Part shown: positions 1-64,000 of the stretch, piece after piece
How positions within the stretch are numbered: the stretch's first letter is position 1
Layout: every line of letters begins with the position of its first letter
NCBI GenBank assembly: GCA_937920585.1
Contig: CAKZSB010000144.1
Span: 1-64,000, forward strand
Direction of reading: 5' to 3'
DNA: 64,000 bases
Source: an uncultured Granulosicoccaceae bacterium
GTDB taxonomy: Bacteria > Pseudomonadota > Gammaproteobacteria > Granulosicoccales > Granulosicoccaceae
Notes under the pieces: model-generated
What the model was told of the DNA's origin: nothing
Database searches by the model: none
What the model saw: only the letters and a program-made list of their open reading frames with translations
Position numbers and translations under genes: made by a program

Positions 1-1
1 C

Positions 2-61
2 AACGACTTGTTTGTCGACGGGAAATTTACCATGGAATTAATCTCTATTGAGAAGCGCTAG
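2..61 (+). CDS. 3' end of an unidentified gene (partial)
   Basis: Reading frame 2 is open from the left edge and stops at TAG 59-61, giving a 19-residue tail (NDLFVDGKFTMELISIEKR). The composition looks like real protein, and an imperfect 16-bp palindrome (54-69, 14 of 16 positions) spans the stop. The piece is too short to assign a family. The other two forward frames give less protein-like text. That this is a gene end at all is an inference. Confidence 0.35.
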   Translation, partial: NDLFVDGKFTMELISIEKR

Positions 62-97
62 CTAGTGCTCTGACAACACTAAAAATTGGAATACAGT

Positions 98-167
98 ATG
101 GCCTTTGATGTGCCGGTTAGGGCCCAGTTCAGCTATCACACCTGGAGTGCGGCACATCAAAAGCCAT
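98..167. repeat. 18-bp inverted repeat flanking a 34-bp spacer
   Basis: Arms 98-115 (ATGGCCTTTGATGTGCCG) and 150-167 (CGGCACATCAAAAGCCAT) are complementary at 17 of 18 positions. The element sits in the gene-poor stretch 62-331, about 165 bp beyond the stop of the minus-strand quinoprotein operon. Neither side has a T-run, so it is not a typical intrinsic terminator. It could be a small non-autonomous repeat, a REP-like unit or a hairpin that stabilises mRNA 3' ends. I see no gene I would support in 62-331. Confidence 0.75.
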
Positions 168-331
168 CCCCTGCGGGCGAGCGCCAAAAGTTGCCATCGC
201 TGCGTTGCGCTCACTCACAATAGAACAACTATTATTCGATCGCGCGCCTTGCGCTGACCACTTCTTCACTCGCTGTATCCCAACTTTTAATATTGTCAAA
301 GCACTAGGCATCTGGCGCGGCAGCACAACGG

Positions 332-916
332 TTACTGCAAATAATCTATTATCGATTCAGGTTCGCTGGCGACCACTTCGAAGCCCGCTGCCACCCAACC
401 GTCGGTACCATCACGCAGCCAGTAAAGGTTGGTGTAACCCCACTGGTGCGCGCGCCTCACCGAGTACCACGACATCCAGCAATCGGCAATGCAGTAGAAG
501 ACGACGGGGTGGGTTTTGTCATTTGCCGTTAGCCTTGCAAGGTTATCGCGAAAAAACGCCGCCATGAACGATTCCAGTTCGCCATAGCCGACGTTGGGAA
601 GCCAGCTACTACCCGGGATATTAAAACGCTGTTCGGATGGCAGCCAGCTAAGACCAAATTCTACCGCCTCTGTACGCAGCGTCACTGCCTGCACATCGAT
701 CAGTGCAGGAGACTTTGCTGCGATAAGCGCTTGTAACTGTTGTGGTGATAGTGTGGTTCCGCCTGTAACATTCTCCGGAAGCGGCGATCGATAATGGCCA
801 TCGCGATAACCATCGCTATTAAAGTGCTTGCCGGATTCGGCGGCCAGCGGTGCAGCCAGCCAGGCTGTTACAACCAGCATCCCGCAAAGCCAGCCGTGAT
901 TTGCCAGCTTTTTCAT
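332..916 (-). CDS. Rhodanese-like PQQ-pathway protein with Cys-x3-Cys-Trp motif
   Basis: A 194-aa protein with an N-terminal signal peptide (about residues 1-26). The rest reads as a rhodanese-like fold: ALIDVQA near 71-77 and, in the active-loop position, YCIADCWMSW with Cys142, Cys146 and Trp147, then DGTDGW. This matches the family named PQQ-dependent catabolism-associated CXXCW protein, found almost only beside quinoprotein alcohol dehydrogenases. The role is not settled; a periplasmic thiol or persulfide function is inferred from the paired Cys. It is the last gene of the operon, directly abutting the hydrolase gene at 917. Confidence 0.85.
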   Translation of the reverse strand: MKKLANHGWLCGMLVVTAWLAAPLAAESGKHFNSDGYRDGHYRSPLPENVTGGTTLSPQQLQALIAAKSPALIDVQAVTLRTEAVEFGLSWLPSEQRFNIPGSSWLPNVGYGELESFMAAFFRDNLARLTANDKTHPVVFYCIADCWMSWYSVRRAHQWGYTNLYWLRDGTDGWVAAGFEVVASEPESIIDYLQ

Positions 917-1852
917 TTACTGCGTTTCGGTAGCAGGCAACAGCGCCGCTTCGAGCGCCTGATAAAGATGCACGACAGAACGTTGAAACTCGTTCGTTAC
1001 CACAGCGAGATTCCGGAATCGCGCATCGACTGGAATGAACATTACCTCAGCCGGACTGAGCCCCGCATCAGCGGCCGAGGCAAGTGTGCCACTGAGCCAA
1101 TCCAGATAAGATGCTGTTTCAACTATCGGCGCGTTGTTTTCACTGACCGGCCCGTGACCCGGCACCAGTACTTCGAAGCCCAGTGAGTCCAGTGTCTTAA
1201 GCGATGCCTGCCAGCCTTCAATGTCAGCGTGCGGCGTCGTCGCTGCACGTGCATGAAACACCAGATCACCGGCGAAAAGCACGCCGCTGGTCGTATCGAA
1301 GATCGCGAGATCAGATTCGGTGTGCCCACTGAGCGCAAGCAGTTCCAGTTTTCTCGATCCGATTTCAAGCGTACCTGCGCTTGCTGCCAACGTTGGCAGC
1401 ACAATCTCGGTGCCAAGCATGGCGTTACCGATTAACCGGTACATGTTGTCAGAGTAACCCTCTGCCAACAGACGTAAATCGTTAATCGTTTGCGGCAGCG
1501 CGGCGTGTTCGACACCATCGAATGCCTGCAATCCAAAAAAGTGATCGGGGTGATGGTGGGTAATATAGACCCGCACGATCGGCTCGTCAGTGGTCTGGCC
1601 GATCAACGCGACCAGTTGCTCGCCGTAGAGCCGGGACGGCCCGGCATCTATCACCACCACGCCGTCACCGGTTACGATAAATCCGGTGTTTAGAATGTTA
1701 CCGCCGTTTTCGAACGTTAGATCGTCGTTCACCCCGCTGACGACAAACACGCCGGGGCGCACTTCGTTGGCAGCAAGCTTGTAATCGAATCCGGCCGTAT
1801 GGCCCAGCGCGCTGCAGGCCAGAAGGATCGTTGCAAAAGCCAGACGAATCAA
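917..1852 (-). CDS. Quinoprotein-associated metallo-beta-lactamase-fold hydrolase
   Basis: A 311-aa exported MBL-fold protein: signal peptide about 1-20, metal motif THHHPDHFFG near residues 98-107, a later conserved His in LSGHTESD and FAGDLVFH. It belongs to the SoxH-related 'quinoprotein relay system zinc metallohydrolase' type known from alcohol and methanol dehydrogenase clusters. Substrate unknown. Its start overlaps the stop of the SoxYZ-like gene by 4 bp (ATGA), so translation is probably coupled. Co-occurrence with a SoxYZ-like carrier suggests it works on a carrier-bound thio or other adduct (inference). Confidence 0.88.
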   Translation of the reverse strand: MIRLAFATILLACSALGHTAGFDYKLAANEVRPGVFVVSGVNDDLTFENGGNILNTGFIVTGDGVVVIDAGPSRLYGEQLVALIGQTTDEPIVRVYITHHHPDHFFGLQAFDGVEHAALPQTINDLRLLAEGYSDNMYRLIGNAMLGTEIVLPTLAASAGTLEIGSRKLELLALSGHTESDLAIFDTTSGVLFAGDLVFHARAATTPHADIEGWQASLKTLDSLGFEVLVPGHGPVSENNAPIVETASYLDWLSGTLASAADAGLSPAEVMFIPVDARFRNLAVVTNEFQRSVVHLYQALEAALLPATETQ

Positions 1853-2613
1853 CGCGCAAACTCAGCCTTGAAACGATTGCCATTGTTATCGCGACCGGAA
1901 ACCGACACAGGGCCATCGCCCGGTGTATTGACCGTAAACACCGGATTTTCGGCAACCGGCTCAAACGGCATGATTACACCAACCTCATCACCGGACGCAT
2001 CCTTGACCTCGATACGCTCGATGAAAAAAGCCGGAATGCCATCTGCAAGGCCGGTATCCATCGGGTGCATCACTTTGAATTTCATGCGCCCTTCGTCATT
2101 GTTACCGGCAAAGAATCGACCGCTGGTTTCGCCGAGTCGACTGGCCCAGTCGGAATGACCACTGCCGACGCTGGGCGCGGTACAACCACCGCCTGCCGCA
2201 TTCACCCAGGTACCACCAACATGCCATTGGCCGTCTGCGGTTTTCACTGCGGCACGAATCGGGCTGCCCTGCTGCAACTTCAAACCAAACCCGATTTTCG
2301 GCTCCATGGAGTGAGGATAAAAACGCAGCACGGTGGGGATGGGGTTGAGGTCTGCAAAGACCAGGATTTCCTGAACGTCGTCGAGCGCCGTCGCGTCAAC
2401 CATAACCGGCACGTTCATGGAATCTTCCGCGTGGGGCGCTGCCGCCACCTTTACCAGATCGGAAAAACTCACTGTATCGTCGGCGAAGTACTCGCGTGCC
2501 ATATAACTCCAGGCCGGCGAGTTGAGAGGATCCTTGACAGACAAAACGGCATACGCGTTCGATGATGCTGCCGTAAGCAGCGCCGCGGCTGCGATAGTCC
2601 TGATCAGTTTCAT
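1849..2613 (-). CDS. SoxYZ-like carrier protein of a quinoprotein operon
   Basis: A 254-aa exported protein (signal peptide about 1-22) combining a SoxY-like half and a SoxZ-like half. The SoxY carrier Cys is in NAAGGGCTAPS, internal here because the SoxZ-like part (IERIEVKDASGDEVGVIMPF and on) follows it. In true Sox systems the Cys carries sulfur intermediates. This fused form is known from PQQ alcohol dehydrogenase clusters, where the cargo is undefined. It sits between the secreted unknown protein and the MBL hydrolase, the usual partner set. Confidence 0.87.
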   Translation of the reverse strand: MKLIRTIAAAALLTAASSNAYAVLSVKDPLNSPAWSYMAREYFADDTVSFSDLVKVAAAPHAEDSMNVPVMVDATALDDVQEILVFADLNPIPTVLRFYPHSMEPKIGFGLKLQQGSPIRAAVKTADGQWHVGGTWVNAAGGGCTAPSVGSGHSDWASRLGETSGRFFAGNNDEGRMKFKVMHPMDTGLADGIPAFFIERIEVKDASGDEVGVIMPFEPVAENPVFTVNTPGDGPVSVSGRDNNGNRFKAEFAR

Positions 2614-2637
2614 GGCGATTAGTGCCTCTTTTGATTG

Positions 2638-3183
2638 TTATTGCCGAACAAACCGCAACTGGTTGAATTGATGGCGATCCGGCTCGCTGTCGTGCAGCTC
2701 GTCTTTGGTTATCGGCCAGATCACGCCATCCTCCGGCGGCGATGCCAGAATATTCAAATCGACTTCGCGGACCATACCCGAGATGTTCTCGTTCTCGGTG
2801 GACAGCGAAAAATACAAACCGTTCCAGGCGTCGATCCCATAGTCTGTCGCACTACGATGGATAAACAGGAACTCATACTCAAGACTGCGCAGATCATCAG
2901 CAGTGACGCTGGCCGGTTTCTCATAAGGATACGGAAGGTGACACCACATCTGACGTTCCAGATCCATGCAACGAAATGGCCGCATAGACAGGAAGTGATT
3001 ACTAAACGGCTTTTCGCTCATCGCGACTGCAATGCGATCGTCTGCGATCGTCAATTGACCAAGTGCCAGATCGGTTCCATCGGCGCCACTGAGCACAATG
3101 TCGTATTTACCGTCCAGTTCGCCGGCAAAGGCAACTGGCGCAGCCAGCACCAACGCAAGTCCCGCTGCACGAGCACGCCTCAT
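2638..3183 (-). CDS. Secreted protein of unknown function in the quinoprotein operon
   Basis: A 181-aa protein with signal peptide (about 1-20, cleavage after VAFA). I do not recognise a domain. It has two Cys in the mature part (RPFRCMDLERQMWCHLPYP, about 93-106) that could form a disulfide, and a calycin-like start (LDGKYDIVLSGADGTDLALGQLTI) that may be a small lipocalin-type barrel. The start overlaps the upstream binding-protein gene by 4 bp, so it is part of the operon and likely periplasmic. Confidence 0.75.
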   Translation of the reverse strand: MRRARAAGLALVLAAPVAFAGELDGKYDIVLSGADGTDLALGQLTIADDRIAVAMSEKPFSNHFLSMRPFRCMDLERQMWCHLPYPYEKPASVTADDLRSLEYEFLFIHRSATDYGIDAWNGLYFSLSTENENISGMVREVDLNILASPPEDGVIWPITKDELHDSEPDRHQFNQLRFVRQ

Positions 3184-4061
3184 TGCTGGATGTATCCCGT
3201 CTCGAGCGCCGCCGCAGAAGGTTCGCGATAATCCACCCCGTAGCGGTCAAAAACCGCAGCGATAGCCCCTTCCTCACGCAACTCGCGCATCGCGGCGATC
3301 ACAGCATTGATCAACCCCTTGTGATTAAAGCGAATCCCGAGGCCGACATCCCAGCCGGTATTTTGTAAACCCGGTGTGGGTAGCGGGCGGAGATCGAACT
3401 GCCGGTCGGCAGCCTTCATGATGCCCTGAATCTCGGCCGACGGGCCTGCTATAGCGTCGATCTCGCCGCGGCCGAATGCAGCGGCAGCTTCGCTGATATT
3501 GCCAAAATGCACCACGTTCTCGCGGCGGTTGCCGTGCCGGGGGCTCAGCAGGTAGAAGTCTGCGAGTGTGTCGAGTTCCACGCCGACGCGGTGCTGATCG
3601 ATGTCCTCAGCACTGCGCACTGAGTCGGCAGAATCAGTGTTGACTGCCAGCGCCAGGTTGTCGCGGTAATAGGGTGCCAGAAAGGCCACCAGATCGTTGT
3701 CGGCGGCAAACGCCAGATCGTAGGGCACGTGCATCATGAAGTCGGCGACACCGCCACCAATGTAATGCCCTTTCCAGATGTTGTTGCGCAGATCGTCTTC
3801 CATTGTCTCGTCAACACCAATAAATCTGGCAGACAGATTGACGCCGAGTTTTTCGGCTACCAGCTCTGCTATCTCGACATCAATGCCCGCGCGCTTGCCC
3901 TTCTCGTTTCGGTAGGAGAACGGCGGAAAATCACGATAGACGGCACCCTCAATACTGCCGCGCTCGCTTATTGTCTCGAGCTGATCGGCTCTGGCGACGA
4001 TTGCCAGTGAGGCGAGCAAAAACAGGCCCGCCAGCCACGACGTTATTCTAACTGCCTTCAT
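3180..4061 (-). CDS. Periplasmic solute-binding-like protein, XoxJ/quinoprotein-associated type
   Basis: A 293-aa exported protein (signal about 1-25) with the family-3 solute-binding fold: YRDFPPFSYRNEKGKRAGIDVEIAE near 42-66 and two lobes. This subtype sits next to quinoprotein dehydrogenases without any ABC permease, as here. The methanol dehydrogenase relative XoxJ is thought to help activate the dehydrogenase rather than import a solute, and I infer the same role. It follows the cytochrome gene after a single base and precedes the unknown secreted protein. Confidence 0.86.
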   Translation of the reverse strand: MKAVRITSWLAGLFLLASLAIVARADQLETISERGSIEGAVYRDFPPFSYRNEKGKRAGIDVEIAELVAEKLGVNLSARFIGVDETMEDDLRNNIWKGHYIGGGVADFMMHVPYDLAFAADNDLVAFLAPYYRDNLALAVNTDSADSVRSAEDIDQHRVGVELDTLADFYLLSPRHGNRRENVVHFGNISEAAAAFGRGEIDAIAGPSAEIQGIMKAADRQFDLRPLPTPGLQNTGWDVGLGIRFNHKGLINAVIAAMRELREEGAIAAVFDRYGVDYREPSAAALETGYIQQ

Positions 4062-4062
4062 T

Positions 4063-4497
4063 TCACGCGTCTTCTGCGACGGTCAGCAGCCAGGCTCTGA
4101 TCGCCCAAAGTGCTTCCTGCCCGAGTAGTTCACCAAAGGCCGGCATGTAAGTAATTCCATTTCGCACGACGCCGTTCTGCACCCGCATGGCGTACCACTC
4201 GTCGCCATCTGCGTCGCTCGGCAACTCGCGCAAATCGGGCGCGATACCGCCTGAAATGGCCTGCAGCCCGTGGCATCTGGCGCAATTCTGATTGTAGGCC
4301 GACGCTCCAATCTCGATGGCCTCTTCATTGCCGACGTAGGGGTTAGTTACGCGCCATTCGTCACCCAACAATTCGAGGTTTCCAATATCGACCGGTTGCG
4401 GCTGCACATCGCCGTGGCCATGCACACGGCCGATCAGGAACGCCAATACCAGAGTCGCGCTGGCAAGAAGGGCATATTTCTTCAATCTTGTATCCAA
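4063..4497 (-). CDS. pedF: Cytochrome c, electron acceptor of the quinoprotein dehydrogenase (PedF-like)
   Basis: A 144-aa protein with an N-terminal hydrophobic export segment (8-23) and one haem c site, Cys72-Ala-Arg-Cys75-His76. Met118 in YMPAFGE is the likely axial ligand. Length and position match the cytochrome c-550 (PedF) family that takes electrons from PQQ alcohol dehydrogenases. It lies 61 bp downstream of the dehydrogenase gene. The electron route is dehydrogenase PQQ to this haem, then to a terminal oxidase outside the window. Confidence 0.88.
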   Translation of the reverse strand: MDTRLKKYALLASATLVLAFLIGRVHGHGDVQPQPVDIGNLELLGDEWRVTNPYVGNEEAIEIGASAYNQNCARCHGLQAISGGIAPDLRELPSDADGDEWYAMRVQNGVVRNGITYMPAFGELLGQEALWAIRAWLLTVAEDA

Positions 4498-4558
4498 TCA
4501 ATAATAGTTGTGAAAACCGCCGGCGCAGTGCACCGGCGGCAACTTCAGCCTGGCCCGA

Positions 4559-6355
4559 TCAGGACGAAGGCAGTTTGAAGACCCAAACCGAGCCACCCTG
4601 ATTCAGGTACTTGACTCGCTTGGCTACCTCGCCGCCCCAAAGCGGCACCGCACCACCCCATCCAGACGCAACGGCGATGTACTGCTCGCCATCCATTGTC
4701 CAGGTGACCGGGCTGCTGACGATGCCGGAGCCAGTCTGGAATTTCCACAGCTCCTCGCCTGTCTTGGCGTCAAACGCCTTCAGGTAGCCCTCGGGCGTTC
4801 CGGTGAAAACCAGGTTGCCCGCGGTTGTCAGTACACCGCCCCACAGTGGTGCAGGGTTGCGGTATTCCCAAACCTTTTCACCTGTCGCTGGATCAAATGC
4901 ACGCAGCGCGCCGATGTAGTCGTCGTTCAACGGTGAAATGGTAAAGCCGGCACCGAGATAGGCAGCACCTTTCTTGTAGGTGATGGGTTCATTCCACAAA
5001 TCCATACCCCACTCGTTCGACGGCACATAGAACAGGCCTGTATCCTGGCTGTAGGCCATCGGCATCCAGTTCTTGCCACCCAAAAAGCTCGGCGCAGCAA
5101 ATATAGATTCACCTTTCTTGCCGTCATCACTGGCAGTTGGATCGCCGGGGCGATTATCCGCCTCGATCGGCCGCCCGGTTTTCAGATCGATACCTGAGGC
5201 CCAGGTGATTTTGTCGACGAACGGGAACGCATTCAGCAGCTTGCCGTTTTCGCGATTCAGTACGTAGAAGAAGCCATTCCGGTCGGCGTGCCCGCCCGCT
5301 TTGACATCTTCCCCGCCAATCTTGGCGTTGAACGAGATGAGCTCGTTGACACCATCGTAATCCCAGTGATCGTTGGGCGTGTATTGATAGCCCCAGACAA
5401 TCTTGCCGGTATCCGGGTTGATCGCAACGGTTGAGGTTGAGTGCAGGTTGTCGCCAGGGCGAAGGTAGGCATTCCATGGTGCCGGGTTGCCGGTGCCGAA
5501 AAACACCAGATTGGTCTCGGGATCGTAGGTTCCACCCAGCCAGGTAGCAGCGCCACCGGTTTTCCACATGTCGCCAGGCCAGGTTTCGTTAGTTGTACCT
5601 GTTATGCCATTTTCCTGTTGGGCCCCGTCTTTCCAGACGTGTCCCATGTGGCCTTCGAGAACCGGGCGTTGCCAGACCATATCGCCTGTCATTGCATCGC
5701 GCGCTTCGACTCGCCCGACGACACCGAATTCGCCACCGGATACACCCGTGATGACCTTGCCATTGACAATCAGCGGCGCGGCTGTCATGGAGTAACCCGC
5801 CTTGAAATCATCGATCTTGGTTTTCCAGCGGACCTTACCGGTCTTTTGATCCAGCGCTACGATGCCAGCGTCCAGAGTACCGAAAATAACCAGATCGGCG
5901 TACAAACCGGCACCGCGATTCACCACATCGCAGCAAGGCAGAATGCCATCCGGCAGACGGTGGTCGTATTGCCAGAGTTCCTCGCCGGTCCGGACGTCAA
6001 TCGCCCACATCCGTGAGTAGGAGCCGGTGACATACATCACGCCGTCGTGTATCAGCGGCTGAGATTCCTGGCCACGCTGTTTTTCGCCGCCCATTGAGAA
6101 AGCCCAGGCCGGTACCATGCCACCAACGTTTTCACTGTTGATGGTGGTCAGCGTACTGAATCGTTGTCCGCGAGGACCCAATCCATAGGAAACTACGTCT
6201 TCTTCACTGGCCTGATCATTGAGGATCATGTCATCAGTGACACCCTTGCCGTGCCCGTCAGCAATCGCTGCCGGTGCGACGACCGTCACAGTCGCTGCAA
6301 CCGCTGTTGCGAGCAACGAACGCGTCAGATGACGCGAGTTCCAGTTCAATTTCAT
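4559..6355 (-). CDS. exaF: PQQ-dependent alcohol dehydrogenase, lanthanide type (ExaF/PedH-like)
   Basis: A 598-aa periplasmic type I quinoprotein (signal about 1-32, no haem domain). Visible active-site features are the vicinal Cys141-Cys142 ring in [10 protein letters not shown], metal ligands Glu209 (GGEFG) and Asn290 (GTGNP), catalytic Asp332 and, two residues on, Asp334 in HWDYDGVNE. In this superfamily the extra Asp marks lanthanide-dependent enzymes; calcium forms have Ala or Ser there. The PCCDVVNRG context resembles ethanol dehydrogenases (ExaA/PedE/PedH) more than XoxF methanol enzymes. Tryptophan-docking repeats (GxxxWxY-like) recur throughout. First gene of the seven-gene operon, with a GGAG ribosome-binding site. 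Confidence 0.9.
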
Positions 6356-6685
6356 AATTCCGATAGTCTCCTCAAGCTAATAGAATAGGCTGTTGAAACC
6401 GCAATTACACGGATTGCACAAGCCTCGGGCTACTAATACAAAACCTACCTCATCACTCTACATAGAGTTGCCGACCATCTCAAGAAGCTCCGGCGCGGGA
6501 AACTAAGAAACAAGCCAAACTGACCATTTAGCACCGGATATAGTGCTGGCTGACAGAGCCGCACACGGGATCTTTACTCAGACTCACCGGAACTCCAGGA
6601 CGCGACCACCTGGCGATCGATTCAACGCTCAAGCCAGGCATCGATGTGCTAACTTTGACTGCCCTCAGGTTTTTAAGGAAATGCA
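6356..6685. promoter_or_regulatory. Divergent intergenic region, quinoprotein operon / esterase
   Basis: A 330-bp stretch without a credible gene between two divergent transcripts. It carries a perfect small palindrome ACTCTA-N2-TAGAGT (6455-6468), about 100 bp upstream of the dehydrogenase start and a candidate regulator site. The esterase has a strong Shine-Dalgarno AAGGAA at 6675-6680, five bases before its GTG. I could not settle on -35/-10 boxes for either direction. Confidence 0.5.
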
Positions 6686-7612
6686 GTGGCACAGCTAGAT
6701 CCCGAGATTCAGGATGTTCTCCAGCTGCTCGACATGGCGATCACCACGCCCATACACACGCTCGATGCGGTGCAGGCACGTGAAATCTTCCAGTCGCTGC
6801 GTCGGCCTGTCGACGACCTGCCTCAAATGCACCGAATCGAGGATCGCTTAGTCGAATCCGGCCAGCACAGTATTCCGGTAAGAATCTACCACCCGACCGA
6901 TGCGAAAGAACTGCCGGCACTGGTCTGGTTTCATGGCGGTGGCTGGGTACTGGGGGATCTGGACAACGCCAATCTGCCTTGTCAGGAGCTCGCCGCCCAG
7001 GCGGGCTGCGTCGTGATCTCGGTCGATTACCGGCTTGCCCCTGAAGCACAGTTCCCGGCGGCATACGACGATTGCCTAGCCGCCACGCAATGGACTTTCA
7101 ACAACGCCCGATCACTCGGCATCGATCCATCCCGAATCGCGGTAGGCGGTGACAGCGCAGGCGGCAATCTGGCAGCCTGCGTCGCACTTGCAGCGCGCGA
7201 TACGGAATTTGCTCCGGCCTTTCAGCTGCTCATCTACCCTGTTGTCAACGACGATTTCGACAACGCCAGCTACACCGACAACGCCGAGGGGTATTTTCTA
7301 ACCAAAGACTTGATGAAATGGTTCTGGGACCACTATGTGCCGAATGCCAAAGATCGTGCCGATAGCCGGGTTAGCCCGATTCAGGCAAATCTTGAAAACC
7401 TGCCACCCGCCTGGCTACTGACCGCAGGCTTCGATCCACTTTGCGATGAAGGTCAGGACTATGCACGCGCCCTTTGCAAGGCTGGCAACCGGGTCAGCAG
7501 CCTGCATGTCCCCGATACCATTCACGGTTTTTTCACTATGCCCGTCGCCTGCGGCGCCCGTGCACGCAGTGCCGCCGCTCGGGTACTCAGCGAAGCGCTC
7601 TCGACAGCCTGA
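6686..7612 (+). CDS. Alpha/beta hydrolase, hormone-sensitive-lipase-type carboxylesterase
   Basis: A 308-aa cytosolic hydrolase. The oxyanion motif HGGG is at 83-86, the nucleophile Ser157 in GDSAGGN, the acid probably Asp250 (TAGFDPLCDEG) and the base His280 (DTIHGF). The family cleaves short-chain carboxylic esters; the natural substrate cannot be read from sequence. The start is GTG at 6686, set by AAGGAA just upstream; the ATG at 6681 is in another frame and stops after five codons. The SDR gene follows about 100 bp later on the same strand. Confidence 0.88.
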   Translation: MAQLDPEIQDVLQLLDMAITTPIHTLDAVQAREIFQSLRRPVDDLPQMHRIEDRLVESGQHSIPVRIYHPTDAKELPALVWFHGGGWVLGDLDNANLPCQELAAQAGCVVISVDYRLAPEAQFPAAYDDCLAATQWTFNNARSLGIDPSRIAVGGDSAGGNLAACVALAARDTEFAPAFQLLIYPVVNDDFDNASYTDNAEGYFLTKDLMKWFWDHYVPNAKDRADSRVSPIQANLENLPPAWLLTAGFDPLCDEGQDYARALCKAGNRVSSLHVPDTIHGFFTMPVACGARARSAAARVLSEALSTA

Positions 7613-7712
7613 GCCCGCAGAATCCATCGCGCTGGCCTCAAGGCAAACTTAACGCTTTGCGCTCGTGATCGGATCAGTGCATCATTCTCAGTTTGATCAC
7701 CAAGGAAAAACA

Positions 7713-8417
7713 GTGGAACTATCGGGCAAAAAAGCAGTGGTTTTCGGCGGAACCTCCGGCATCGGCCTGTCCGCGGCCAAACAATTAGCAGAGGCAGGTG
7801 TCGAGGTTATCGCAATCAGCCGCGATCCGTCCCGAGCCGGTGACGTCCCGGCTGGCGTCACACTGAAAAAGTGCGATGTGCTGGATCGCGATGCGGTGAC
7901 CGCGCTGTTGGCAGAATGCGCGCCGTACGACATTCTCATCAGTGCTGCGACCGGCGGCGGCCGCGCGATTGGCCCGTTCCTCGAGATGGACATGGATGGC
8001 TACAAAGCCTCTTTCGATAAACTCTGGGGCTATGCCAATGTCGTTCGATACGGTGCAGAACACCTGAGCGCCAATGGCAGCATTGTATTGGTCAGTGGAG
8101 CCCCCGCCCGACACTGCAAACCGGGCCAGGTCTCGCTATCGTCGGTCGGTGGTGCCGTCGAGGCGCTCACACGCGCATTGGCCGCCGAACTGGCGCCACG
8201 CAGAATCAACGTGGTGTCTCCCGGCACCATCGATACACCAATGGTTCCGCTCGAGGGCAAGGAACGCGATGACCTCTACGAAAAAATGACTGCCGAAAAC
8301 CTCATTCCGCGCGCCGGCACCGCCGATGAAGTGGCAAAGGGGATTATGTTCGTTGTTGAAAACGATTTTGTTACCGGTACTACCGTCGATGTCGATGGTG
8401 GATGGCTGCTTTCATAA
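7713..8417 (+). CDS. SDR-family protein lacking the catalytic Tyr-x3-Lys
   Basis: A 234-aa Rossmann protein with the nucleotide motif GGTSGIG (12-18), the NAG-equivalent SAATGG and the usual C-terminal VDGGW. I start it at GTG 7713 because AAGGA (7702-7706) sits seven bases upstream; an upstream in-frame GTG at 7665 has no such site. The catalytic Tyr and Lys expected at about 142 and 146 are Leu and Gly (SLSSVGGAVEAL), and Ser128 of SGAP may be the only catalytic-tetrad residue left. It may bind NAD(P) without normal SDR chemistry, or use an atypical mechanism. Confidence 0.85.
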   Translation: MELSGKKAVVFGGTSGIGLSAAKQLAEAGVEVIAISRDPSRAGDVPAGVTLKKCDVLDRDAVTALLAECAPYDILISAATGGGRAIGPFLEMDMDGYKASFDKLWGYANVVRYGAEHLSANGSIVLVSGAPARHCKPGQVSLSSVGGAVEALTRALAAELAPRRINVVSPGTIDTPMVPLEGKERDDLYEKMTAENLIPRAGTADEVAKGIMFVVENDFVTGTTVDVDGGWLLS

Positions 8418-8431
8418 CGGCCACAACACGC

Positions 8432-8821
8432 TCAATCGTCAGCCGGCTCGCCGGCTGACTTGAGCCGAAGCTGCATCAGAACAATCAGCAATGCGATAAA
8501 GCAGCAGAGTACGAAAATCTTGTTGATGAACCAGTTGGTTTGCCAGATTGTCCACTCGGGTGCGCTGAGAAACCACGCGAACTTCACCGTAATGATGACA
8601 ATTTCAATGACTGAAATGACAATACCGGCCAACACGCGATAGCGATGGCCGGTGAGTAGTGCCCACGCCAGTATCAAATGAGCTACCCACCAGAAATCCC
8701 AATAAATATGCGTGCCTGTCGGCTCTCCGTAACAGGCATCGTAGATCAGTGGAAACAAAAATTTGATCACCAGCGTCCAACAAGCCAGCAGAATAAGGCT
8801 ATGGGCGAGAAACCTGACCAT
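8432..8821 (-). CDS. Small four-helix membrane protein
   Basis: A 129-aa integral membrane protein with about four hydrophobic segments (FLAHSLILLACWTLVIKFL, WVAHLILAWALLTG, VLAGIVISVIEIVIITVKF, IFVLCCFIALLIVLMQL). The start ATG (8821-8819) shares a base with the TAA stop of the aldo/keto reductase, so the two are translationally coupled; a longer in-frame form starting at 8917 would overlap that gene and is less likely. Function unknown. The coupling suggests it anchors or transfers electrons for the exported Fe-S reductase (inference). Confidence 0.78.
   Translation of the reverse strand: MVRFLAHSLILLACWTLVIKFLFPLIYDACYGEPTGTHIYWDFWWVAHLILAWALLTGHRYRVLAGIVISVIEIVIITVKFAWFLSAPEWTIWQTNWFINKIFVLCCFIALLIVLMQLRLKSAGEPADD
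8439..8458. repeat. Perfect hairpin at a convergent gene junction
   Basis: TCAGCCGGC and GCCGGCTGA (8439-8447 and 8450-8458) are perfectly complementary. The hairpin overlaps the last codons of the small membrane protein gene and lies just past the SDR stop. It has no U-run on either strand, so it may only impede transcription or protect 3' ends. Confidence 0.5.
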
Positions 8822-10008
8822 TAGCCGAGCCGTCGCTGTGCATCGAGCGTGAAATCCGGAATCGGCACACCCATCGGACAAGCATTCCGGCAGGCTTGAT
8901 GGGTGCAGGTCAGGCACGCCTGAGCCGGGTTCGATAGCTTCGCGTAGTCTTCGATTGCCAGTGCCTTATTGCGATAGTCCACATCGTACATTCGGGCTCT
9001 CAGAACCTCAGCAATATCGACTTGCTGCGGACAGGCCGCTTCGCAGTGATTGCAACCTGGCTGACAATACTTGCCGGACTGCAGCGCCAGATAGCGCCCC
9101 AGCAACTGCGTGTCGGCCCCTACCTGATCAACCTGACCCGACGCCGCGACATACTCATCTATTCTGTCGAAGCTCGTCATGGAAATCAGTGCGGCATCCA
9201 CTCGCGGACTGGAAAGCACCCAGCGCAGTGCGGATTGCGCATAGGTTCGGTCGGGCTGTTCAAACGCCCGCATATCGTTCAGGCGTGCTCCCATCAATGT
9301 TTTCATGGCAATAACACCGATGTTCTTGCGCCGTGCCTTATCAAGTACCGGCGGCAAATCGGACTGAATAGCCACAAAATGAAAAGTGTGTTTGAGCTTG
9401 TCGTAGAGGTCCGGATCCTTGCCGAAGTTGTAGGCACAGAGAATCACGTCAACCAGGTCATTATCGATCGCATAGTCCAGACACGCCGCGAGCCTGCTGC
9501 CATGCCCGGACATGCCACGAAATCGAATCTTGCCTTGCCGCACCGCTGTTTCAGTAAATTCAGCCCAGGCATCGTTGCGCATTCGATCGATGTGATTGAC
9601 GGCATGGTTGTAGTAGATATCGAGGTAATCGGTTTGCATGCGACGCAGGCTGCCTTCCAGCGCCGCCATCATATCTTTGGCCGTGTCACTTGCAGAAGCC
9701 TTGGTTTTCGATGTCAGAATCACTTTGTCTCTGACACCCTTGAGCCCCTCACCCATCGCCTCTTCTGCCCAGCCAAACCGATAACTTTCCGCACAATCGA
9801 AAAAAGTCACACCGCGATCAAGCGCGTGGCGCACCAACTTCGCATCCTGCAAACTAGACGATCCAAAGCCGATTTCCGACACGCGCAAGCCAGTTTTGCC
9901 CAATGTCACGTGGCGCTCAATCTTTGGTGGTACCTGGGCACGCAACCCGCTCATCGGGGCAAGCCCCGCCACAGCACCTGCGCCCAGCAACGTTCTTCGA
10001 CTTACCAT
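8821..10008 (-). CDS. Tat-exported aldo/keto reductase with C-terminal Fe-S motifs
   Basis: A 395-aa protein. Its N-terminus (MVSRRTLLGAGAVAG) is a twin-arginine signal with cleavage near residue 24. An aldo/keto reductase barrel follows (VTLGKTGLRVSEIGFGSSSL, then DCAESYRFG with the catalytic Tyr, then a His in YNHAVNHID). The C-terminus has two Cys-rich motifs, CQPGCNHCEAACP and CLTCTHQACRNACP, suggesting Fe-S clusters. Tat export fits a protein folded with cofactors in the cytoplasm. Substrate unknown. It overlaps the small membrane protein gene downstream. Confidence 0.85.
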   Translation of the reverse strand: MVSRRTLLGAGAVAGLAPMSGLRAQVPPKIERHVTLGKTGLRVSEIGFGSSSLQDAKLVRHALDRGVTFFDCAESYRFGWAEEAMGEGLKGVRDKVILTSKTKASASDTAKDMMAALEGSLRRMQTDYLDIYYNHAVNHIDRMRNDAWAEFTETAVRQGKIRFRGMSGHGSRLAACLDYAIDNDLVDVILCAYNFGKDPDLYDKLKHTFHFVAIQSDLPPVLDKARRKNIGVIAMKTLMGARLNDMRAFEQPDRTYAQSALRWVLSSPRVDAALISMTSFDRIDEYVAASGQVDQVGADTQLLGRYLALQSGKYCQPGCNHCEAACPQQVDIAEVLRARMYDVDYRNKALAIEDYAKLSNPAQACLTCTHQACRNACPMGVPIPDFTLDAQRRLG

Positions 10009-10132
10009 TGCAATACCTTTTCTGTCAGTTCACCAATACTGCGACAGAGTAGAATCTACCCTGCGATCGGCGTGAACCGCGCTGCACCGCTACGGTCATA
10101 ACAGCCAACGCAACACCGATGGATACCGGACT

Positions 10133-10744
10133 ATGAAAATATCACGCACGCTTTTGATCGCAAGCATTATTGCTTTGGCGCCATTAAAAAGTTTTGCACA
10201 AAACACCGCAATCGCCACCTTTGCCGGCGGCTGCTTCTGGTGTGTCGAGTCAGATTTCGACAATGTCCCTGGCGTGCTGACCACCATTTCGGGCTACACC
10301 GGGGGCAGCAGTGACAACCCCACCTATAAAAACCATATGCGCGACGGACACCGCGAAGTGGTTCAAATCACCTACGATCCGGAAAAAGTTTCCTATCAAC
10401 AGCTGCTGCATGTCTTTTGGCGCAGCGTCGATCCGACGGACGCGGGCGGTCAGTTTTGCGATCGGGGGCATAGCTATACAACAGCAATCTATACCAACGA
10501 CGAGCAACAGCAAGAACTGGCGCTGGCATCGAAAAAGGAGCTAACAGAGCAGGGATTGCCCGGCGCTGAAATCGTCACACAAATTGAGGCGGCCGCACAA
10601 TTCTGGCCTGCTGAAGATTACCACCAGGACTACTATCTGAAGAATCCGCTGCGCTACAAGCTGTATCGAAAATCCTGCGGACGAGACAAACGCGTGGAAA
10701 CGGTATGGGGAGAGATGGCCCGCGACGGTATCGCGGACCACTGA
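10133..10744 (+). CDS. msrA: Peptide-methionine (S)-S-oxide reductase, exported
   Basis: A 203-aa MsrA. After a signal peptide (about 1-22) comes the family signature GGCFWCVESDF with catalytic Cys34, and later DPTDAGGQFCDRG and YHQDYY, all typical of the fold. It reduces the S-epimer of methionine sulfoxide in proteins. The signal peptide places it in the periplasm, where it would repair oxidised envelope proteins. It is transcribed divergently from the Fe-S aldo/keto reductase. Two hairpins follow it, one of which serves as the aceA terminator. Confidence 0.92.
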   Translation: MKISRTLLIASIIALAPLKSFAQNTAIATFAGGCFWCVESDFDNVPGVLTTISGYTGGSSDNPTYKNHMRDGHREVVQITYDPEKVSYQQLLHVFWRSVDPTDAGGQFCDRGHSYTTAIYTNDEQQQELALASKKELTEQGLPGAEIVTQIEAAAQFWPAEDYHQDYYLKNPLRYKLYRKSCGRDKRVETVWGEMARDGIADH

Positions 10745-10763
10745 CAAACCGGTGCACTGCAAC

Positions 10764-10792
10764 CGCGAAGCTGAAGTAATTCTTGCTTCGCG
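10764..10792 (+). repeat. Hairpin downstream of msrA
   Basis: CGCGAAGC (10764-10771) and GCTTCGCG (10785-10792) form a perfect 8-bp stem with a 13-nt loop, 20 bp after the msrA stop. There is no U-run, so terminator function is uncertain. Confidence 0.45.
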
Positions 10793-10800
10793 ATAGCAGA

Positions 10801-10830
10801 CAAAGAACTGTCGGCGCACGGCGCCGACAG
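10801..10830 (-). terminator. Intrinsic terminator of aceA
   Basis: Arms 10808-10817 and 10821-10830 form a perfect 10-bp GC-rich stem around a 3-nt loop. On the minus strand it is followed by TTCTTTG, giving a moderate U-tract 12 bp past the aceA stop. On the plus strand it could also stop msrA transcription. Confidence 0.75.
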
Positions 10831-10841
10831 CATCACTGCAA

Positions 10842-12440
10842 CTAGCCGAACTGATTCATGGTGTTGTCTTTACCTGAAGCCTTGAGCGCCTGACCACCGG
10901 AGAAGTATTCCTTGTGATCATCGCCAATGTTCGAGCCGGCCATGTCCTGATGCTTGACGCAATCGAGTCCTTCGCGAATCTCGCGGCGCTGCACATCTTT
11001 GACATACGCCAACATGCCCTGATCGCCGAAGTAGTCACGTGCCAGCGTATCGGTTGACAATGCCGCCGTGTGATAAGTGGGCAATGTGATCAGGTGATGG
11101 AACACACCTGCTCGCTTCGCAGCGTCGGCCTGGAACATCCGCACTTTTTCATCCGCTTCGCTGGCAAGCTCTGTTTCGTCGTAGTCGACACTCATCAGCT
11201 TGTCGCGATCATAAGCAGACATATCGCGACCCTCTTCCGACCAGGCATCAAAAATCTGCTGGCGGAAATTCAGGGTCCAGTTGAAAGATGGACTGTTGTT
11301 ATAGATCAGTTTGGCGTTGGGGATTTCTTCACGCACACGATCAACCATTGACGCGATCTGGCCAACATGTGGCTTTTCGGTTTCGATCCACAGGAGATCA
11401 GCGCCGTTGCGCAATGCCGTAACGCAATCCAGCACTACCCGGTCAACGCCGGTATCGGGCTTGAATCGTACCAGGCCATTGGGCAACCGCTTTGTCTTGA
11501 CCAATTTGCCTGCCTGGCTGATGACCAGATCTCCCGGTGCAACATCGTCCATCGAAGAAATGGCTTCGCCTTCGATAAAAGCGTTGTACTGATCGGCCAG
11601 ATCACCCGGCGAAGCGGATACCGGAATCTTCTGGGTTAACCCGGCGCCCAGTGAATCTGTACGGGCAACGATTACGCCGTCTTCTACGCCGAGCTCGAGG
11701 AAAGCGTATCGCAGCGCGTTGATCTTGGCGATGAAATCTTCATGCGGCACAGTCACTTTACCGTCCTGGTGCCCGCACTGCTTGGCGTCCGAGACCTGAT
11801 TCTCAATCTGCAAGCAGCATGCTCCGGCTTCGATCATTTTCTTGGCCAGTAAATAAGTTGCCTCCTCGTTGCCAAAGCCCGCATCAATATCAGCGATAAC
11901 CGGCACGACGTGGCTCTCGAAGTTGTCAATTTTGCTTAAGACTGCCTGTTCCAGGACCTGGTTGCCTGCCTCACGAGCCGCATCGAGATCTGTAAAGAGA
12001 TGGCGCATTTCACGGGCATCAGCCTGTTTTAGAAAGGTATACAACTCATCGATCAGCTCGGGAACGGTGGTCTTCTCGTGCATTGACTGGTCCGGCAACG
12101 GACCAAACTCGGAGCGCATCGCCGCAACCATCCAGCCAGACAAATACAGATAGCTTCCCTTCGTGGTGCCAAAGTGCTTCTTCACTGAAATCAGCTTCTG
12201 CTGACCGACGAATCCATGCCAGCAACCGAGAGACTGTGTGTACTGCGACGGGTCCGCGTCATAGGCAGCCATGTCGCGGCGCATGATCGCAGCCGTGTGC
12301 CTGGCAATGTCCAAGCCCGTTTTGAAGCGGTTTTGCATCTGCATTCTGGCAACGTACTCTGGATTGATTGCCTGCCAGTTATCGCCCTGGCGGGCAATGG
12401 CGTCGGCATTGTCGGCAATCGCTTGTTTATAGTCGCTCAT
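10842..12440 (-). CDS. aceA: Isocitrate lyase (large, 532-aa type)
   Basis: A 532-aa isocitrate lyase of the long form seen in Pseudomonas-like bacteria. Isocitrate is split into glyoxylate and succinate, the first step of the glyoxylate shunt. The catalytic loop reads DAKQCGHQDGK with Cys222, and metal/substrate motifs include VIADIDAGFGNEEATY (181-196), CLQIENQVSD and IYNNSPSFNW. It is a monocistronic unit with its own terminator and a promoter region carrying a 12-bp direct repeat. It would be needed for growth on C2 units or fatty acids, which fits the fadE and acetoacetyl-CoA synthetase genes in this window. Confidence 0.95.
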   Translation of the reverse strand: MSDYKQAIADNADAIARQGDNWQAINPEYVARMQMQNRFKTGLDIARHTAAIMRRDMAAYDADPSQYTQSLGCWHGFVGQQKLISVKKHFGTTKGSYLYLSGWMVAAMRSEFGPLPDQSMHEKTTVPELIDELYTFLKQADAREMRHLFTDLDAAREAGNQVLEQAVLSKIDNFESHVVPVIADIDAGFGNEEATYLLAKKMIEAGACCLQIENQVSDAKQCGHQDGKVTVPHEDFIAKINALRYAFLELGVEDGVIVARTDSLGAGLTQKIPVSASPGDLADQYNAFIEGEAISSMDDVAPGDLVISQAGKLVKTKRLPNGLVRFKPDTGVDRVVLDCVTALRNGADLLWIETEKPHVGQIASMVDRVREEIPNAKLIYNNSPSFNWTLNFRQQIFDAWSEEGRDMSAYDRDKLMSVDYDETELASEADEKVRMFQADAAKRAGVFHHLITLPTYHTAALSTDTLARDYFGDQGMLAYVKDVQRREIREGLDCVKHQDMAGSNIGDDHKEYFSGGQALKASGKDNTMNQFG

Positions 12441-12834
12441 TTATTTTGGTTCTCCCAGTGCTGGCTGAATAAAATCTGTACTCGATAAACCCGAAGGTCA
12501 CGCCTGTTGGCTTTGAGCAGGCCGGCATTTTACGGCAGAAAAAATTATAATTTCACAAATAAAATTACACTGTGTGAATTTCACAAATGAATTTACCCGT
12601 GTCAATTTCAATAGACTGAGCAGCGTTGCCGTCGGTCAGCGCGCAAGCGCAAAGCGCCACTGTATCGGCAGCGGAGGCAGAAATTTGAGCGTGCTAACCC
12701 ACTGGGCGTCACACTTTAGGCTGTTGGAAAAAGCTGCCGCCTGTTGAAAACGCGCACTTTTCCAGACTGGCAAGACTCAAAGAAGGGGTTGCGCGATACG
12801 CGCATGACGACATGAAGTGGTTTTGGAGAGGCGT
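12441..12834 (-). promoter_or_regulatory. aceA upstream region with 12-bp direct repeat
   Basis: A 394-bp gap. AATTTCACAAAT occurs twice exactly, at 12549-12560 and 12577-12588, 28 bp apart, in an AT-rich patch that also contains TATAAT on the minus strand (12549-12544). The spacing and the overlap with a likely -10 box suggest a regulator of aceA binding here as a repressor (inference). A GCGCG-N3-CGCGC palindrome lies near 12794-12806, just downstream of the next minus-strand gene. The rest shows no gene I can support. Confidence 0.6.
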
Positions 12835-13473
12835 TTAGTAAATCGTTTTGCGCAGCCGATCGGGATAGTCTCGATCGTACTGCTCGCCGTCGAAGTCTTT
12901 CGCCAGGGCTTGCAGGATCTCGCCGGTGCTGGGTAGATCACTTCGTGGCACTTGCGTGTCCTGGCGCCACAAACCGGACCTGACCAATGCTTTCTGGCAT
13001 TGAAAATACACTCGACCCACTGTGAACACGATCACACTGGCAGGCAGCTTTCCCTGCATCTCGAAGCGTTGCCGCAATTCAGGATCCGTGACGATGTAGG
13101 CATCGCCGTTGATGCGCAGCGTCTCGCCAATCCCGGGGATCAGAAACAGCAAAGAGGCACGGCTATCGTCAACCAGGTTGCGCAGTGAGTCGAGCCTGTT
13201 ATTGCCGCGACGGTCAGGAAGAGCAAGTGTGGTGGAGTCCAGTACGCTGACAAAACCGGGCGGGTCGCCTCGTGGTGAGCAATCGAGACCACCTGGCCCC
13301 ACTGTTGCGAGCACAGCAAATGGCGAGCGTTCCACAAAGGCCTGATAGTGTTCAGAGAGGTGGTCAATCTCCTTGACCAGTGACGCACTGACAGCAGGTT
13401 GCGGATAGTGCTCATCGAGTTGCCGATGAGTTTCAACGCAATGCTGTTGAAAATGCTCTGGCAGTTTGGGCAT
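12835..13473 (-). CDS. Pyridoxamine-phosphate-oxidase-fold FMN-binding protein
   Basis: A 212-aa protein with the split-barrel flavin fold: SPFAVLATVGPGGLDCSPRGDPPGFV near 53-78, LALPDRRGNNRLDSLRNL and FLIPGIGETLRINGDA. This matches the MSMEG_1061-like branch of the PNPOx family, not PdxH itself. Members bind FMN or F420 and reduce small molecules or serve in stress; the substrate is unknown. It stands alone, with aceA downstream on the same strand. Confidence 0.83.
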   Translation of the reverse strand: MPKLPEHFQQHCVETHRQLDEHYPQPAVSASLVKEIDHLSEHYQAFVERSPFAVLATVGPGGLDCSPRGDPPGFVSVLDSTTLALPDRRGNNRLDSLRNLVDDSRASLLFLIPGIGETLRINGDAYIVTDPELRQRFEMQGKLPASVIVFTVGRVYFQCQKALVRSGLWRQDTQVPRSDLPSTGEILQALAKDFDGEQYDRDYPDRLRKTIY

Positions 13474-13536
13474 GAGAAATGATCCGGGCGTTAGCGAAAA
13501 CTACTTCTTTACATCACAGCAGCGGGCAATTTCAGA

Positions 13537-14049
13537 TCAAAGTTGCTCGACACAGTTTAACTCGCCCTCGAGCAATGCACTGTCGCGCTCGCGGATTCGT
13601 GTGAGCGAGAGTTCGCGCGCTGCCGAAACCGCCACGTTAGTGAATGTTTCACGAATATTGTGAAAACTGTCCGTCGCGAGATTCAGAATCGGCGCCTGCA
13701 GCGTGGCCGTTCGATCAGTTTCACCATCGCGATCAAGGTCCCAGGCAATTTCCCTGGATTCGGTGTCCAGAGTCCAGATAGCCATCAGCGCCTCGCCCGA
13801 ATCGAACGTGTAAACCGCGGTGTTGTTTTCCTCGAGCTGGATCCGGGCTGCCCAGGGACTGCCATCAAACATTCCGGCGCAACTCCAATGCAACCCCTCA
13901 CTGTTGAGCAATTGCTCGGCAACTGAGCCCTGTCCGTCGTTGGGGATCACGTTCGAACCTGAGACAGATCCGTCACCACCGGAGCCGCATCCTGCGATCA
14001 GCAGGCACACAGATGTCAATATCAAATAGGGCTTCAACGCGGTATCCAT
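13537..14049 (-). CDS. Predicted lipoprotein of unknown function
   Basis: A 170-aa protein starting MDTALKPYL, with a lipobox LLIAGC (Cys about 21 of this form) followed by a Gly/Ser-rich linker. The mature part (WSCAGMFDGSPWAARIQLEENNTAVYTF and similar) looks like a small beta-rich domain that I do not recognise. An in-frame ATG at 14076 would add nine residues; the shorter form gives a better-placed signal peptide. No operon partner. Confidence 0.65.
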   Translation of the reverse strand: MDTALKPYLILTSVCLLIAGCGSGGDGSVSGSNVIPNDGQGSVAEQLLNSEGLHWSCAGMFDGSPWAARIQLEENNTAVYTFDSGEALMAIWTLDTESREIAWDLDRDGETDRTATLQAPILNLATDSFHNIRETFTNVAVSAARELSLTRIRERDSALLEGELNCVEQL

Positions 14050-14215
14050 TGAGTAGACAGGCGACTGTGTAACCACTCGGGTTGCCGGACGCCAGATTAT
14101 CGTTGGCAGTTAGCCACAGGAATTCTGGTTTTCATAGCGATCCAGGACGTTATGCAAAGCAGATGCCGCTTGCGCTGAACCAGGTTCGGCTTTCGGCATT
14201 TGGTTGAAGGGCAAG

Positions 14216-14839
14216 TCATTCGCTGGACTGACTGACGTTCCAATCTGGCTGAAATTGCAGCATTTTTACCGTGCCAGGCATGGTGGAATTGAACAAGCTG
14301 TTATGCCAGTAGGCAGCCTGATATTGCTCCTGCCTCGCGCTCAATTCGACCACACGACACTGCAGCTTGAACGTCTGCTGGTATTGCTCAAAATTCAACT
14401 CGCACTCACCCTGCTCCAGCAAAACAGCAGCCAACTCAGAATCGAGCAGAAAAGTACCGATAAGCCGATCGTCGAACTCGCGCGGATGCTGGTAATAGCT
14501 TGAGGCGAGGATCTTTAATGCTGCTTTGGTGCGCTCGTTCGGATCGTGGGTTTTTTTCACCAGATGGCGAAACTCATCCGTCCAGACTTCAGGCTCGCGA
14601 CGGACAAGCAATACATTCAGCGGCCCAAGGTCATTGTCGCTAATCGCAACCCTTACCCCGGCACGCATCCCCTCACTTGGCCTGCCGTCCATTTTCCGAA
14701 CGGCATGCTGACGAAGTCGACATTGCCAGCCAAGGAAAAAATCGCGCAATTTGGCGGCGCTATCAGTCTGTTTGTCGGCGGCAACCATAAGTGCAGTCTC
14801 GATTCCGGTCAGCAGTCCATCGTATGGCGGCGTTCCCAC
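14216..14839 (-). CDS. Conserved hypothetical protein downstream of the type III GS-like ligase
   Basis: A 207-aa soluble protein overlapping the end of the glutamine-synthetase-like gene by about 30 bp, so probably co-translated. It contains KLRDFFLGWQCRLRQHAVR and GRPSEGMRAGVRVA, then helices. The pattern looks conserved rather than random, but I cannot name the family. There is no signal peptide or membrane segment. An internal ATG at 14788 would remove the overlap; the N-terminal text reads as coding, so I keep the long form. Context suggests a role with the ligase. Confidence 0.7.
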   Translation of the reverse strand: MGTPPYDGLLTGIETALMVAADKQTDSAAKLRDFFLGWQCRLRQHAVRKMDGRPSEGMRAGVRVAISDNDLGPLNVLLVRREPEVWTDEFRHLVKKTHDPNERTKAALKILASSYYQHPREFDDRLIGTFLLDSELAAVLLEQGECELNFEQYQQTFKLQCRVVELSARQEQYQAAYWHNSLFNSTMPGTVKMLQFQPDWNVSQSSE

Positions 14840-16116
14840 TCACTCAGGTGCGAGGTGTAGTCAGCCCATTCCTGCATCTTCAGCTTAATGTAGCCATCCA
14901 TTAACTCATCACCCAGCCCTTCGCGCAGGATCTTGCTCTTCTCAAACAGCCTGAGTGCGTCGTGCAATGTCGCCGGTAGGCGTTTGGCGCCTTTGACCTT
15001 GTGACCTTCCTCATACATATTCAAATGGACAGGCTTGCCCGGATCGCGTTTGTTTTCTATGCCGTCGAGCCCGGCCGCCAGCACGCCCGCCTGCATCAGG
15101 TAAGGATTGGCTGCACCATCCATCAATCGCAGTTCAAAACGTCCCGGGTCCGGCACGCGAATCATGTGGGTTCGATTGTTGCCGCTGTAGGTCACTGCAT
15201 TGGGTGACCAGGTCGCGCCGGAACTGGTTGCCGGCGCATTGATGCGCTTGTAACTGTTGACGGTGGGATTGAAAATCGCGCACAAATCGGCGGCACTGGC
15301 CATGATGCCACCCAGAAAATGATAGGCGACTGCCGACAAACCCAGCCCGTCTGTTTTGTTCAGGAAAAGATTTTTCTTGCCGGTTTTATCCCACACTGAC
15401 ACATGTGCATGACAGCCATTGCCAGTCAGGTTGGCAAATGGCTTGGGCATGAAAGTGGCGCGGATGCCGTGGTTCTCGGCAATGGTTTTGACCATATATT
15501 TGAAAAAAACGTGGCGATCGGCAGTCTTCATTGCGTCGTCGTAGTCCCAGTTCATTTCGAACTGGCCGTTGGCGTCCTCGTGATCATTCTGATAAGGCCC
15601 CCAATCGAGCTCGATCATCGCGTCACATATCTCACTAACCACTGGAAACTGGCGCATCAGCGCCTGTTGGTCGTAACAGGGTTTGGCGTGCACATCCGCC
15701 GAATCCGCTAGCGCCGTACCCTCGGGGTTGGTGAGAAAGTACTCACACTCAACACCGGTCTTCATTCGATAGCCCATTTTTGTCGCGCGCTCCAACTGAC
15801 GCTTAAGCGCAACTCGAGGCGAGGCTTCAACCTCTTTTCCATCCATCCACAAATCGGCAGCCACCCAGGCTACTTCGCGCTTCCAGGGCAGCTGAATCAC
15901 GCTGGATGGATCGGGGATGGCAAACATATCGGGATGTGCCGGTGTCATATCCAGCCAGGCGGCAAAGCCTGCAAAACCAGCCCCATCCTTCTGCATACCC
16001 TTGATCGCCCGCGTCGGCACCAGTTTGGCGCGCAGCATGCCGAACAAATCGACAAAACTAACCAGGAAATACTCCACCTTGTTGGTGGTGGCCCATTTTT
16101 CCAGATCTTTCACCAT
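14809..16116 (-). CDS. glnT: Type III glutamine-synthetase-like ligase (GlnT/GmaS type)
   Basis: A 435-aa glutamine synthetase of the short type III branch. The start ATG 16116 follows AGAGGG; in-frame upstream sequence lacks coding character and runs through a terminator. Visible GS motifs are GVECEYFL, ENDHEDANGQFEMNWDY-like metal/glutamate loop, GNGCHAHVSVW and PTVNSYKR. This branch includes GlnT and gamma-glutamylmethylamide synthetase (GmaS), which joins methylamine to glutamate with ATP; the two cannot be separated by eye. The methylated-amine context favours GmaS. It is preceded by a terminator and followed by an overlapping unknown gene. Confidence 0.82.
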   Translation of the reverse strand: MVKDLEKWATTNKVEYFLVSFVDLFGMLRAKLVPTRAIKGMQKDGAGFAGFAAWLDMTPAHPDMFAIPDPSSVIQLPWKREVAWVAADLWMDGKEVEASPRVALKRQLERATKMGYRMKTGVECEYFLTNPEGTALADSADVHAKPCYDQQALMRQFPVVSEICDAMIELDWGPYQNDHEDANGQFEMNWDYDDAMKTADRHVFFKYMVKTIAENHGIRATFMPKPFANLTGNGCHAHVSVWDKTGKKNLFLNKTDGLGLSAVAYHFLGGIMASAADLCAIFNPTVNSYKRINAPATSSGATWSPNAVTYSGNNRTHMIRVPDPGRFELRLMDGAANPYLMQAGVLAAGLDGIENKRDPGKPVHLNMYEEGHKVKGAKRLPATLHDALRLFEKSKILREGLGDELMDGYIKLKMQEWADYTSHLSEWERRHTMDC

Positions 16117-16154
16117 TTCCCTCTCCGCCCCGAGCGATTTGTAACTGTCAGAAC

Positions 16155-16181
16155 AAAAAAGGCCCCGCCTGAGCGGGGCCT
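16155..16181 (-). terminator. Strong intrinsic terminator before the type III ligase gene
   Basis: Arms 16160-16168 and 16173-16181 form a 9-bp GC-rich stem with a CTGA loop. On the minus strand a run of six U follows (A-run 16155-16160 on plus). It ends the amt/small-protein transcript, so the downstream ligase needs read-through or its own promoter. Confidence 0.88.
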
Positions 16182-16199
16182 GACTACAGCGTTGCGCGA

Positions 16200-16373
16200 C
16201 TAGCGCTTCTTGTGTTTCCGACCCACTGAAATTTCGTGCACGATGCTGCCCAAAACTACCAGCACCATGACGGCACACATCAGCCAGAATATTGCTTGCA
16301 GCATTTCCGGATTGCCGCCGAAGGTATAGATAACGCCGGCACCGTCAAAGCTCTCTACAGGACTTGTATTCAT
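16200..16373 (-). CDS. 57-aa membrane protein downstream of amt
   Basis: A small gene from ATG 16373 to TAG 16200, preceded by a good Shine-Dalgarno (GAGGA, about six bases upstream). The product begins MNTSPVESFDGAGVIYTFGG, has one membrane helix (about 26-46, FWLMCAVMVLVVLGSIVHEI) and a basic tail ending GRKHKKR. It starts 16 bp after the amt stop and ends just before the terminator, so it belongs to the ammonium transporter transcript. Function unknown; a small Amt-associated or regulatory membrane peptide is an inference. Confidence 0.72.
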   Translation of the reverse strand: MNTSPVESFDGAGVIYTFGGNPEMLQAIFWLMCAVMVLVVLGSIVHEISVGRKHKKR

Positions 16374-16389
16374 TTTTTAATCCTCAGTT

Positions 16390-17994
16390 TCAGGGACGGC
16401 GATTTTTCGGGTCAGTGCTGGGTGGCCGTACACGCGTCGAGTCATTGCTCGGAGGTCGCACACGCGTCACCGAGTCATCACTCTGAGCCGGCGGTGGCGC
16501 AGGACGACGACCCGGTCCGCCTTGCGGACGATCCCCGGCATTGCGTGGACGTGGCGGCGGACGCCGATCGTCGCGACGTGGCGGTGGCGGACGTCGATCA
16601 TCCCTGCGCGGAGGCGGACGTCGAGGCGGCTCGCGTCGACGAGGCTCGTCGTATTCTGGAATCATCTCGCCTTCACCACCGAACTCGGGGTATGCAATCG
16701 ACGGAATCTCCGCTACATCCAGGCCAAGCAGCTCCACTTCATTGCGGACTCTGAGAATACCCAGAATGCGCAGTATCAGTGCCATCACAAGACCCGGGAC
16801 AAAGCCCAGCAGAATCATCACACCAGCACCTTTCAGCTGGCCCATAAAGCTAATCGCAGGTATGCCCTCGGCACCCGGGTAACCGGCGCAAAAGATACCG
16901 ACTGCCAGCAAGCCCCAGACACCACAGAACCCGTGCACGGCAACCGCGCCGACCGCGTCGTCTATACCCATCTTTTCGAGCATTTTAGCGCCGACAGGAA
17001 TGATGATACCGCCGATAAAGCCCAGCAAAAATGCCAGTGGCGGGTAGAAAAGATCGATACCGGCCGCGACCGAGAAGATACCGCCCAGACCACCTGACAT
17101 CATCCAGAAAGGGTCGCGGGTGAGGAAGTAGGCACCGATAATTCCGCCGGCAAATCCCATCAGGGTGTTGAAGACGAATGCCGAAAGGTTCGATGGAATG
17201 CCGTAGATGTTGACCCAGTTGCCAGCCGGATCGTAGATCAGGCAGGCCCCCAGAAAGCCAAAGAAACCGACGATGATGAGCATCAGCCCGGTAAGCGTCA
17301 GCGGCATGTTGTGACCGCGCAGATCGTTGGCGCTGCCATCGACGTTGTATTTGCCGATACGAGGGCCCAGCGGAATCAATACGCCAAGCGCGAAGAAGCC
17401 GGCAATTGTGTGCACCACACCGGCCGCAGCGACATCGCGATAACCCCATTCGACGACCATCCAGCCGGTTGGGTGCCATCCCCAGGACGCACCCAGAATC
17501 CAGACGACCGAGCCAAGCAGAACTGCCGTGATGATGAACGCGCTGAGACGTATGCGCTCGATCACGGCACCGGAGTAGACGGAGGCGGTTGTTGCAGCAA
17601 ACAGCGTGAATGCAGCCCAGAACACGCCAGTGGCCTGATCCTGCAGATTGGGACCCATGGATTCGCCCCAGGGCACACCACCGGCTGCGCCTTCGTAGTC
17701 CCAGGCGCCTTTCAGATCAATGCCGTCAGCACCAAAGGGCCAGCTGTATCCGGCCAGGTAAATCCACCAGCCAAAGGCGAAGAAGGTCGGTATCATGAAC
17801 GCGAAGGCAAGGATGTTTTTAGTGCCCGACGCCAGACTGTTCTTGGAGCGCGACGCACCCATCTCATAGGCGAGAAATCCGGCGTGAATACAGATCATCA
17901 ACGCCGTACACCACCAGTAATAAATCTCCAGGTTGATCGTCGTATGACCTGCCAGCGCAGCATCAATAGCCGCCTGGACCGCTTCTTCGTTCAT
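16390..17994 (-). CDS. amt: Ammonium transporter with long Pro/Arg-rich C-terminal tail
   Basis: A 534-aa Amt/Rh-type channel with about eleven membrane segments. The conserved Asp187 and the pore histidines His195 (AGVVHTIAG) and His354 (AVAVHGFCGVWG) are present. Residues about 447-534 are an unusual low-complexity tail of RRDDRRPPP-type repeats, then Ser/Thr-rich RVRPPS repeats, absent from standard Amt proteins. The tail is cytoplasmic in the usual topology and could bind an acidic partner or nucleic acid (inference). It lies in the amine cluster, where it could recover ammonium or carry methylammonium. Confidence 0.92.
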   Translation of the reverse strand: MNEEAVQAAIDAALAGHTTINLEIYYWWCTALMICIHAGFLAYEMGASRSKNSLASGTKNILAFAFMIPTFFAFGWWIYLAGYSWPFGADGIDLKGAWDYEGAAGGVPWGESMGPNLQDQATGVFWAAFTLFAATTASVYSGAVIERIRLSAFIITAVLLGSVVWILGASWGWHPTGWMVVEWGYRDVAAAGVVHTIAGFFALGVLIPLGPRIGKYNVDGSANDLRGHNMPLTLTGLMLIIVGFFGFLGACLIYDPAGNWVNIYGIPSNLSAFVFNTLMGFAGGIIGAYFLTRDPFWMMSGGLGGIFSVAAGIDLFYPPLAFLLGFIGGIIIPVGAKMLEKMGIDDAVGAVAVHGFCGVWGLLAVGIFCAGYPGAEGIPAISFMGQLKGAGVMILLGFVPGLVMALILRILGILRVRNEVELLGLDVAEIPSIAYPEFGGEGEMIPEYDEPRRREPPRRPPPRRDDRRPPPPRRDDRRPPPRPRNAGDRPQGGPGRRPAPPPAQSDDSVTRVRPPSNDSTRVRPPSTDPKNRRP

Positions 17995-18161
17995 ATAAAG
18001 CCCCCTTACAATATTTGAATGGCTCGCCGCTGGTGCCTTGCTGCTTCTGCGTTATGTATTCACCACGGAAAGGTTACTGTTGGATGACCTGCACAAGCGC
18101 CACGGACCACTCCCTGATCACAGGGCGCTAGTATTGTTTGATTGTCTAAATATATCAAGAT

Positions 18162-18194
18162 GTTCTTGTGCCGATGACTCATCGGCACAAGAAC
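18162..18194. terminator. 33-bp perfect palindrome between the 127-aa gene and amt
   Basis: GTTCTTGTGCCGATGA pairs with TCATCGGCACAAGAAC around a central C: 14 bp of stem with a 5-nt loop, or 16 bp if fully extruded. It starts 11 bp beyond the stop of the upstream minus-strand gene. The minus-strand flank is ATCTTGATATATT, only partly U-rich. It probably ends or attenuates the ligase-synthase transcript ahead of amt, or acts as an RNA processing or stability element. Confidence 0.7.
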
Positions 18195-18205
18195 TGGTGG
18201 ACGCG

Positions 18206-18589
18206 TTAGAACTTGGCGTAGGCCTTGTTCAGCTCGACCATCGGGTGGTCAGCAGACATCTGGAACTTGATCAGCAGTTCGCGCGCAATCATATCGCGAT
18301 CCTGCTGGTTGTCGGGGAGTTCCATTTCGGGCGGTACCGTAACCCAACCGTTGATGTTGCGATCAAACACCGCCGCGCGACTTTCCTCGTAACCCATATG
18401 AACGTCTTCAAGCCAGTTCAGATCTGCCCAGCCCATGGTCTCCATATACTTCTTAAGAAACGGGGTGATGCGGTCGTAGTCGGGTACCAGATTGACATCG
18501 TAGCGATAGCCAATGTGCTGCCCGATGGTCTTTTCACGTTCGGAGTCGAGCCCGTCAGTGTTGATGAAATGATCGATATCATTAGCCAT
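18206..18589 (-). CDS. Unknown 127-aa protein of the glutamate-synthase-like operon
   Basis: A soluble, acidic 127-aa protein without signal or membrane segment. I recognise no family. It has many Asp, Tyr and Met residues (GQHIGYRYDVNLVPDYDRI, KKYMETMGWADLNW) and an all-helical look. It starts 10 bp after the FMN subunit gene, so it is the last gene of that operon and may be an accessory subunit or redox/assembly factor for the three-part enzyme (inference). Confidence 0.72.
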   Translation of the reverse strand: MANDIDHFINTDGLDSEREKTIGQHIGYRYDVNLVPDYDRITPFLKKYMETMGWADLNWLEDVHMGYEESRAAVFDRNINGWVTVPPEMELPDNQQDRDMIARELLIKFQMSADHPMVELNKAYAKF

Positions 18590-18599
18590 TGAACCCTCC

Positions 18600-19937
18600 T
18601 CAGTAGCGAGTCATGTCGGGGCGACCGACGGTGTGTTGTGAGCCGGCAAGCGGCACTTGTGCAAGGGCCGAGGCCTCCATGGTCAGTGCAGCCAGATCTT
18701 CCGGCTCCAGCGAGTGCATGTAGGTTTTGCCACAGGCGCGCGCCAGCAACTGCGCTTCGATTGTCAGCGTGTGCAGAAAGTTGTACACGCGCTCGGCGGC
18801 GGCATCGGGGTCGAGGCGCGCGCGCAGTTTGGGATCCTGCGTGGCAACACCCACCGGACAGCGACCGGTGTGACAGTGATAGCAGTAGCCTGCTTCGACA
18901 CCGATCTCGTTGGGGAAATCTGCCTCTGGAATATCCTTGTTGCAGTTGAGCGCCATCAGCGATGAATGGCCAATAGCCACCGCATCTGCGCCCAGCGCGA
19001 TCGCCTTGGCCAGATCACCACCGTTTCTGATACCGCCGGCGTAGACCAGCGAAACATCGCCGGACTTGCCGACATCGTCCAGCGCCTTGCGCGCCTGACG
19101 AATGGCAGCAATCCCCGGCACGCCGGTTTCTTCTGTTGCCAGGTGTGGTCCTGCCCCTGTACCACCTTCCATACCGTCGATGTAGATGACGTCGGGATCA
19201 GTTTTAGCCGCCATGCGAACATCATCGTAAACCCGCGCCGCGCCCAGTTTTAGCTGAATCGGAATTTCGCCATTGGTGGCTTCGCGTATCTCCTGAATCT
19301 TCAGGGCGAGATCATCGGGTCCGAGCCAGTCCGGATGGCGCGCCGGCGATCGCTGATCAATACCGGCAGGCAGAGAACGCATTTCAGCGACCTGGTCCGT
19401 TACCTTCTGCCCCATCAGGTGGCCACCAAGGCCTACTTTACAGCCCTGCCCGATGAAAAACTCACAGGCATCGGCCAGGCGCAGGTGGTGTGGGTTGAAA
19501 CCGTAGCGTGACTGAATACACTGGTAGTACCACTTTTCGGAGAACCGGCGTTCATCCGGAATCATGCCGCCTTCGCCGGAGCACGTTGCCGTGCCAGCCA
19601 TGGTCGCGCCCCGTGCCAGAGCGGTTTTCGCTTCATAGCTCAGCGCACCAAAACTCATGCCGGTGATGTAGACCGGAATGTCCAGTTCCAGCGGGCGCTT
19701 GGCACGCGGCCCCAGTACTGTTTTGGTCTCACACTTTTCACGATAGCCCTCAATAACAAAACGGGTCAGAGTGCCAGGCAAAAAGGTTAGATCATCCCAC
19801 GAAGGAATTTTCTTGAACAGTGAAAAGCCACGCATGCGGTAACGACCGAGCTCGGCTTTGATGTGGATGTCATCAATAACATTGGGCGGAAACATAAAGC
19901 TCTGCCCAATGACATCTTTGTTGCGTTGGTTAGTCAT
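18600..19937 (-). CDS. mgsC: FMN-binding glutamate-synthase-like subunit (MgsC/GlxD type)
   Basis: A 445-aa protein equal to the FMN/Fe-S catalytic domain of glutamate synthase. Motifs include SFGALSYEAKTALARGA, GCKVGLGGHLMGQKV, IQLKLGAARVYDD, YIDGMEGGTGAGP and the cluster Cys set CYHCHTGRCPVG. In glutamate synthase this part makes glutamate from 2-oxoglutarate and amine nitrogen. As the split MgsC it forms N-methylglutamate from gamma-glutamylmethylamide or methylamine; as GlxD its role is unclear. It follows the GXGXG subunit gene by 24 bp. Confidence 0.85.
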   Translation of the reverse strand: MTNQRNKDVIGQSFMFPPNVIDDIHIKAELGRYRMRGFSLFKKIPSWDDLTFLPGTLTRFVIEGYREKCETKTVLGPRAKRPLELDIPVYITGMSFGALSYEAKTALARGATMAGTATCSGEGGMIPDERRFSEKWYYQCIQSRYGFNPHHLRLADACEFFIGQGCKVGLGGHLMGQKVTDQVAEMRSLPAGIDQRSPARHPDWLGPDDLALKIQEIREATNGEIPIQLKLGAARVYDDVRMAAKTDPDVIYIDGMEGGTGAGPHLATEETGVPGIAAIRQARKALDDVGKSGDVSLVYAGGIRNGGDLAKAIALGADAVAIGHSSLMALNCNKDIPEADFPNEIGVEAGYCYHCHTGRCPVGVATQDPKLRARLDPDAAAERVYNFLHTLTIEAQLLARACGKTYMHSLEPEDLAALTMEASALAQVPLAGSQHTVGRPDMTRY

Positions 19938-19961
19938 AGATTATCCTTTACGTTAGCCGCT

Positions 19962-20807
19962 CTAGAGCACCAGCTTCTTTTCAGCTGGCTCGAGGTTGTC
20001 GTAGTTCCAGAGTTGCTTGCCGGCCACGATTTTGGTGAGATTTTTCACACCGTTGGGTGCTTTCATACCGTAGAGCGCCAGTTTGGCTTCGAGCCATGAG
20101 GCCTCGCCATCGGTGATTTCACCTTCGACCGCATCGACGCCCAGATCTTCAATTTTGCCACCGACGAAAATCGTACCGTCGTACATGGAATCACCCAGGT
20201 TTTTACCTGCATCACCGAGAATGATGATTCGACCACGCTGCATCATGAAGCCGGTAAAAGCGCCTGCTCTGCCGCCAATGATGATGGTGCCACCCTTTTG
20301 GTCGATACCGGTTCGCGAACCGACGTCGCCCTTGCAGACAAGATCGCCACCACGCATCGCGGCACCGAATGTGGAACCGGCATTTTTCTCGATAACTACC
20401 GTGCCCGCCATCATGTTTTCCGCACAGGACCAACCGACGCGCCCGCTGATGCGAATGTTAGGACCGTCTACCAGTCCGCAGCCGAAGTAGCCAAGACTGC
20501 CTTCGAAATTGAGGTTCAGTCGATTCAGGATACCGACACCCAGCGAATGCTTCGCGCCAGGGTTTTTGATGGTAATAGTGCCGTGACCTGACTTCATCAG
20601 CTCACGAATCTTCAGGTTGATATCACTGATTTCCATTGGCCCCGCATCGAATTCGGCTGACTTGCCAAAATCCACCTCGATGCCATCGGGGTAAGTGAAA
20701 TTCTCTTCAGCCGAAGGTGAAAAGAAAACCTGCTGCGTGCGACCGGAGAGTTGCTCCGTGTGCATGCCGAGTTTATGAGACTCGTGCTCCTGATTTAGCT
20801 CTGCCAT
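19962..20807 (-). CDS. mgsB: GXGXG glutamate-synthase-like subunit (MgsB/GlxC type)
   Basis: A 281-aa protein corresponding to the C-terminal GXGXG beta-helix domain of glutamate synthase. Repeated turns such as GDVGSRTGIDQKGGTIIIGG, GRAGAFTGFMMQRGRIIILGDAG and GTIFVGGKIEDLG show the right-handed helix. It is structural in the large enzyme and is a separate subunit here. The start overlaps the end of the amidotransferase gene by 13 bp and is preceded by GGAGG. The N-terminal 80 residues are an extra segment beyond the helix. Confidence 0.86.
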   Translation of the reverse strand: MAELNQEHESHKLGMHTEQLSGRTQQVFFSPSAEENFTYPDGIEVDFGKSAEFDAGPMEISDINLKIRELMKSGHGTITIKNPGAKHSLGVGILNRLNLNFEGSLGYFGCGLVDGPNIRISGRVGWSCAENMMAGTVVIEKNAGSTFGAAMRGGDLVCKGDVGSRTGIDQKGGTIIIGGRAGAFTGFMMQRGRIIILGDAGKNLGDSMYDGTIFVGGKIEDLGVDAVEGEITDGEASWLEAKLALYGMKAPNGVKNLTKIVAGKQLWNYDNLEPAEKKLVL

Positions 20808-21730
20808 ACGCGGACCTCCCCCTCGTAGGGATCAAATGTGTCTATCTCGTGCGGAAAAATACTTCTGATCGCAACTTCTTCTGAAGCCATCGCTATCAGA
20901 TCGTCACTTTCATAAAGCACCATGGGTTTGGCTGCCATCACATCTTTAGCCATACCTAAAGAATCACCAGTGGCAACCAGATAGGTGAAAACACCATCGA
21001 GTTCATCAACTGAACGGCGCATGGCAGCTTCCAGATCATCACCCTCATCAATGCGATGGGCGATGTAGACGGCAATCAATTCGGAGTCGCAATCGGACAT
21101 GAACCGATGACCGCGTCGTTCGAGATCGCGTCGGTTTGTCCAGTAGTTGGTCAGCTGGCCATTGTGTACCACTGACACGTCGTTGAACGGATACGCCCAA
21201 TACGGATGGGCAGATCGAATATCGACGTCCGATTCGGTCGCCATTCTGGTATGGCCAATAGCGTGAGTACCGTCAAAGCCACCCAGACTGTACTGATTGG
21301 ATACGACAGTGGCGTCGCCCAGATCCTTGATCAGCTCCAGTGCGTGACCAATAGAAAGAATCTCGACGCCTTCAATGTCCTCAATGAAGTCGATTAGTCT
21401 TTTCAGATCCCCGTCGAATGCGAAGCTGTAACGATAGGCGTATTCGGTCGCCTGCTCCTGAGAGCCCACCTTCGCTCCCATCTCTTTCAGCCGCTCGTCA
21501 ACAGTGGCCCTGCGCTCGATAACGGTCGCATGGATATCAAAGCCAGTGGCGAGATCTTCCTGCTCGGCGACTTTAAATCGCATCACGAGATCACTGGTTG
21601 CCTCATCGCCGTACAAGGCGAATCCTGTCGAATCAGGGCCGCGGTGCTTGAGCGCCTGCAACATCGAGGTCATCTGCCCCCCGATGTTGGCACTTGAGCC
21701 GCGATGGATAAGTCCGGCTATGCCGCACAT
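20795..21730 (-). CDS. mgsA: Class II glutamine amidotransferase subunit (MgsA/GlxB type)
   Basis: A 311-aa N-terminal-nucleophile amidotransferase. I start it at ATG 21730 so that Cys2 (MCGIAGLIHRG) becomes the N-terminal catalytic residue, supported by GGAG seven bases upstream; a longer in-frame form would bury it. Other motifs are LKHRGPDSTGFAL, GHTRMATESDV and HNGQLTNYW. It releases ammonia (or methylamine from gamma-glutamylmethylamide in MgsA) for the FMN subunit. It lies 89 bp downstream of the 491-aa ligase gene. Confidence 0.87.
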   Translation of the reverse strand: MCGIAGLIHRGSSANIGGQMTSMLQALKHRGPDSTGFALYGDEATSDLVMRFKVAEQEDLATGFDIHATVIERRATVDERLKEMGAKVGSQEQATEYAYRYSFAFDGDLKRLIDFIEDIEGVEILSIGHALELIKDLGDATVVSNQYSLGGFDGTHAIGHTRMATESDVDIRSAHPYWAYPFNDVSVVHNGQLTNYWTNRRDLERRGHRFMSDCDSELIAVYIAHRIDEGDDLEAAMRRSVDELDGVFTYLVATGDSLGMAKDVMAAKPMVLYESDDLIAMASEEVAIRSIFPHEIDTFDPYEGEVRVWQS

Positions 21731-21819
21731 AGATAAACTCCTTATCTTAAAGGTAGACGCCCGCCCCACCGATCAGTTGCCGATGGTGAGACGGGTTTGT
21801 TGTCTGTTAGCGAAGATTG

Positions 21820-23295
21820 CTAGGGCAGGCAATCCATATACTGATCCGCGTCCCAATCAGTTACAGTTGCCATGAATTTTTCCCACTCGTCGTTCTTGTA
21901 CCAGTGGAAGACCTTGTACATTTCATCGGGCATCGAAGCCTTGATTACCTCATCGGCCTCGAGTCGATCGAGAGCCTCGCCCAGCGACATTGGAAGCTTC
22001 TTGACCACTTTGCCGGCCTCCATCGCTTCGTAGATATTGCGCTCTTCCGGCTCACCGGGATCTCTGTCGTTATCAATGCCATCGTCGAAGGCGCTCAAGA
22101 TTCCCGAGCCCATTAAATAGGGATTGACCATTGAATCGACCGAGCGATACTCGAAGCGTCCGGGTGCGGATACACGCATGCCGGTAGTTCGGTTTTGATA
22201 GCCCCAGTCAGCAAAGACAGGTGCCCAGAAACCGGTGTCCCACAAGCGTCGGTAAGAATTCACTGTCGAGCAGCCGATTGCAGTCAAAGCGCCGATGTGC
22301 TCCATAAATCCACCGATCGCCTGCAGACCGATTTTGCCCGGCTTTTGCGGATCGTTATCATCTGGCATGAAGGTGTTTTCGCCACCTTCTACATAGGTGA
22401 AAGAGCCAGGCATTCCGGGTATGTCCGCCTCGCTCTTGAGCATGATTTTGTTCACCACATCTTCACCCCCACGCCACAGCGAGACATTGTGGTGACAGCC
22501 AGAGGCCGAAACCCCCATGAAGGGCTTGGTCATGAAACAGGCGATAAGATCGAATTCCCGCGCGACCTGTGCACAGATCTGGCGATAAGTTGAAAGGCGA
22601 TCAGCATTTCGCAACACATCGTCGTATTGCCAGTTGAGCTCGAGTTGGCCTGGCGCGTCCTCGTGATCGCCCTGAATCATGTCCAGCCCCATCGCCTGCG
22701 CGTACTCAATTACTTTCATACTGACCGGGCGCAGTGATTCGAACTGATCTATGTGGTAGCAATAGGGGTTTGAGTAGCCTCCGTTTGGCTTGCCATCTTC
22801 GGTCTTTTTCAACCACATCATTTCTGGTTCCGTACCGCAACGCAATTGCAAGCCGTGCTTGGCCTGGAAATCTCTGTGCTGAAATTTCAGATTGCCACGA
22901 CAATCTGATGTCAAATGCCCGCCAGGGTTAACCTTCTCTTCGCGATTTCGAAAACACACGCAGAACACGCGCGCAATCCTTTTGTCCCAGGGCAGCTGTA
23001 CAAAGGTGTCGGGATCCGCAATACCGACCAGCTCAGCCGCCTCGGGTCCATAACCGATGTAGTCGCCGTGGCGATCGACAAACAGATTGGCCGTAGATCC
23101 ATACACCAGCTGGAATCCCTTGTTGGCAGTGCGCTCCCAGTGATTTGACGGGATGCCCTTACCGACTATTCGCCCGGTAACTGAGATGAACTGGTAGTAG
23201 ATGTAAGTGATTCCGAGCTCATCGATCTTCTTGCGAACATCTTTGATCATCTGGTCGCGACCAGGCTCGTTCACATATTGTTCAAGTTCAGTCAT
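21820..23295 (-). CDS. Glutamine-synthetase-family ligase, 491-aa type
   Basis: A 491-aa GS-family protein. GS motifs include CGTEPEMMW, IQGDHEDAPGQLELNWQYDD, SASGCHHNVSLW, STVNSYRRLW and PGRFEYRSVDSMVNPYL. It is clearly distant from the 435-aa ligase at 14809-16116, with insertions around 190-205 and 270-300. The family joins ammonia or an amine to a glutamate or other carboxylate with ATP. As first gene of the operon ahead of the split glutamate synthase, it is a candidate gamma-glutamylalkylamide synthetase; the substrate cannot be read from sequence. Confidence 0.83.
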   Translation of the reverse strand: MTELEQYVNEPGRDQMIKDVRKKIDELGITYIYYQFISVTGRIVGKGIPSNHWERTANKGFQLVYGSTANLFVDRHGDYIGYGPEAAELVGIADPDTFVQLPWDKRIARVFCVCFRNREEKVNPGGHLTSDCRGNLKFQHRDFQAKHGLQLRCGTEPEMMWLKKTEDGKPNGGYSNPYCYHIDQFESLRPVSMKVIEYAQAMGLDMIQGDHEDAPGQLELNWQYDDVLRNADRLSTYRQICAQVAREFDLIACFMTKPFMGVSASGCHHNVSLWRGGEDVVNKIMLKSEADIPGMPGSFTYVEGGENTFMPDDNDPQKPGKIGLQAIGGFMEHIGALTAIGCSTVNSYRRLWDTGFWAPVFADWGYQNRTTGMRVSAPGRFEYRSVDSMVNPYLMGSGILSAFDDGIDNDRDPGEPEERNIYEAMEAGKVVKKLPMSLGEALDRLEADEVIKASMPDEMYKVFHWYKNDEWEKFMATVTDWDADQYMDCLP

Positions 23296-23595
23296 TGTGT
23301 ATATCTCCCCCTCGACTCTTGGTTGGTGTTGCGGATTGATTTGAGGATTGCCTGCAGCACTGTGCTGACGACAAACTTTGCCACGCCTTCCGGCAGCAGA
23401 CCAATTCTGTACCTTTCAGTACCGATACTATAAACTGACCCGAGCCCAAATTGCCAGACCTCCACGCGACATAAGCTGCACCTGTAACCTATGTACTGCA
23501 GATTTCGCCACTATGGCAATGTTTACGCAACGATTTATTGAACAGCGGCCGGCTTGCCGGTACACTGCCTGCCCGAGGAATCGGCCTCCGGGCTC
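23296..23595. promoter_or_regulatory. Divergent promoter region, amine operon / GntR-tdm
   Basis: About 300 bp between the 491-aa ligase gene (minus) and the GntR gene (plus). GTACC-N5-GTACC is present at about 23411-23425, followed by ATACTATAAACT. I find no clear GntR-type palindrome and no gene here. GntR regulators often bind their own divergent promoter, so this stretch is the first place to look for its operator. Confidence 0.4.
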
Positions 23596-24357
23596 ATGAT
23601 GGCTTCCTCCAAAATCGAGGAAACGGTACAGAATTGGTTTATGAATTCGTCCAACCACACCCCAGGCACGGCCCCCGCACCCCGCTCCGGTGATGCGAAC
23701 TCCGTGTCGGCCGCGCTGCGCAGGCAGATTCTCAATGGCGACTTCCTGCACGACGAAAAATTGCCGGCCGAACGCGCACTCGCAGACCAGTTCAGTTGCT
23801 CGAGAGGTACGGTCAGAGCGGCGATGGAACGCCTTGAAGAACAACAGCTGATTGAACGCCGGATTGGCAGTGGCACCTTTGTCAGCTACCGCATGCAGGC
23901 AGATGATATCGAGATCGCCAATATCACAAGCCCGCTCGAGTTGATCGATGTGCGACTGGGAATAGAACCGCAAATCGCCCGGCTGGCTGTCGCCCATGCC
24001 AGCGCACGCGATATCGCCCGGCTCGAAAAGTCGCTGCTCGTTGCAGAGCAATGCAGCGAAAACAGTGATCCGGAATCTTTCACGCAGGCCGACGAGATTT
24101 TCCACCTGACGCTGGCAGAGTGCACCGGCAACGCTTTGATGTTGTGGGTGTACAAGCACATCAACGATGTTCGATCACATCGCCAGTGGAGCGCCATGAA
24201 AGACAAGATTCTCAAACCGGCCCGGGTACGCAAGTACAACCAGCAGCACCGGGAACTGTACGAGGCTATTGCCCACCGCGATGCCGACGCCGCTACCGAC
24301 GTGACCTACGCACACCTGGACATGGCTCGCCGCGACTTGCTTGGAGCCAGCAGATGA
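23596..24357 (+). CDS. GntR-family (FCD-type) transcriptional regulator
   Basis: A regulator of about 253 aa: winged helix (VSAALRRQILNGDFLHDEKLPAERALADQFSCSRGTVRAAMERLEEQQLIER region) then a helical FCD ligand domain (ITSPLELIDVRLGIEPQIARL region, HLTLAECTGN, HRELYEAIAHRDADAA, typical metal-binding His residues). The start is uncertain: ATG 23596 (a tandem ATG) or ATG 23641; a TTG at 23554 is less likely. It overlaps tdm by 4 bp (ATGA), so it probably senses TMAO, TMA or a product and controls the island. Confidence 0.85.
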   Translation: MMASSKIEETVQNWFMNSSNHTPGTAPAPRSGDANSVSAALRRQILNGDFLHDEKLPAERALADQFSCSRGTVRAAMERLEEQQLIERRIGSGTFVSYRMQADDIEIANITSPLELIDVRLGIEPQIARLAVAHASARDIARLEKSLLVAEQCSENSDPESFTQADEIFHLTLAECTGNALMLWVYKHINDVRSHRQWSAMKDKILKPARVRKYNQQHRELYEAIAHRDADAATDVTYAHLDMARRDLLGASR

Positions 24358-26726
24358 GCGCACTACCGACGCAGCTATCCGACCTGGTCCTGCCCAGATC
24401 CGGCATCCTCTCGCCGGGCACACCGATTCTGCCGCGCGGCACCGAGCGCTATCTTATTGCAGGTGGCGGCTCACTGACGCTCGATCTGCTTCCGGGTGAC
24501 ACCCTGCAGATTGTCGATCCCGAGGGCCTGCAAAACTGCGAGGTGGCGGTTTTCGATGAACATGGAAAACCCTGTAATGCCGCGCTCGACAAAACACTCG
24601 GCAGCGCACGCAGCAGCTGGATCACGTCTTTGCTGGCCGAGAATACCGAGTCGAGCCGCAAGATCGAAGCCGGACTTCGACGCCGCTCGATCAGCCCGGG
24701 CAACGACTATGCAGTGCTGCAGTGGTTAAGCGGTGACACACAAGCGGGCAGCAGCCACAGCGCACAGGCCAGCGAAAAGTTAACCTGCCTGATCGCGGCA
24801 CCTGCAGCACCCATGCGCGTCGATGAGCAATTGCCGCCAACCAGCCTGGTGGCCTGGGTCAAGCGTGCCAACATCAGTGACAGCACAGAACCCGCACTAC
24901 CCGAACCATTGGCCAATATGGATCAGGACATTCGCGTGCCGCGCATGACAGCACGCGCATTCGAGGTGAAAAAAGGCGATTACATCCAGATCATCGACGT
25001 GGAGGGACGTGAGTGCAGTGACTTCCAGTGCTTCGATGCACGCCAGCTCCAGAACGGCATTGAACGCTGCCTGGATGCCACCACCACCCGCACACTGATG
25101 GCCAGCGCCTACCCGATGCCGGGCCTGCACAGCAAGTTCTACGATCAGGAGATGACACCACTGGTACAGGTTGTTCGCGATACCTGCGGCCGTCACGATT
25201 CCTTCGGTCTGGCCTGCACTGCAAAATACTACGACGATGCCGGCTATCCCGGCCACGTCAACTGCAGCGACAATTTCAACGCTGCACTGGCTCCTTTCTC
25301 GATTGCACCGCGAGCGGGCTGGATGGCCATGAACCTGTTTTTCAACACCGCCATCGACGATCACAACCAGCTGCTTACCGACGAGCCGTGGTCGCGACCC
25401 GGCGATTATGTACTGCTCAAGGCGCTGACCGACCTGGTCTGCGTATCCTCCGCCTGTCCCGATGACATCGATCCCGCCAATGGCTGGAATCCCACCGATA
25501 TTCACGTGCGTGTCTATCCGGGCAATCACGAATTCTCCACTGCCGTGGCCTATCGCATGACCCCAGACGCAGACCCCCAACTGACCAAAGAAACCGCCTT
25601 TCATGAGCGCACCTCCCGGCTCACTGGCAATTTCACTGAATATAATGGCTACTGGCTGGCCAATCGCTATAACAATCATGGCCCTGTTTCGGAGTACTGG
25701 GCCTGTCGCGAAGGCGTGGTGGCAATAGATCTGTCACCGTTGCGCAAATACGAAATTCTCGGCCCTGACGCCGAAGAATTAATGCAAAGCTGCGTCACTC
25801 GCGATGTTCGAAAGCTCTCGCCCGGCCAGGTCGTGTACACCGCCATGTGTTACGAAAACGGCGGCATGGTTGACGACGGCACTGTGTTTCGCATGTGCGA
25901 GACCAACTTTCGCTGGGTCGGTGGCGATGACTACAGCGGCATCTGGCTGCGCGAGCAAGCGCAGAAGCGCGGCCTGAACTGTTGGGTTAAATCATCCACC
26001 GATCAACTGCACAACCTGCAGGTGCAGGGGCCACTGAGCCGCGAAGTGCTGAAAAAGATTGTCTGGACCCGACCTGACCAGACACCGCTACAGGATCTCG
26101 CGTGGTTTCGTTTTTCGGTCGCCCGCATCGGCCACGAACACGGCATTCCAATACTGGTGTCACGCACGGGCTACACCGGTGAGCTGGGCTATGAAGTCTG
26201 GTGTCACCCGAAAGATGGCGCAGCGGTCTGGGATGCTGTATTTGAAGCAGGCGAACCCCACGGCATAATACCAATGGGCCTTGAAGCACTCGACACGCTT
26301 CGCATCGAAGCCGGACTGATCTTTGCCGGTTACGAATTTACCGACGAGACCGATCCCTACGAGGCCGGCATCTCGTTTACCGTGCCACTTAAATCCAAAC
26401 AAGACGATTTCATTGGCCGCGAGGCGTTGCTGAAGCGTCGCGACAACCCACAACGCAAGCTGATTGGCCTGGAGCTGGATGGTGATGAAGTCGCCGAGCA
26501 TGGCGATTGTGTGCACATTGGCCGACAACAGATCGGCGTCATCACCAGCGGCGCGAGATCACCAAAACTATCTAAAAACATTGCGCTTTGTCGCGTGACT
26601 ACAGAGCACGCCACTCCGGGCACCAGGGTCGAGGTGGGCAAACTGGACGGCCACCAGAAACGACTCGCAGCTACTGTTTGCAGCTACCCGTTCTACGACC
26701 CGGACAAATCACGGGTACGGGCTTAA
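24354..26726 (+). CDS. tdm: Trimethylamine N-oxide demethylase (DUF1989 + GcvT fusion)
   Basis: A 790-aa protein: an N-terminal half with two DUF1989-like beta domains (about 1-180 and 190-390) and a C-terminal GcvT-type folate domain (about 410-790, starting AFHERTSRLTGNFTEY). This architecture is that of Tdm, which turns TMAO into dimethylamine and formaldehyde using Zn/Fe in the DUF1989 part and folate in the GcvT part. Candidate metal Cys include 221, 226, 278, 288, 304, 363 and 368. The start is ATG 24354, overlapping the GntR stop. Upstream in-frame codons belong to the overlapping regulator. The tmo importer and tmm nearby support the call. Confidence 0.9.
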   Translation: MSALPTQLSDLVLPRSGILSPGTPILPRGTERYLIAGGGSLTLDLLPGDTLQIVDPEGLQNCEVAVFDEHGKPCNAALDKTLGSARSSWITSLLAENTESSRKIEAGLRRRSISPGNDYAVLQWLSGDTQAGSSHSAQASEKLTCLIAAPAAPMRVDEQLPPTSLVAWVKRANISDSTEPALPEPLANMDQDIRVPRMTARAFEVKKGDYIQIIDVEGRECSDFQCFDARQLQNGIERCLDATTTRTLMASAYPMPGLHSKFYDQEMTPLVQVVRDTCGRHDSFGLACTAKYYDDAGYPGHVNCSDNFNAALAPFSIAPRAGWMAMNLFFNTAIDDHNQLLTDEPWSRPGDYVLLKALTDLVCVSSACPDDIDPANGWNPTDIHVRVYPGNHEFSTAVAYRMTPDADPQLTKETAFHERTSRLTGNFTEYNGYWLANRYNNHGPVSEYWACREGVVAIDLSPLRKYEILGPDAEELMQSCVTRDVRKLSPGQVVYTAMCYENGGMVDDGTVFRMCETNFRWVGGDDYSGIWLREQAQKRGLNCWVKSSTDQLHNLQVQGPLSREVLKKIVWTRPDQTPLQDLAWFRFSVARIGHEHGIPILVSRTGYTGELGYEVWCHPKDGAAVWDAVFEAGEPHGIIPMGLEALDTLRIEAGLIFAGYEFTDETDPYEAGISFTVPLKSKQDDFIGREALLKRRDNPQRKLIGLELDGDEVAEHGDCVHIGRQQIGVITSGARSPKLSKNIALCRVTTEHATPGTRVEVGKLDGHQKRLAATVCSYPFYDPDKSRVRA

Positions 26727-26728
26727 GC

Positions 26729-26755
26729 AAAAAACGCCCGGCCTTTGCGCCGGGC
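26729..26755 (-). terminator. Terminator of the tmo transporter operon
   Basis: Arms 26736-26742 (GCCCGGC) and 26749-26755 (GCCGGGC) with a 6-nt loop. On the minus strand six U follow (A-run 26729-26734). It lies between the convergent tdm and tmoV genes and may act on both. Confidence 0.85.
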
Positions 26756-26808
26756 TGCAGTATTCACAGTACCCGATTTCACTGCTGGTAATACCGTAAT
26801 ACCTAGCG

Positions 26809-28869
26809 CTATTCCATGCCGAGCGCCTGCTTGCGCTGATTAGCCCAGGTTCGCAATATCTGATCGATCGCCAGACCAATAAACGCAACGCAAAATCCGA
26901 GCACCAGGCCATTGCCTACACCGGCCTTGTCCGACAGCGATTTCAGGATCAGCTGACCCAGATCATCGGTGCCTATCATTGCACCGATGATCACCATCGA
27001 TAGCGCAAACACCACAGTCTGATTAATACCCAGCGCCATATGCGGAAAAGAGAGTGGCAACTCAACCGACAACCAGCGCTGTAGCCTGTTCACACCCGAC
27101 ATCGAGGCTGCATCGTGCAAAGCCTCCGGTACGCTGCGAAGCCCTTCTACGGTGTAACGCGTGGCCGGTATCGTGGAATAAACAACAATGGCGATCAACA
27201 CGGATGTATCGGTGACGCCGAACAACATCATCACCGGAATCAGGTAGATGAAAGAGGGAAAGGTCTGAAACGTATCGCAAACCGTTAGAATAAACCGCGA
27301 AGAGGCCGCATGCTGGGCGCACAGCGTTCCAACGACGATGCCAATAAACCCCGATATCAGCACTGCCATCGTCACCAGATAAGACGTAATCAATGCACGA
27401 TCCCACCATTCGGTTAAAGCGATAAACAACAGGAAAAAGCCGACGATCAGCGCCGAGCGGATTCCACCGACAATAAAACCGGCGCCCATCGCAAGCGTGA
27501 ACGTCGCCACCACCGGCATGGCAAGATAGGCGTTCTTGACCGGTATCAACACCTCAACAATCAACCACTCATTGAATCCCTTGAGAGAGTAGAAAAAAGT
27601 ATCCCATATCCAGTCGACGCCAGCCTGCCAGAACGCTGCCGTAGTGATGCCCTTGTTGTGTGGAATCAGGTATAGATAATTAAATCCTTCACGAAAAATA
27701 AACGAACCCAGCCAGGCAAGCACTACGCCCGCCACAAACACGATCAGAAACCAGAGCGAGTATTTGTGCCGTTCCCTGAAAGACTGATCGGCAAAGTAGT
27801 CAGTCTGTTTGTTTGCCCAGGCAAGCGAAAGCCTGTCGAGCACAATCGCGATCAGCACGATACAGATACCGATTTCCAGCGCCAGACCAATGCGCAAACG
27901 ATTCAGTGCGATCAATAAATCATTGCCCAGTCCCTTGGCACCGATTAGCGAGGCGATCACCACCATTGCCAGACATTGCATAATGACCTGATTGACGCCG
28001 ATCAGGATGTCGCGCCGTGCGGTGGGAATGAGTACCTGACGCAGCAACTGCCAGTCACTACAACCGCTCATCAACCCGGCTTCGGCCACTTCCGGCGGCA
28101 CTTTTTTTAGCCCGAGTATCGTGAGCCTGACCATCGGCGGCGTGGCAAAAATAATGGTGGCGATCGCACCGGCGTGATCGCCAATACCGAAAAACACCAT
28201 CACTGGAATGAGGTAGGAAAAGTGCGGCACAATCTGCGCCACGTTAAGCAACGGGTTCAGCACAGCCTCCACGCGCTTACTCTTATAACCCCATACACCA
28301 AGTGCAAGGCCAAGTAGAATGGCAACCGGTGCAGCGATCAATACAAATGACAAGGTTTGCATCGAGGGCTCCCACTGCCCGAATATAGCAATATAGACAC
28401 ACGCCGCACCAACGAACACGGCCAGGCCAATGCCACTGAGCGCATAACCGAGGATAGCGGCACCGCCGGCGACAACCGTCCACGGCAATGCCGGCCACCT
28501 GGCCCACTGATTCTCCGTCGCCCAATCCCAACCGCTGAACGTCACTATTGTCTTCACACCACCCAGTAATATCTCGCGCACAAGCTCGATCAGGAAAAGT
28601 ACAACACCGGAAATACCACGGGTGATTTCGCGCAGCAGCGGCTTCTGTTCGTACTCTTCTATATCCGGGTCATAAACTTCAATTGGCCACCACTCGAACA
28701 TCATGTAGTCAACCGAATTGTTGATAATGATGGGCAACTGGCTCAGCAAGGGCGGCAGGCGCCACAACCAGTTACCTTCAGATTGCGGCACCAGCAGGCA
28801 CAGCAGCAGAAATACCGCTACAAGCAGAAAAAACTGCAGGTACTTGCGATTCTGTAGCGCCTCGATCAT
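26809..28869 (-). CDS. tmoV: TMAO ABC transporter permease, two fused domains
   Basis: A 686-aa inner-membrane protein made of two ProW/OpuAB-type permease halves (about 1-350 and 375-686). Each has an EAA-loop: EVAEAGLMSGCSDWQLLRQ and EALHDAASMSGVNRLQRWL. A single gene thus encodes the full channel. This fused form matches the permease of the TMAO importer. It overlaps the ATPase gene by 4 bp. The choline/betaine importer family is the alternative; tdm and tmm next to it favour TMAO. Confidence 0.87.
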   Translation of the reverse strand: MIEALQNRKYLQFFLLVAVFLLLCLLVPQSEGNWLWRLPPLLSQLPIIINNSVDYMMFEWWPIEVYDPDIEEYEQKPLLREITRGISGVVLFLIELVREILLGGVKTIVTFSGWDWATENQWARWPALPWTVVAGGAAILGYALSGIGLAVFVGAACVYIAIFGQWEPSMQTLSFVLIAAPVAILLGLALGVWGYKSKRVEAVLNPLLNVAQIVPHFSYLIPVMVFFGIGDHAGAIATIIFATPPMVRLTILGLKKVPPEVAEAGLMSGCSDWQLLRQVLIPTARRDILIGVNQVIMQCLAMVVIASLIGAKGLGNDLLIALNRLRIGLALEIGICIVLIAIVLDRLSLAWANKQTDYFADQSFRERHKYSLWFLIVFVAGVVLAWLGSFIFREGFNYLYLIPHNKGITTAAFWQAGVDWIWDTFFYSLKGFNEWLIVEVLIPVKNAYLAMPVVATFTLAMGAGFIVGGIRSALIVGFFLLFIALTEWWDRALITSYLVTMAVLISGFIGIVVGTLCAQHAASSRFILTVCDTFQTFPSFIYLIPVMMLFGVTDTSVLIAIVVYSTIPATRYTVEGLRSVPEALHDAASMSGVNRLQRWLSVELPLSFPHMALGINQTVVFALSMVIIGAMIGTDDLGQLILKSLSDKAGVGNGLVLGFCVAFIGLAIDQILRTWANQRKQALGME

Positions 28870-29936
28870 GACGACTGTGCCGACGATTGCGCGGCGCGAC
28901 CTCCAAACAACATACTCACTACTCGCGAGGCACGCACCGAACCAACAATGTTGCCGCCAGAGTCAGTAACCGGAACGGGGGCTGTAGAATTCAACACTGC
29001 TTCGGCAACCGTCTCCACGATGGCATCTTTCGGCACAGTCAACGATCCATCGACTGAGACTGGTATGTCATCATCCATCACCGATTCAATTTTCAGCACC
29101 TTTTCACGCGGTACCTCTCCGGTAAATTTCCGAACGTATTCGGTCGCCGGATTTAACACAATGTTGGCAGGCGTATCGAGCTGTTCAATCACCCCGTCTT
29201 TCATAATTGCGATTCGATCAGCCAGACGCAGCGCCTCGTCGAAATCGTGGGTGACAAACAGAATGGTTTTGCTTAAAACACTCTGCAATCGCAGGAACTC
29301 ATCCTGCATTTCTTTTCTGATCAGCGGGTCCAGCGCGGAAAACGGCTCGTCGAGAAACCAGATGTCCGGCTCGATCGCGAGCGAGCGTGCAATCCCGACC
29401 CGCTGTTGCTGGCCACCAGACAATTGCCGAGGAAAATAATTCTGCCGGCCGGACAGCCCCACCAGATCGATCATCTCGGAGGCGCGCAGAATACTGTCAT
29501 TCAGGCTAACGCCTTTGACCTGCAACGGAAAGGCGATATTCTCGAGCACTGTCTTGTGCGGCAACAGCGCGAAACTCTGAAACACCATGCCCATCTTGCT
29601 TCGCCGCAACTCGATTAACTGCTTGTTGCTCATTGAGAGAATGTCCGCGCCCTCAATATAGATCTTTCCAGCCGTCGCCTGCGTAAGCCTTGAGATACAT
29701 CGCAACAAGGTCGACTTACCGGACCCTGACAACCCCATGATGATGAGCAACTCACCCGGAAAGACTTCAAAAGACGCGTTGTCGACACCGACGATGCAAC
29801 CGGCTTGCTGAAATTTCTCAGCATCGACGACACCGTTCGACTCGCGCATCATTCGCGCGGCGTTGTCACCAAATACCTTGTAGACGGATTCGCAGCGAAT
29901 GACAGGTGCGTTTGATTTTGAGTCTGCTGAAGACAT
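28866..29936 (-). CDS. tmoW: TMAO ABC transporter ATP-binding protein
   Basis: A 356-aa ABC ATPase of the ProV/OpuAA branch: Walker A GLSGSGKST, signature LSGGQQQRVGIARSL and Walker B WFLDEPFSALDP, with an N-terminal extension (VYKVFGDNAARMMRES) typical of quaternary-amine importers and a C-terminal regulatory part (about 270-356). It powers uptake through the fused permease. The gene follows tmoX after a hairpin attenuator and overlaps tmoV. Confidence 0.9.
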   Translation of the reverse strand: MSSADSKSNAPVIRCESVYKVFGDNAARMMRESNGVVDAEKFQQAGCIVGVDNASFEVFPGELLIIMGLSGSGKSTLLRCISRLTQATAGKIYIEGADILSMSNKQLIELRRSKMGMVFQSFALLPHKTVLENIAFPLQVKGVSLNDSILRASEMIDLVGLSGRQNYFPRQLSGGQQQRVGIARSLAIEPDIWFLDEPFSALDPLIRKEMQDEFLRLQSVLSKTILFVTHDFDEALRLADRIAIMKDGVIEQLDTPANIVLNPATEYVRKFTGEVPREKVLKIESVMDDDIPVSVDGSLTVPKDAIVETVAEAVLNSTAPVPVTDSGGNIVGSVRASRVVSMLFGGRAAQSSAQSS

Positions 29937-29965
29937 ATGAGTTGTTTACCGGATCAGTGTCTGGT

Positions 29966-29983
29966 ACAGCAGAAATCTGCTGT
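29966..29983. repeat. Short hairpin upstream of tmoW
   Basis: ACAGCAGA (29966-29973) and TCTGCTGT (29976-29983) are perfectly complementary, right after the U-run of the tmoX terminator on the minus strand. It could be part of the attenuator or delay translation of tmoW. Confidence 0.45.
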
Positions 29984-29987
29984 GATC

Positions 29988-30025
29988 AAAAAAAAACCCT
30001 CTGGTTCGCAGGCAAGCCAGAGGGT
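29988..30025 (-). terminator. Attenuator between tmoX and tmoW
   Basis: Arms 29996-30004 and 30017-30025 (ACCCTCTGG / CCAGAGGGT) with a 12-nt loop. A nine-U run follows on the minus strand. It lies between the binding-protein gene and the ATPase gene, an arrangement that yields more binding protein than transporter. Confidence 0.85.
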
Positions 30026-30075
30026 CTTCACTAGTGGGTCGCCTGGAAAACCATAGCGACCATCAATCGATCGCC

Positions 30076-31029
30076 CTACTTGATCCAGGGCATCCAGACA
30101 TCTTCATTGTCAGCCAGCCACTTGGCAGCAGCGTCTTTGTGATCCATTTTGTCGGTGTCGACCAAAGCCGCCATCTGACCAATCTGGGTGGTGGAGAAAT
30201 CCAGTTTGGTGAAAGCAGTGTAGGCAGCCGGGTGCGTTTTCGGGAACTTGTAGTTCGCCGCTTTTTTCAGCCAGCCTTTTGGTGAACCACATTTGCCGTC
30301 ACCACCGTCAGCGATACGACAGCCCTCGGTGTACTCGGGGAATTCGATGAACGTGAAGCCGTCTGCATCAGTGAAGTTGGGCGTCCAGTTGAACACGATA
30401 GTGCCGCGCCCTTCTTTCTTGGCTGATGCCAGTTCAGTCCACAGCGCGTCGGCACCGCCGGCAAATTTCACGGTCCACTTGTCAGCGAGGCCCAGGGCTT
30501 CGAGGCGCTCGGGCATCAGATCACCGTGCCAGCTCTGCGGGCCTTCGAGCCAACGGCCCTTGCCGCCAGAATCAGCAGTGGTAAAGTTTTCATGGCAGTC
30601 TTTCAGTGCTTCCCAGTTGGGAAGGCCCGGGCAGAGATTCTTTTCAATCACCCAGGTTGGCACGCCCATTTCTTCCAGGGTTGTCGCTGAGTGAGTGCCG
30701 GCATCGATCACGCCGCCCTTGGCCATTGCGTTGTAGAACGACTTGCCAAACGTGGACTGCCAGACTTCGTGGGAGATGGTCACATCGCCGTTGCGAATGG
30801 ATTCATATACGGCCTGGGCATCAGCCGGCACGTATTCGACATTGCTGCCCATTTTTTCGAACATGCCGCCGATGACATAGGCCATCACGATCTGGCTGGA
30901 CCAGTTGTGGATTGGAATCACGATTGGCGCGGTGCTGTCGGCGGCTTTGGCCGCACCGGTTATGGACATCAACGATACGCAGCCTGCCACCACAAGTGAG
31001 CGCAATGTTTTCGGCGTTCTTAGCTTCAT
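30076..31029 (-). CDS. tmoX: TMAO ABC transporter substrate-binding protein
   Basis: A 317-aa periplasmic binding protein (signal about 1-29, cleavage after AKA) of the OpuAC glycine-betaine type. IPIHNWSSQIVMAYVIGGMFE, SHEVWQSTFG, WLEGPQSWHGD and FNWTPNFTDADGF hold the aromatic residues that cage a methylated amine cation in this family. Next to tdm and tmm it is best read as TmoX. First gene of the transporter operon. Alternative ligands (choline, carnitine) cannot be excluded by sequence. Confidence 0.89.
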   Translation of the reverse strand: MKLRTPKTLRSLVVAGCVSLMSITGAAKAADSTAPIVIPIHNWSSQIVMAYVIGGMFEKMGSNVEYVPADAQAVYESIRNGDVTISHEVWQSTFGKSFYNAMAKGGVIDAGTHSATTLEEMGVPTWVIEKNLCPGLPNWEALKDCHENFTTADSGGKGRWLEGPQSWHGDLMPERLEALGLADKWTVKFAGGADALWTELASAKKEGRGTIVFNWTPNFTDADGFTFIEFPEYTEGCRIADGGDGKCGSPKGWLKKAANYKFPKTHPAAYTAFTKLDFSTTQIGQMAALVDTDKMDHKDAAAKWLADNEDVWMPWIK

Positions 31030-31404
31030 GTATTTCCCCTGGTCCAGATTAGGATTGAGTAGGCTCGCACCAAACCCGCAGCGCGAGTAGCTTTCGCGCT
31101 TTTGATACTACCATTCAGGCACTGAAAAAATACCATTGAAGCGCACTATAATTGTTCGTAACAGACAATCCAGTGAGCCAAATCATAACCAATTCACCCG
31201 TTTTTTGGGCCAATTTTGAACCAATACCGTCGATCTACAAGGTGACGCGGTGTCCCGATCCCGGACCATCAGCGTGCGAGCAACGATTTACCATAAAGCT
31301 TGCTTGCTGACGCTCTACTGCCACAGGATGACTGCTATCGGCGTTTTATGCGCCGGCGTTATCTGGGATAATGCGGGTGACTGGAGATCACCACGGTAAA
31401 GTAC
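31030..31404. promoter_or_regulatory. Divergent tmoX / tmm control region
   Basis: A 375-bp gap without a gene. It holds the direct repeat TACCATT at 31109-31115 and 31131-31137 (22 bp apart, two helical turns; a weaker TACCATA is at 31289). A TATAAT lies at 31147-31152. The palindrome TGTT-CGT-AACA at 31153-31163 fits the general form of GntR/FCD operators. These lie on the tmoX side, leaving about 240 bp of leader for tmm. A regulatory role is inferred. Confidence 0.6.
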
Positions 31405-32745
31405 ATGAGTAATAGAGTTGCCATTATCGGTGCCGGGCCTTGCGGCACAGCGGCCCTGAGAGCCTTTCAATCTGCCAAACAAAAGGGCGAGAAGATCCCC
31501 GAGGTCGTCTGCTTCGAGAAGCAGGATGACTGGGGCGGCCTTTGGAACTACACGTGGCGCACCGGGCTGGATGAGTTCGGCGAGCCCGTTCATGGTTCGA
31601 TGTACAGATACCTGTGGTCTAACGGCCCCAAAGAGTGTCTGGAATTCGCCGACTACACCTTCGATGAACATTTTGGCAAGCCGATCGCAAGTTATCCGCC
31701 GCGCGAAGTATTGGCCGACTACATCAAGGGCCGGGTTGAAAAGGCTGGAGTGCGCGACTGGGTGAAGTTTCGTCATCCCGTGCGCGATGTGCAGTTCCAT
31801 GCCGACACCAACGACTTCACTGTCACTGCGCACGATCTGGTCAACGATAAGCGAGTTGTTGAGAAATTCGACCACGTGATTGTTGCGAGCGGTCACTTCT
31901 CTACCCCGAATGTTCCCTACTTTGAGGGCATGGATCGATTTGAAGGTCGGGTGCTGCACGCTCACGATTTTCGCGATGCGCTGGAATTCAAAGGCAAGGA
32001 CGTGATGGTTGTTGGCGCCAGTTACTCTGCCGAGGACATTGGTTCGCAGTGCTGGAAGTACGGAGCGAAATCGATGACTGCCTGCTACCGAACCAGCCCG
32101 ATGGGATTTCACTGGCCCGACAACTGGGAAACCAAGCCGCTGCTGACCCACATCACCGGCAAGACCTGCCATTTCAAGGACGGTACCAGCAAAGAAATCG
32201 ACGCGATCATTCTCTGCACCGGCTATCTCCACCATTTCCCGTTTATGGCCGATGACATCCGGCTGCGTGCGACCAATCGCATGTGGACACCGGATCTCTA
32301 CCAGGGTGTGGCGTTCGAGCCAAACCCACGCGTGCATTACCTTGGCATGCAGGATCAGTTCTACACATTCAATATGTTCGACGCGCAAGCCTGGTGGGCG
32401 CGCGACGTCATCATGGGCAAAATTGCCGTGCCATCCGATGCCGATGTGGCGGCGCACAGCAAGAAATGGCTGGATCGCGAGGCAACACTGGAAACCGACG
32501 AAGATATGATCTGGTTCCAGGGCGACTACGTGCAGGAACTGATCGATCAGACCGATTATCCAAGTTTTGACATCGAAGCGGTCAACCAGACCTTCATGAC
32601 CTGGGAACACCACAAGCACGACGACATCATGGGGTTTCGCGACAACGCCTACAAATCGCTGATGACAGGCTCACAGTCGCCCACACACCACTCCAAATGG
32701 ACCGAGGCGATGGATGATTCGATGGCAGAGTATCTGAAGAACTGA
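31405..32745 (+). CDS. tmm: Trimethylamine monooxygenase
   Basis: A 446-aa flavin-containing monooxygenase that oxidises trimethylamine to TMAO with NADPH and O2. FAD motif GAGPCG (9-14), FMO signature [12 protein letters not shown] (179-190), NADPH motif GASYSA (204-209, with Tyr207, an active residue of bacterial Tmm) and LCTGY are all present. [14 protein letters not shown] and [19 protein letters not shown] are close to what I recall of Methylocella Tmm. It is followed after seven bases by the dehydrogenase gene, so the two form an operon. Confidence 0.94.
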
Positions 32746-32752
32746 TCGGCAC

Positions 32753-33823
32753 ATGAGCAAATACACCCTGGCGGTAATACCCGGCGACGGCATCGGCAAC
32801 GAAGTCGTACCCGAAGGTATCAAAGTGCTCGACGCAGTAGCCGACAAATTTGGCTTCGAGCTTCAGTACACCCACTACGACTGGAGTTGCGAGCGCTACC
32901 ACCAGACCGGCAGCATGATGCCGGATGACGGGCTCTCTCAGCTTTCTGACAGCGATGGCATCTTTCTGGGAGCCGTTGGTTATCCAGGAGTGCCTGACCA
33001 CATATCGCTCTGGGGTTTGCTCATACCCATCCGCCGGCAGTTCGATCAGTATGTCAATCTGCGTCCGGTACGGCTGCTACCGGGTATAACGCCACCCCTG
33101 CGCGATAAAACGCCCGGAGACATCGATTTCTGGGTAGTGCGCGAAAACACTGAAGGCGAGTACTCGGCCGAGGGTGGTGTCTATGAAGCCGGCACCGACG
33201 AAGAATACGTGTTGCAGGAAAACCGCTTCACTCGCAAGGGCACCGACCGCATTATGCGTTACGCCTTTGAACTGGCCACTCGACTGGGCAGCAATCACGT
33301 GACATCGGCAACCAAGTCCAATGGCATATTCCACTCTATGCCCTATTGGGACACCCGCTTTGCTGAAATGGCAGCCGCCTACCCGAAAGTTACCACCGAC
33401 CAGTACCACATTGACATCCTGGCGGCACGCTTCGTTATGTCACCCGAGCGCTTTGATGTGGTTGTGGCCAGCAACCTGTTCGGCGACATCCTTTCAGACC
33501 TCGGCCCCGGGATTACCGGCACCATCGCAATCGCGCCTGGCGCTAATATCAATCCGGAGCGCGAGTATCCGTCAATGTTCGAGCCGGTTCACGGCTCGGC
33601 ACCCGATATCGCCGGGCGCAACATTGCCAACCCGATCGGCCAGATCTGGACTGCGGCAATGATGCTGGATCATCTGGGCCAGGCCGAAGCGGCAGAACAT
33701 ATTGTGTCGAGCATTTCCCGCGTCCTGAGTGGCGATACCGAACTCACGCCCGACATGGGCGGCTCGGCAACGACTCAGTCACTCGGTGATGCTATCGCCA
33801 GCGCCGTCATTGAGCACAGCTGA
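32753..33823 (+). CDS. Tartrate/D-malate-type beta-decarboxylating dehydrogenase
   Basis: A 356-aa NAD-dependent enzyme of the isocitrate/isopropylmalate family. VIPGDGIGNEVVPEG opens it, DFWVVRENTEGEYS and FGDILSDLGPGITGTIAIAPGANI are present. The ENTEGEYS loop and length match tartrate dehydrogenase / D-malate dehydrogenase (TtuC/DmlA) rather than LeuB. It is co-transcribed with tmm (7-bp gap), an unexpected partner; a link to NADPH or pyruvate supply or a separate substrate is not resolved. Confidence 0.83.
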   Translation: MSKYTLAVIPGDGIGNEVVPEGIKVLDAVADKFGFELQYTHYDWSCERYHQTGSMMPDDGLSQLSDSDGIFLGAVGYPGVPDHISLWGLLIPIRRQFDQYVNLRPVRLLPGITPPLRDKTPGDIDFWVVRENTEGEYSAEGGVYEAGTDEEYVLQENRFTRKGTDRIMRYAFELATRLGSNHVTSATKSNGIFHSMPYWDTRFAEMAAAYPKVTTDQYHIDILAARFVMSPERFDVVVASNLFGDILSDLGPGITGTIAIAPGANINPEREYPSMFEPVHGSAPDIAGRNIANPIGQIWTAAMMLDHLGQAEAAEHIVSSISRVLSGDTELTPDMGGSATTQSLGDAIASAVIEHS

Positions 33824-33893
33824 CAGGCCATGCCCTCTCCAGCGCGTTGAACAAGTTGAAAAATTAACATAATTCCAGATTAGCGCAGACAAC

Positions 33894-33922
33894 TTGGCAA
33901 GCGTAGTGAAGTACACTACGAT
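33894..33922 (+). promoter_or_regulatory. Candidate sigma-70 promoter of the kinase gene with internal inverted repeat
   Basis: TTGGCA (33894-33899), a 17-bp spacer and TACGAT (33917-33922) make a good -35/-10 pair. The spacer and -10 box hold CGTAGTG-N5-CACTACG (33902-33920), a 7-bp inverted repeat placed where a repressor would block polymerase. Confidence 0.55.
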
Positions 33923-33999
33923 GGTAATTCATGTCATGACAAACTGAATCAGCTTATCCGCTGCCGGATTGTCTTACGCTCACGAACTTCTGGATTCAA

Positions 34000-36483
34000 G
34001 TGGAAAGTTACAACGACACTCTGCGCCAGGGTGACCACGTCGGGTGCTACCAGATCGAGCAGGTACTGGGCCGCGGCGGATTTGCCGCCACCTACCTCGC
34101 ACATGATCTGCATCTCGACCTCCAGGTTGCCCTGAAAGAGTATCTGCCGCGGGATATCGTGCGGCGTGATCCCAATCTCAATGTAGTGCCATCCTCGGAA
34201 GACTTCGTCGACGACTACGACATCGGCCTGAAGAACTTCGCGCGCGAGGCCAAGACACTGGCGCGTTTCAAACACCCCAACATTGTGCGTGTACACAACG
34301 TACTGCACAAATACCACACCGCCTATATGGTGATGGATTACGAGCGAGGGGTGGAAATGGCGCAATTGCTCGATGAAAGACACACCATCGACGAATCCGA
34401 CCTGCTGGCCATTGTCGTCCCGGTGCTCGACGGGCTCGAGGAAATCCACAAGCACGGCTATCTGCATCGGGACATCAAGCCTTCAAACATCTACCTGCGC
34501 GAGCACGGACAGCCTGTGCTGCTGGATTTTGGTGCCGCCAGATTCGCGATGAGCGAGGCGACGCAACAATTGACGGCTGTGGTCACAGTCGGTTACACGC
34601 CGATCGAGCAGTACAACATCTCGCAGGAAGATCAGGGAGCGTGGTCCGATATCTACGCCATGGCCGCAGTCTTGTATGAAGCCGTAACCGGAGAAATGCC
34701 GGTGGACTCCATCACCCGGGCAACCGCGCTGCAAGTCAAACGCGACACCGATCCGCTGCCGCCCAGTCGTCGTTCCGCCGCCCGCGACTACTCAGCAGGT
34801 TTTCTCGATGCGATCGACTGGGGGTTGCAGTTCAAAGCCGAAGACAGACCGCAAACAGTTGCGCAGTGGCGTGAGGCAATGTTTGCCGATAACGCCCCGG
34901 TTCGCAGGCCGATGGCGCCGCGACGCGACTTGCCGAGCACGCGCCCGGAGCCTCGCGTCAGCGCCCGGCCAGACACCAACGACCCGCGAATCGATTTTGC
35001 GGATCTCACGCACAACGTTGACAGCCACGATATGCCGGTGCTCGAGGAACTGGTGGTCGACCAACCGACGACGCTCAAAACCCGCAATGTGCAGGCACGT
35101 CCGGTCATGCGCAGGTCGACTCAGCCCGAATCGAAACTGGTCCGCAGTGACACGCAGGAGGTGCGCGATGTCGTGCGTCGCGACATCATGGGCCGCACGC
35201 ATCACGAGCCGCTACCAGAACCGTTGAATCTTGCCTCGGACCCCGACTTTACCGATATCGAGGATGGCCCCGAGCGCTACCAGCGTGCGCCCGTGGCACG
35301 CCCGAAAGAGCCTGTTGCCCCCGCGCCAATCGACGCGCGCTCCTTTGCCGCGCCCGAAGACGATGATCGCGACTGGGATCTGCCACAACCGAGTAAACTG
35401 GCTGCGCTGCGCTGGATTTTGCCCGCCGTCTCGCTGGCTTCAATCATTGCCGGGGCACTTTATTTCGTCAACCAGCCAGCCGTCCCCCCGACGCCGGCGG
35501 CATCCACTGATGCACCATTCGATACCAACCGTGCGCTGGCCACAGCAAAGACGCTCGAAGCGACCGGCTACGGGGTTTTTCCTGTCGACTACTCCGCACT
35601 CGACTACTATCGACAGATTTTGCACCAGCAACCCGATAATCCGCTGGCAATGGACGGCCTGGCTCGCATTGAACGCAACCTGACATCCGCCATCGACGCC
35701 GGCGTGGAAGCTAACGAACTGGCCAGAGTCAATCGCCTGCTTGCCCGGGCAAAAAGTGCCGGCCTTGATGTTTCCGGCAGCGCGCCGACCCTGGAGCCCA
35801 AACCACCCGCAGAACCGGATTCTGCACCACCGGTAGAAAACGACTTCGTCACTGACCGGGTCAACACCATTCGCGAACACCTGGCGAACAATCGAATAGC
35901 GGACGCCACAGACTTGTTCGCGCAAACCGAACCCTATATTGCCGACACCGCAACGCTCGATTCGTTGCGGGCAGAAATCGAGGCGCGTACGCTTCCGCCC
36001 GCCCCGGCTTTAGTACAACAAAACCTGACAGACATTAGCGCCGCCCCGGTAAGCGAGCAGCTGGCGAGTTTGCCCGCCTCTGCTGTGCCACCAGCCGAGA
36101 CAATAACCACCCCGGAACCTGCGACAGCGCCGAAAATCGTTCCGCCCCCGAAGGGCTCAACGATCGCCAGTGGATCATTGGGACGACATTTGGAAAAGCT
36201 CCGGCAGGCTATCGAGTCGCGCAGCATCAATGCGGTGCTCGCCAACAGCAAACTATCAGCTGACCGTGAGAAGTTTGTCCGTCAGATGTTCGGCCGATAC
36301 GATCACCTTTCAGTGACCATCAATCAGGTCCAGCAAGGGGACAATCGCGCCGATGCAAAGTTGAATATCGCCATGTACAACCGAAAGCGAGATGGCAGCT
36401 ACTACTCTGCCGGGCGCTGGAATGGCGTTACGCTGAGTACTTCGCGCACCGAGTCCGGCGACTGGACTTCGATTCGCTGGTAG
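34000..36483 (+). CDS. Membrane-anchored Ser/Thr protein kinase
   Basis: An 827-aa Hanks-type kinase (residues about 15-280). The ATP loop GRGGFA (24-29), Lys46 (VALKEYLP), catalytic HRDIKPSN (156-163) and DFG (176-178) are all intact, so it should be active. A long disordered Pro/Arg-rich stretch follows (290-460), then one membrane helix (about 468-490) and a periplasmic region with repeat-like helices (TPR-like around 510-640) and a C-terminal SnoaL/NTF2-like part. The start is GTG 34000. It probably senses the envelope; substrates unknown. It converges on the envelope proteins at 36620-39228. Confidence 0.85.
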   Translation: MESYNDTLRQGDHVGCYQIEQVLGRGGFAATYLAHDLHLDLQVALKEYLPRDIVRRDPNLNVVPSSEDFVDDYDIGLKNFAREAKTLARFKHPNIVRVHNVLHKYHTAYMVMDYERGVEMAQLLDERHTIDESDLLAIVVPVLDGLEEIHKHGYLHRDIKPSNIYLREHGQPVLLDFGAARFAMSEATQQLTAVVTVGYTPIEQYNISQEDQGAWSDIYAMAAVLYEAVTGEMPVDSITRATALQVKRDTDPLPPSRRSAARDYSAGFLDAIDWGLQFKAEDRPQTVAQWREAMFADNAPVRRPMAPRRDLPSTRPEPRVSARPDTNDPRIDFADLTHNVDSHDMPVLEELVVDQPTTLKTRNVQARPVMRRSTQPESKLVRSDTQEVRDVVRRDIMGRTHHEPLPEPLNLASDPDFTDIEDGPERYQRAPVARPKEPVAPAPIDARSFAAPEDDDRDWDLPQPSKLAALRWILPAVSLASIIAGALYFVNQPAVPPTPAASTDAPFDTNRALATAKTLEATGYGVFPVDYSALDYYRQILHQQPDNPLAMDGLARIERNLTSAIDAGVEANELARVNRLLARAKSAGLDVSGSAPTLEPKPPAEPDSAPPVENDFVTDRVNTIREHLANNRIADATDLFAQTEPYIADTATLDSLRAEIEARTLPPAPALVQQNLTDISAAPVSEQLASLPASAVPPAETITTPEPATAPKIVPPPKGSTIASGSLGRHLEKLRQAIESRSINAVLANSKLSADREKFVRQMFGRYDHLSVTINQVQQGDNRADAKLNIAMYNRKRDGSYYSAGRWNGVTLSTSRTESGDWTSIRW

Positions 36484-36619
36484 AAAATTGACGCGCGGCT
36501 GCAATCTGTTTGCTGCAATAGTTTGCGCCACAAATGGTGCACTGGTCGGCGCCTGGAGTGATAGCCTGCTTCGCCGGGGCAGGTCCGAAGGCCAGACCTG
36601 TATATCCGTTATTAAAAGG

Positions 36620-38623
36620 CTACGGACAAGCCGCGTAACCCAGTTCAAGCTCGGGTCCGAACGATGTTTCCGACGAAAAGAATGCAACATCGTCAACGTC
36701 GCCGTCCATGCGCGCCACCAGCGTCAACTCTCCAGTGCCCAGTCTTTCCGCAGATAAACCGATCTGATAACGCTGTCCGCTTTCCCAGACCTGGCTTGCA
36801 GACGTCGCACCGACAAGGTTGGTCGAGTTGAGCGCGGTGGGCAATACCAGCACACCGTCGGACTCGGCCCACTGGAAATCGTTCAACGCAAACACCGAAA
36901 TTTGCCCCTGCCCGATATCATCACCTACCGTTAGCGACAGCGAGGCAACGGCCGCCGTGCCGAGATCGGTGTCGAGCGAAAAGGCGATGACCGATTGTCG
37001 GCCACCGGCATCCATTCGCAGCAGATCATTGTTCAGCAGCTGACTGCCGTCTACATAGGCGTCGCGTGTTGGCTGCAAAGTCAGTTGAACCGGAGTTACC
37101 GAACAACCCGAATTGTCGACGAGTATGGTCAAGGCGACCGATGCATAGACATCGCCCGAGTCGTCCGGGTTAACCACGTTGAGCGCTACATCGATGCTGT
37201 CGGCGGTGCTGTTGCCTGGCACTGTCCAGCGCACGGTGTCACCGGCTACATTCCAGACGAACCCGGTATCAGTGGACGCCAGCGCGTAGGCCTCGCCGGA
37301 ACAATCTATGTAACTCGATATGGCGCTGAGAACAGCTGCCTCACCCGGTGCTGCACTAAGGACAGGCAGCTGGGAAACGCTACAATCAAGCGATGAGGTT
37401 ACATCTGCGACGAACGGATTGGTGCCCTGCTCTCGCTCTTGATAGTTGGGCAGGCCATCGCCGTCGCGGTCGAGCGTCAGCAGCAACTCACCAGCATTGA
37501 AAGTCACATTTTGCTGGTCTGCCACCGCCGAAATCGTGCGCGATCCGCTCGCGAGCGGATAGGGTTGATTGTTGAAGTTGTCGAGCACGGCGACCGAAAT
37601 CGCCGCAGCCTGCCCCAGACTGGCTTCAACCGAGGCCGCAAAGCTATCGCCGGTTCGCACCAGCTGCGCGCTTTGGTCATCGCCGTTGACCAGTAACTGT
37701 CCGAACACCTGATCCGCGTTGCCAATTTGATCCGGCACCGTGAATTGTACGTTCACTGTGCCCTGTGAATTGCCACTGTTACCCGCACTGAGCGGATCTG
37801 TTCCCGCGATCAGCTCGGCCAGATCAGACTGGCCGTCCGAGTCCTGATCGGCACTGGTGTCGTAGGTAGCCGAGCTAAAATCGACATTGAGTTGATCGGA
37901 CAGACTGTTCAACGTGCGCGACTGCCGGGCGATGACCAGCGACGCTCCGCTGGCCGATTCGACGACATCGACGCTGGCGATTACCGGCACCGCCACCGGA
38001 ACCCGAAAGCTGCCCGAAAAGTTATTGCCCGCCGGTTGCAGGCGCCTGGTCAGCCCGGCTACAGTGGCTTCGACAAAAAAGCGTGTGAAAGTGCTTTGCA
38101 ATAATTCAAGCGGCCGGTCGGCCCGCACATTGACCGTTACCATCTCGGGCAGGTCCTGAGCATTGCGCGGATCCGTCTCCTGTTCGCGTTCGGTCAGGTT
38201 ATTGACCGAATCACCGTCGTCGTCGTGCAAGTCGTAGTTGAACAGCGAGCGACGTAACTCCAGCCGACTGCTCTGATTCGTGACGCTAACCTCACCGCTG
38301 TAGCTTGCCAGGGTCAGTTGTGTGCCCTCAAAGGCTTCGCTGTATTGAACCTGCACGGTGCTGGTGGTGTCGACCGGCACATTGACCGTTGCCTGGAAAC
38401 CACCACTGACCGCCTGCATGTTAGTGAGCGCGCCATTGACCGTCACAACAGCACTGACCGGGCCGAGTGCCTGTACGTTGCGAATTCTTTCCGGCAACGG
38501 CATCTCGATAATCTGAGTCTGCTGTTCGCCGCCTGTACAGGCCCCCAGAGCCAGCACAGCCGTCATCAAAGCCACAATCCACCGGGCAACCCGGAATCCA
38601 CCTGCCTGCGCTTTATCCATCAT
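36620..38623 (-). CDS. Lipoprotein with Asp-rich calcium-type repeats
   Basis: A 667-aa predicted lipoprotein (lipobox ALGAC, Cys about 29). The mature part has several beta-sandwich-like units separated by three thrombospondin-type-3-like Asp repeats: DDGDSVNNLTERE, DQDSDGQSDLAE and DRDGDGLPNYQERE. The first lies near 130-150, the next two near 255 and 395. They should bind calcium. The C-terminus (PTRDAYVDGSQ, VIAFSL) resembles the DNRLRE-type carbohydrate-like domain. It starts two bases after the Ig-like protein gene and probably works with it at the cell surface. Confidence 0.75.
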   Translation of the reverse strand: MMDKAQAGGFRVARWIVALMTAVLALGACTGGEQQTQIIEMPLPERIRNVQALGPVSAVVTVNGALTNMQAVSGGFQATVNVPVDTTSTVQVQYSEAFEGTQLTLASYSGEVSVTNQSSRLELRRSLFNYDLHDDDGDSVNNLTEREQETDPRNAQDLPEMVTVNVRADRPLELLQSTFTRFFVEATVAGLTRRLQPAGNNFSGSFRVPVAVPVIASVDVVESASGASLVIARQSRTLNSLSDQLNVDFSSATYDTSADQDSDGQSDLAELIAGTDPLSAGNSGNSQGTVNVQFTVPDQIGNADQVFGQLLVNGDDQSAQLVRTGDSFAASVEASLGQAAAISVAVLDNFNNQPYPLASGSRTISAVADQQNVTFNAGELLLTLDRDGDGLPNYQEREQGTNPFVADVTSSLDCSVSQLPVLSAAPGEAAVLSAISSYIDCSGEAYALASTDTGFVWNVAGDTVRWTVPGNSTADSIDVALNVVNPDDSGDVYASVALTILVDNSGCSVTPVQLTLQPTRDAYVDGSQLLNNDLLRMDAGGRQSVIAFSLDTDLGTAAVASLSLTVGDDIGQGQISVFALNDFQWAESDGVLVLPTALNSTNLVGATSASQVWESGQRYQIGLSAERLGTGELTLVARMDGDVDDVAFFSSETSFGPELELGYAACP

Positions 38624-38625
38624 CG

Positions 38626-39228
38626 TTATTGATTCGGTGTTGGACTGAAAATAGTCAGTGGAACCGTATCGCCTGAGTTTGAGCCGGAATCGGATCCACC
38701 ACCTGCAAGCGCCACCACAGCCAGCAGTGCGACGGCGCCGATAATCCAGCCCACTGGTCGGGTGGTCGGTTCAGCGACAGGCGCGCTGGCCACGGGCGAG
38801 CTTTGCGCCACGGGGGCTGCCGGTGGTAACAGCTCGAGTGCCAGCGGCTCGGCGAGGCTACCACGGCCCTGTACGTTTCCCGCCTTATCGGTGGCAACCA
38901 GGTAGTAATCGATCCTGGCTGACGCGGTTCGCGACGTTTCGATTGCGATCATGTATTCATCAATCGAGTCGAACAGACGACGCATCTCAATACGCTGGTA
39001 GGCTGCGGCGGGATCCTGCCGATAGAACAGCGCCACTGACCGCAACCCCGATTCATCGGACGCGCGAGCCACAAAGGTTTGAAGTTCGCCGGCGGGTCCA
39101 CCTGTGGTGGCCGCCCGATAAACCAGTGTCGGCGCTTGCGTATCGGCCAGCTGTGCCTGCGCTGCCAGCGACGCAACGACCAGCAGCACCGTGGCTGCCA
39201 GTTTGATCAATCTATTCAGCATCGGCAA
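38626..39228 (-). CDS. Exported Ig-like protein with C-terminal membrane helix
   Basis: A 200-aa protein with a signal peptide (about 1-25), an Ig-like segment (DTQAPTLVYRAA, ASDESGLRSVALFYR, DYYLVATDKAGN) and, near the end, a membrane helix (VGWIIGAVALLAVVALAGG) followed by a Ser/Gly tail. It is anchored in the inner membrane or is a surface protein with a glycine-rich anchor. No family name is justified. It lies between the ferredoxin reductase gene (39 bp) and the lipoprotein gene. Confidence 0.68.
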   Translation of the reverse strand: MPMLNRLIKLAATVLLVVASLAAQAQLADTQAPTLVYRAATTGGPAGELQTFVARASDESGLRSVALFYRQDPAAAYQRIEMRRLFDSIDEYMIAIETSRTASARIDYYLVATDKAGNVQGRGSLAEPLALELLPPAAPVAQSSPVASAPVAEPTTRPVGWIIGAVALLAVVALAGGGSDSGSNSGDTVPLTIFSPTPNQ

Positions 39229-39266
39229 ACTCCTCTATGCGTAAAACGGAAGATCGAGGCGCCAGC

Positions 39267-40484
39267 CTAAATCAGCGACTTGAGGTCAAAGCCGGGGTCA
39301 CCGGCCTGATCCTGGCCAGGCGATATGGCGGCCTCAATCAACTTGCGGGCGACCATATGATCTCTTGACTCATTGACACTGTCCACCGCCAGTAGTTTAT
39401 CGCCACGGTAGTGAAATATCGAAAATCGTCCGCCTTCTCGATCACCGCGCTCGATATAGCTATCGGCATCGAACGCGAGACCGGCCATTTGCAGTTTATG
39501 CGATCCCTGATCAGACCAGAACCACGGCACCGCCGTGTAAGGTTTGGGCTCACCCGCAATCGACGCCGCAATCGTGCGGGCCTGATCCGTGGCATTTTGT
39601 ATCGATTCCAGTCGAACGCTACGACCACCGGCAAAACGATTGCGATGGGCAGCACAATCACCACAGGCGAAGACTGACGACGCCTCGGTACGACAATGCT
39701 CATCCACCAGAATGCCGTTGTCACAGCTGATTCCCGCCTGCTCGGCAAGCTCCACATTCGGAGTAACGCCGATCCCCACCACAACCATATCGGCCGCAAG
39801 GGTAGTACCGTCAGCGCATTGAACACCGCTGACCTGGCCATCGCTATGTTCTAATCCGGAGACTGAAGCACCCAGGCGAATATCCACCCCGGCGGCACGA
39901 TGAGTGGCTTCGAAAAACGTCGAAATCGTCGGTGCAACAGCCCGCCCCATGACCCGATCAGCCATTTCAAAAACGGTTACCTGCACGCCTGCCGCACAGG
40001 CCGCAGCAGCCAGTTCGAGCCCGATAAACCCGGCACCTATGACCACAAGGGATTTGCAATTCTGCAAGCCGGCGCGGATCTGCCTGGCGTCGCTGAGATC
40101 GCGCAGCGAAAACACACCAGCGGGTGCATCGTTTTGCCAATCGAGCCGGCGCGGCCTGGCCCCGGTGGCGAGCACCAGACTGCTATATCCAACCGCGGTG
40201 CCGCCCACACTGGCTTCACTGCGGTGAATGTCGACACTGGTGACCGGTGCATTAAGGTACACGTCTATCGCGTTCTTTTCGTAAAAAGACTCCGGGCGCA
40301 TCGGCAGCTTGTCATCGTCGGTGGCACCAGTGACATAGCTTTTAGATAACGGCGGGCGGTGATACGGATATTCAGGCTCCTCACAATACAAGCTGATCGC
40401 GCCCTGGTATTTCTCGCGCCGCAGCGCCATGCACAACTGAACGCCAGCCTGACCGCCACCGACAATCAGCACCGGCCCGGGCAT
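39267..40484 (-). CDS. FAD/NAD(P)H ferredoxin reductase (rhodocoxin/putidaredoxin-reductase type)
   Basis: A 405-aa flavoprotein with two Rossmann motifs: VLIVGGGQAGVQ at the N-terminus (FAD) and VVIGAGFIGLELAAAACAAG (NAD). VFACGDCAAHRN is the second FAD site. The family reduces 2Fe-2S ferredoxins for P450s or dioxygenases. The ferredoxin gene shares its end with the start of this one (40484), so they form a redox pair. No P450 or oxygenase lies beside them in this window. Confidence 0.88.
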   Translation of the reverse strand: MPGPVLIVGGGQAGVQLCMALRREKYQGAISLYCEEPEYPYHRPPLSKSYVTGATDDDKLPMRPESFYEKNAIDVYLNAPVTSVDIHRSEASVGGTAVGYSSLVLATGARPRRLDWQNDAPAGVFSLRDLSDARQIRAGLQNCKSLVVIGAGFIGLELAAAACAAGVQVTVFEMADRVMGRAVAPTISTFFEATHRAAGVDIRLGASVSGLEHSDGQVSGVQCADGTTLAADMVVVGIGVTPNVELAEQAGISCDNGILVDEHCRTEASSVFACGDCAAHRNRFAGGRSVRLESIQNATDQARTIAASIAGEPKPYTAVPWFWSDQGSHKLQMAGLAFDADSYIERGDREGGRFSIFHYRGDKLLAVDSVNESRDHMVARKLIEAAISPGQDQAGDPGFDLKSLI

Positions 40485-40804
40485 TAGTTCTGCTCTGCCG
40501 GGAGATGCACCTGCATGCCATCCATATCATCGGTAACTGTGATCTGACAACTCAGCCGACTACCCGGCTTGCGTTCACTGGCAACAAAACCCAGCATTTC
40601 ATCTTCGTCGTCCTGCATCACTGACAGCCCGGCCTGATCATCTGCCAGATAACAGTGACAGGTCGCGCACATGCAGGATCCACCGCATTCAGCCTCGATG
40701 CCATCGACATTGTTAGCGATGGCATTTTCCATCAGGCTGATTCCGGATCTCGCCTCAACGACGATCTCGGTCCCGTCGGCCTCGACAAAGGTAATTTTCG
40801 GCAT
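40484..40804 (-). CDS. 2Fe-2S ferredoxin (adrenodoxin/putidaredoxin type)
   Basis: A 106-aa ferredoxin with cluster ligands Cys40, Cys46, Cys49 and Cys86 (ECGGSCMCATC, then LSCQI). This C-x5-C-x2-C-x36-C spacing is that of vertebrate-type ferredoxins. It would receive electrons from the adjacent reductase. The final acceptor, perhaps a P450, Rieske oxygenase or Fe-S biogenesis partner, is elsewhere in the genome. Confidence 0.9.
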   Translation of the reverse strand: MPKITFVEADGTEIVVEARSGISLMENAIANNVDGIEAECGGSCMCATCHCYLADDQAGLSVMQDDEDEMLGFVASERKPGSRLSCQITVTDDMDGMQVHLPAEQN

Positions 40805-40892
40805 ATTTGCTCCGATTCTGACTCTGGTTGTTCAATGGGGCGCGATCATAAGCCAAATTCAGATCCGACACACGCATCCAGCCGACCTCAAG

Positions 40893-42062
40893 CTAATCGG
40901 CAGGCACAGGCTGCTGCAGCGCTTTAGCTTCACGACTGACAATGCCGTCCAGCGCCTCACGCAGGCAGGCGACAGTCTGGTCTACCTCTGCGAGTTTATC
41001 GAGGCCAAACAACCCTATTCTGAAGGTGCTGAAATCATCGCCTTCATCGCACATCAGCGGCACACCGGCGGCGATCTGGATACCGGCCTGCGCGAAGCGC
41101 GCACCGCTACTGATGGCCGGATTATCGGTGTAGCTTACCACCACGCCCGGGGCCTCAAAGCCTGCCGCCGCAACACTCTGGAAACCAAATTCCGCCAGCA
41201 AGGCCCGCACGCGGCGCCCCAGTTCGCGCTGCCGCTGGCAAGCCAGATCGAAACCGAACTCGCGAGTTTCGAGCATCACATCGCGAAAAACCCGCAACGA
41301 TTGCGTTGGCATAGTGGCGTGATACGCGTGCCCGCCAGTTTCATAGGCCTGCATGATTTGCGACCACTTCTTCAGGTCGCAGGCAAAGCTCGAGCTCTCG
41401 GTTTGCGCCAGCGCAGTTACTGCCCGCGGGCCCAGCATCGCGATACCGCAGCACGGCGGGCCACTCCAGCCCTTTTGCGGTGCGCTGATCAGCACATCGA
41501 CGCCAGTCGCCTGCATGTCCACCCACACGGTCCCGGACGCAATACAATCGAGCACAAACAGCCCGCCATAGTCGTGCACAGCATCGGCAATTGCTGTGAT
41601 GTAGTCATCCGGCAATATCATGCCAGCGGAAGTCTCGACATGCGGCGCGAAGACCACGGCGGGCCTTTCTGCGGCGATTTGTGCAAGCGTTTTTTCGATA
41701 TCGAACGGTGCGAACGCGGCAGTATTGCTGCCGGCAACCCGTGAGGCCTTCAGCACCGTGGTGCTCGCGGCGATAGACCCCGCCTCCAGAATTTGCGTCC
41801 AGCGATAGCTGAACCAGCCATTGCGGATAATCAGGCAATGCTCGTTGTTGGCGAACTGCCGCGCGACCGCTTCCATCGCAAAGCTGCCACTACCGGGAAT
41901 CAGCACCGTTTGACTGGCGCTATAAACTGCTTTCAGGTTAGATGATATATCGCACATCACTGCCTGGAAGTTGCCAGACATGTGATTCAATGCCCGATCG
42001 GTATAAACAACGGAAAATTCACGCAGCCCTTGCGGGTCTACGTTGTCATAAAGTGCATTCAT
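40893..42062 (-). CDS. Class V PLP aminotransferase (serine-pyruvate/alanine-glyoxylate type)
   Basis: A 389-aa fold-type I aminotransferase. SGSFAMEAVARQF (59-70) is the PLP phosphate site, Asp172 (FVLDCIAS) pairs with the ring nitrogen, and Lys197 in SAPQKGWSGPP is the Schiff-base Lys. This group moves amino groups between Ser or Ala and glyoxylate or pyruvate, or acts in related reactions such as purine catabolism. Glyoxylate from isocitrate lyase would be a possible acceptor. It stands alone, separated by about 90 bp from the ferredoxin. Confidence 0.85.
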   Translation of the reverse strand: MNALYDNVDPQGLREFSVVYTDRALNHMSGNFQAVMCDISSNLKAVYSASQTVLIPGSGSFAMEAVARQFANNEHCLIIRNGWFSYRWTQILEAGSIAASTTVLKASRVAGSNTAAFAPFDIEKTLAQIAAERPAVVFAPHVETSAGMILPDDYITAIADAVHDYGGLFVLDCIASGTVWVDMQATGVDVLISAPQKGWSGPPCCGIAMLGPRAVTALAQTESSSFACDLKKWSQIMQAYETGGHAYHATMPTQSLRVFRDVMLETREFGFDLACQRQRELGRRVRALLAEFGFQSVAAAGFEAPGVVVSYTDNPAISSGARFAQAGIQIAAGVPLMCDEGDDFSTFRIGLFGLDKLAEVDQTVACLREALDGIVSREAKALQQPVPAD

Positions 42063-42233
42063 TTGCTTCGCAACTCTTTCGTGCGTGGTCGTTGATCAGC
42101 GCCTGCACGCGCCGTGGATTGGAAGAGGCTTGTCTGTTCGCGACAAAACCGGTTCCAATCCTACCCTATCTGAACACCAGATTTACCAGGCCTTTGCGGG
42201 AAAAAGCACAAAACCAGTCGGCTGTTAGATTTT

Positions 42234-43253
42234 TCACTGGTGCGCAGGCGCCTGAACCACCGGGGCGATGCGCAGCACGGGCGCATATCGCCCCTCACTT
42301 GCCAGCAGGATCGACCGCCCGTCGCCGGCAAAGGATACCGCCTCACTTTGTCTCAGGCGGTGCGAGCTGATGACCTGAGGCCGGGTTTGGGAAAGCACTT
42401 GCGACCACGTCTGCATAGCCCCGCGCCGATACAGATAGACGTGACGATAGTTGGCGACGATGGCGAATCGATCATCCGCACTGATGTCCATGGCAGTCGG
42501 AGTGAGCAGAATGTGCCCCGCCAGCATCATCTCGAAAAACCCATCCGTCGCCGTTTTAGTCAGTGACGCGATTCTGCCCTGCTGACCGGCCAGTCCCCGG
42601 TCAGCCAGGGACTGTTCCAGCGACAGCCCGTATAAAATCGGACGCCGCACCGTTTTCGCAAGCAGATAAATCATTTGATCAGCGGCGGACACAGCCACCG
42701 ATTCAACATTTTGCGCACCGCCTTCGAAAACGAAGCGATGGGTGCGAGCAAACGGAATCTCGCGCTGCGAAAGTGACTCCGGCTCTTCAAAAAAATGCAG
42801 CGCGTAACTTGCACGGTGGCGCAGGTTATCACCAACATCGGCGATCATCAGCCAGTGCCGGCCGCGATAGAAAAACGTCGCAAGCGCCTCCCAGTCTGCA
42901 TTGTTCACCGGCAACAGCCAGCGCCCGAGTGGTTCACCCCGCGGCCCTATGGCAAACAACTGCGGCTCGTTGCCGCTGTCGTTCACCGCATAGTAAACCC
43001 CACTGTGACGGCCCGAAGCCGCCAGGCCGCTGAGCTCGGTCAGAGCCGGATCACCGAGCTTGCCGACACGGCGGGTACGCAACGCACCGTCGAAAGGCCG
43101 AAGCTGGTTGACGCCCGCCCGGGACTCGCCCACGGGCAATGCGCTTTTGTCGGGGACGCTGAGTTTATTTGCCAGGGGCACAACGGCGCTACAGGCGCCG
43201 AGCACCAGAGCAAGCAACACCGTCGACAGTTGGCTGACGATTCTCATAGCCAC
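42234..43253 (-). CDS. Predicted beta-propeller lipoprotein
   Basis: A 339-aa lipoprotein (lipobox VLGAC, Cys about 21). The mature part has repeated blades with motifs LTELSGLAASGRHSGVYYAVNDSGNE, WLMIADVGDN and GAQNVESVAVSAADQMIYLL, resembling SdiA-regulated/esterase-like propellers. Substrate or partner unknown. It precedes the swivelling-domain gene by 43 bp in reverse order, with no overlap. Not a recognised enzyme by motif. Confidence 0.7.
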   Translation of the reverse strand: MAMRIVSQLSTVLLALVLGACSAVVPLANKLSVPDKSALPVGESRAGVNQLRPFDGALRTRRVGKLGDPALTELSGLAASGRHSGVYYAVNDSGNEPQLFAIGPRGEPLGRWLLPVNNADWEALATFFYRGRHWLMIADVGDNLRHRASYALHFFEEPESLSQREIPFARTHRFVFEGGAQNVESVAVSAADQMIYLLAKTVRRPILYGLSLEQSLADRGLAGQQGRIASLTKTATDGFFEMMLAGHILLTPTAMDISADDRFAIVANYRHVYLYRRGAMQTWSQVLSQTRPQVISSHRLRQSEAVSFAGDGRSILLASEGRYAPVLRIAPVVQAPAHQ

Positions 43254-43296
43254 CGCAAGCTAACAGCTCCCGGCGCCTACAACAACCGTTCAAAGG

Positions 43297-43833
43297 TCAG
43301 TCTGACTTTTCTTCTGCGCTCGTCGACCCGCCGTCGACAACCGACCAGCTTACGGCAGCAGCAAAGTGACCTGGCCCCTCGGCCAGGCGCAGTCGCGAGG
43401 TACGAGCCGCCGGTGTCGCCATACGCATGGGCGAATCCGGACGACGGCGCTCATCGAGCTGGCTGATTGTGCCATCCAGTTCACAGGTGATGATCATTCC
43501 GGTGTGAACCGTCTCGAGCAGGTCGGCAACGCCGCAAACAACGGGCAAATCCAGCTCATACGAGGCTTGTTTCAGTAATGCGTGGTTGTCTTCGCTGGCA
43601 ACGATTACGCCGCGCAGCATTGACAGCGAGGGACGCCAGGATGGCTGGTACGTGCTGGCGATCATGATGTCGCCCTCGCGCAAAGCATCGAGTTCGGATT
43701 CATCGTGGACCACCCGTGCTGTGCCGCACGCCGCGCGCGCGACACCGATGGATTGGCCAGCCAATCTCGTTTCACCGGAGTTACAGAACCCCAGTGCTGA
43801 AGTCAATCTGTTTAGTGCAAATTCCGACATCAT
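43297..43833 (-). CDS. Stand-alone PEP-utiliser-like swivelling domain
   Basis: A 178-aa protein with the fold of the mobile His domain of PEP synthase and PPDK: GVARAACGTARVVHDE, GDIMIASTYQPSWRPSL, GVIVASEDNHALLKQASYELDLPVVCGV and an ending like GMIITCELDGTISQ. The usual TCHAAI loop is replaced by SEDNHALL, with His84 offset by about two residues from normal. It may have lost phosphotransfer. No PEP-binding or ATP-grasp gene is adjacent. It is divergent from the MMPL exporter gene. Confidence 0.72.
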   Translation of the reverse strand: MMSEFALNRLTSALGFCNSGETRLAGQSIGVARAACGTARVVHDESELDALREGDIMIASTYQPSWRPSLSMLRGVIVASEDNHALLKQASYELDLPVVCGVADLLETVHTGMIITCELDGTISQLDERRRPDSPMRMATPAARTSRLRLAEGPGHFAAAVSWSVVDGGSTSAEEKSD

Positions 43834-44227
43834 CTACCCCGCGCTGGAACGAATTTTCTTGCCTGGCTGCAATACCAGATCTGCTTATAAGTTGCGTCGC
43901 CGGCGAAGGTGGAAGCCTTTACTTGTCACCCTCTTCAATCAACAGTCGTCGCGGACGCACCACTTTTTCGGCGCAACGCCCGATTTCTGCAGTAACACCT
44001 TACTCTAAAGGCGTAAGCGCGTGGTTGAGATAAGGGTTAACCACAGTGTTTACCGTGTTCTGGCTATATACATTCTTTACAATGACATGTGATTGATTAA
44101 ACAAAATTTCGGCCTTACCATGCACGATGGTACGTGGGAGTCAATGCTGCGCTCTACCCGGCAGCGAGTCTCTGCTGCACCCGCCTCTGTCCCTGCGACA
44201 ACACAAAGATCAAAACGGAAAATCAAC
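43834..44227. promoter_or_regulatory. Divergent region before the MMPL exporter
   Basis: Holds the palindrome GGTTAACC and an AT-rich patch (TTTACAAT near 44076-44083) that may be a -10 for the exporter. An in-frame TTG (44093) and several ATGs occur, but the residues they would add do not look like an MMPL N-terminus. No other gene is seen. Confidence 0.45.
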
Positions 44228-46549
44228 GTGCTAAATGGCTATATGCAGTGGCTCACCCGTCACCCGGTAATCGCCCTTCTCATCAGTTTTGTCGCAGTTT
44301 TCGCGCTCGCATCCGGCGGGCAGCGACTAAGTTTCACTAACGACTACGAAGTCTTTTTTGGCGAACAGAATCCGCAGCTGCAGGCGTTTCAGCAATTGCA
44401 GGAAACCTACACCAAAAACGACAATATCCTGATCATGCTGGAACCGTCGGGCGGCGACGTATTTACCCCCGAAACCTTGAAGGCCGTGCTCGATCTAACC
44501 GAGCAAGCCTGGCAAACCCCCTACTCCACCCGCGTAGACTCACTCAGTAATTTCCAGTACACCTACGCCGAGGAAGACGATCTGATCGTGACAGATCTGA
44601 TCGAAGACCCGGATTCAATTGATGACGCACAGATGCAGCAGCTGCGCGAAATTGCACTGGCGCAACCGCTGCTGGTCAACCGCCTGCTTTCACCGAGCGC
44701 CGATGTAACCGGACTCAACATCACCTTCGAGTTGCCCAATGCTGATCCGTTTGCCGAGTCGAGCGAGATCATGGCCTACATCGATGCCACACTGGCTGAC
44801 ATCGAGCAACGCTACCCCTCCATTAAAACTGCAAAGACAGGTGTTGTCGTGATGAATAAGGCCTTCCCCGAGGCCTCGTTCAAGGACATGAGCACGCTGA
44901 TTCCAGCCGCCTTTCTGGTGATCCTGATCGGCTTCCTGCTATTTACCCGAAACATCTGGGGCACGGTTGCCTCGCTCATCGTGATGATTATGTCGATCGC
45001 CGCGGCAATGGGCACTGCAGGCTGGATGGGTATTGTGTTAACCCCTCCATCAGCATCGGCGCCAACGCTCATACTGACACTGGCGGTGGCGGACTGCGTG
45101 CATTTTCTGGTCACAATGTTCCAGCAAATGCGCGCCGGCTCAGACAAGCTGGCCGCGATACGCGAGAGCATACGGCTCAACTTCAACCCGATTTTCCTGA
45201 CCTCGCTGACTACCTCAATCGGTTTTCTGAGCATGAATTTCAGCGACTCACCACCGTTTCGCGACCTCGGCACCATCACTGCCATTGGCGTGATGTACGC
45301 GTTTTTTCTGTCGATATTCTTTCTGCCGGCCTTGATGGCATTGCTGCCGGTGAAAGTGAAAGCACGAGTCAGCAACAAGTCTACCCTGATGGACCGGTTC
45401 GCTAATTTCGTGTTGCGCTCACACAGGTTTCTGTTCTGGTCGGTGGGCCTTTTGATCATTGGCCTGATCGCAATGCTGCCGCGAAATGAATTGAACGATG
45501 TGTTCGTCAACTACTTCGATGAAACACTCCCCTTTCGTGCCGAAACCGATCTAATTACAGAGAAACTCAGCGGCATGTACTTCGTTGACTATTCGCTGGA
45601 CTCAAAAGAAGAAAGCGGCATAAACCAGCCCGAATATCTGCAACAGCTCGAGGCGTTCGAAAACTGGCTCACCGAGCAACCGGAAGTTCTGCATGTCAAT
45701 GCGATGTCTGAGGTGTTTCGGCGTTTGAACAAGAACATGCATGCCGACGACCAAAGCTACTATCGAATACCCGAAAGCCGTGACCTCGCGGCCCAGTACC
45801 TGTTGATGTACGAGATGTCCCTGCCCTATGGACTGGATTTAAACAATCAGCTCAATATCGACAAGTCGGCCACCCGCCTGACAGCATCACTGCAAACGAT
45901 ATCGACCAAACAAATGATCGCCTTCGAGAAAAGAGTCGCCGACTGGATGGAGACAAACACGCCGCAGCTCAAAAGCGAAGGCTCCAGCCCGACTGTTATG
46001 TTCTCGCATATCTCGAAACGAAATATTCTCAGCATGCTCAGCGGCACGACCATCGCACTGGTGCTGATTTCCGTCGTGTTGATAATTGCCCTGCGCTCAC
46101 TGAAGTTCGGCTTGTTAAGCCTTATCCCGAATCTAGTGCCCGCCGGTATGGCATTTGGACTCTGGGCGATCACAGTCGGTCAGATCGGCCTGGCGGTGTC
46201 TGTGGTGGTTGCAATGACGCTGGGTATCGTGGTTGATGATACGATTCATTTTCTCAGTAAGTATCTTCGCGCAAGGCGCGAGCAGGGAATGAACACAGAA
46301 GACGCAATACGCTACGCCTTCAATACCGTTGGCGTCGCCTTGCTGATTACCACGGTGATTTTGACAGCAGGGTTCATGATACTGGCGCAATCAACGTTTC
46401 TGGTGAACGCCAACATGGGTCTGTTGACCGCTATCACGATCTGTATCGCCCTGTTCGTCGACTTTCTCTTTTTGCCACCGTTGCTCATGCGTATTGATCG
46501 CGACGATCAATCCGAATCAGCACCGCTCCCATCCGCCTCAGCGGCCTGA
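44228..46549 (+). CDS. MMPL/RND-family lipid exporter
   Basis: A large membrane protein (773 aa from the chosen start) with the RND/MMPL layout: one N-terminal helix, a periplasmic loop, five helices (LIPAAFLVILIGFLLFTRN, then TLILTLAVADCVHFL), a second loop and five more. It lacks the heavy-metal charge motif. The start is uncertain. GTG 44228 with GGAAAA upstream is preferred over TTG 44093 and ATG 44120, 44144 or 44243. First gene of a four-gene operon with a LolA-like periplasmic protein and an outer-membrane candidate, so lipid or hydrophobic cargo export is inferred. Confidence 0.85.
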   Translation: MLNGYMQWLTRHPVIALLISFVAVFALASGGQRLSFTNDYEVFFGEQNPQLQAFQQLQETYTKNDNILIMLEPSGGDVFTPETLKAVLDLTEQAWQTPYSTRVDSLSNFQYTYAEEDDLIVTDLIEDPDSIDDAQMQQLREIALAQPLLVNRLLSPSADVTGLNITFELPNADPFAESSEIMAYIDATLADIEQRYPSIKTAKTGVVVMNKAFPEASFKDMSTLIPAAFLVILIGFLLFTRNIWGTVASLIVMIMSIAAAMGTAGWMGIVLTPPSASAPTLILTLAVADCVHFLVTMFQQMRAGSDKLAAIRESIRLNFNPIFLTSLTTSIGFLSMNFSDSPPFRDLGTITAIGVMYAFFLSIFFLPALMALLPVKVKARVSNKSTLMDRFANFVLRSHRFLFWSVGLLIIGLIAMLPRNELNDVFVNYFDETLPFRAETDLITEKLSGMYFVDYSLDSKEESGINQPEYLQQLEAFENWLTEQPEVLHVNAMSEVFRRLNKNMHADDQSYYRIPESRDLAAQYLLMYEMSLPYGLDLNNQLNIDKSATRLTASLQTISTKQMIAFEKRVADWMETNTPQLKSEGSSPTVMFSHISKRNILSMLSGTTIALVLISVVLIIALRSLKFGLLSLIPNLVPAGMAFGLWAITVGQIGLAVSVVVAMTLGIVVDDTIHFLSKYLRARREQGMNTEDAIRYAFNTVGVALLITTVILTAGFMILAQSTFLVNANMGLLTAITICIALFVDFLFLPPLLMRIDRDDQSESAPLPSASAA

Positions 46550-46574
46550 TTACACTACGAATCGCCGGATAATC

Positions 46575-47372
46575 ATGATGAAACTAACTGGACTTAGTGC
46601 GTTTACCCTGCTGGCAGCCACGATGGTGATGCCGTTTGCTGCAAACGCTGAAACTGCCGAAGAAAAGGGCCTTGCCATCGCCATAGAGAGCGACAAGCGC
46701 GATCAGGGCTACGTCGACAGCACTTCCGACATGCGTATGATATTGCGGAATCGCGCCGGCAAGGAAAGCACCAGAACCATGCGTGCGCTTTCTCTGGAAG
46801 TTGAAGGCGATGGCGACAAAAGCCTGTCGGTGTTCGATGAACCCGCTGATGTGAAAGGCACTGCCAGCCTGACCTGGGCGCATTCAACCAAGCCAGATGA
46901 GCAATGGCTCTACCTGCCGGCATTGAAACGCGTGAAGCGAATTTCCTCGAAAAATAAATCCGGTCCGTTCATGGGCAGCGAGTTCGCATTCGAGGATATC
47001 GGCTCACAGGAAGTGGACAAATACTCCTACAAATACCTTGGCGATGAAGTAATCGACGGCGCAGATGCATTCATCGTTGAACGGATTCCGCTCGACAAGA
47101 ACAGCGGCTATAAAAAGCAGGTCAGCTGGATCGAAAAGGAGCGCTACATCATGTTGAAGGTTGACTACTACGATCGCAAAAACGCCCTGCTGAAGACGCT
47201 TGTCCCGAGTGAATACGAACAGTACCTTGATAAATTCTGGCGCCCACTGCGCATGGAGATGACCAACCACCAGTCGGGCAAATCAACCACGCTGACCTTC
47301 GCCAATTATAAGTTTCAAACCGGCCTGAAAGACGCAGACTTCAACAAGAACGCTCTCAAACGGATGAGATAA
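46575..47372 (+). CDS. LolA-like outer-membrane lipid-sorting protein
   Basis: A 265-aa periplasmic protein; ATG 46575 (or 46578) gives a clear signal peptide ending AANA. The mature part (DMRMILRNRAGKESTRTMRALSLE, WLYLPALKRVKRISSKNKSGPFMGSEFAFEDI, KQVSWIEKERYIMLKVDYY) is the half-barrel LolA-like family found next to RND exporters. It may shuttle lipid between the exporter and outer membrane. The next gene begins at the base after its TAA stop. Confidence 0.86.
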   Translation: MMKLTGLSAFTLLAATMVMPFAANAETAEEKGLAIAIESDKRDQGYVDSTSDMRMILRNRAGKESTRTMRALSLEVEGDGDKSLSVFDEPADVKGTASLTWAHSTKPDEQWLYLPALKRVKRISSKNKSGPFMGSEFAFEDIGSQEVDKYSYKYLGDEVIDGADAFIVERIPLDKNSGYKKQVSWIEKERYIMLKVDYYDRKNALLKTLVPSEYEQYLDKFWRPLRMEMTNHQSGKSTTLTFANYKFQTGLKDADFNKNALKRMR

Positions 47373-48647
47373 ATGGCGGGCATGTGCTTGCGTCACACAG
47401 GGATACTGCCAGTTCTGGCACTGTTGAGTAGCGCCGCGGCTGCAGACTGGCGCGGTAATGTGGGCTATGAGTTCAGTTATTTCCCCGAGACATCGCAATC
47501 GCAGGACAACTGGCAAACCAGTTCCTCGGTTGCGGCCGATATCGAGTACTACCGCGACCTGTCTGACGAGGTCAGCTTCACGGTACGCCCTTTTGTTCGG
47601 CTCGATCAGCGCGATGACGAACGAAGCCATGCCGATATCCGCGAACTCGTGCTGACGACCGTTGGCGATAACTGGGAATTCAACGGCGGTATCGATACTG
47701 TATTCTGGGGCGTAACCGAATCCAGACATCTGGTCGATGTGATCAACCAGACCGACAACGTCGATGGCGTCGATGGCGAGGACAAACTTGGCCAGGTGAT
47801 GCTTAACCTGAAGCTGTTTCGAGATTCGGGTGACTACGAGTTCTACCTGCTACCCCATTTTCGCGAACGCACCTTCCCTGGCGCAGACGGCCGTCCGTTT
47901 ATCGGCGCCGTAGTCGACACCGACGCCGTGCAGTATCAGTCCAGCGACCGCTCCGATCACATCGACACCGCCGTGCGCTGGAGCCGCAGCTTCGATTTTT
48001 GGGATCTCGGGCTGCATTATTTTTATGGCACCGCACGTGATCCGGTATTGATTCCGCAATTGCGTGGCGAGTCGGTGGCGTTGATTCCACGCTATATACT
48101 GATGGATCAGATCGGACTGGACGCTCAGGGTTTGTACGATGACTGGTTGCTAAAAACCGAAATCGTGCACCGCAGTGGCCGTGAACTGGATGATCACATC
48201 GAACTGGTTACCGGCTTTGAGTACACTTTCGTGGGACTGCTGGCTGGCCTGCAGGAAAATGACATCATCTCGAGCGAGAAGTGTCTGGCTGAAGATGCCG
48301 GTATGCTTCGCCGCCTGATCTGCAACGATCGTATGGATCTGGGTATCGTCGTGGAATTCCTGTGGGATGAGCGCAGCGACAACGCAGGCCATCCGTTTCA
48401 GCGTGATTTACTAACCGGTTTTCGTTTTGCACTGAACGACGAGCAATCGACCGATGCACTGCTAGGCGTGGTTCAGGACCTCGACGGTGGCGCCACCACT
48501 TTGTCGCTTGAAGCCAGCAGACGCATTTTTGATTCGTTCAGGCTCGGCGTGGAGACGCGAATTTTTGCCAACACCGACGATGACCCGGCGCTCAATGCAT
48601 TTCGCGACGAGAGCTTTATTCGCCTCGATCTAAGCTATTTCTTCTGA
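47373..48647 (+). CDS. Outer-membrane beta-barrel-like protein of the MMPL operon
   Basis: A 424-aa protein with a signal peptide (cleaved after the SSAAAA segment, about residue 28) and alternating aromatic/hydrophobic strands throughout. It ends in LDLSYFF, a classic C-terminal aromatic residue of outer-membrane barrels. DUF1302-like or alginate-porin-like appearance only; no firm family. It abuts the LolA-like gene and is followed 12 bp later by a small unknown gene. It is probably the outer-membrane exit or receptor for the exporter cargo. Confidence 0.78.
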   Translation: MAGMCLRHTGILPVLALLSSAAAADWRGNVGYEFSYFPETSQSQDNWQTSSSVAADIEYYRDLSDEVSFTVRPFVRLDQRDDERSHADIRELVLTTVGDNWEFNGGIDTVFWGVTESRHLVDVINQTDNVDGVDGEDKLGQVMLNLKLFRDSGDYEFYLLPHFRERTFPGADGRPFIGAVVDTDAVQYQSSDRSDHIDTAVRWSRSFDFWDLGLHYFYGTARDPVLIPQLRGESVALIPRYILMDQIGLDAQGLYDDWLLKTEIVHRSGRELDDHIELVTGFEYTFVGLLAGLQENDIISSEKCLAEDAGMLRRLICNDRMDLGIVVEFLWDERSDNAGHPFQRDLLTGFRFALNDEQSTDALLGVVQDLDGGATTLSLEASRRIFDSFRLGVETRIFANTDDDPALNAFRDESFIRLDLSYFF

Positions 48648-48659
48648 TGGATACAACTG

Positions 48660-49100
48660 ATGCCTGACCCGATTCAGCAAACAGCGGCCCGCATCACAGG
48701 CGGCGACCACATCATGCTCGAACATCGTCTAAAACGCGATATGTTCGATGCCATCAAGCGGGTAAAACCCGCCATTGCGGAGGGCGTATCCATCGAGGAG
48801 GACGTCCTGAGCGGCCGCTTTTTTGAAACGCTAACACCTGCACTACAGGGCATTGCCGTCGTCAAACTGGAAAACGCAATATCGTACTACGATCGAATTG
48901 GCTGGCGCGATGCATGGCTTGAGATGCCACTGGAATCGGCGCTAAACGATTTTCAGCTCAGCAAGATCACCGAAAAAACAAAACCGTCCGATATGCACGA
49001 TATGTCGTATATCTCGCACAAGCACATCGAAAAGATGCTCGGCAAAATCGAGGCCGCGAAATTGTGGGAACAGTTGAAAGCCTGGCAACCGGATAGCTAG
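48660..49100 (+). CDS. Unknown 146-aa soluble protein ending the MMPL operon
   Basis: A 146-aa protein with no signal or membrane segment and a helical look (HRLKRDMFDAIKRVKPAIAEGVSIEEDVL, SYISHKHIEKMLGKIEAAKLWEQL). Not recognised. Its place 12 bp behind the barrel gene suggests a cytosolic adaptor or regulator of the exporter (inference). An alternative start at ATG 48714 would shorten it by 18 residues. Confidence 0.66.
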   Translation: MPDPIQQTAARITGGDHIMLEHRLKRDMFDAIKRVKPAIAEGVSIEEDVLSGRFFETLTPALQGIAVVKLENAISYYDRIGWRDAWLEMPLESALNDFQLSKITEKTKPSDMHDMSYISHKHIEKMLGKIEAAKLWEQLKAWQPDS

Positions 49101-49121
49101 TGACCAAACAAACGAGCACTG

Positions 49122-51077
49122 CTAACTCTGCAGCTCTACTCTGTTGGCAAAGTGCTCGAGTGCCTCTGGATTAGCCAGTGCCTCACGGTTTTTCACCGGA
49201 TCGCCGTGCACGATATTTCGAACCGCCAACTCAACGATTTTGCCACTCTTGGTACGAGGAATATCTGCCACGCTAACCACTCTCGCCGGTACGTGACGCG
49301 GTGTGGTATTGCGGCGAATATGCTGTTGTATTTTCGTTATCAGCGCCTCATCAAGTTTTATTGATTCACGCAGTTTTACAAACAGCACCACCCGGGTATC
49401 CTGCTGCCACTGCTGCCCAATCACCATCGATTCGAGCACTTCGTCCAGCTGTTCTACCTGGCGATAAATTTCCGCTGTGCCAATTCGAACACCACCGGGA
49501 TTGAGCACTGCATCGGAGCGGCCAAAGATCACCATGCCGCCACGTTGATTTAACTCAACAAAATCACCATGACACCATATGTTTTTAAACCGTTCAAAAT
49601 ACGCCTGGTGGTATTTTTGCCCGTCCTCGTCATTCCAGAAACCGATCGGCATGCTGGGGAAACTGCGAGTACAGACCAGCTCACCTTTTTCGCCGAGTAC
49701 GGCTTTGCCGCTATCATCATAGACGTTAGTCGCCATGCCCAGCATCAGGCACTGTAACTCACCTCGATATACCGGCAAGCCAGGATGACCACCGGCAAAA
49801 CACGCCAGTATGTCAGTGCCACCCGATACTGATGACAAACAAACATCATTTTTTACCGAGCTATAGATGTAGTCAAAGCTCTCCGGCGCCAGCGGCGAGC
49901 CCGTCGATAGTATCGCTCTGACCGCACTGAGATCATGGGTCTGGCGCGGGGCGATACCCTCTTTGGCGATCGCATCGATGTATTTGGCCGAGGTGCCAAA
50001 AATATCCGTTCGTTGCTGCTCGGCATAGTCGAAGAGCACATTGGCATTCGGGTAAAAAGGCGAACCGTCGTAGAGCATCAGCGTGGCGCCGGATGCCAGG
50101 CCACTCACCAGCCAGTTCCACATCATCCAGCCACAGGTTGTAAAGTAGAAAAGTCGATCGTCCGGTTTTACATCGCAGTGCAGCTGATGCTCCTTCAGGT
50201 GCTGCAACAGCGTGCCGCCCGCACCATGCACAATGCACTTGGGCACTCCTGTGGTTCCGGAGGAGTACATCACATAGAGCGGATGATCAAATGGAAGCTG
50301 TTCAAAGCGCAGTTCTGCGCCCTGGTTCGCCTGCAATAACTCACCATAAGCCACACCATCAGCAAGCGACGGCTGGGTGAGTGCCGCTGGATCTTCAAAG
50401 GGAATCACGACACTGTGTGTCACTGTGGGCAAGGCCTCGAGAAATTCGCGAACCTTTGCAAGCGAATCGTGAAACTTGCCGTTGTATCGATAACCGCTGG
50501 CGGTAAATAGTACTTTGGGTTCTATCTGTCCGAACCGATCAACGACTCCCTGCACGCCAAAATCAGGTGAACAAGACGACCAGACCGCACCAATACTGGT
50601 TGCAGCAAGCATTGCCACCACCGCTTCAGGCATGTTGGGCAAGAACCCGACAACGCGATCGCCAGATTCCACACCCATGCCACGCAGGCCCTTTGCGACG
50701 GCTGCCACCTGGGATCGCAATGTGTCCCGACTCAGGCTGCGCGTCTGTGTATCTTCCGAACGAAACACCAGCGCCTCACCTGCTCCGGTATAACGCAGCA
50801 GGTTCTCGGCAAAATTCAGACGCGCCTGCGGAAACCATTTGGCACCCGGCATTTTGTCACCATCGACCAGAACGCTGTCGCCTCGCTCGCTGCCAACGAC
50901 CCCGCAGAATTCCCAGATGCCAGACCAGAATCCGGACGGGTCTTCGATTGACCAGCGATGCAAAGAGGAATAATCATTGAATGGCTGTGCGACCTGTGCA
51001 CTCATTTCGCTTTCGAAACGGGCCATATTGCTCGATTGAATCCGGATGTCAGAAGGTATCCAGAGTGGCTCGGTCAT
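49122..51077 (-). CDS. acsA: Acetoacetate-CoA ligase
   Basis: A 651-aa adenylate-forming ligase that activates acetoacetate with ATP and CoA. The AMP motif [15 protein letters not shown], the Gly-rich GTSAKYID region and the C-terminal [14 protein letters not shown] Lys are intact, and the length is that of acetoacetyl-CoA synthetases rather than acetyl-CoA synthetases. It is the last gene of a three-gene unit behind the AhpD-like gene (46 bp). It would use ketone bodies or leucine-derived acetoacetate, in line with isocitrate lyase and fatty acid oxidation here. Confidence 0.92.
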
Positions 51078-51122
51078 GCTTTTACCTGTTACACGTGAAT
51101 CGACAGTAGGCGAGCAAGCAGG

Positions 51123-51689
51123 CTATCGCGCCATCGAATAAAATTCCCGATTGGGTCGCATGCCAGTGGCATTGGCCAGTCGATTCGACATGCCAAAAAA
51201 CGCGGCGATGCTTGCGATATCCCAGACATCTTCCTCGGAAAAGCCTTCTGCAATCAACGGTTGTGCATCATCTTTGGACAACTGGCCGGAGTGCAGCGCA
51301 ACTTTCATGGCGTAATCGAGCATGGCACGCTCGCGACTGGAGATATCAGCTTTGCGATAATTAGTCGCGACCTGATCGGACAATAACGGATTCTTTGAAT
51401 AGATTCTCAACAAGGCGCCATGCGCGATAACGCAATACTGGCACTCGTTGGCCGCACTGGTGGCCACGACAATCATTTCCCGATCGGCTTTGCTGAGCGA
51501 ACCTTCAGTTCGCAACATCAGGGCATCGTGATAGGCAAAAAATGCGCGAAACTCATCGGGTCTGCGCGCCAGACTGATGAAAACGTTGGGCACAAAGCCG
51601 GCTTTCTCCTGCACCTGTTCGATCTGCTCGCGGATATCCTGCGGCAAATCCGCAAGTTCGGGCAGCGGATAATCGTAGGGATCTGTCAC
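51123..51689 (-). CDS. AhpD-like peroxidase-related protein
   Basis: A 188-aa protein of the carboxymuconolactone decarboxylase/AhpD fold. The redox site is ECQYCVIAHG with Cys83, Cys86 and His90. The proteins named 'peroxidase-related' in this family reduce peroxides with their paired thiols. It sits between the PaaK-like ligase and acetoacetyl-CoA synthetase genes (spacings 27 and 46 bp), so it is probably co-transcribed, but a specific role with them is unclear. Confidence 0.84.
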   Translation of the reverse strand: MTDPYDYPLPELADLPQDIREQIEQVQEKAGFVPNVFISLARRPDEFRAFFAYHDALMLRTEGSLSKADREMIVVATSAANECQYCVIAHGALLRIYSKNPLLSDQVATNYRKADISSRERAMLDYAMKVALHSGQLSKDDAQPLIAEGFSEEDVWDIASIAAFFGMSNRLANATGMRPNREFYSMAR

Positions 51690-51716
51690 GTGTTTTTCCG
51701 ATCTTTGAGGGGATTT

Positions 51717-52958
51717 CTATTCGTAGCTGCGAATGTCGTCGATGACCTTGCCGTCGTTCGCAAGCGTGCCAGTGGCAACCAGCACAACTTCACCGCGCAG
51801 TTTGCAAACATCACGAATGCTGCCAGCAACGGCCTGTGCGAGCGATTCATCAGCATTCTCATGTTCACAGTGTAGTGTCATGGTGTCATTGACGCCTTCG
51901 CGGTCGACAACAAGCCTTGCCTTGCCGAGCTCGGGATGGCGTTCGAGAATCGCGGCGATTTGTTCCGGGCGCACAAACATGCCACGAATTTTGGTCGTCT
52001 GATCCGCGCGCCCCATCCAGCCGGCAATACGCATGTTCGTTCGACCGCAGGGACTCTCGCCCGGCATTACCGCCGACATATCACCGGTGGCGAATCGCAC
52101 CAGCGGGTAAGACTGCGAGAAGCTTGTCACCAGCACCTCACCTACCTCGCCGTCGTCAACCGGATCTCCGGTGCCCGGGCGCACGATTTCAACAATAACG
52201 TTTTCATCGACGATCAGTCCTTCCATTGCGTCGCTCTCATAGGCGATCAAGGCAACATCGGCGGTACCATAACTTTGCCGAACTTCGATGCCTGCATCGC
52301 GCAAATCATTGCGCAGTGAAGGCGGCAGAGCCTCTCCCCCCACCACGCCTCGCTTGAGACTGGACACATCTGCGCCCATCTCGGCAGCCTTGTCGAGAAT
52401 TATCTTGAGAAACGAAGGCGTGCCAGCGTAGACGGAAGGCTGCAGATCGGCGATGGTTGTCACCTGCAGTTCGGTTTGCCCAACCCCCGCGGCGAAGACC
52501 CCGCAGCCGATCGCCGCAGCACCGGATTCGAACATAAAACCCGCTGGTGTAAAGTGATAGGAAAACGTGTTGTGTACCAGGTCACCAGCGCGCACGCCGG
52601 CTGCAAACAGTGCGCGGCCCATGCGCCAGTAGTCAGGTACGTGGCCCTCGGGCTCGTAAATTGGCCCGGGAGATGAATAGACGCGTCGCATCTCGCCAGC
52701 CGCTGCAGTGGCGAGCCCGCCAAAGGGTCTGGCTCGCGCCTGACGTTGCATTAGCTCGTCCTTGCGAGTCACCGGCAGTCCAGCCAGCGCCTCGACGGAG
52801 GTGATCTCGGATGGGTCGACGTCAGCCAGCATTTCGCCATACGCCGGCGCGTTGTCTCGTGCAAAGGCTATCTGCTTTGGCAATTCCATTTGCACAGCGA
52901 GCCGGCGCGTCATCTCATCGCGTGTTTCCAGCTTGTCGAAATATTCAGGTAGTTGCAT
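51717..52958 (-). CDS. PaaK-like phenylacetate-CoA ligase-family protein
   Basis: A 413-aa adenylate-forming enzyme related to phenylacetate-CoA ligase. Motifs include RVYSSPGPIYEPEGH (a degenerate P-loop equivalent), SYGTADVALIAYES and KIRGMFVRPEQIAAIL. I start it at ATG 52958; an in-frame start at 53033 would overlap the divergent gene. It would form acyl-CoA or acyl-AMP from a carboxylic acid of unknown identity. First gene of the minus-strand unit ending with acetoacetyl-CoA synthetase. Confidence 0.84.
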   Translation of the reverse strand: MQLPEYFDKLETRDEMTRRLAVQMELPKQIAFARDNAPAYGEMLADVDPSEITSVEALAGLPVTRKDELMQRQARARPFGGLATAAAGEMRRVYSSPGPIYEPEGHVPDYWRMGRALFAAGVRAGDLVHNTFSYHFTPAGFMFESGAAAIGCGVFAAGVGQTELQVTTIADLQPSVYAGTPSFLKIILDKAAEMGADVSSLKRGVVGGEALPPSLRNDLRDAGIEVRQSYGTADVALIAYESDAMEGLIVDENVIVEIVRPGTGDPVDDGEVGEVLVTSFSQSYPLVRFATGDMSAVMPGESPCGRTNMRIAGWMGRADQTTKIRGMFVRPEQIAAILERHPELGKARLVVDREGVNDTMTLHCEHENADESLAQAVAGSIRDVCKLRGEVVLVATGTLANDGKVIDDIRSYE

Positions 52959-53105
52959 TAAGCAGTGGCCTCGTCCCGCATTCCGCGAACTGTAACACAA
53001 CAAAAAACGAAGGTTGCCTGCACGTAAAGACAAATGCCACCGATATTAACCTGCGGCTGGAAAATCGTGATAGCGTCACCCGAGCTCCTGCACCCGGGCA
53101 CCGAC

Positions 53106-53870
53106 ATGCGTTTGATCACCACCACCTGCAGCAATACAGAAATCGTTCATGCACTGGGTTGCGGCCATATGATAATCGCCACCGACGATTACTCCGACTA
53201 CCCACCCGAGCTACTGACAGATTTACCCCGAGTAGGACCCGATCTGTCCATTGACACTGAAAAAGTACAGCAGCTGACACCAGACCTTGTGCTCGCTTCA
53301 GATACGGTGCCCGGGCACGACAAGGTCATCGAAAGCCTGCAGGCCGCCGGGTTGAATGTTTTCGCACCGCGCACGATTGGCCTTGACGATGTCTATCGCG
53401 ACATCGCCGACATCGCTGAACTATTGGAAGTACGCGCCCGCGGCGAAGCACTGATTGAGCAAATGCAGGCGACGATGCCAGACCACAGTGACCCGCAGTC
53501 CGGGCCATCGATCATGGTGCAGTGGTGGCCAAAACCGATCATTGCCGCCGCGCGCGACAGCTGGGTTCACGACCTCATCCACATGGCGGGCGGCAAAGAT
53601 GCCATGGCAGATATCGCCGAGCGCAGCACCCCGGTCGCAGACGACGATCAACAGCTGGCAATGGCAGATGCGTGGGTGATCTCGTGGTGCGGCGTTAAAC
53701 CGGAAAAGTATCGCCCGCAGGTGCTATACGAGCGCCCGACCCTGCAACACTGCAGGGCGGTAAAGAACAAACAGATTTTCTGTATATCAGAAGCGCACCT
53801 GGGCAGACCATCACCACGGCTGCTTGACGGTTATTCCGCGCTCCGCGACATCGTCAATCAGCTGAGCTGA
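53106..53870 (+). CDS. BtuF-like cobalamin/metal-complex binding protein, cytosolic form
   Basis: A 254-aa protein of the periplasmic-binding-protein family 2 fold (TTCSNTEIVHALGCGHMI, then LTPDLVLASDTVP and AAGLNVF). The ATG at 53106 gives MRLITTTCSNTEIV, the usual start of the 'cobalamin-binding protein' group without signal peptide. Earlier in-frame starts add sequence that does not look like an export signal. Ligand and transport role are unproven; no ABC partner is adjacent. It is convergent with serS. Confidence 0.8.
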   Translation: MRLITTTCSNTEIVHALGCGHMIIATDDYSDYPPELLTDLPRVGPDLSIDTEKVQQLTPDLVLASDTVPGHDKVIESLQAAGLNVFAPRTIGLDDVYRDIADIAELLEVRARGEALIEQMQATMPDHSDPQSGPSIMVQWWPKPIIAAARDSWVHDLIHMAGGKDAMADIAERSTPVADDDQQLAMADAWVISWCGVKPEKYRPQVLYERPTLQHCRAVKNKQIFCISEAHLGRPSPRLLDGYSALRDIVNQLS

Positions 53871-53876
53871 AAAATG

Positions 53877-55229
<1,353 letters not shown>

Positions 55230-55616
55230 TTAAGCCACTGCGGCGCGTGCTGCACCGCCAATGGCAAATCCGATCGCAACAAAAACCAGGCAAAGTGAAA
55301 CGTTTAGCACAACATTGAGCAAGGCTGCGCGCAACTGCCCTGCGGCAAACAGATGGAGCGTGTCGAGCGAAAAGGCCGAAAACGTTGTAAATGCACCGAG
55401 AAATCCGGTTTGAAACAGCGCTCGGGCAGCGCTGAAATCGCTCGTCCCGGCCAGCATCCAGGCACTGAACACACCAATAGCGAGAGATCCCAAAACGTTG
55501 ACCACAAGCGTACCCAGCGGGAACGAGACACTCCACGAAGCCGCCACACTTACGAGGAAGTAACGCCCGATCGCACCAGCGGCACCACCGGCGGCAACCA
55601 ACAGATAGATTTTCAT
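55230..55616 (-). CDS. crcB: Fluoride channel Fluc
   Basis: A 128-aa four-helix membrane protein. Conserved features are GGAAGAIGRYFL near the start, PLGTLVVNVLGSLAIG (with the conserved Asn) and GFLGAFTTFSAFSLDT (with the Phe and Thr/Ser that line the pore). It forms a dual-topology dimer exporting fluoride. No fluoride riboswitch is visible upstream in the short gap to the next gene. Adjacent to serS. Confidence 0.95.
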   Translation of the reverse strand: MKIYLLVAAGGAAGAIGRYFLVSVAASWSVSFPLGTLVVNVLGSLAIGVFSAWMLAGTSDFSAARALFQTGFLGAFTTFSAFSLDTLHLFAAGQLRAALLNVVLNVSLCLVFVAIGFAIGGAARAAVA

Positions 55617-55707
55617 CGTCGAAACTGTCCTGAACGGGTGGTCCGGTGTGAAATCGGCATAGTCAATGCAACCAACAGCGCCAAACTAACCACACCGGGT
55701 CTGCATT

Positions 55708-56235
55708 ATGAAGCACCTGACTAAAAATCTGCGCGTACCAGGTGCACTTGCATGCCTGCTGGCATTCAGCCTGTCGGCCAACGCCGGCAACCTGTATTCC
55801 TGGAACAGCGCGGATGGCACACCGACCTACTCACCCGACCCACCGCCACCGGGCACGGTCTACACCATTGTAGGTCCCGACCTTGAACCCATAGAGCGCT
55901 ATCGCAAGCCCGCACAACCTGCGGCAGAGGCCCCCGCCACAGCGACCGCCAACGCACAACCCGCCAAACCAAAGTGGAAGCCGGTGGTGTTTACCGACGC
56001 CCCGGCCACCGGCGGGCAGCCAGCCCCGGTACGTAAAAGCAAGAAGGATGAGCTGACCAGCCAGGCCAAAGCCGGCGTCGCCGATCTCACTGAGTGCATG
56101 AAAATACGCCGCCTGATCACCGGGCTGGAAAACAGCTTCGCACGTGCTAATTCGAATGCCGAGATGGATCAGGCAGTAATGGCGCTGCAGGAGCAGACCG
56201 ACTTGTATCAGGCGCAGTGCCGCAACGCGAAATGA
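55708..56235 (+). CDS. Secreted DUF4124-like protein
   Basis: A 175-aa exported protein (signal about 1-26). The mature N-terminus (LYSWNSADGTPTYSPDPP) carries the DUF4124 motif, a small beta domain found in many gammaproteobacterial envelope proteins. A Pro/Ala-rich linker (about 65-115) and a helical C-terminus with two Cys follow (LTECMKIRRLITGLENSFARAN, QAQCRN). Function unknown. Confidence 0.8.
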   Translation: MKHLTKNLRVPGALACLLAFSLSANAGNLYSWNSADGTPTYSPDPPPPGTVYTIVGPDLEPIERYRKPAQPAAEAPATATANAQPAKPKWKPVVFTDAPATGGQPAPVRKSKKDELTSQAKAGVADLTECMKIRRLITGLENSFARANSNAEMDQAVMALQEQTDLYQAQCRNAK

Positions 56236-56241
56236 TTCGCG

Positions 56242-56703
56242 TCAGCTGGCTGACAGGTCTTGCGAGGTTGCCAGTGCATCGAATCGATGCCCGCGATGGA
56301 GCAGAAATCTCAGCCACTTATAGAGAAAGCGGTTCGGCTCGCGCGAGCTTTCGAGGCTGCGACCTCGTCGCTCGCCGTAGCGGGAGCCATTCAGCACCCC
56401 GCTAACCACTTCCGCTGTGCGCGCATCATAGTAAATGCGTACATAGAGATCGGGTTCGAGTGTGGCGCGATTACCGTCGACAAAGCGATGGGTCAGCCGC
56501 AGCGTTGAGGTATAGCGGCTCTTTTCGGTCAGTTCGAGGTATAGATCCAGACAACCCTGCACACTGGACACGGCAGAACCTGTGGCGCCGGTTCGCAGTT
56601 CCGGTACCAGCAATCGCAGCAGCATGTAATTCTGCTCGTACAATTCCATCAGATCGCAAAAGCGCGCTGAGGTCCTTGGGCGAGGCTGGGCAGAAAAGTA
56701 CAT
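56242..56703 (-). CDS. DUF1249 family protein (YqiB-like)
   Basis: A 153-aa cytosolic protein of the DUF1249/YqiB family: FCDLMELYEQNYMLLRLLVPEL near the N-terminus, LYLELTEKSRYTSTLRLTHRF and DLYVRIYYDARTAEV. The family is largely restricted to gammaproteobacteria, and its function is unknown. It is convergent with the DUF4124 protein gene. Confidence 0.88.
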   Translation of the reverse strand: MYFSAQPRPRTSARFCDLMELYEQNYMLLRLLVPELRTGATGSAVSSVQGCLDLYLELTEKSRYTSTLRLTHRFVDGNRATLEPDLYVRIYYDARTAEVVSGVLNGSRYGERRGRSLESSREPNRFLYKWLRFLLHRGHRFDALATSQDLSAS

Positions 56704-57057
56704 GGTTGCGTGTAGGTCGAGTCCGGTGTTTGTTCAGCACGCCCATTGTAGGGCATCTGCACTCTGTGCCCCATAAAATAAGTCGAAACTACGGCAGACG
56801 TCGCTCCTGACCGACTTTGCGCCGATGAGGTTCAGTTTTGAAGTGCAATCGCACAGTGATTGCAATAGACTGTAACGTTTTACCTTGCCAGTGTTTAATT
56901 ATCTGCCTGGCATGCATATTGTTTTGTCGGGCGCTGCAGAACCTTTCTGCTATTCGCCCGCGCTTACCATTTTGAGCATCGTCCTCGCACTGAACAATTA
57001 TCGTCGTGGGTGTCGACGCCGGTTAGCGCAATACACTATTAGCTACTGAGACAATTA
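56704..57057. promoter_or_regulatory. infA upstream region
   Basis: A 354-bp gene-free gap. It contains TGCAATC-N7-GATTGCA (56844-56850 and 56858-56864), a perfect 7-bp inverted repeat 190 bp upstream of infA. I could not fix a convincing -35/-10 pair. IF-1 genes often have a multi-promoter upstream stretch, so regulation is plausible but not shown. Confidence 0.4.
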
Positions 57058-57276
57058 ATGGCAAAAGAAGAAGCAATTGAGATGGATGGCACCGTAGTCG
57101 ATACACTGCCGAATACGATGTTCAGGGTGGAGCTCGAGAACGGCCATGTCGTCACGGCTCATATCTCGGGCAAGATGCGCAAGCACTACATCAGAATCCT
57201 GACGGGTGACAAGGTCACGGTGGAAATGACCCCGTACGACCTCACCAAAGGCCGCATTACCTACCGTAGCCGCTAA
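57058..57276 (+). CDS. infA: Translation initiation factor IF-1
   Basis: A 72-aa S1-like OB-fold protein of normal IF-1 length: [40 protein letters not shown] and [18 protein letters not shown]. It binds the 30S A-site during initiation. The convergent position with clpA matches the Escherichia order around clpS-clpA-infA, a useful class marker. Confidence 0.97.
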
Positions 57277-57344
57277 GTCCTTCCGACCTTCACACTCCCC
57301 TTCGGCTGGCACAGTCTTGCGCCAGTATCACCACGACCTACAAA

Positions 57345-57373
57345 TGCCCCGATAACCCTGCGCTACCGGGGCA
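57345..57373 (-). terminator. Hairpin between infA and clpA
   Basis: TGCCCCG (57345-57351) and CGGGGCA (57367-57373) with a 15-nt loop; ATTTGTAG follows on the minus strand. It sits 15 bp past the clpA stop and is a weak terminator for one or both genes. Confidence 0.5.
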
Positions 57374-57387
57374 CTGCGTTGGTGTCG

Positions 57388-59649
57388 TTAAGCCAGCGCT
57401 TCCGAATCCTCGATGTTAAACGACAGCTCGCCAAAGTCGTCGAGCTCGACTCGCACTTTGCCGCCCTTGGACAGACTGCCGAAAAGGATTTCGTCGGCGA
57501 GCGGCTTTTTGATGTTCTCGCGGATAATCCGCGCCATCGGCCGTGCGCCCATTTTCGCATCGAAACCATTTTCGGCCAGCCAGCCCTTGGCTGAGTCGGC
57601 AATGTCGATGGTGACATTTTTCTCGTTGAGCTGTGCTTCAAGCTCGAAGAGGAATTTGTCGACGACGCTGAGAATGGTGCGGCTATCGAGCGACGAGAAC
57701 TGAATGATGCTGTCAATACGATTGCGGAATTCGGGCGTGAAGAACTTGTTTATCGCCTCCATGCCATCGGTCTCGTGATTCTGCACGGTGAATCCGACGC
57801 TGGCCCGGGTGATAGACTCCGCGCCGGCGTTGGTGGTCATAACCAGGATCACGTTGCGAAAGTCCGCTTTGCGACCGTTGTTGTCGGTTAGTGTGCCGTG
57901 ATCCATCACCTGCAGCAGCAGGTTGAAGACATCGGGATGTGCTTTTTCGATTTCATCGAGCAACAACACACAGTGCGGGTTCTGAATAACCGCGTCGGTC
58001 AGCAGGCCGCCCTGGTCGTAGCCGACATAGCCCGGAGGCGCACCGATGAGTCGTGAAACGGTATGCCGTTCCATGTACTCGGACATATCGAAACGCAGAA
58101 ACTCAATGCCCATCACTTTGGCCAGCTGCTTGGTGACCTCGGTTTTACCTACACCAGTCGGCCCGGCAAACATGAAGCTGCCAATGGGCCTGTCATCGGG
58201 TCCGAGACCGGAGCGCGCCATCTTGATGGCCGACGCCAGCTGCTCGATCGCCGGATCCTGCCCGAACACCAGCATTTTGAGATCGCGGCTGAGGTTGCGG
58301 AGCTTTTCCATATCAGTGGAAGAAACGCTTTTCTCCGGAATGCGCGCAATCTTCGCGATGATAGTCTCGATGTCCTTGACGCCGATCGGCTTCTTGGACG
58401 GCTTGGACTGCAGCCGACGGCTCGCGCCTGCCTCGTCAATGATGTCGATGGCCTTGTCGGGTAGAAAGCGATCGTTGACGTAGCGATCAGACAGTTCCAC
58501 AGCGGCCTTGAGCGCACCGTTGGAATATTTGACGTCGTGAAATTCTTCGAAGTTGATCTTCAGGCCTTTGAGGATTTCCAGGGTCTCGGAGACCGACGGT
58601 TCGGTCACATCGACTTTCTGAAATCGACGTGACAGAGCCCGGTCCTTCTCGAAAATGCCGCGGTATTCCTGGTAGGTAGTAGAGCCGATACACTTGAGCT
58701 CACCAGAGGCCAGCATGGGCTTGATCAGGTTAGAAGCATCCATTACACCGCCCGAGGCCGCACCGGCGCCGATGATGGTGTGGATTTCATCGATGAACAG
58801 AATCGCGCCCTCCTCTTTTTGAAGCTGCCCGAGGATTGCCTTAAGGCGCTTTTCGAAGTCACCGCGATATTTGGTACCGGCGACAAGCGCACCGAGATCG
58901 AGCGAATAGATGGTGCTGCCGAGCAGCACTTCAGGTAAATCACCATCGACGATTTTCTTAGCCAACCCTTCGGCGATTGCGGTTTTACCCACGCCTGCTT
59001 CACCCACCAGCAGCGGATTATTCTTGCGGCGACGGCAGAGAATCTGGGCCGAGCGCTCGACTTCCTTCTCGCGTCCGATCAGCGGGTCGATCTTGCCGTT
59101 CTTTGCTTTGACATTGAGATTGGTGGCGTACTTGTCGAGCGGTGAGGCTTCAGCCTCGCCCTCCTCGCCAGAGCTCTCGCTGGAGAGGTCTTCGAGTTCG
59201 CCCTTTTCGTCGTCGGATACTTTCGAGATGCCGTGCGATATGTAGTTGACGACATCGAGGCGCGTGATGTTCTGTTTGTTGAGCAGGTAGACCGTGTGCG
59301 AATCCTGCTCGCCGAAGATCGCCACCAGCACGTTGGCACCGGTAACTTCTTTCTTGCCGGACGATTGCACGTGGAACACTGCGCGTTGCAGAACCCGCTG
59401 GAATCCCAGCGTCGGTTGCGTTTCGCGATTGTCGGCATCTTCCAGCAACGGTGTGTTTTCGTCGATAAACTCAACCAGCTCGGCACGCAGTGACTCCAGC
59501 TCTCCCCCACAAGAGCGCAGCACCTGGGCGGCGGTCGGGTTGTCGAGCAGTGCCAAAAGCAGGTGCTCGACCGTCATGAATTCATAACGCTTCTCGCGCG
59601 CTTCCTTGAACGCGTTGTTTAACGTGAACTCGAGTTCTTTGCTCAACAT
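57388..59649 (-). CDS. clpA: ClpA, ATP-binding subunit of the ClpAP protease
   Basis: A 753-aa two-ring AAA+ unfoldase: N-domain (1-145) with the Clp repeats, an acidic linker rich in Glu/Ser (148-170), the first AAA module with Walker A GEAGVGKT (216-223) and the second with GPTGVGKT (about 494-501). The IGL-type ClpP loop region is in the second module. It feeds unfolded protein to ClpP. The adaptor gene clpS lies 55 bp upstream, so both are one unit. Confidence 0.97.
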
Positions 59650-59704
59650 CTCACGATTCTCTCTTTTATAAGTTTATTTATTTTCATTATCGTAAAAGGT
59701 ACGG

Positions 59705-60022
59705 CTAAGCCTCCTCCATATCACACATGAGAGGATGCTGGTTGTCCCGCGAGAATTGATTCACGTGTACCACTTTAGTCTCCGCAACCTCACGTGTATA
59801 TACCCCGCAGACCCCCTTGCCCCGCCTGTGCACATGCAGCATAACCTGCGTTGCCTTTTCCCGGTTCAAACCGAAAAAACTTTCGAGTACAGTCACCACG
59901 AATTCCATGGGTGTGTAATCGTCATTCAGCAACACGACCTTGTACAAGGGCGGCTTTTTTAGCGCCGGTTTGGCAAGCTCTACTGCCGTGCCGGCATCTT
60001 CGGAGTACTCTTTCTCTGACAT
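59705..60022 (-). CDS. clpS: ClpS adaptor
   Basis: A 105-aa adaptor: [27 protein letters not shown] and [18 protein letters not shown]-type core ([15 protein letters not shown]) are typical. It delivers N-degron substrates to ClpA. The N-terminal extension (1-20) is acidic and flexible, as usual. It is the first gene of the clpS-clpA unit. Confidence 0.95.
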
Positions 60023-60276
60023 AACCCTACGATATTACTTTCGACACCATGATTAACACCTGAATAGCGCCTTTCTCACCCATGAGAGTCTTGTGCACTA
60101 GATAACGCCAATAGGCCATTGATAGTCAACCCGATCATGCTCTAGAACGGGAATCGAATCTATTCAAAATATGGCAACGTATTCCCCGGATTCAATCATC
60201 CGTCTCATTATTCGCCAATTCTCCTCACCCGTATCTGCCGGGATTTCCGGTCCAGCGTTCATCTGCGGCGGCTACT

Positions 60277-62751
60277 CTAGCTGGCTCTGGCCAACTCAGG
60301 AGGCTGATTTTCAGCCTGGCCCTGGAGAAAATCGCGAGGAAAATCGTCTACCATAATAACCTTTCGCGTCAATTGCGCGCTTTCTGTCATCGTGCGCGCA
60401 TCGCCCTCGCTGAGCAATCCATCCGCTACAAGTTTCGCAACCCAGGCATCCCGGGGCACATCATACGGGCAGCGCAGATCCAGATCGCGCAGCTTTTTCT
60501 CGATCTTGTCGGATTCCACCACCGCGAGCATAGCCTTTTCGAGTTGACAGGTAATGTCATCCGGATCCGTGCTGACATAGAGCCCGTGGGTCAGGCGATC
60601 GCGCGCCTCACCTGGCTCGATCATCTGGCTGGCGATTTTATGCAACAGCCGATCATTCGGCGTTCGAAAGCGACGCCCAAGCGGAAACACCACTGCCCTT
60701 AACGCCAGGCCCACCCACTTGTTTGGAAAGTTGCGCAGAATCTGATCGAGTGCGACCTGAGTCTGATAAAGGCAATACTTCGCGCTCCACTCCACCAGCG
60801 GCAAATCGGCACTCTGCCGCCCTTCGTCGCGATAGCGCTTCAGGGCCGCTGAGCACATGTACATGTAGATGAGTCCATCGGCAAATCGCCCCGACAGCAT
60901 TTCCTTGCGCTTCAGCGCACCACCCATGAACAACAGGGCAAAATCGGCAAGAAACGAATAGCCGGCGCTCATTCTGGCCAGGCGTCGATAGTATTTGGCA
61001 GTGCCGTCAGTTACCGGACTATCAGCAAATCTTCCGCGCGTGAGGCCGTGAAACAACGCTCGGGCGCCGCTGCTCACCGCGTAGCTGATATGGCCAACCA
61101 GCGCGCCGTCAAAGGCAACCAGCGCCTGCTTCTCGTCGGTCATCGAGGCCGCTTCTATTTCGTGCACCAGATGGGGATGACATCTCATCGCACCCTGGCC
61201 AAACACAATCATGCTGCGAGTCAGGATATTCGCCCCCTCAACTGTAATGCCTACCGGCACTCCCTGATAGGCTCGGGCCAGATAATTAGAAGGTCCCATG
61301 CAAATACCCTTGCCGCCGTGGATGTCCATCGCATCATTGACAATCCGGCGCATGTATTCGGTGTTGAAGTATTTGAGAATACCGCTCACGACCGAGGGTT
61401 TCTCGCCGCCGTCGAGCGCTGCACAGGTGAGCATGCGTCCAGCGTCCATCAGGTAGGTAAGGCCGGCGATGCGCGCCATTGCCTCTTCAACTCCCTCGAA
61501 GCGCCCGATCGGTAGATTGAATTGCTTGCGCACCCTGGCATACGCGCCCGTCGTACGGGTGGCCATCATTCCGGCTGCAGCGCCTGAACTGGGCAACGAA
61601 ATACCCCGCCCGGTGGACAGACACTCCATCAGCATACGCCAGCCCTGGCCGATCTGTTCCTGCCCGCCAATGATCCAGTCCATCGGTACGAAGACGTCAA
61701 CACCGCGATTCGGTCCATTCATGAACGCCTGATTGAGCGGAAAATGGCGACGTCCAATCTCAACGCCCGCGGTATCTGTTGGAATCAGCGCACAGGTAAT
61801 GCCCAGCTCTTCCTGATCGCCGAGCAGGTGGTCAGGGTCATAGGCTTTGAAGGCCAGCCCGAGCAGCGTCGCCACCGGCCCCAGGGTGATGTAGCGCTTA
61901 TCCCAGTTGACGCGCAAACCCAATACCTCGCGTCCTTCGTGCTGTCCGCGGCAAACGATGCCGAAATCCGGAATGGCGGCAGCGTCCGAACCGGCGCTGG
62001 GGCCAGTCAGCGCAAAACACGGAAGCTCCTCGCCCGCTGCCAGGCGCGGCAGATAGTAATCGCGCTGCGCGTCGGTACCGTAGTGCAGCAGCAATTGGCC
62101 GGGGCCCAGAGAATTGGGCACCATAACGGTGGATCCGGCGGTGACACTTCTGGCTGAGATACGGGTTATGACCGCCGAGTGGCCGTAGGCGGAGAATTCC
62201 AGTCCACCGTACTTTTTCGGTATTTCCATGCCGAAAAAGCGCTCCTTTTTCATGAAGTCCCACACCTGTGGCGGCAAGTCATTGCGCTGATAGGTGATCT
62301 CCCAGTCATCGAGCATCGCACACAGCTCGTCAACCGGGCCGTCCATGAACGCCTGCTCCTCCGCCGATAGTGCCGGCGCGGGCGTATCGAGCAACTTCGC
62401 CCACTGTGGTGAGCCACGAAATAGCTCGGACTCCCACCAGACAGTGCCCGCCTCAATGGCATCGCGCTCGGTTTGCGACATTGGCGGCAGCACTGCTTTT
62501 ACGTAACTCAATAACGGCTGGCTCAGGACACGCTGGCGTATGCCAGTCACGTTGAGCCCGATGGCAAGCACCGCAAACGCCAGCCACACGATTACACCGG
62601 CAATCGGCCCGGTGACCCCGATCAGGGTAAAGCACACCAGCGCGCCGGTCACCACAGCGGTAATCGACGCCAGACTATGGCGAAAGCTTGCGAGAATGTA
62701 GATCGCAACCAGCAGGATTAACAGACAGATCAACAGGGTCATTGGACGCAT
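60277..62751 (-). CDS. fadE: Acyl-CoA dehydrogenase, FadE-type (DUF1974)
   Basis: A protein of 824 aa with two or more N-terminal membrane helices (MTLLICLLILLVAIYIL and on), an acyl-CoA dehydrogenase core (FALTGPSAGSDAAAIPD, GGKGICMGPSNYLARAYQGVPVGITVEGAN) and the C-terminal DUF1974 of FadE. It starts beta-oxidation by forming the trans-2-enoyl-CoA. I start it at ATG 62751; an in-frame start at 62793 adds 14 residues without signal character. It works with acetoacetyl-CoA synthetase and isocitrate lyase in fat use (inference). Confidence 0.93.
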   Translation of the reverse strand: MRPMTLLICLLILLVAIYILASFRHSLASITAVVTGALVCFTLIGVTGPIAGVIVWLAFAVLAIGLNVTGIRQRVLSQPLLSYVKAVLPPMSQTERDAIEAGTVWWESELFRGSPQWAKLLDTPAPALSAEEQAFMDGPVDELCAMLDDWEITYQRNDLPPQVWDFMKKERFFGMEIPKKYGGLEFSAYGHSAVITRISARSVTAGSTVMVPNSLGPGQLLLHYGTDAQRDYYLPRLAAGEELPCFALTGPSAGSDAAAIPDFGIVCRGQHEGREVLGLRVNWDKRYITLGPVATLLGLAFKAYDPDHLLGDQEELGITCALIPTDTAGVEIGRRHFPLNQAFMNGPNRGVDVFVPMDWIIGGQEQIGQGWRMLMECLSTGRGISLPSSGAAAGMMATRTTGAYARVRKQFNLPIGRFEGVEEAMARIAGLTYLMDAGRMLTCAALDGGEKPSVVSGILKYFNTEYMRRIVNDAMDIHGGKGICMGPSNYLARAYQGVPVGITVEGANILTRSMIVFGQGAMRCHPHLVHEIEAASMTDEKQALVAFDGALVGHISYAVSSGARALFHGLTRGRFADSPVTDGTAKYYRRLARMSAGYSFLADFALLFMGGALKRKEMLSGRFADGLIYMYMCSAALKRYRDEGRQSADLPLVEWSAKYCLYQTQVALDQILRNFPNKWVGLALRAVVFPLGRRFRTPNDRLLHKIASQMIEPGEARDRLTHGLYVSTDPDDITCQLEKAMLAVVESDKIEKKLRDLDLRCPYDVPRDAWVAKLVADGLLSEGDARTMTESAQLTRKVIMVDDFPRDFLQGQAENQPPELARAS

Positions 62752-62938
62752 CACAAATTGCGGGTTCGGAGCTAAAGCTATTGCACAAGACACACCTTAT
62801 TTTGCCTCCGGCGGGGTTTGTGCCGTCGCCGCTGCGACAAATTGAATCTAATCATGGCTTGGCGCACAATGCTGTGCAGTGACAAGGCGGCTACCCTGCC
62901 CTGCCAGCTCACAATCACGAGCCGACGGAAGCAATACT

Positions 62939-63487
62939 TTGCATAACGAGTACAAGAAAATAATCGAGCAGATCGGTGAAGATCCCGAGCGTGAGGGTCT
63001 GTTGAAAACACCGGATCGAGCCGCACGAGCGATGGAATTTCTGACCCAGGGCTACGGCCAGACCCTGGAGCAGATCCTGAACAACGCAGTCTTTGAATCC
63101 GACAGCGATGAGATGGTCATTGTGCGCGACATCGAGCTTTATTCGATGTGTGAACATCATCTGTTGCCATTCATCGGCAAGTGTCACGTCGCCTACCTGC
63201 CGCGCGGCAAGGTAATCGGGCTTTCGAAGGTCGCGCGCATCGTCGATATGTATGCGCGACGACTGCAGATCCAGGAGAATCTGACCAAACAGATCGCAGA
63301 CGCAATGGAGACTGTCACCGGTGGTCAGGGCGTTGGTGTGGTGGTGGAGTCGAAACATTTGTGCATGATGATGCGCGGCGTGCAAAAGCAAAATTCAACC
63401 ATGACTACCTCAGTCATGCTGGGCCGGTTCAAAACCGACATCAACACCCGCAACGAGTTTCTGAATCTGATTCGCGGCCCAACCTGA
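62939..63487 (+). CDS. folE: GTP cyclohydrolase I
   Basis: A 182-aa FolE converting GTP to dihydroneopterin triphosphate for folate. [68 protein letters not shown] and [10 protein letters not shown] are intact, and the zinc ligands are the two Cys and His in CEHH and LCMMMRG. The start is uncertain: TTG 62939 with GGAAG upstream, or GTG 62879 (202 aa); I prefer TTG because the extra residues do not look conserved. It also supplies the folate used by Tdm. Confidence 0.93.
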
Positions 63488-63513
63488 TACCACACGCTTT
63501 AATTGCATTGCTA

Positions 63514-63566
63514 TGCATAATTATGCAAAATTTCCCGACTTACACGTTTTCCCGGAAATTTTGCAT
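63514..63566 (+). promoter_or_regulatory. Long inverted repeat over the tupB ribosome-binding site
   Basis: A perfect palindrome TGCATAATTATGCA (63514-63527) overlaps the left arm of a 15-bp inverted repeat. Arms are ATGCAAAATTTCCCG (63523-63537) and CCGGAAATTTTGCAT (63552-63566), 14 of 15 complementary, with a 14-nt loop. The right arm contains the Shine-Dalgarno (GGAAA) and the first base of the TTG start of the permease. It could be an RNA hairpin that blocks translation or a protein operator. Confidence 0.75.
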
Positions 63567-64000
63567 TGTCAGATCTACGGCTGGCCTTTGAGCTGGCGCT
63601 AGGACTGGTCTACCCCATCGATCCAACATTGCTCGAGATCGTATTGCTGTCGCTGAAAGTCAGCCTCAGTGCCGCCGTGCTCGCATGCCTGTTCGGCATG
63701 CCGCTGGGCGCTCTGCTGGCGACCAGTGACTTCCGCGGCAAATGGGTGCTGACCCTGATCGTCAACACGCTGATGGGCATGCCGCCCGTGGTAATCGGTC
63801 TGCTGGTTTACATCATGCTGTCGAGTGCCGGTCCGCTGGGCTGGCTGCAGTGGCTCTACACACCGCGAGCGATGATTCTGGCGCAGGTGATTCTGATCAC
63901 CCCGATTGTGGCGGCTCTTGCGCGCGAGGTGATGAGCGAGCAGCACCGGCAATTGCACTGGCAACTTCAATCACTGTGCGTCGCGCCGGCCCGTGCCGTG
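63566..64000 (+). CDS. tupB: Tungstate ABC transporter permease, TupB-like (truncated by window end)
   Basis: Open from TTG 63566 to the right edge, 145 codons, no stop. It begins MSDLRLAFELALGLVYP, then LLEIVLLSLKVSLSAAVLACLFGMPLGALLA and NTLMGMPPVVIGLLVYIML, a pattern of the TupB/ModB permease with the PPVV membrane turn. GGAAA is placed seven bases upstream of the TTG. The family imports tungstate (or molybdate, sulfate). The TupA and TupC genes must lie beyond the window. Confidence 0.82.
   Translation, partial: MSDLRLAFELALGLVYPIDPTLLEIVLLSLKVSLSAAVLACLFGMPLGALLATSDFRGKWVLTLIVNTLMGMPPVVIGLLVYIMLSSAGPLGWLQWLYTPRAMILAQVILITPIVAALAREVMSEQHRQLHWQLQSLCVAPARAV

Follow-up and report, generated by a model that had tools for sequence, protein, structure and literature searches.

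In an uncultured Granulosicoccaceae bacterium, the tungstate-type transporter operon tupBCA is preceded by an inverted repeat. Each of its two arms is a copy of one half-site of 12-13 bp, TGCAWAATTTCCG, that recurs upstream of tupB in other proteobacteria. We interpret this repeat as probably an operator for transcription from the tupBCA promoter, bound by a regulator of the TaoR family through which a plentiful supply of tungstate or molybdate would turn uptake off. The repeat lies near the end of the window, by which we mean the whole stretch of 64,000 nucleotides that was analyzed. Binding by a TaoR-type regulator, an oxyanion as the ligand and repression as the sign of control are inferred by analogy with characterized systems. 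The analysis offers a concrete operator model for tungstate uptake in AOR-bearing Gammaproteobacteria, comprising a half-site matrix, phased spacing and promoter overlap, together with a testable spacing rule for the regulator family.

In the proposed mechanism, a TaoR-family regulator, with an excisionase-type HTH and a periplasmic-binding-protein-like sensor, would occupy three half-sites on one face of the helix. Half-sites 1 and 2 span the spacer and the -10 element of the putative promoter, whereas half-site 3 sits on the putative Shine-Dalgarno sequence, a short way 3' of the predicted start. Tungstate or molybdate would bind the PBP-like domain, and the bound regulator would bridge the start site and exclude RNA polymerase, so that the promoter would be blocked and tup uptake turned off while the oxyanion is plentiful.

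The inverted repeat and its half-sites

The gap between folE and tupB (78 bp, 37% GC) holds both a perfect 13/13-bp inverted repeat and a perfect 14-bp palindrome (Table 1). Extension of the repeat inward by two bases per arm (63523-63537/63552-63566) gives 14 pairs of 15, the form in which it appeared in the preliminary description. Other features reported there are also borne out: a putative Shine-Dalgarno sequence, GGAAA (63554-63558), lies inside the right arm, the TTG start of tupB, which occupies the position of the ATG in aligned relatives, abuts this arm, and the palindrome overlaps the left arm. As a conserved unit the palindrome was ruled out, since its counterpart in relatives is the non-palindromic TGCAWAATTAGGCA; the palindrome itself is therefore local. 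It is more aptly seen as a direct repeat of two half-sites with a 10-bp step, half-site 2 beginning 10 bp after half-site 1 and its first bases completing the palindrome.

Table 1. Features at and around the tupB start. Positions are those of the window, except where the contig is named.
Feature	Position	Strand	Description
folE	62939..63487	+	GTP cyclohydrolase I; PF01227, E 4.9e-77; upstream neighbor
Putative -35	63503..63508	+	TTGCAT; TTGNNN exactly 17 bp before CAWWAT in 10/12 aligned family sequences
Half-site 1	63514..63525	+	TGCATAATTATG; matrix score 14.5; promoter spacer; relatives carry TGCAWAATTAGG
Palindrome	63514..63527		TGCATAATTATGCA; perfect, 14 bp
Left repeat arm	63523..63535		ATGCAAAATTTCC
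Half-site 2	63524..63536	+	TGCAAAATTTCCC; matrix score 18.0; left repeat arm; overlaps -10
Putative -10	63526..63531	+	CAAAAT; CAWWAT kept here in 12 family sequences
Predicted transcription start	63537..63538	+	Inferred from the -10 position
Half-site 3	63553..63565	-	TGCAAAATTTCCG; matrix score 18.1; right arm, over putative Shine-Dalgarno GGAAA
Right repeat arm	63554..63566		GGAAATTTTGCAT
tupB	63566..64279 (window ends 64000)	+	Tungstate-type ABC permease; TTG start
tupC	contig 64272-65006		Beyond the window
tupA	contig 65009-65836		Beyond the window

A comparable repeat (loop 3-60) is present in 5% of Markov-1 simulated 64-kb sequences, a frequency that would allow the repeat to be a functionless product of chance; shuffles of 63488-63640 (the gap plus flank) yielded one in 1 of 20,000 cases. 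It is its retention in relatives that places the repeat beyond chance: of 122 regions upstream of tupB, 36 hold a pair of sites, against 5 of 12,100 shuffled regions, and the half-sites are kept across proteobacterial classes, making a chance origin extremely improbable. The sole other perfect inverted repeat of at least 13 bp with a loop of at most 60 in the window, at 18162-18194 (15 bp, arm GTTCTTGTGCCGATG, loop 3), looks like a candidate terminator or another hairpin.

The half-site recurs 5' of tupB in Granulosicoccaceae, in many Alphaproteobacteria and in some other Proteobacteria. When a matrix was built solely from loci of other families (12.7 bits, consensus TGCATAATTTCCG), it picked out the three sites of the window with scores of 18.1, 18.0 and 14.5; a score of 14 is reached by 0.1% of random windows from the same loci. 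Among the g4 relatives, TGCAWAATTAGGCAAWATTTCC precedes tupB and is followed about 10-25 bp on by GGAAATTATGCAG or near variants. The left block is found with up to three mismatches in 16 of 48 family genomes; matches upstream of tupB with no more than two mismatches come from the source genome and nine g4 relatives, and nearly all of the remaining matches carry three. The right half-site stops just short of the start codon in the window and includes the ATG in g4 relatives, and this retention despite a shifted start-codon offset indicates that coding or Shine-Dalgarno constraint alone is insufficient to explain it.

Promoter overlap, helical phasing and the RNA alternative

The putative promoter is interleaved with the half-sites, CAWWAT overlapping half-site 2 in all 12 aligned family sequences. 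A generic promoter scan of the window did not report this TTGNNN-N17-CAWWAT promoter, because the hexamers are weak. With the half-sites overlapping the promoter in this way, the predicted mRNA, which begins near 63537, leaves out the left arm and would thus carry no hairpin.

The preliminary description had proposed either an RNA switch or an operator for tungstate control. In the former case a leader hairpin would hide the Shine-Dalgarno sequence and be opened or closed by tungstate, or by temperature in a thermosensor. The segment 63523-63566 does fold well as RNA (-13.9 kcal/mol, z -5.1), with the stem over the Shine-Dalgarno sequence, and such a hairpin could form in folE readthrough RNA, which is predicted to be its sole carrier; RNA from the predicted start shows no excess of folding over its shuffles (z +1.1). 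Compensatory changes were sought in 28 site pairs, and the values lie within the shuffle range both for pairing (78.3%, against 77.4% in shuffles) and for covariation (0.099, against 0.088). Each arm holds to the consensus independently of its partner. The similarity of arms to their own rather than to permuted partners is slightly higher over 36 pairs (p 0.03), an effect that is lost when the family is taken by itself (p 0.12). An Rfam search of the site returned a single sub-threshold chance match and no credible family. The pair counts and the predicted transcription start both speak against an RNA switch, which we regard as very unlikely. The conservation check proposed in the preliminary description, fixed sequence as opposed to compensatory change in relatives, thus returned half-sites that are conserved and fixed in sequence. 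The tungstate-operator part of the earlier proposal is well supported at the sequence level by these fixed half-sites, their phasing, the promoter overlap and a TaoR-type neighbor of tup in relatives, while the RNA-switch part is not sustained.

The spacing of the half-sites also bears on this question, as an RNA loop needs no helical-turn phasing of its arms. Distances between inverted half-sites fall at 18-21, 27-30, 38-40 and 49 bp, in steps of about 10 bp, and the 29 bp between half-sites 2 and 3 of the window are in phase with the family spacings. Phase concentration at period 10 (R 0.73) was matched in 0 of 5000 simulations, although the p values for spacing are optimistic because related loci are not independent. 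The phasing is present in each subset (R 0.93 in the family and 0.65 in the named loci); distances of 25, 36 (twice) and 100 fall off it.

Of the features described here the phased spacing stands out most, and as an operator feature of this regulator family it may be undescribed. Tentatively, it could amount to an undescribed modular rule, in which inverted pairs of one 12-13 bp half-site, separated by two, three or four turns of the helix, are employed at tup promoters of several proteobacterial classes, such that the regulator must bridge the transcription start flexibly; we put this forward as a possibility that is somewhat doubtful.

The candidate regulator

In 42 of 80 named loci, a gene encoding HTH_17 and PBP_like domains is found no more than 5.5 kb from tupB. 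Such a gene adjoins tup in most g4 genomes, where it is convergent with tupA. Both domains were confirmed in the tup-adjacent regulators of L068, L134, L136 and L146, and the tup-adjacent regulator scores above cut-off with the TIGR01764 excisionase model; no relatives of the regulator were found in the PDB by sequence. Within the family, at a site score of 11, site and adjacent regulator occur together (15/17 vs 0/25), and a descent-aware test, with five independent contrasts of which three were concordant and none discordant, was not significant. Three g4 genomes with no PF12727 match (G007, G011 and G023) have weak sites or none, and in G013 and G027 the regulator is present and the sites are weak. 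As for the named loci grouped as lacking the regulator, 21 of these 26 genomes carry a strong PF12727 match, so the group is no negative control. Site scores are lower in the few named-locus genomes without PF12727, except for L124, which has a site of 14.5 and no PF12727 match in the records searched.

The good site at L124 would be expected if the repeat were the operator of a different regulator, an unrecognized Mo/W or global one common to these tup promoters, as would the source assembly (91.6% complete), in which neither PF12727 nor a relative's protein detected a TaoR-type gene. The source contig, however, ends right after tupA in a repeat with some 40 copies in the genome, just where relatives carry the regulator, and this lack of a match therefore does not establish its absence; the strong, intact sites suggest that the source organism would possess it. 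The HTH_17 and PBP_like gene is moreover the one that recurs beside tup where sites occur. ModE was ruled out as the binder, as none of 48 family genomes has a member above the TIGR00637 cut-off. A global regulator is difficult to reconcile with a paired site that is essentially restricted to the tup promoter in the source genome, and we consider a different regulator unlikely overall. The genome-wide half-site search in the source genome gave 17 near-matches vs 10 for a reversed control pattern, with the tup site as the sole strong, closely spaced pair, although at L198 a further inverted site of lower strength lies at a distance of 79 bp; a wider regulon in that genome was rejected on these grounds.

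Known systems and genomic setting

Several known systems resemble the proposed TaoR-type operator in part. ModE is a molybdate-responsive repressor of mod operons that acts when the oxyanion is plentiful, and TunR is a tungstate-responsive regulator of sulfate reducers, combining a XerC/D-like DNA-binding domain with a ModE-like sensor domain, that places transporter genes under tungstate-dependent control. The arrangement proposed here has in common with ModE the repression of a Mo/W-type ABC transporter and with TunR the control of transporter genes by tungstate, but ModE belongs to another protein family, one with no member above cut-off in this bacterial family as described above, and the tup-adjacent regulators differ from TunR in their HTH_17 and PBP_like domains. 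In Desulfovibrio, TaoR itself reportedly acts as a repressor of the tup genes when tungsten is replete; to our knowledge, few members of its family have been studied at the bench.

TaoR is a regulator of Mo/W transport with HTH and PBP-like domains (Rajeev et al. 2019, Environ Microbiol 21:784, as cited in PMC11980592), and the tup-adjacent regulators of the relatives have the same domains. The target is likewise a tungstate-type transporter operon; the differences are that the lineage here is gammaproteobacterial and that the regulator gene is absent from the source assembly. The preliminary description had called the arrangement unfamiliar for tup genes. Control of Mo/W transport by a regulator family of such architecture is already on record (PMC11980592), and the arrangement is therefore not new in kind. 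The Moco RNA motif (PMC2408646), a structured RNA and riboswitch candidate found ahead of Mo/W genes, is similarly a leader element of such genes, but it is an RNA structure and has no match at the tupB site.

With regard to the genes themselves, TupB and TupA are good matches to the NCBIfam tungstate models of the same names yet fall under the equivalog cut-offs, and tungstate is for this reason a likely rather than a proven substrate. Proteins of the AOR family (PF01314) are encoded in 47 of 48 family genomes, including the source genome, which has three such genes outside the window (G000:C148:11900-13084, G000:C184:4106-5284 and G000:C244:11648-12637). Characterized AOR-family members use tungsten, and these genes point to tungsten use in these Gammaproteobacteria. 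The start codon of folE is uncertain, the longest frame opening at 62879; folE is also found immediately 5' of tupB in several g4 relatives (L008, L009, L012, L014, L016 and L017).

The contig extends 2 kb beyond the window. The repeat at its end is a dispersed, MITE-like element that measures about 225 nt and has terminal inverted repeats that are imperfect (TAGTGCT..TGACAA..TAAAA.TTGG.ATACAG); it is found at about 40 places in the genome, including window positions 66-291 (+) and contig positions 65837-66061 (L002:5837-6061). The latter copy, which follows tupA and terminates the contig, seems to provide the TAG stop codon of tupA with its first bases.
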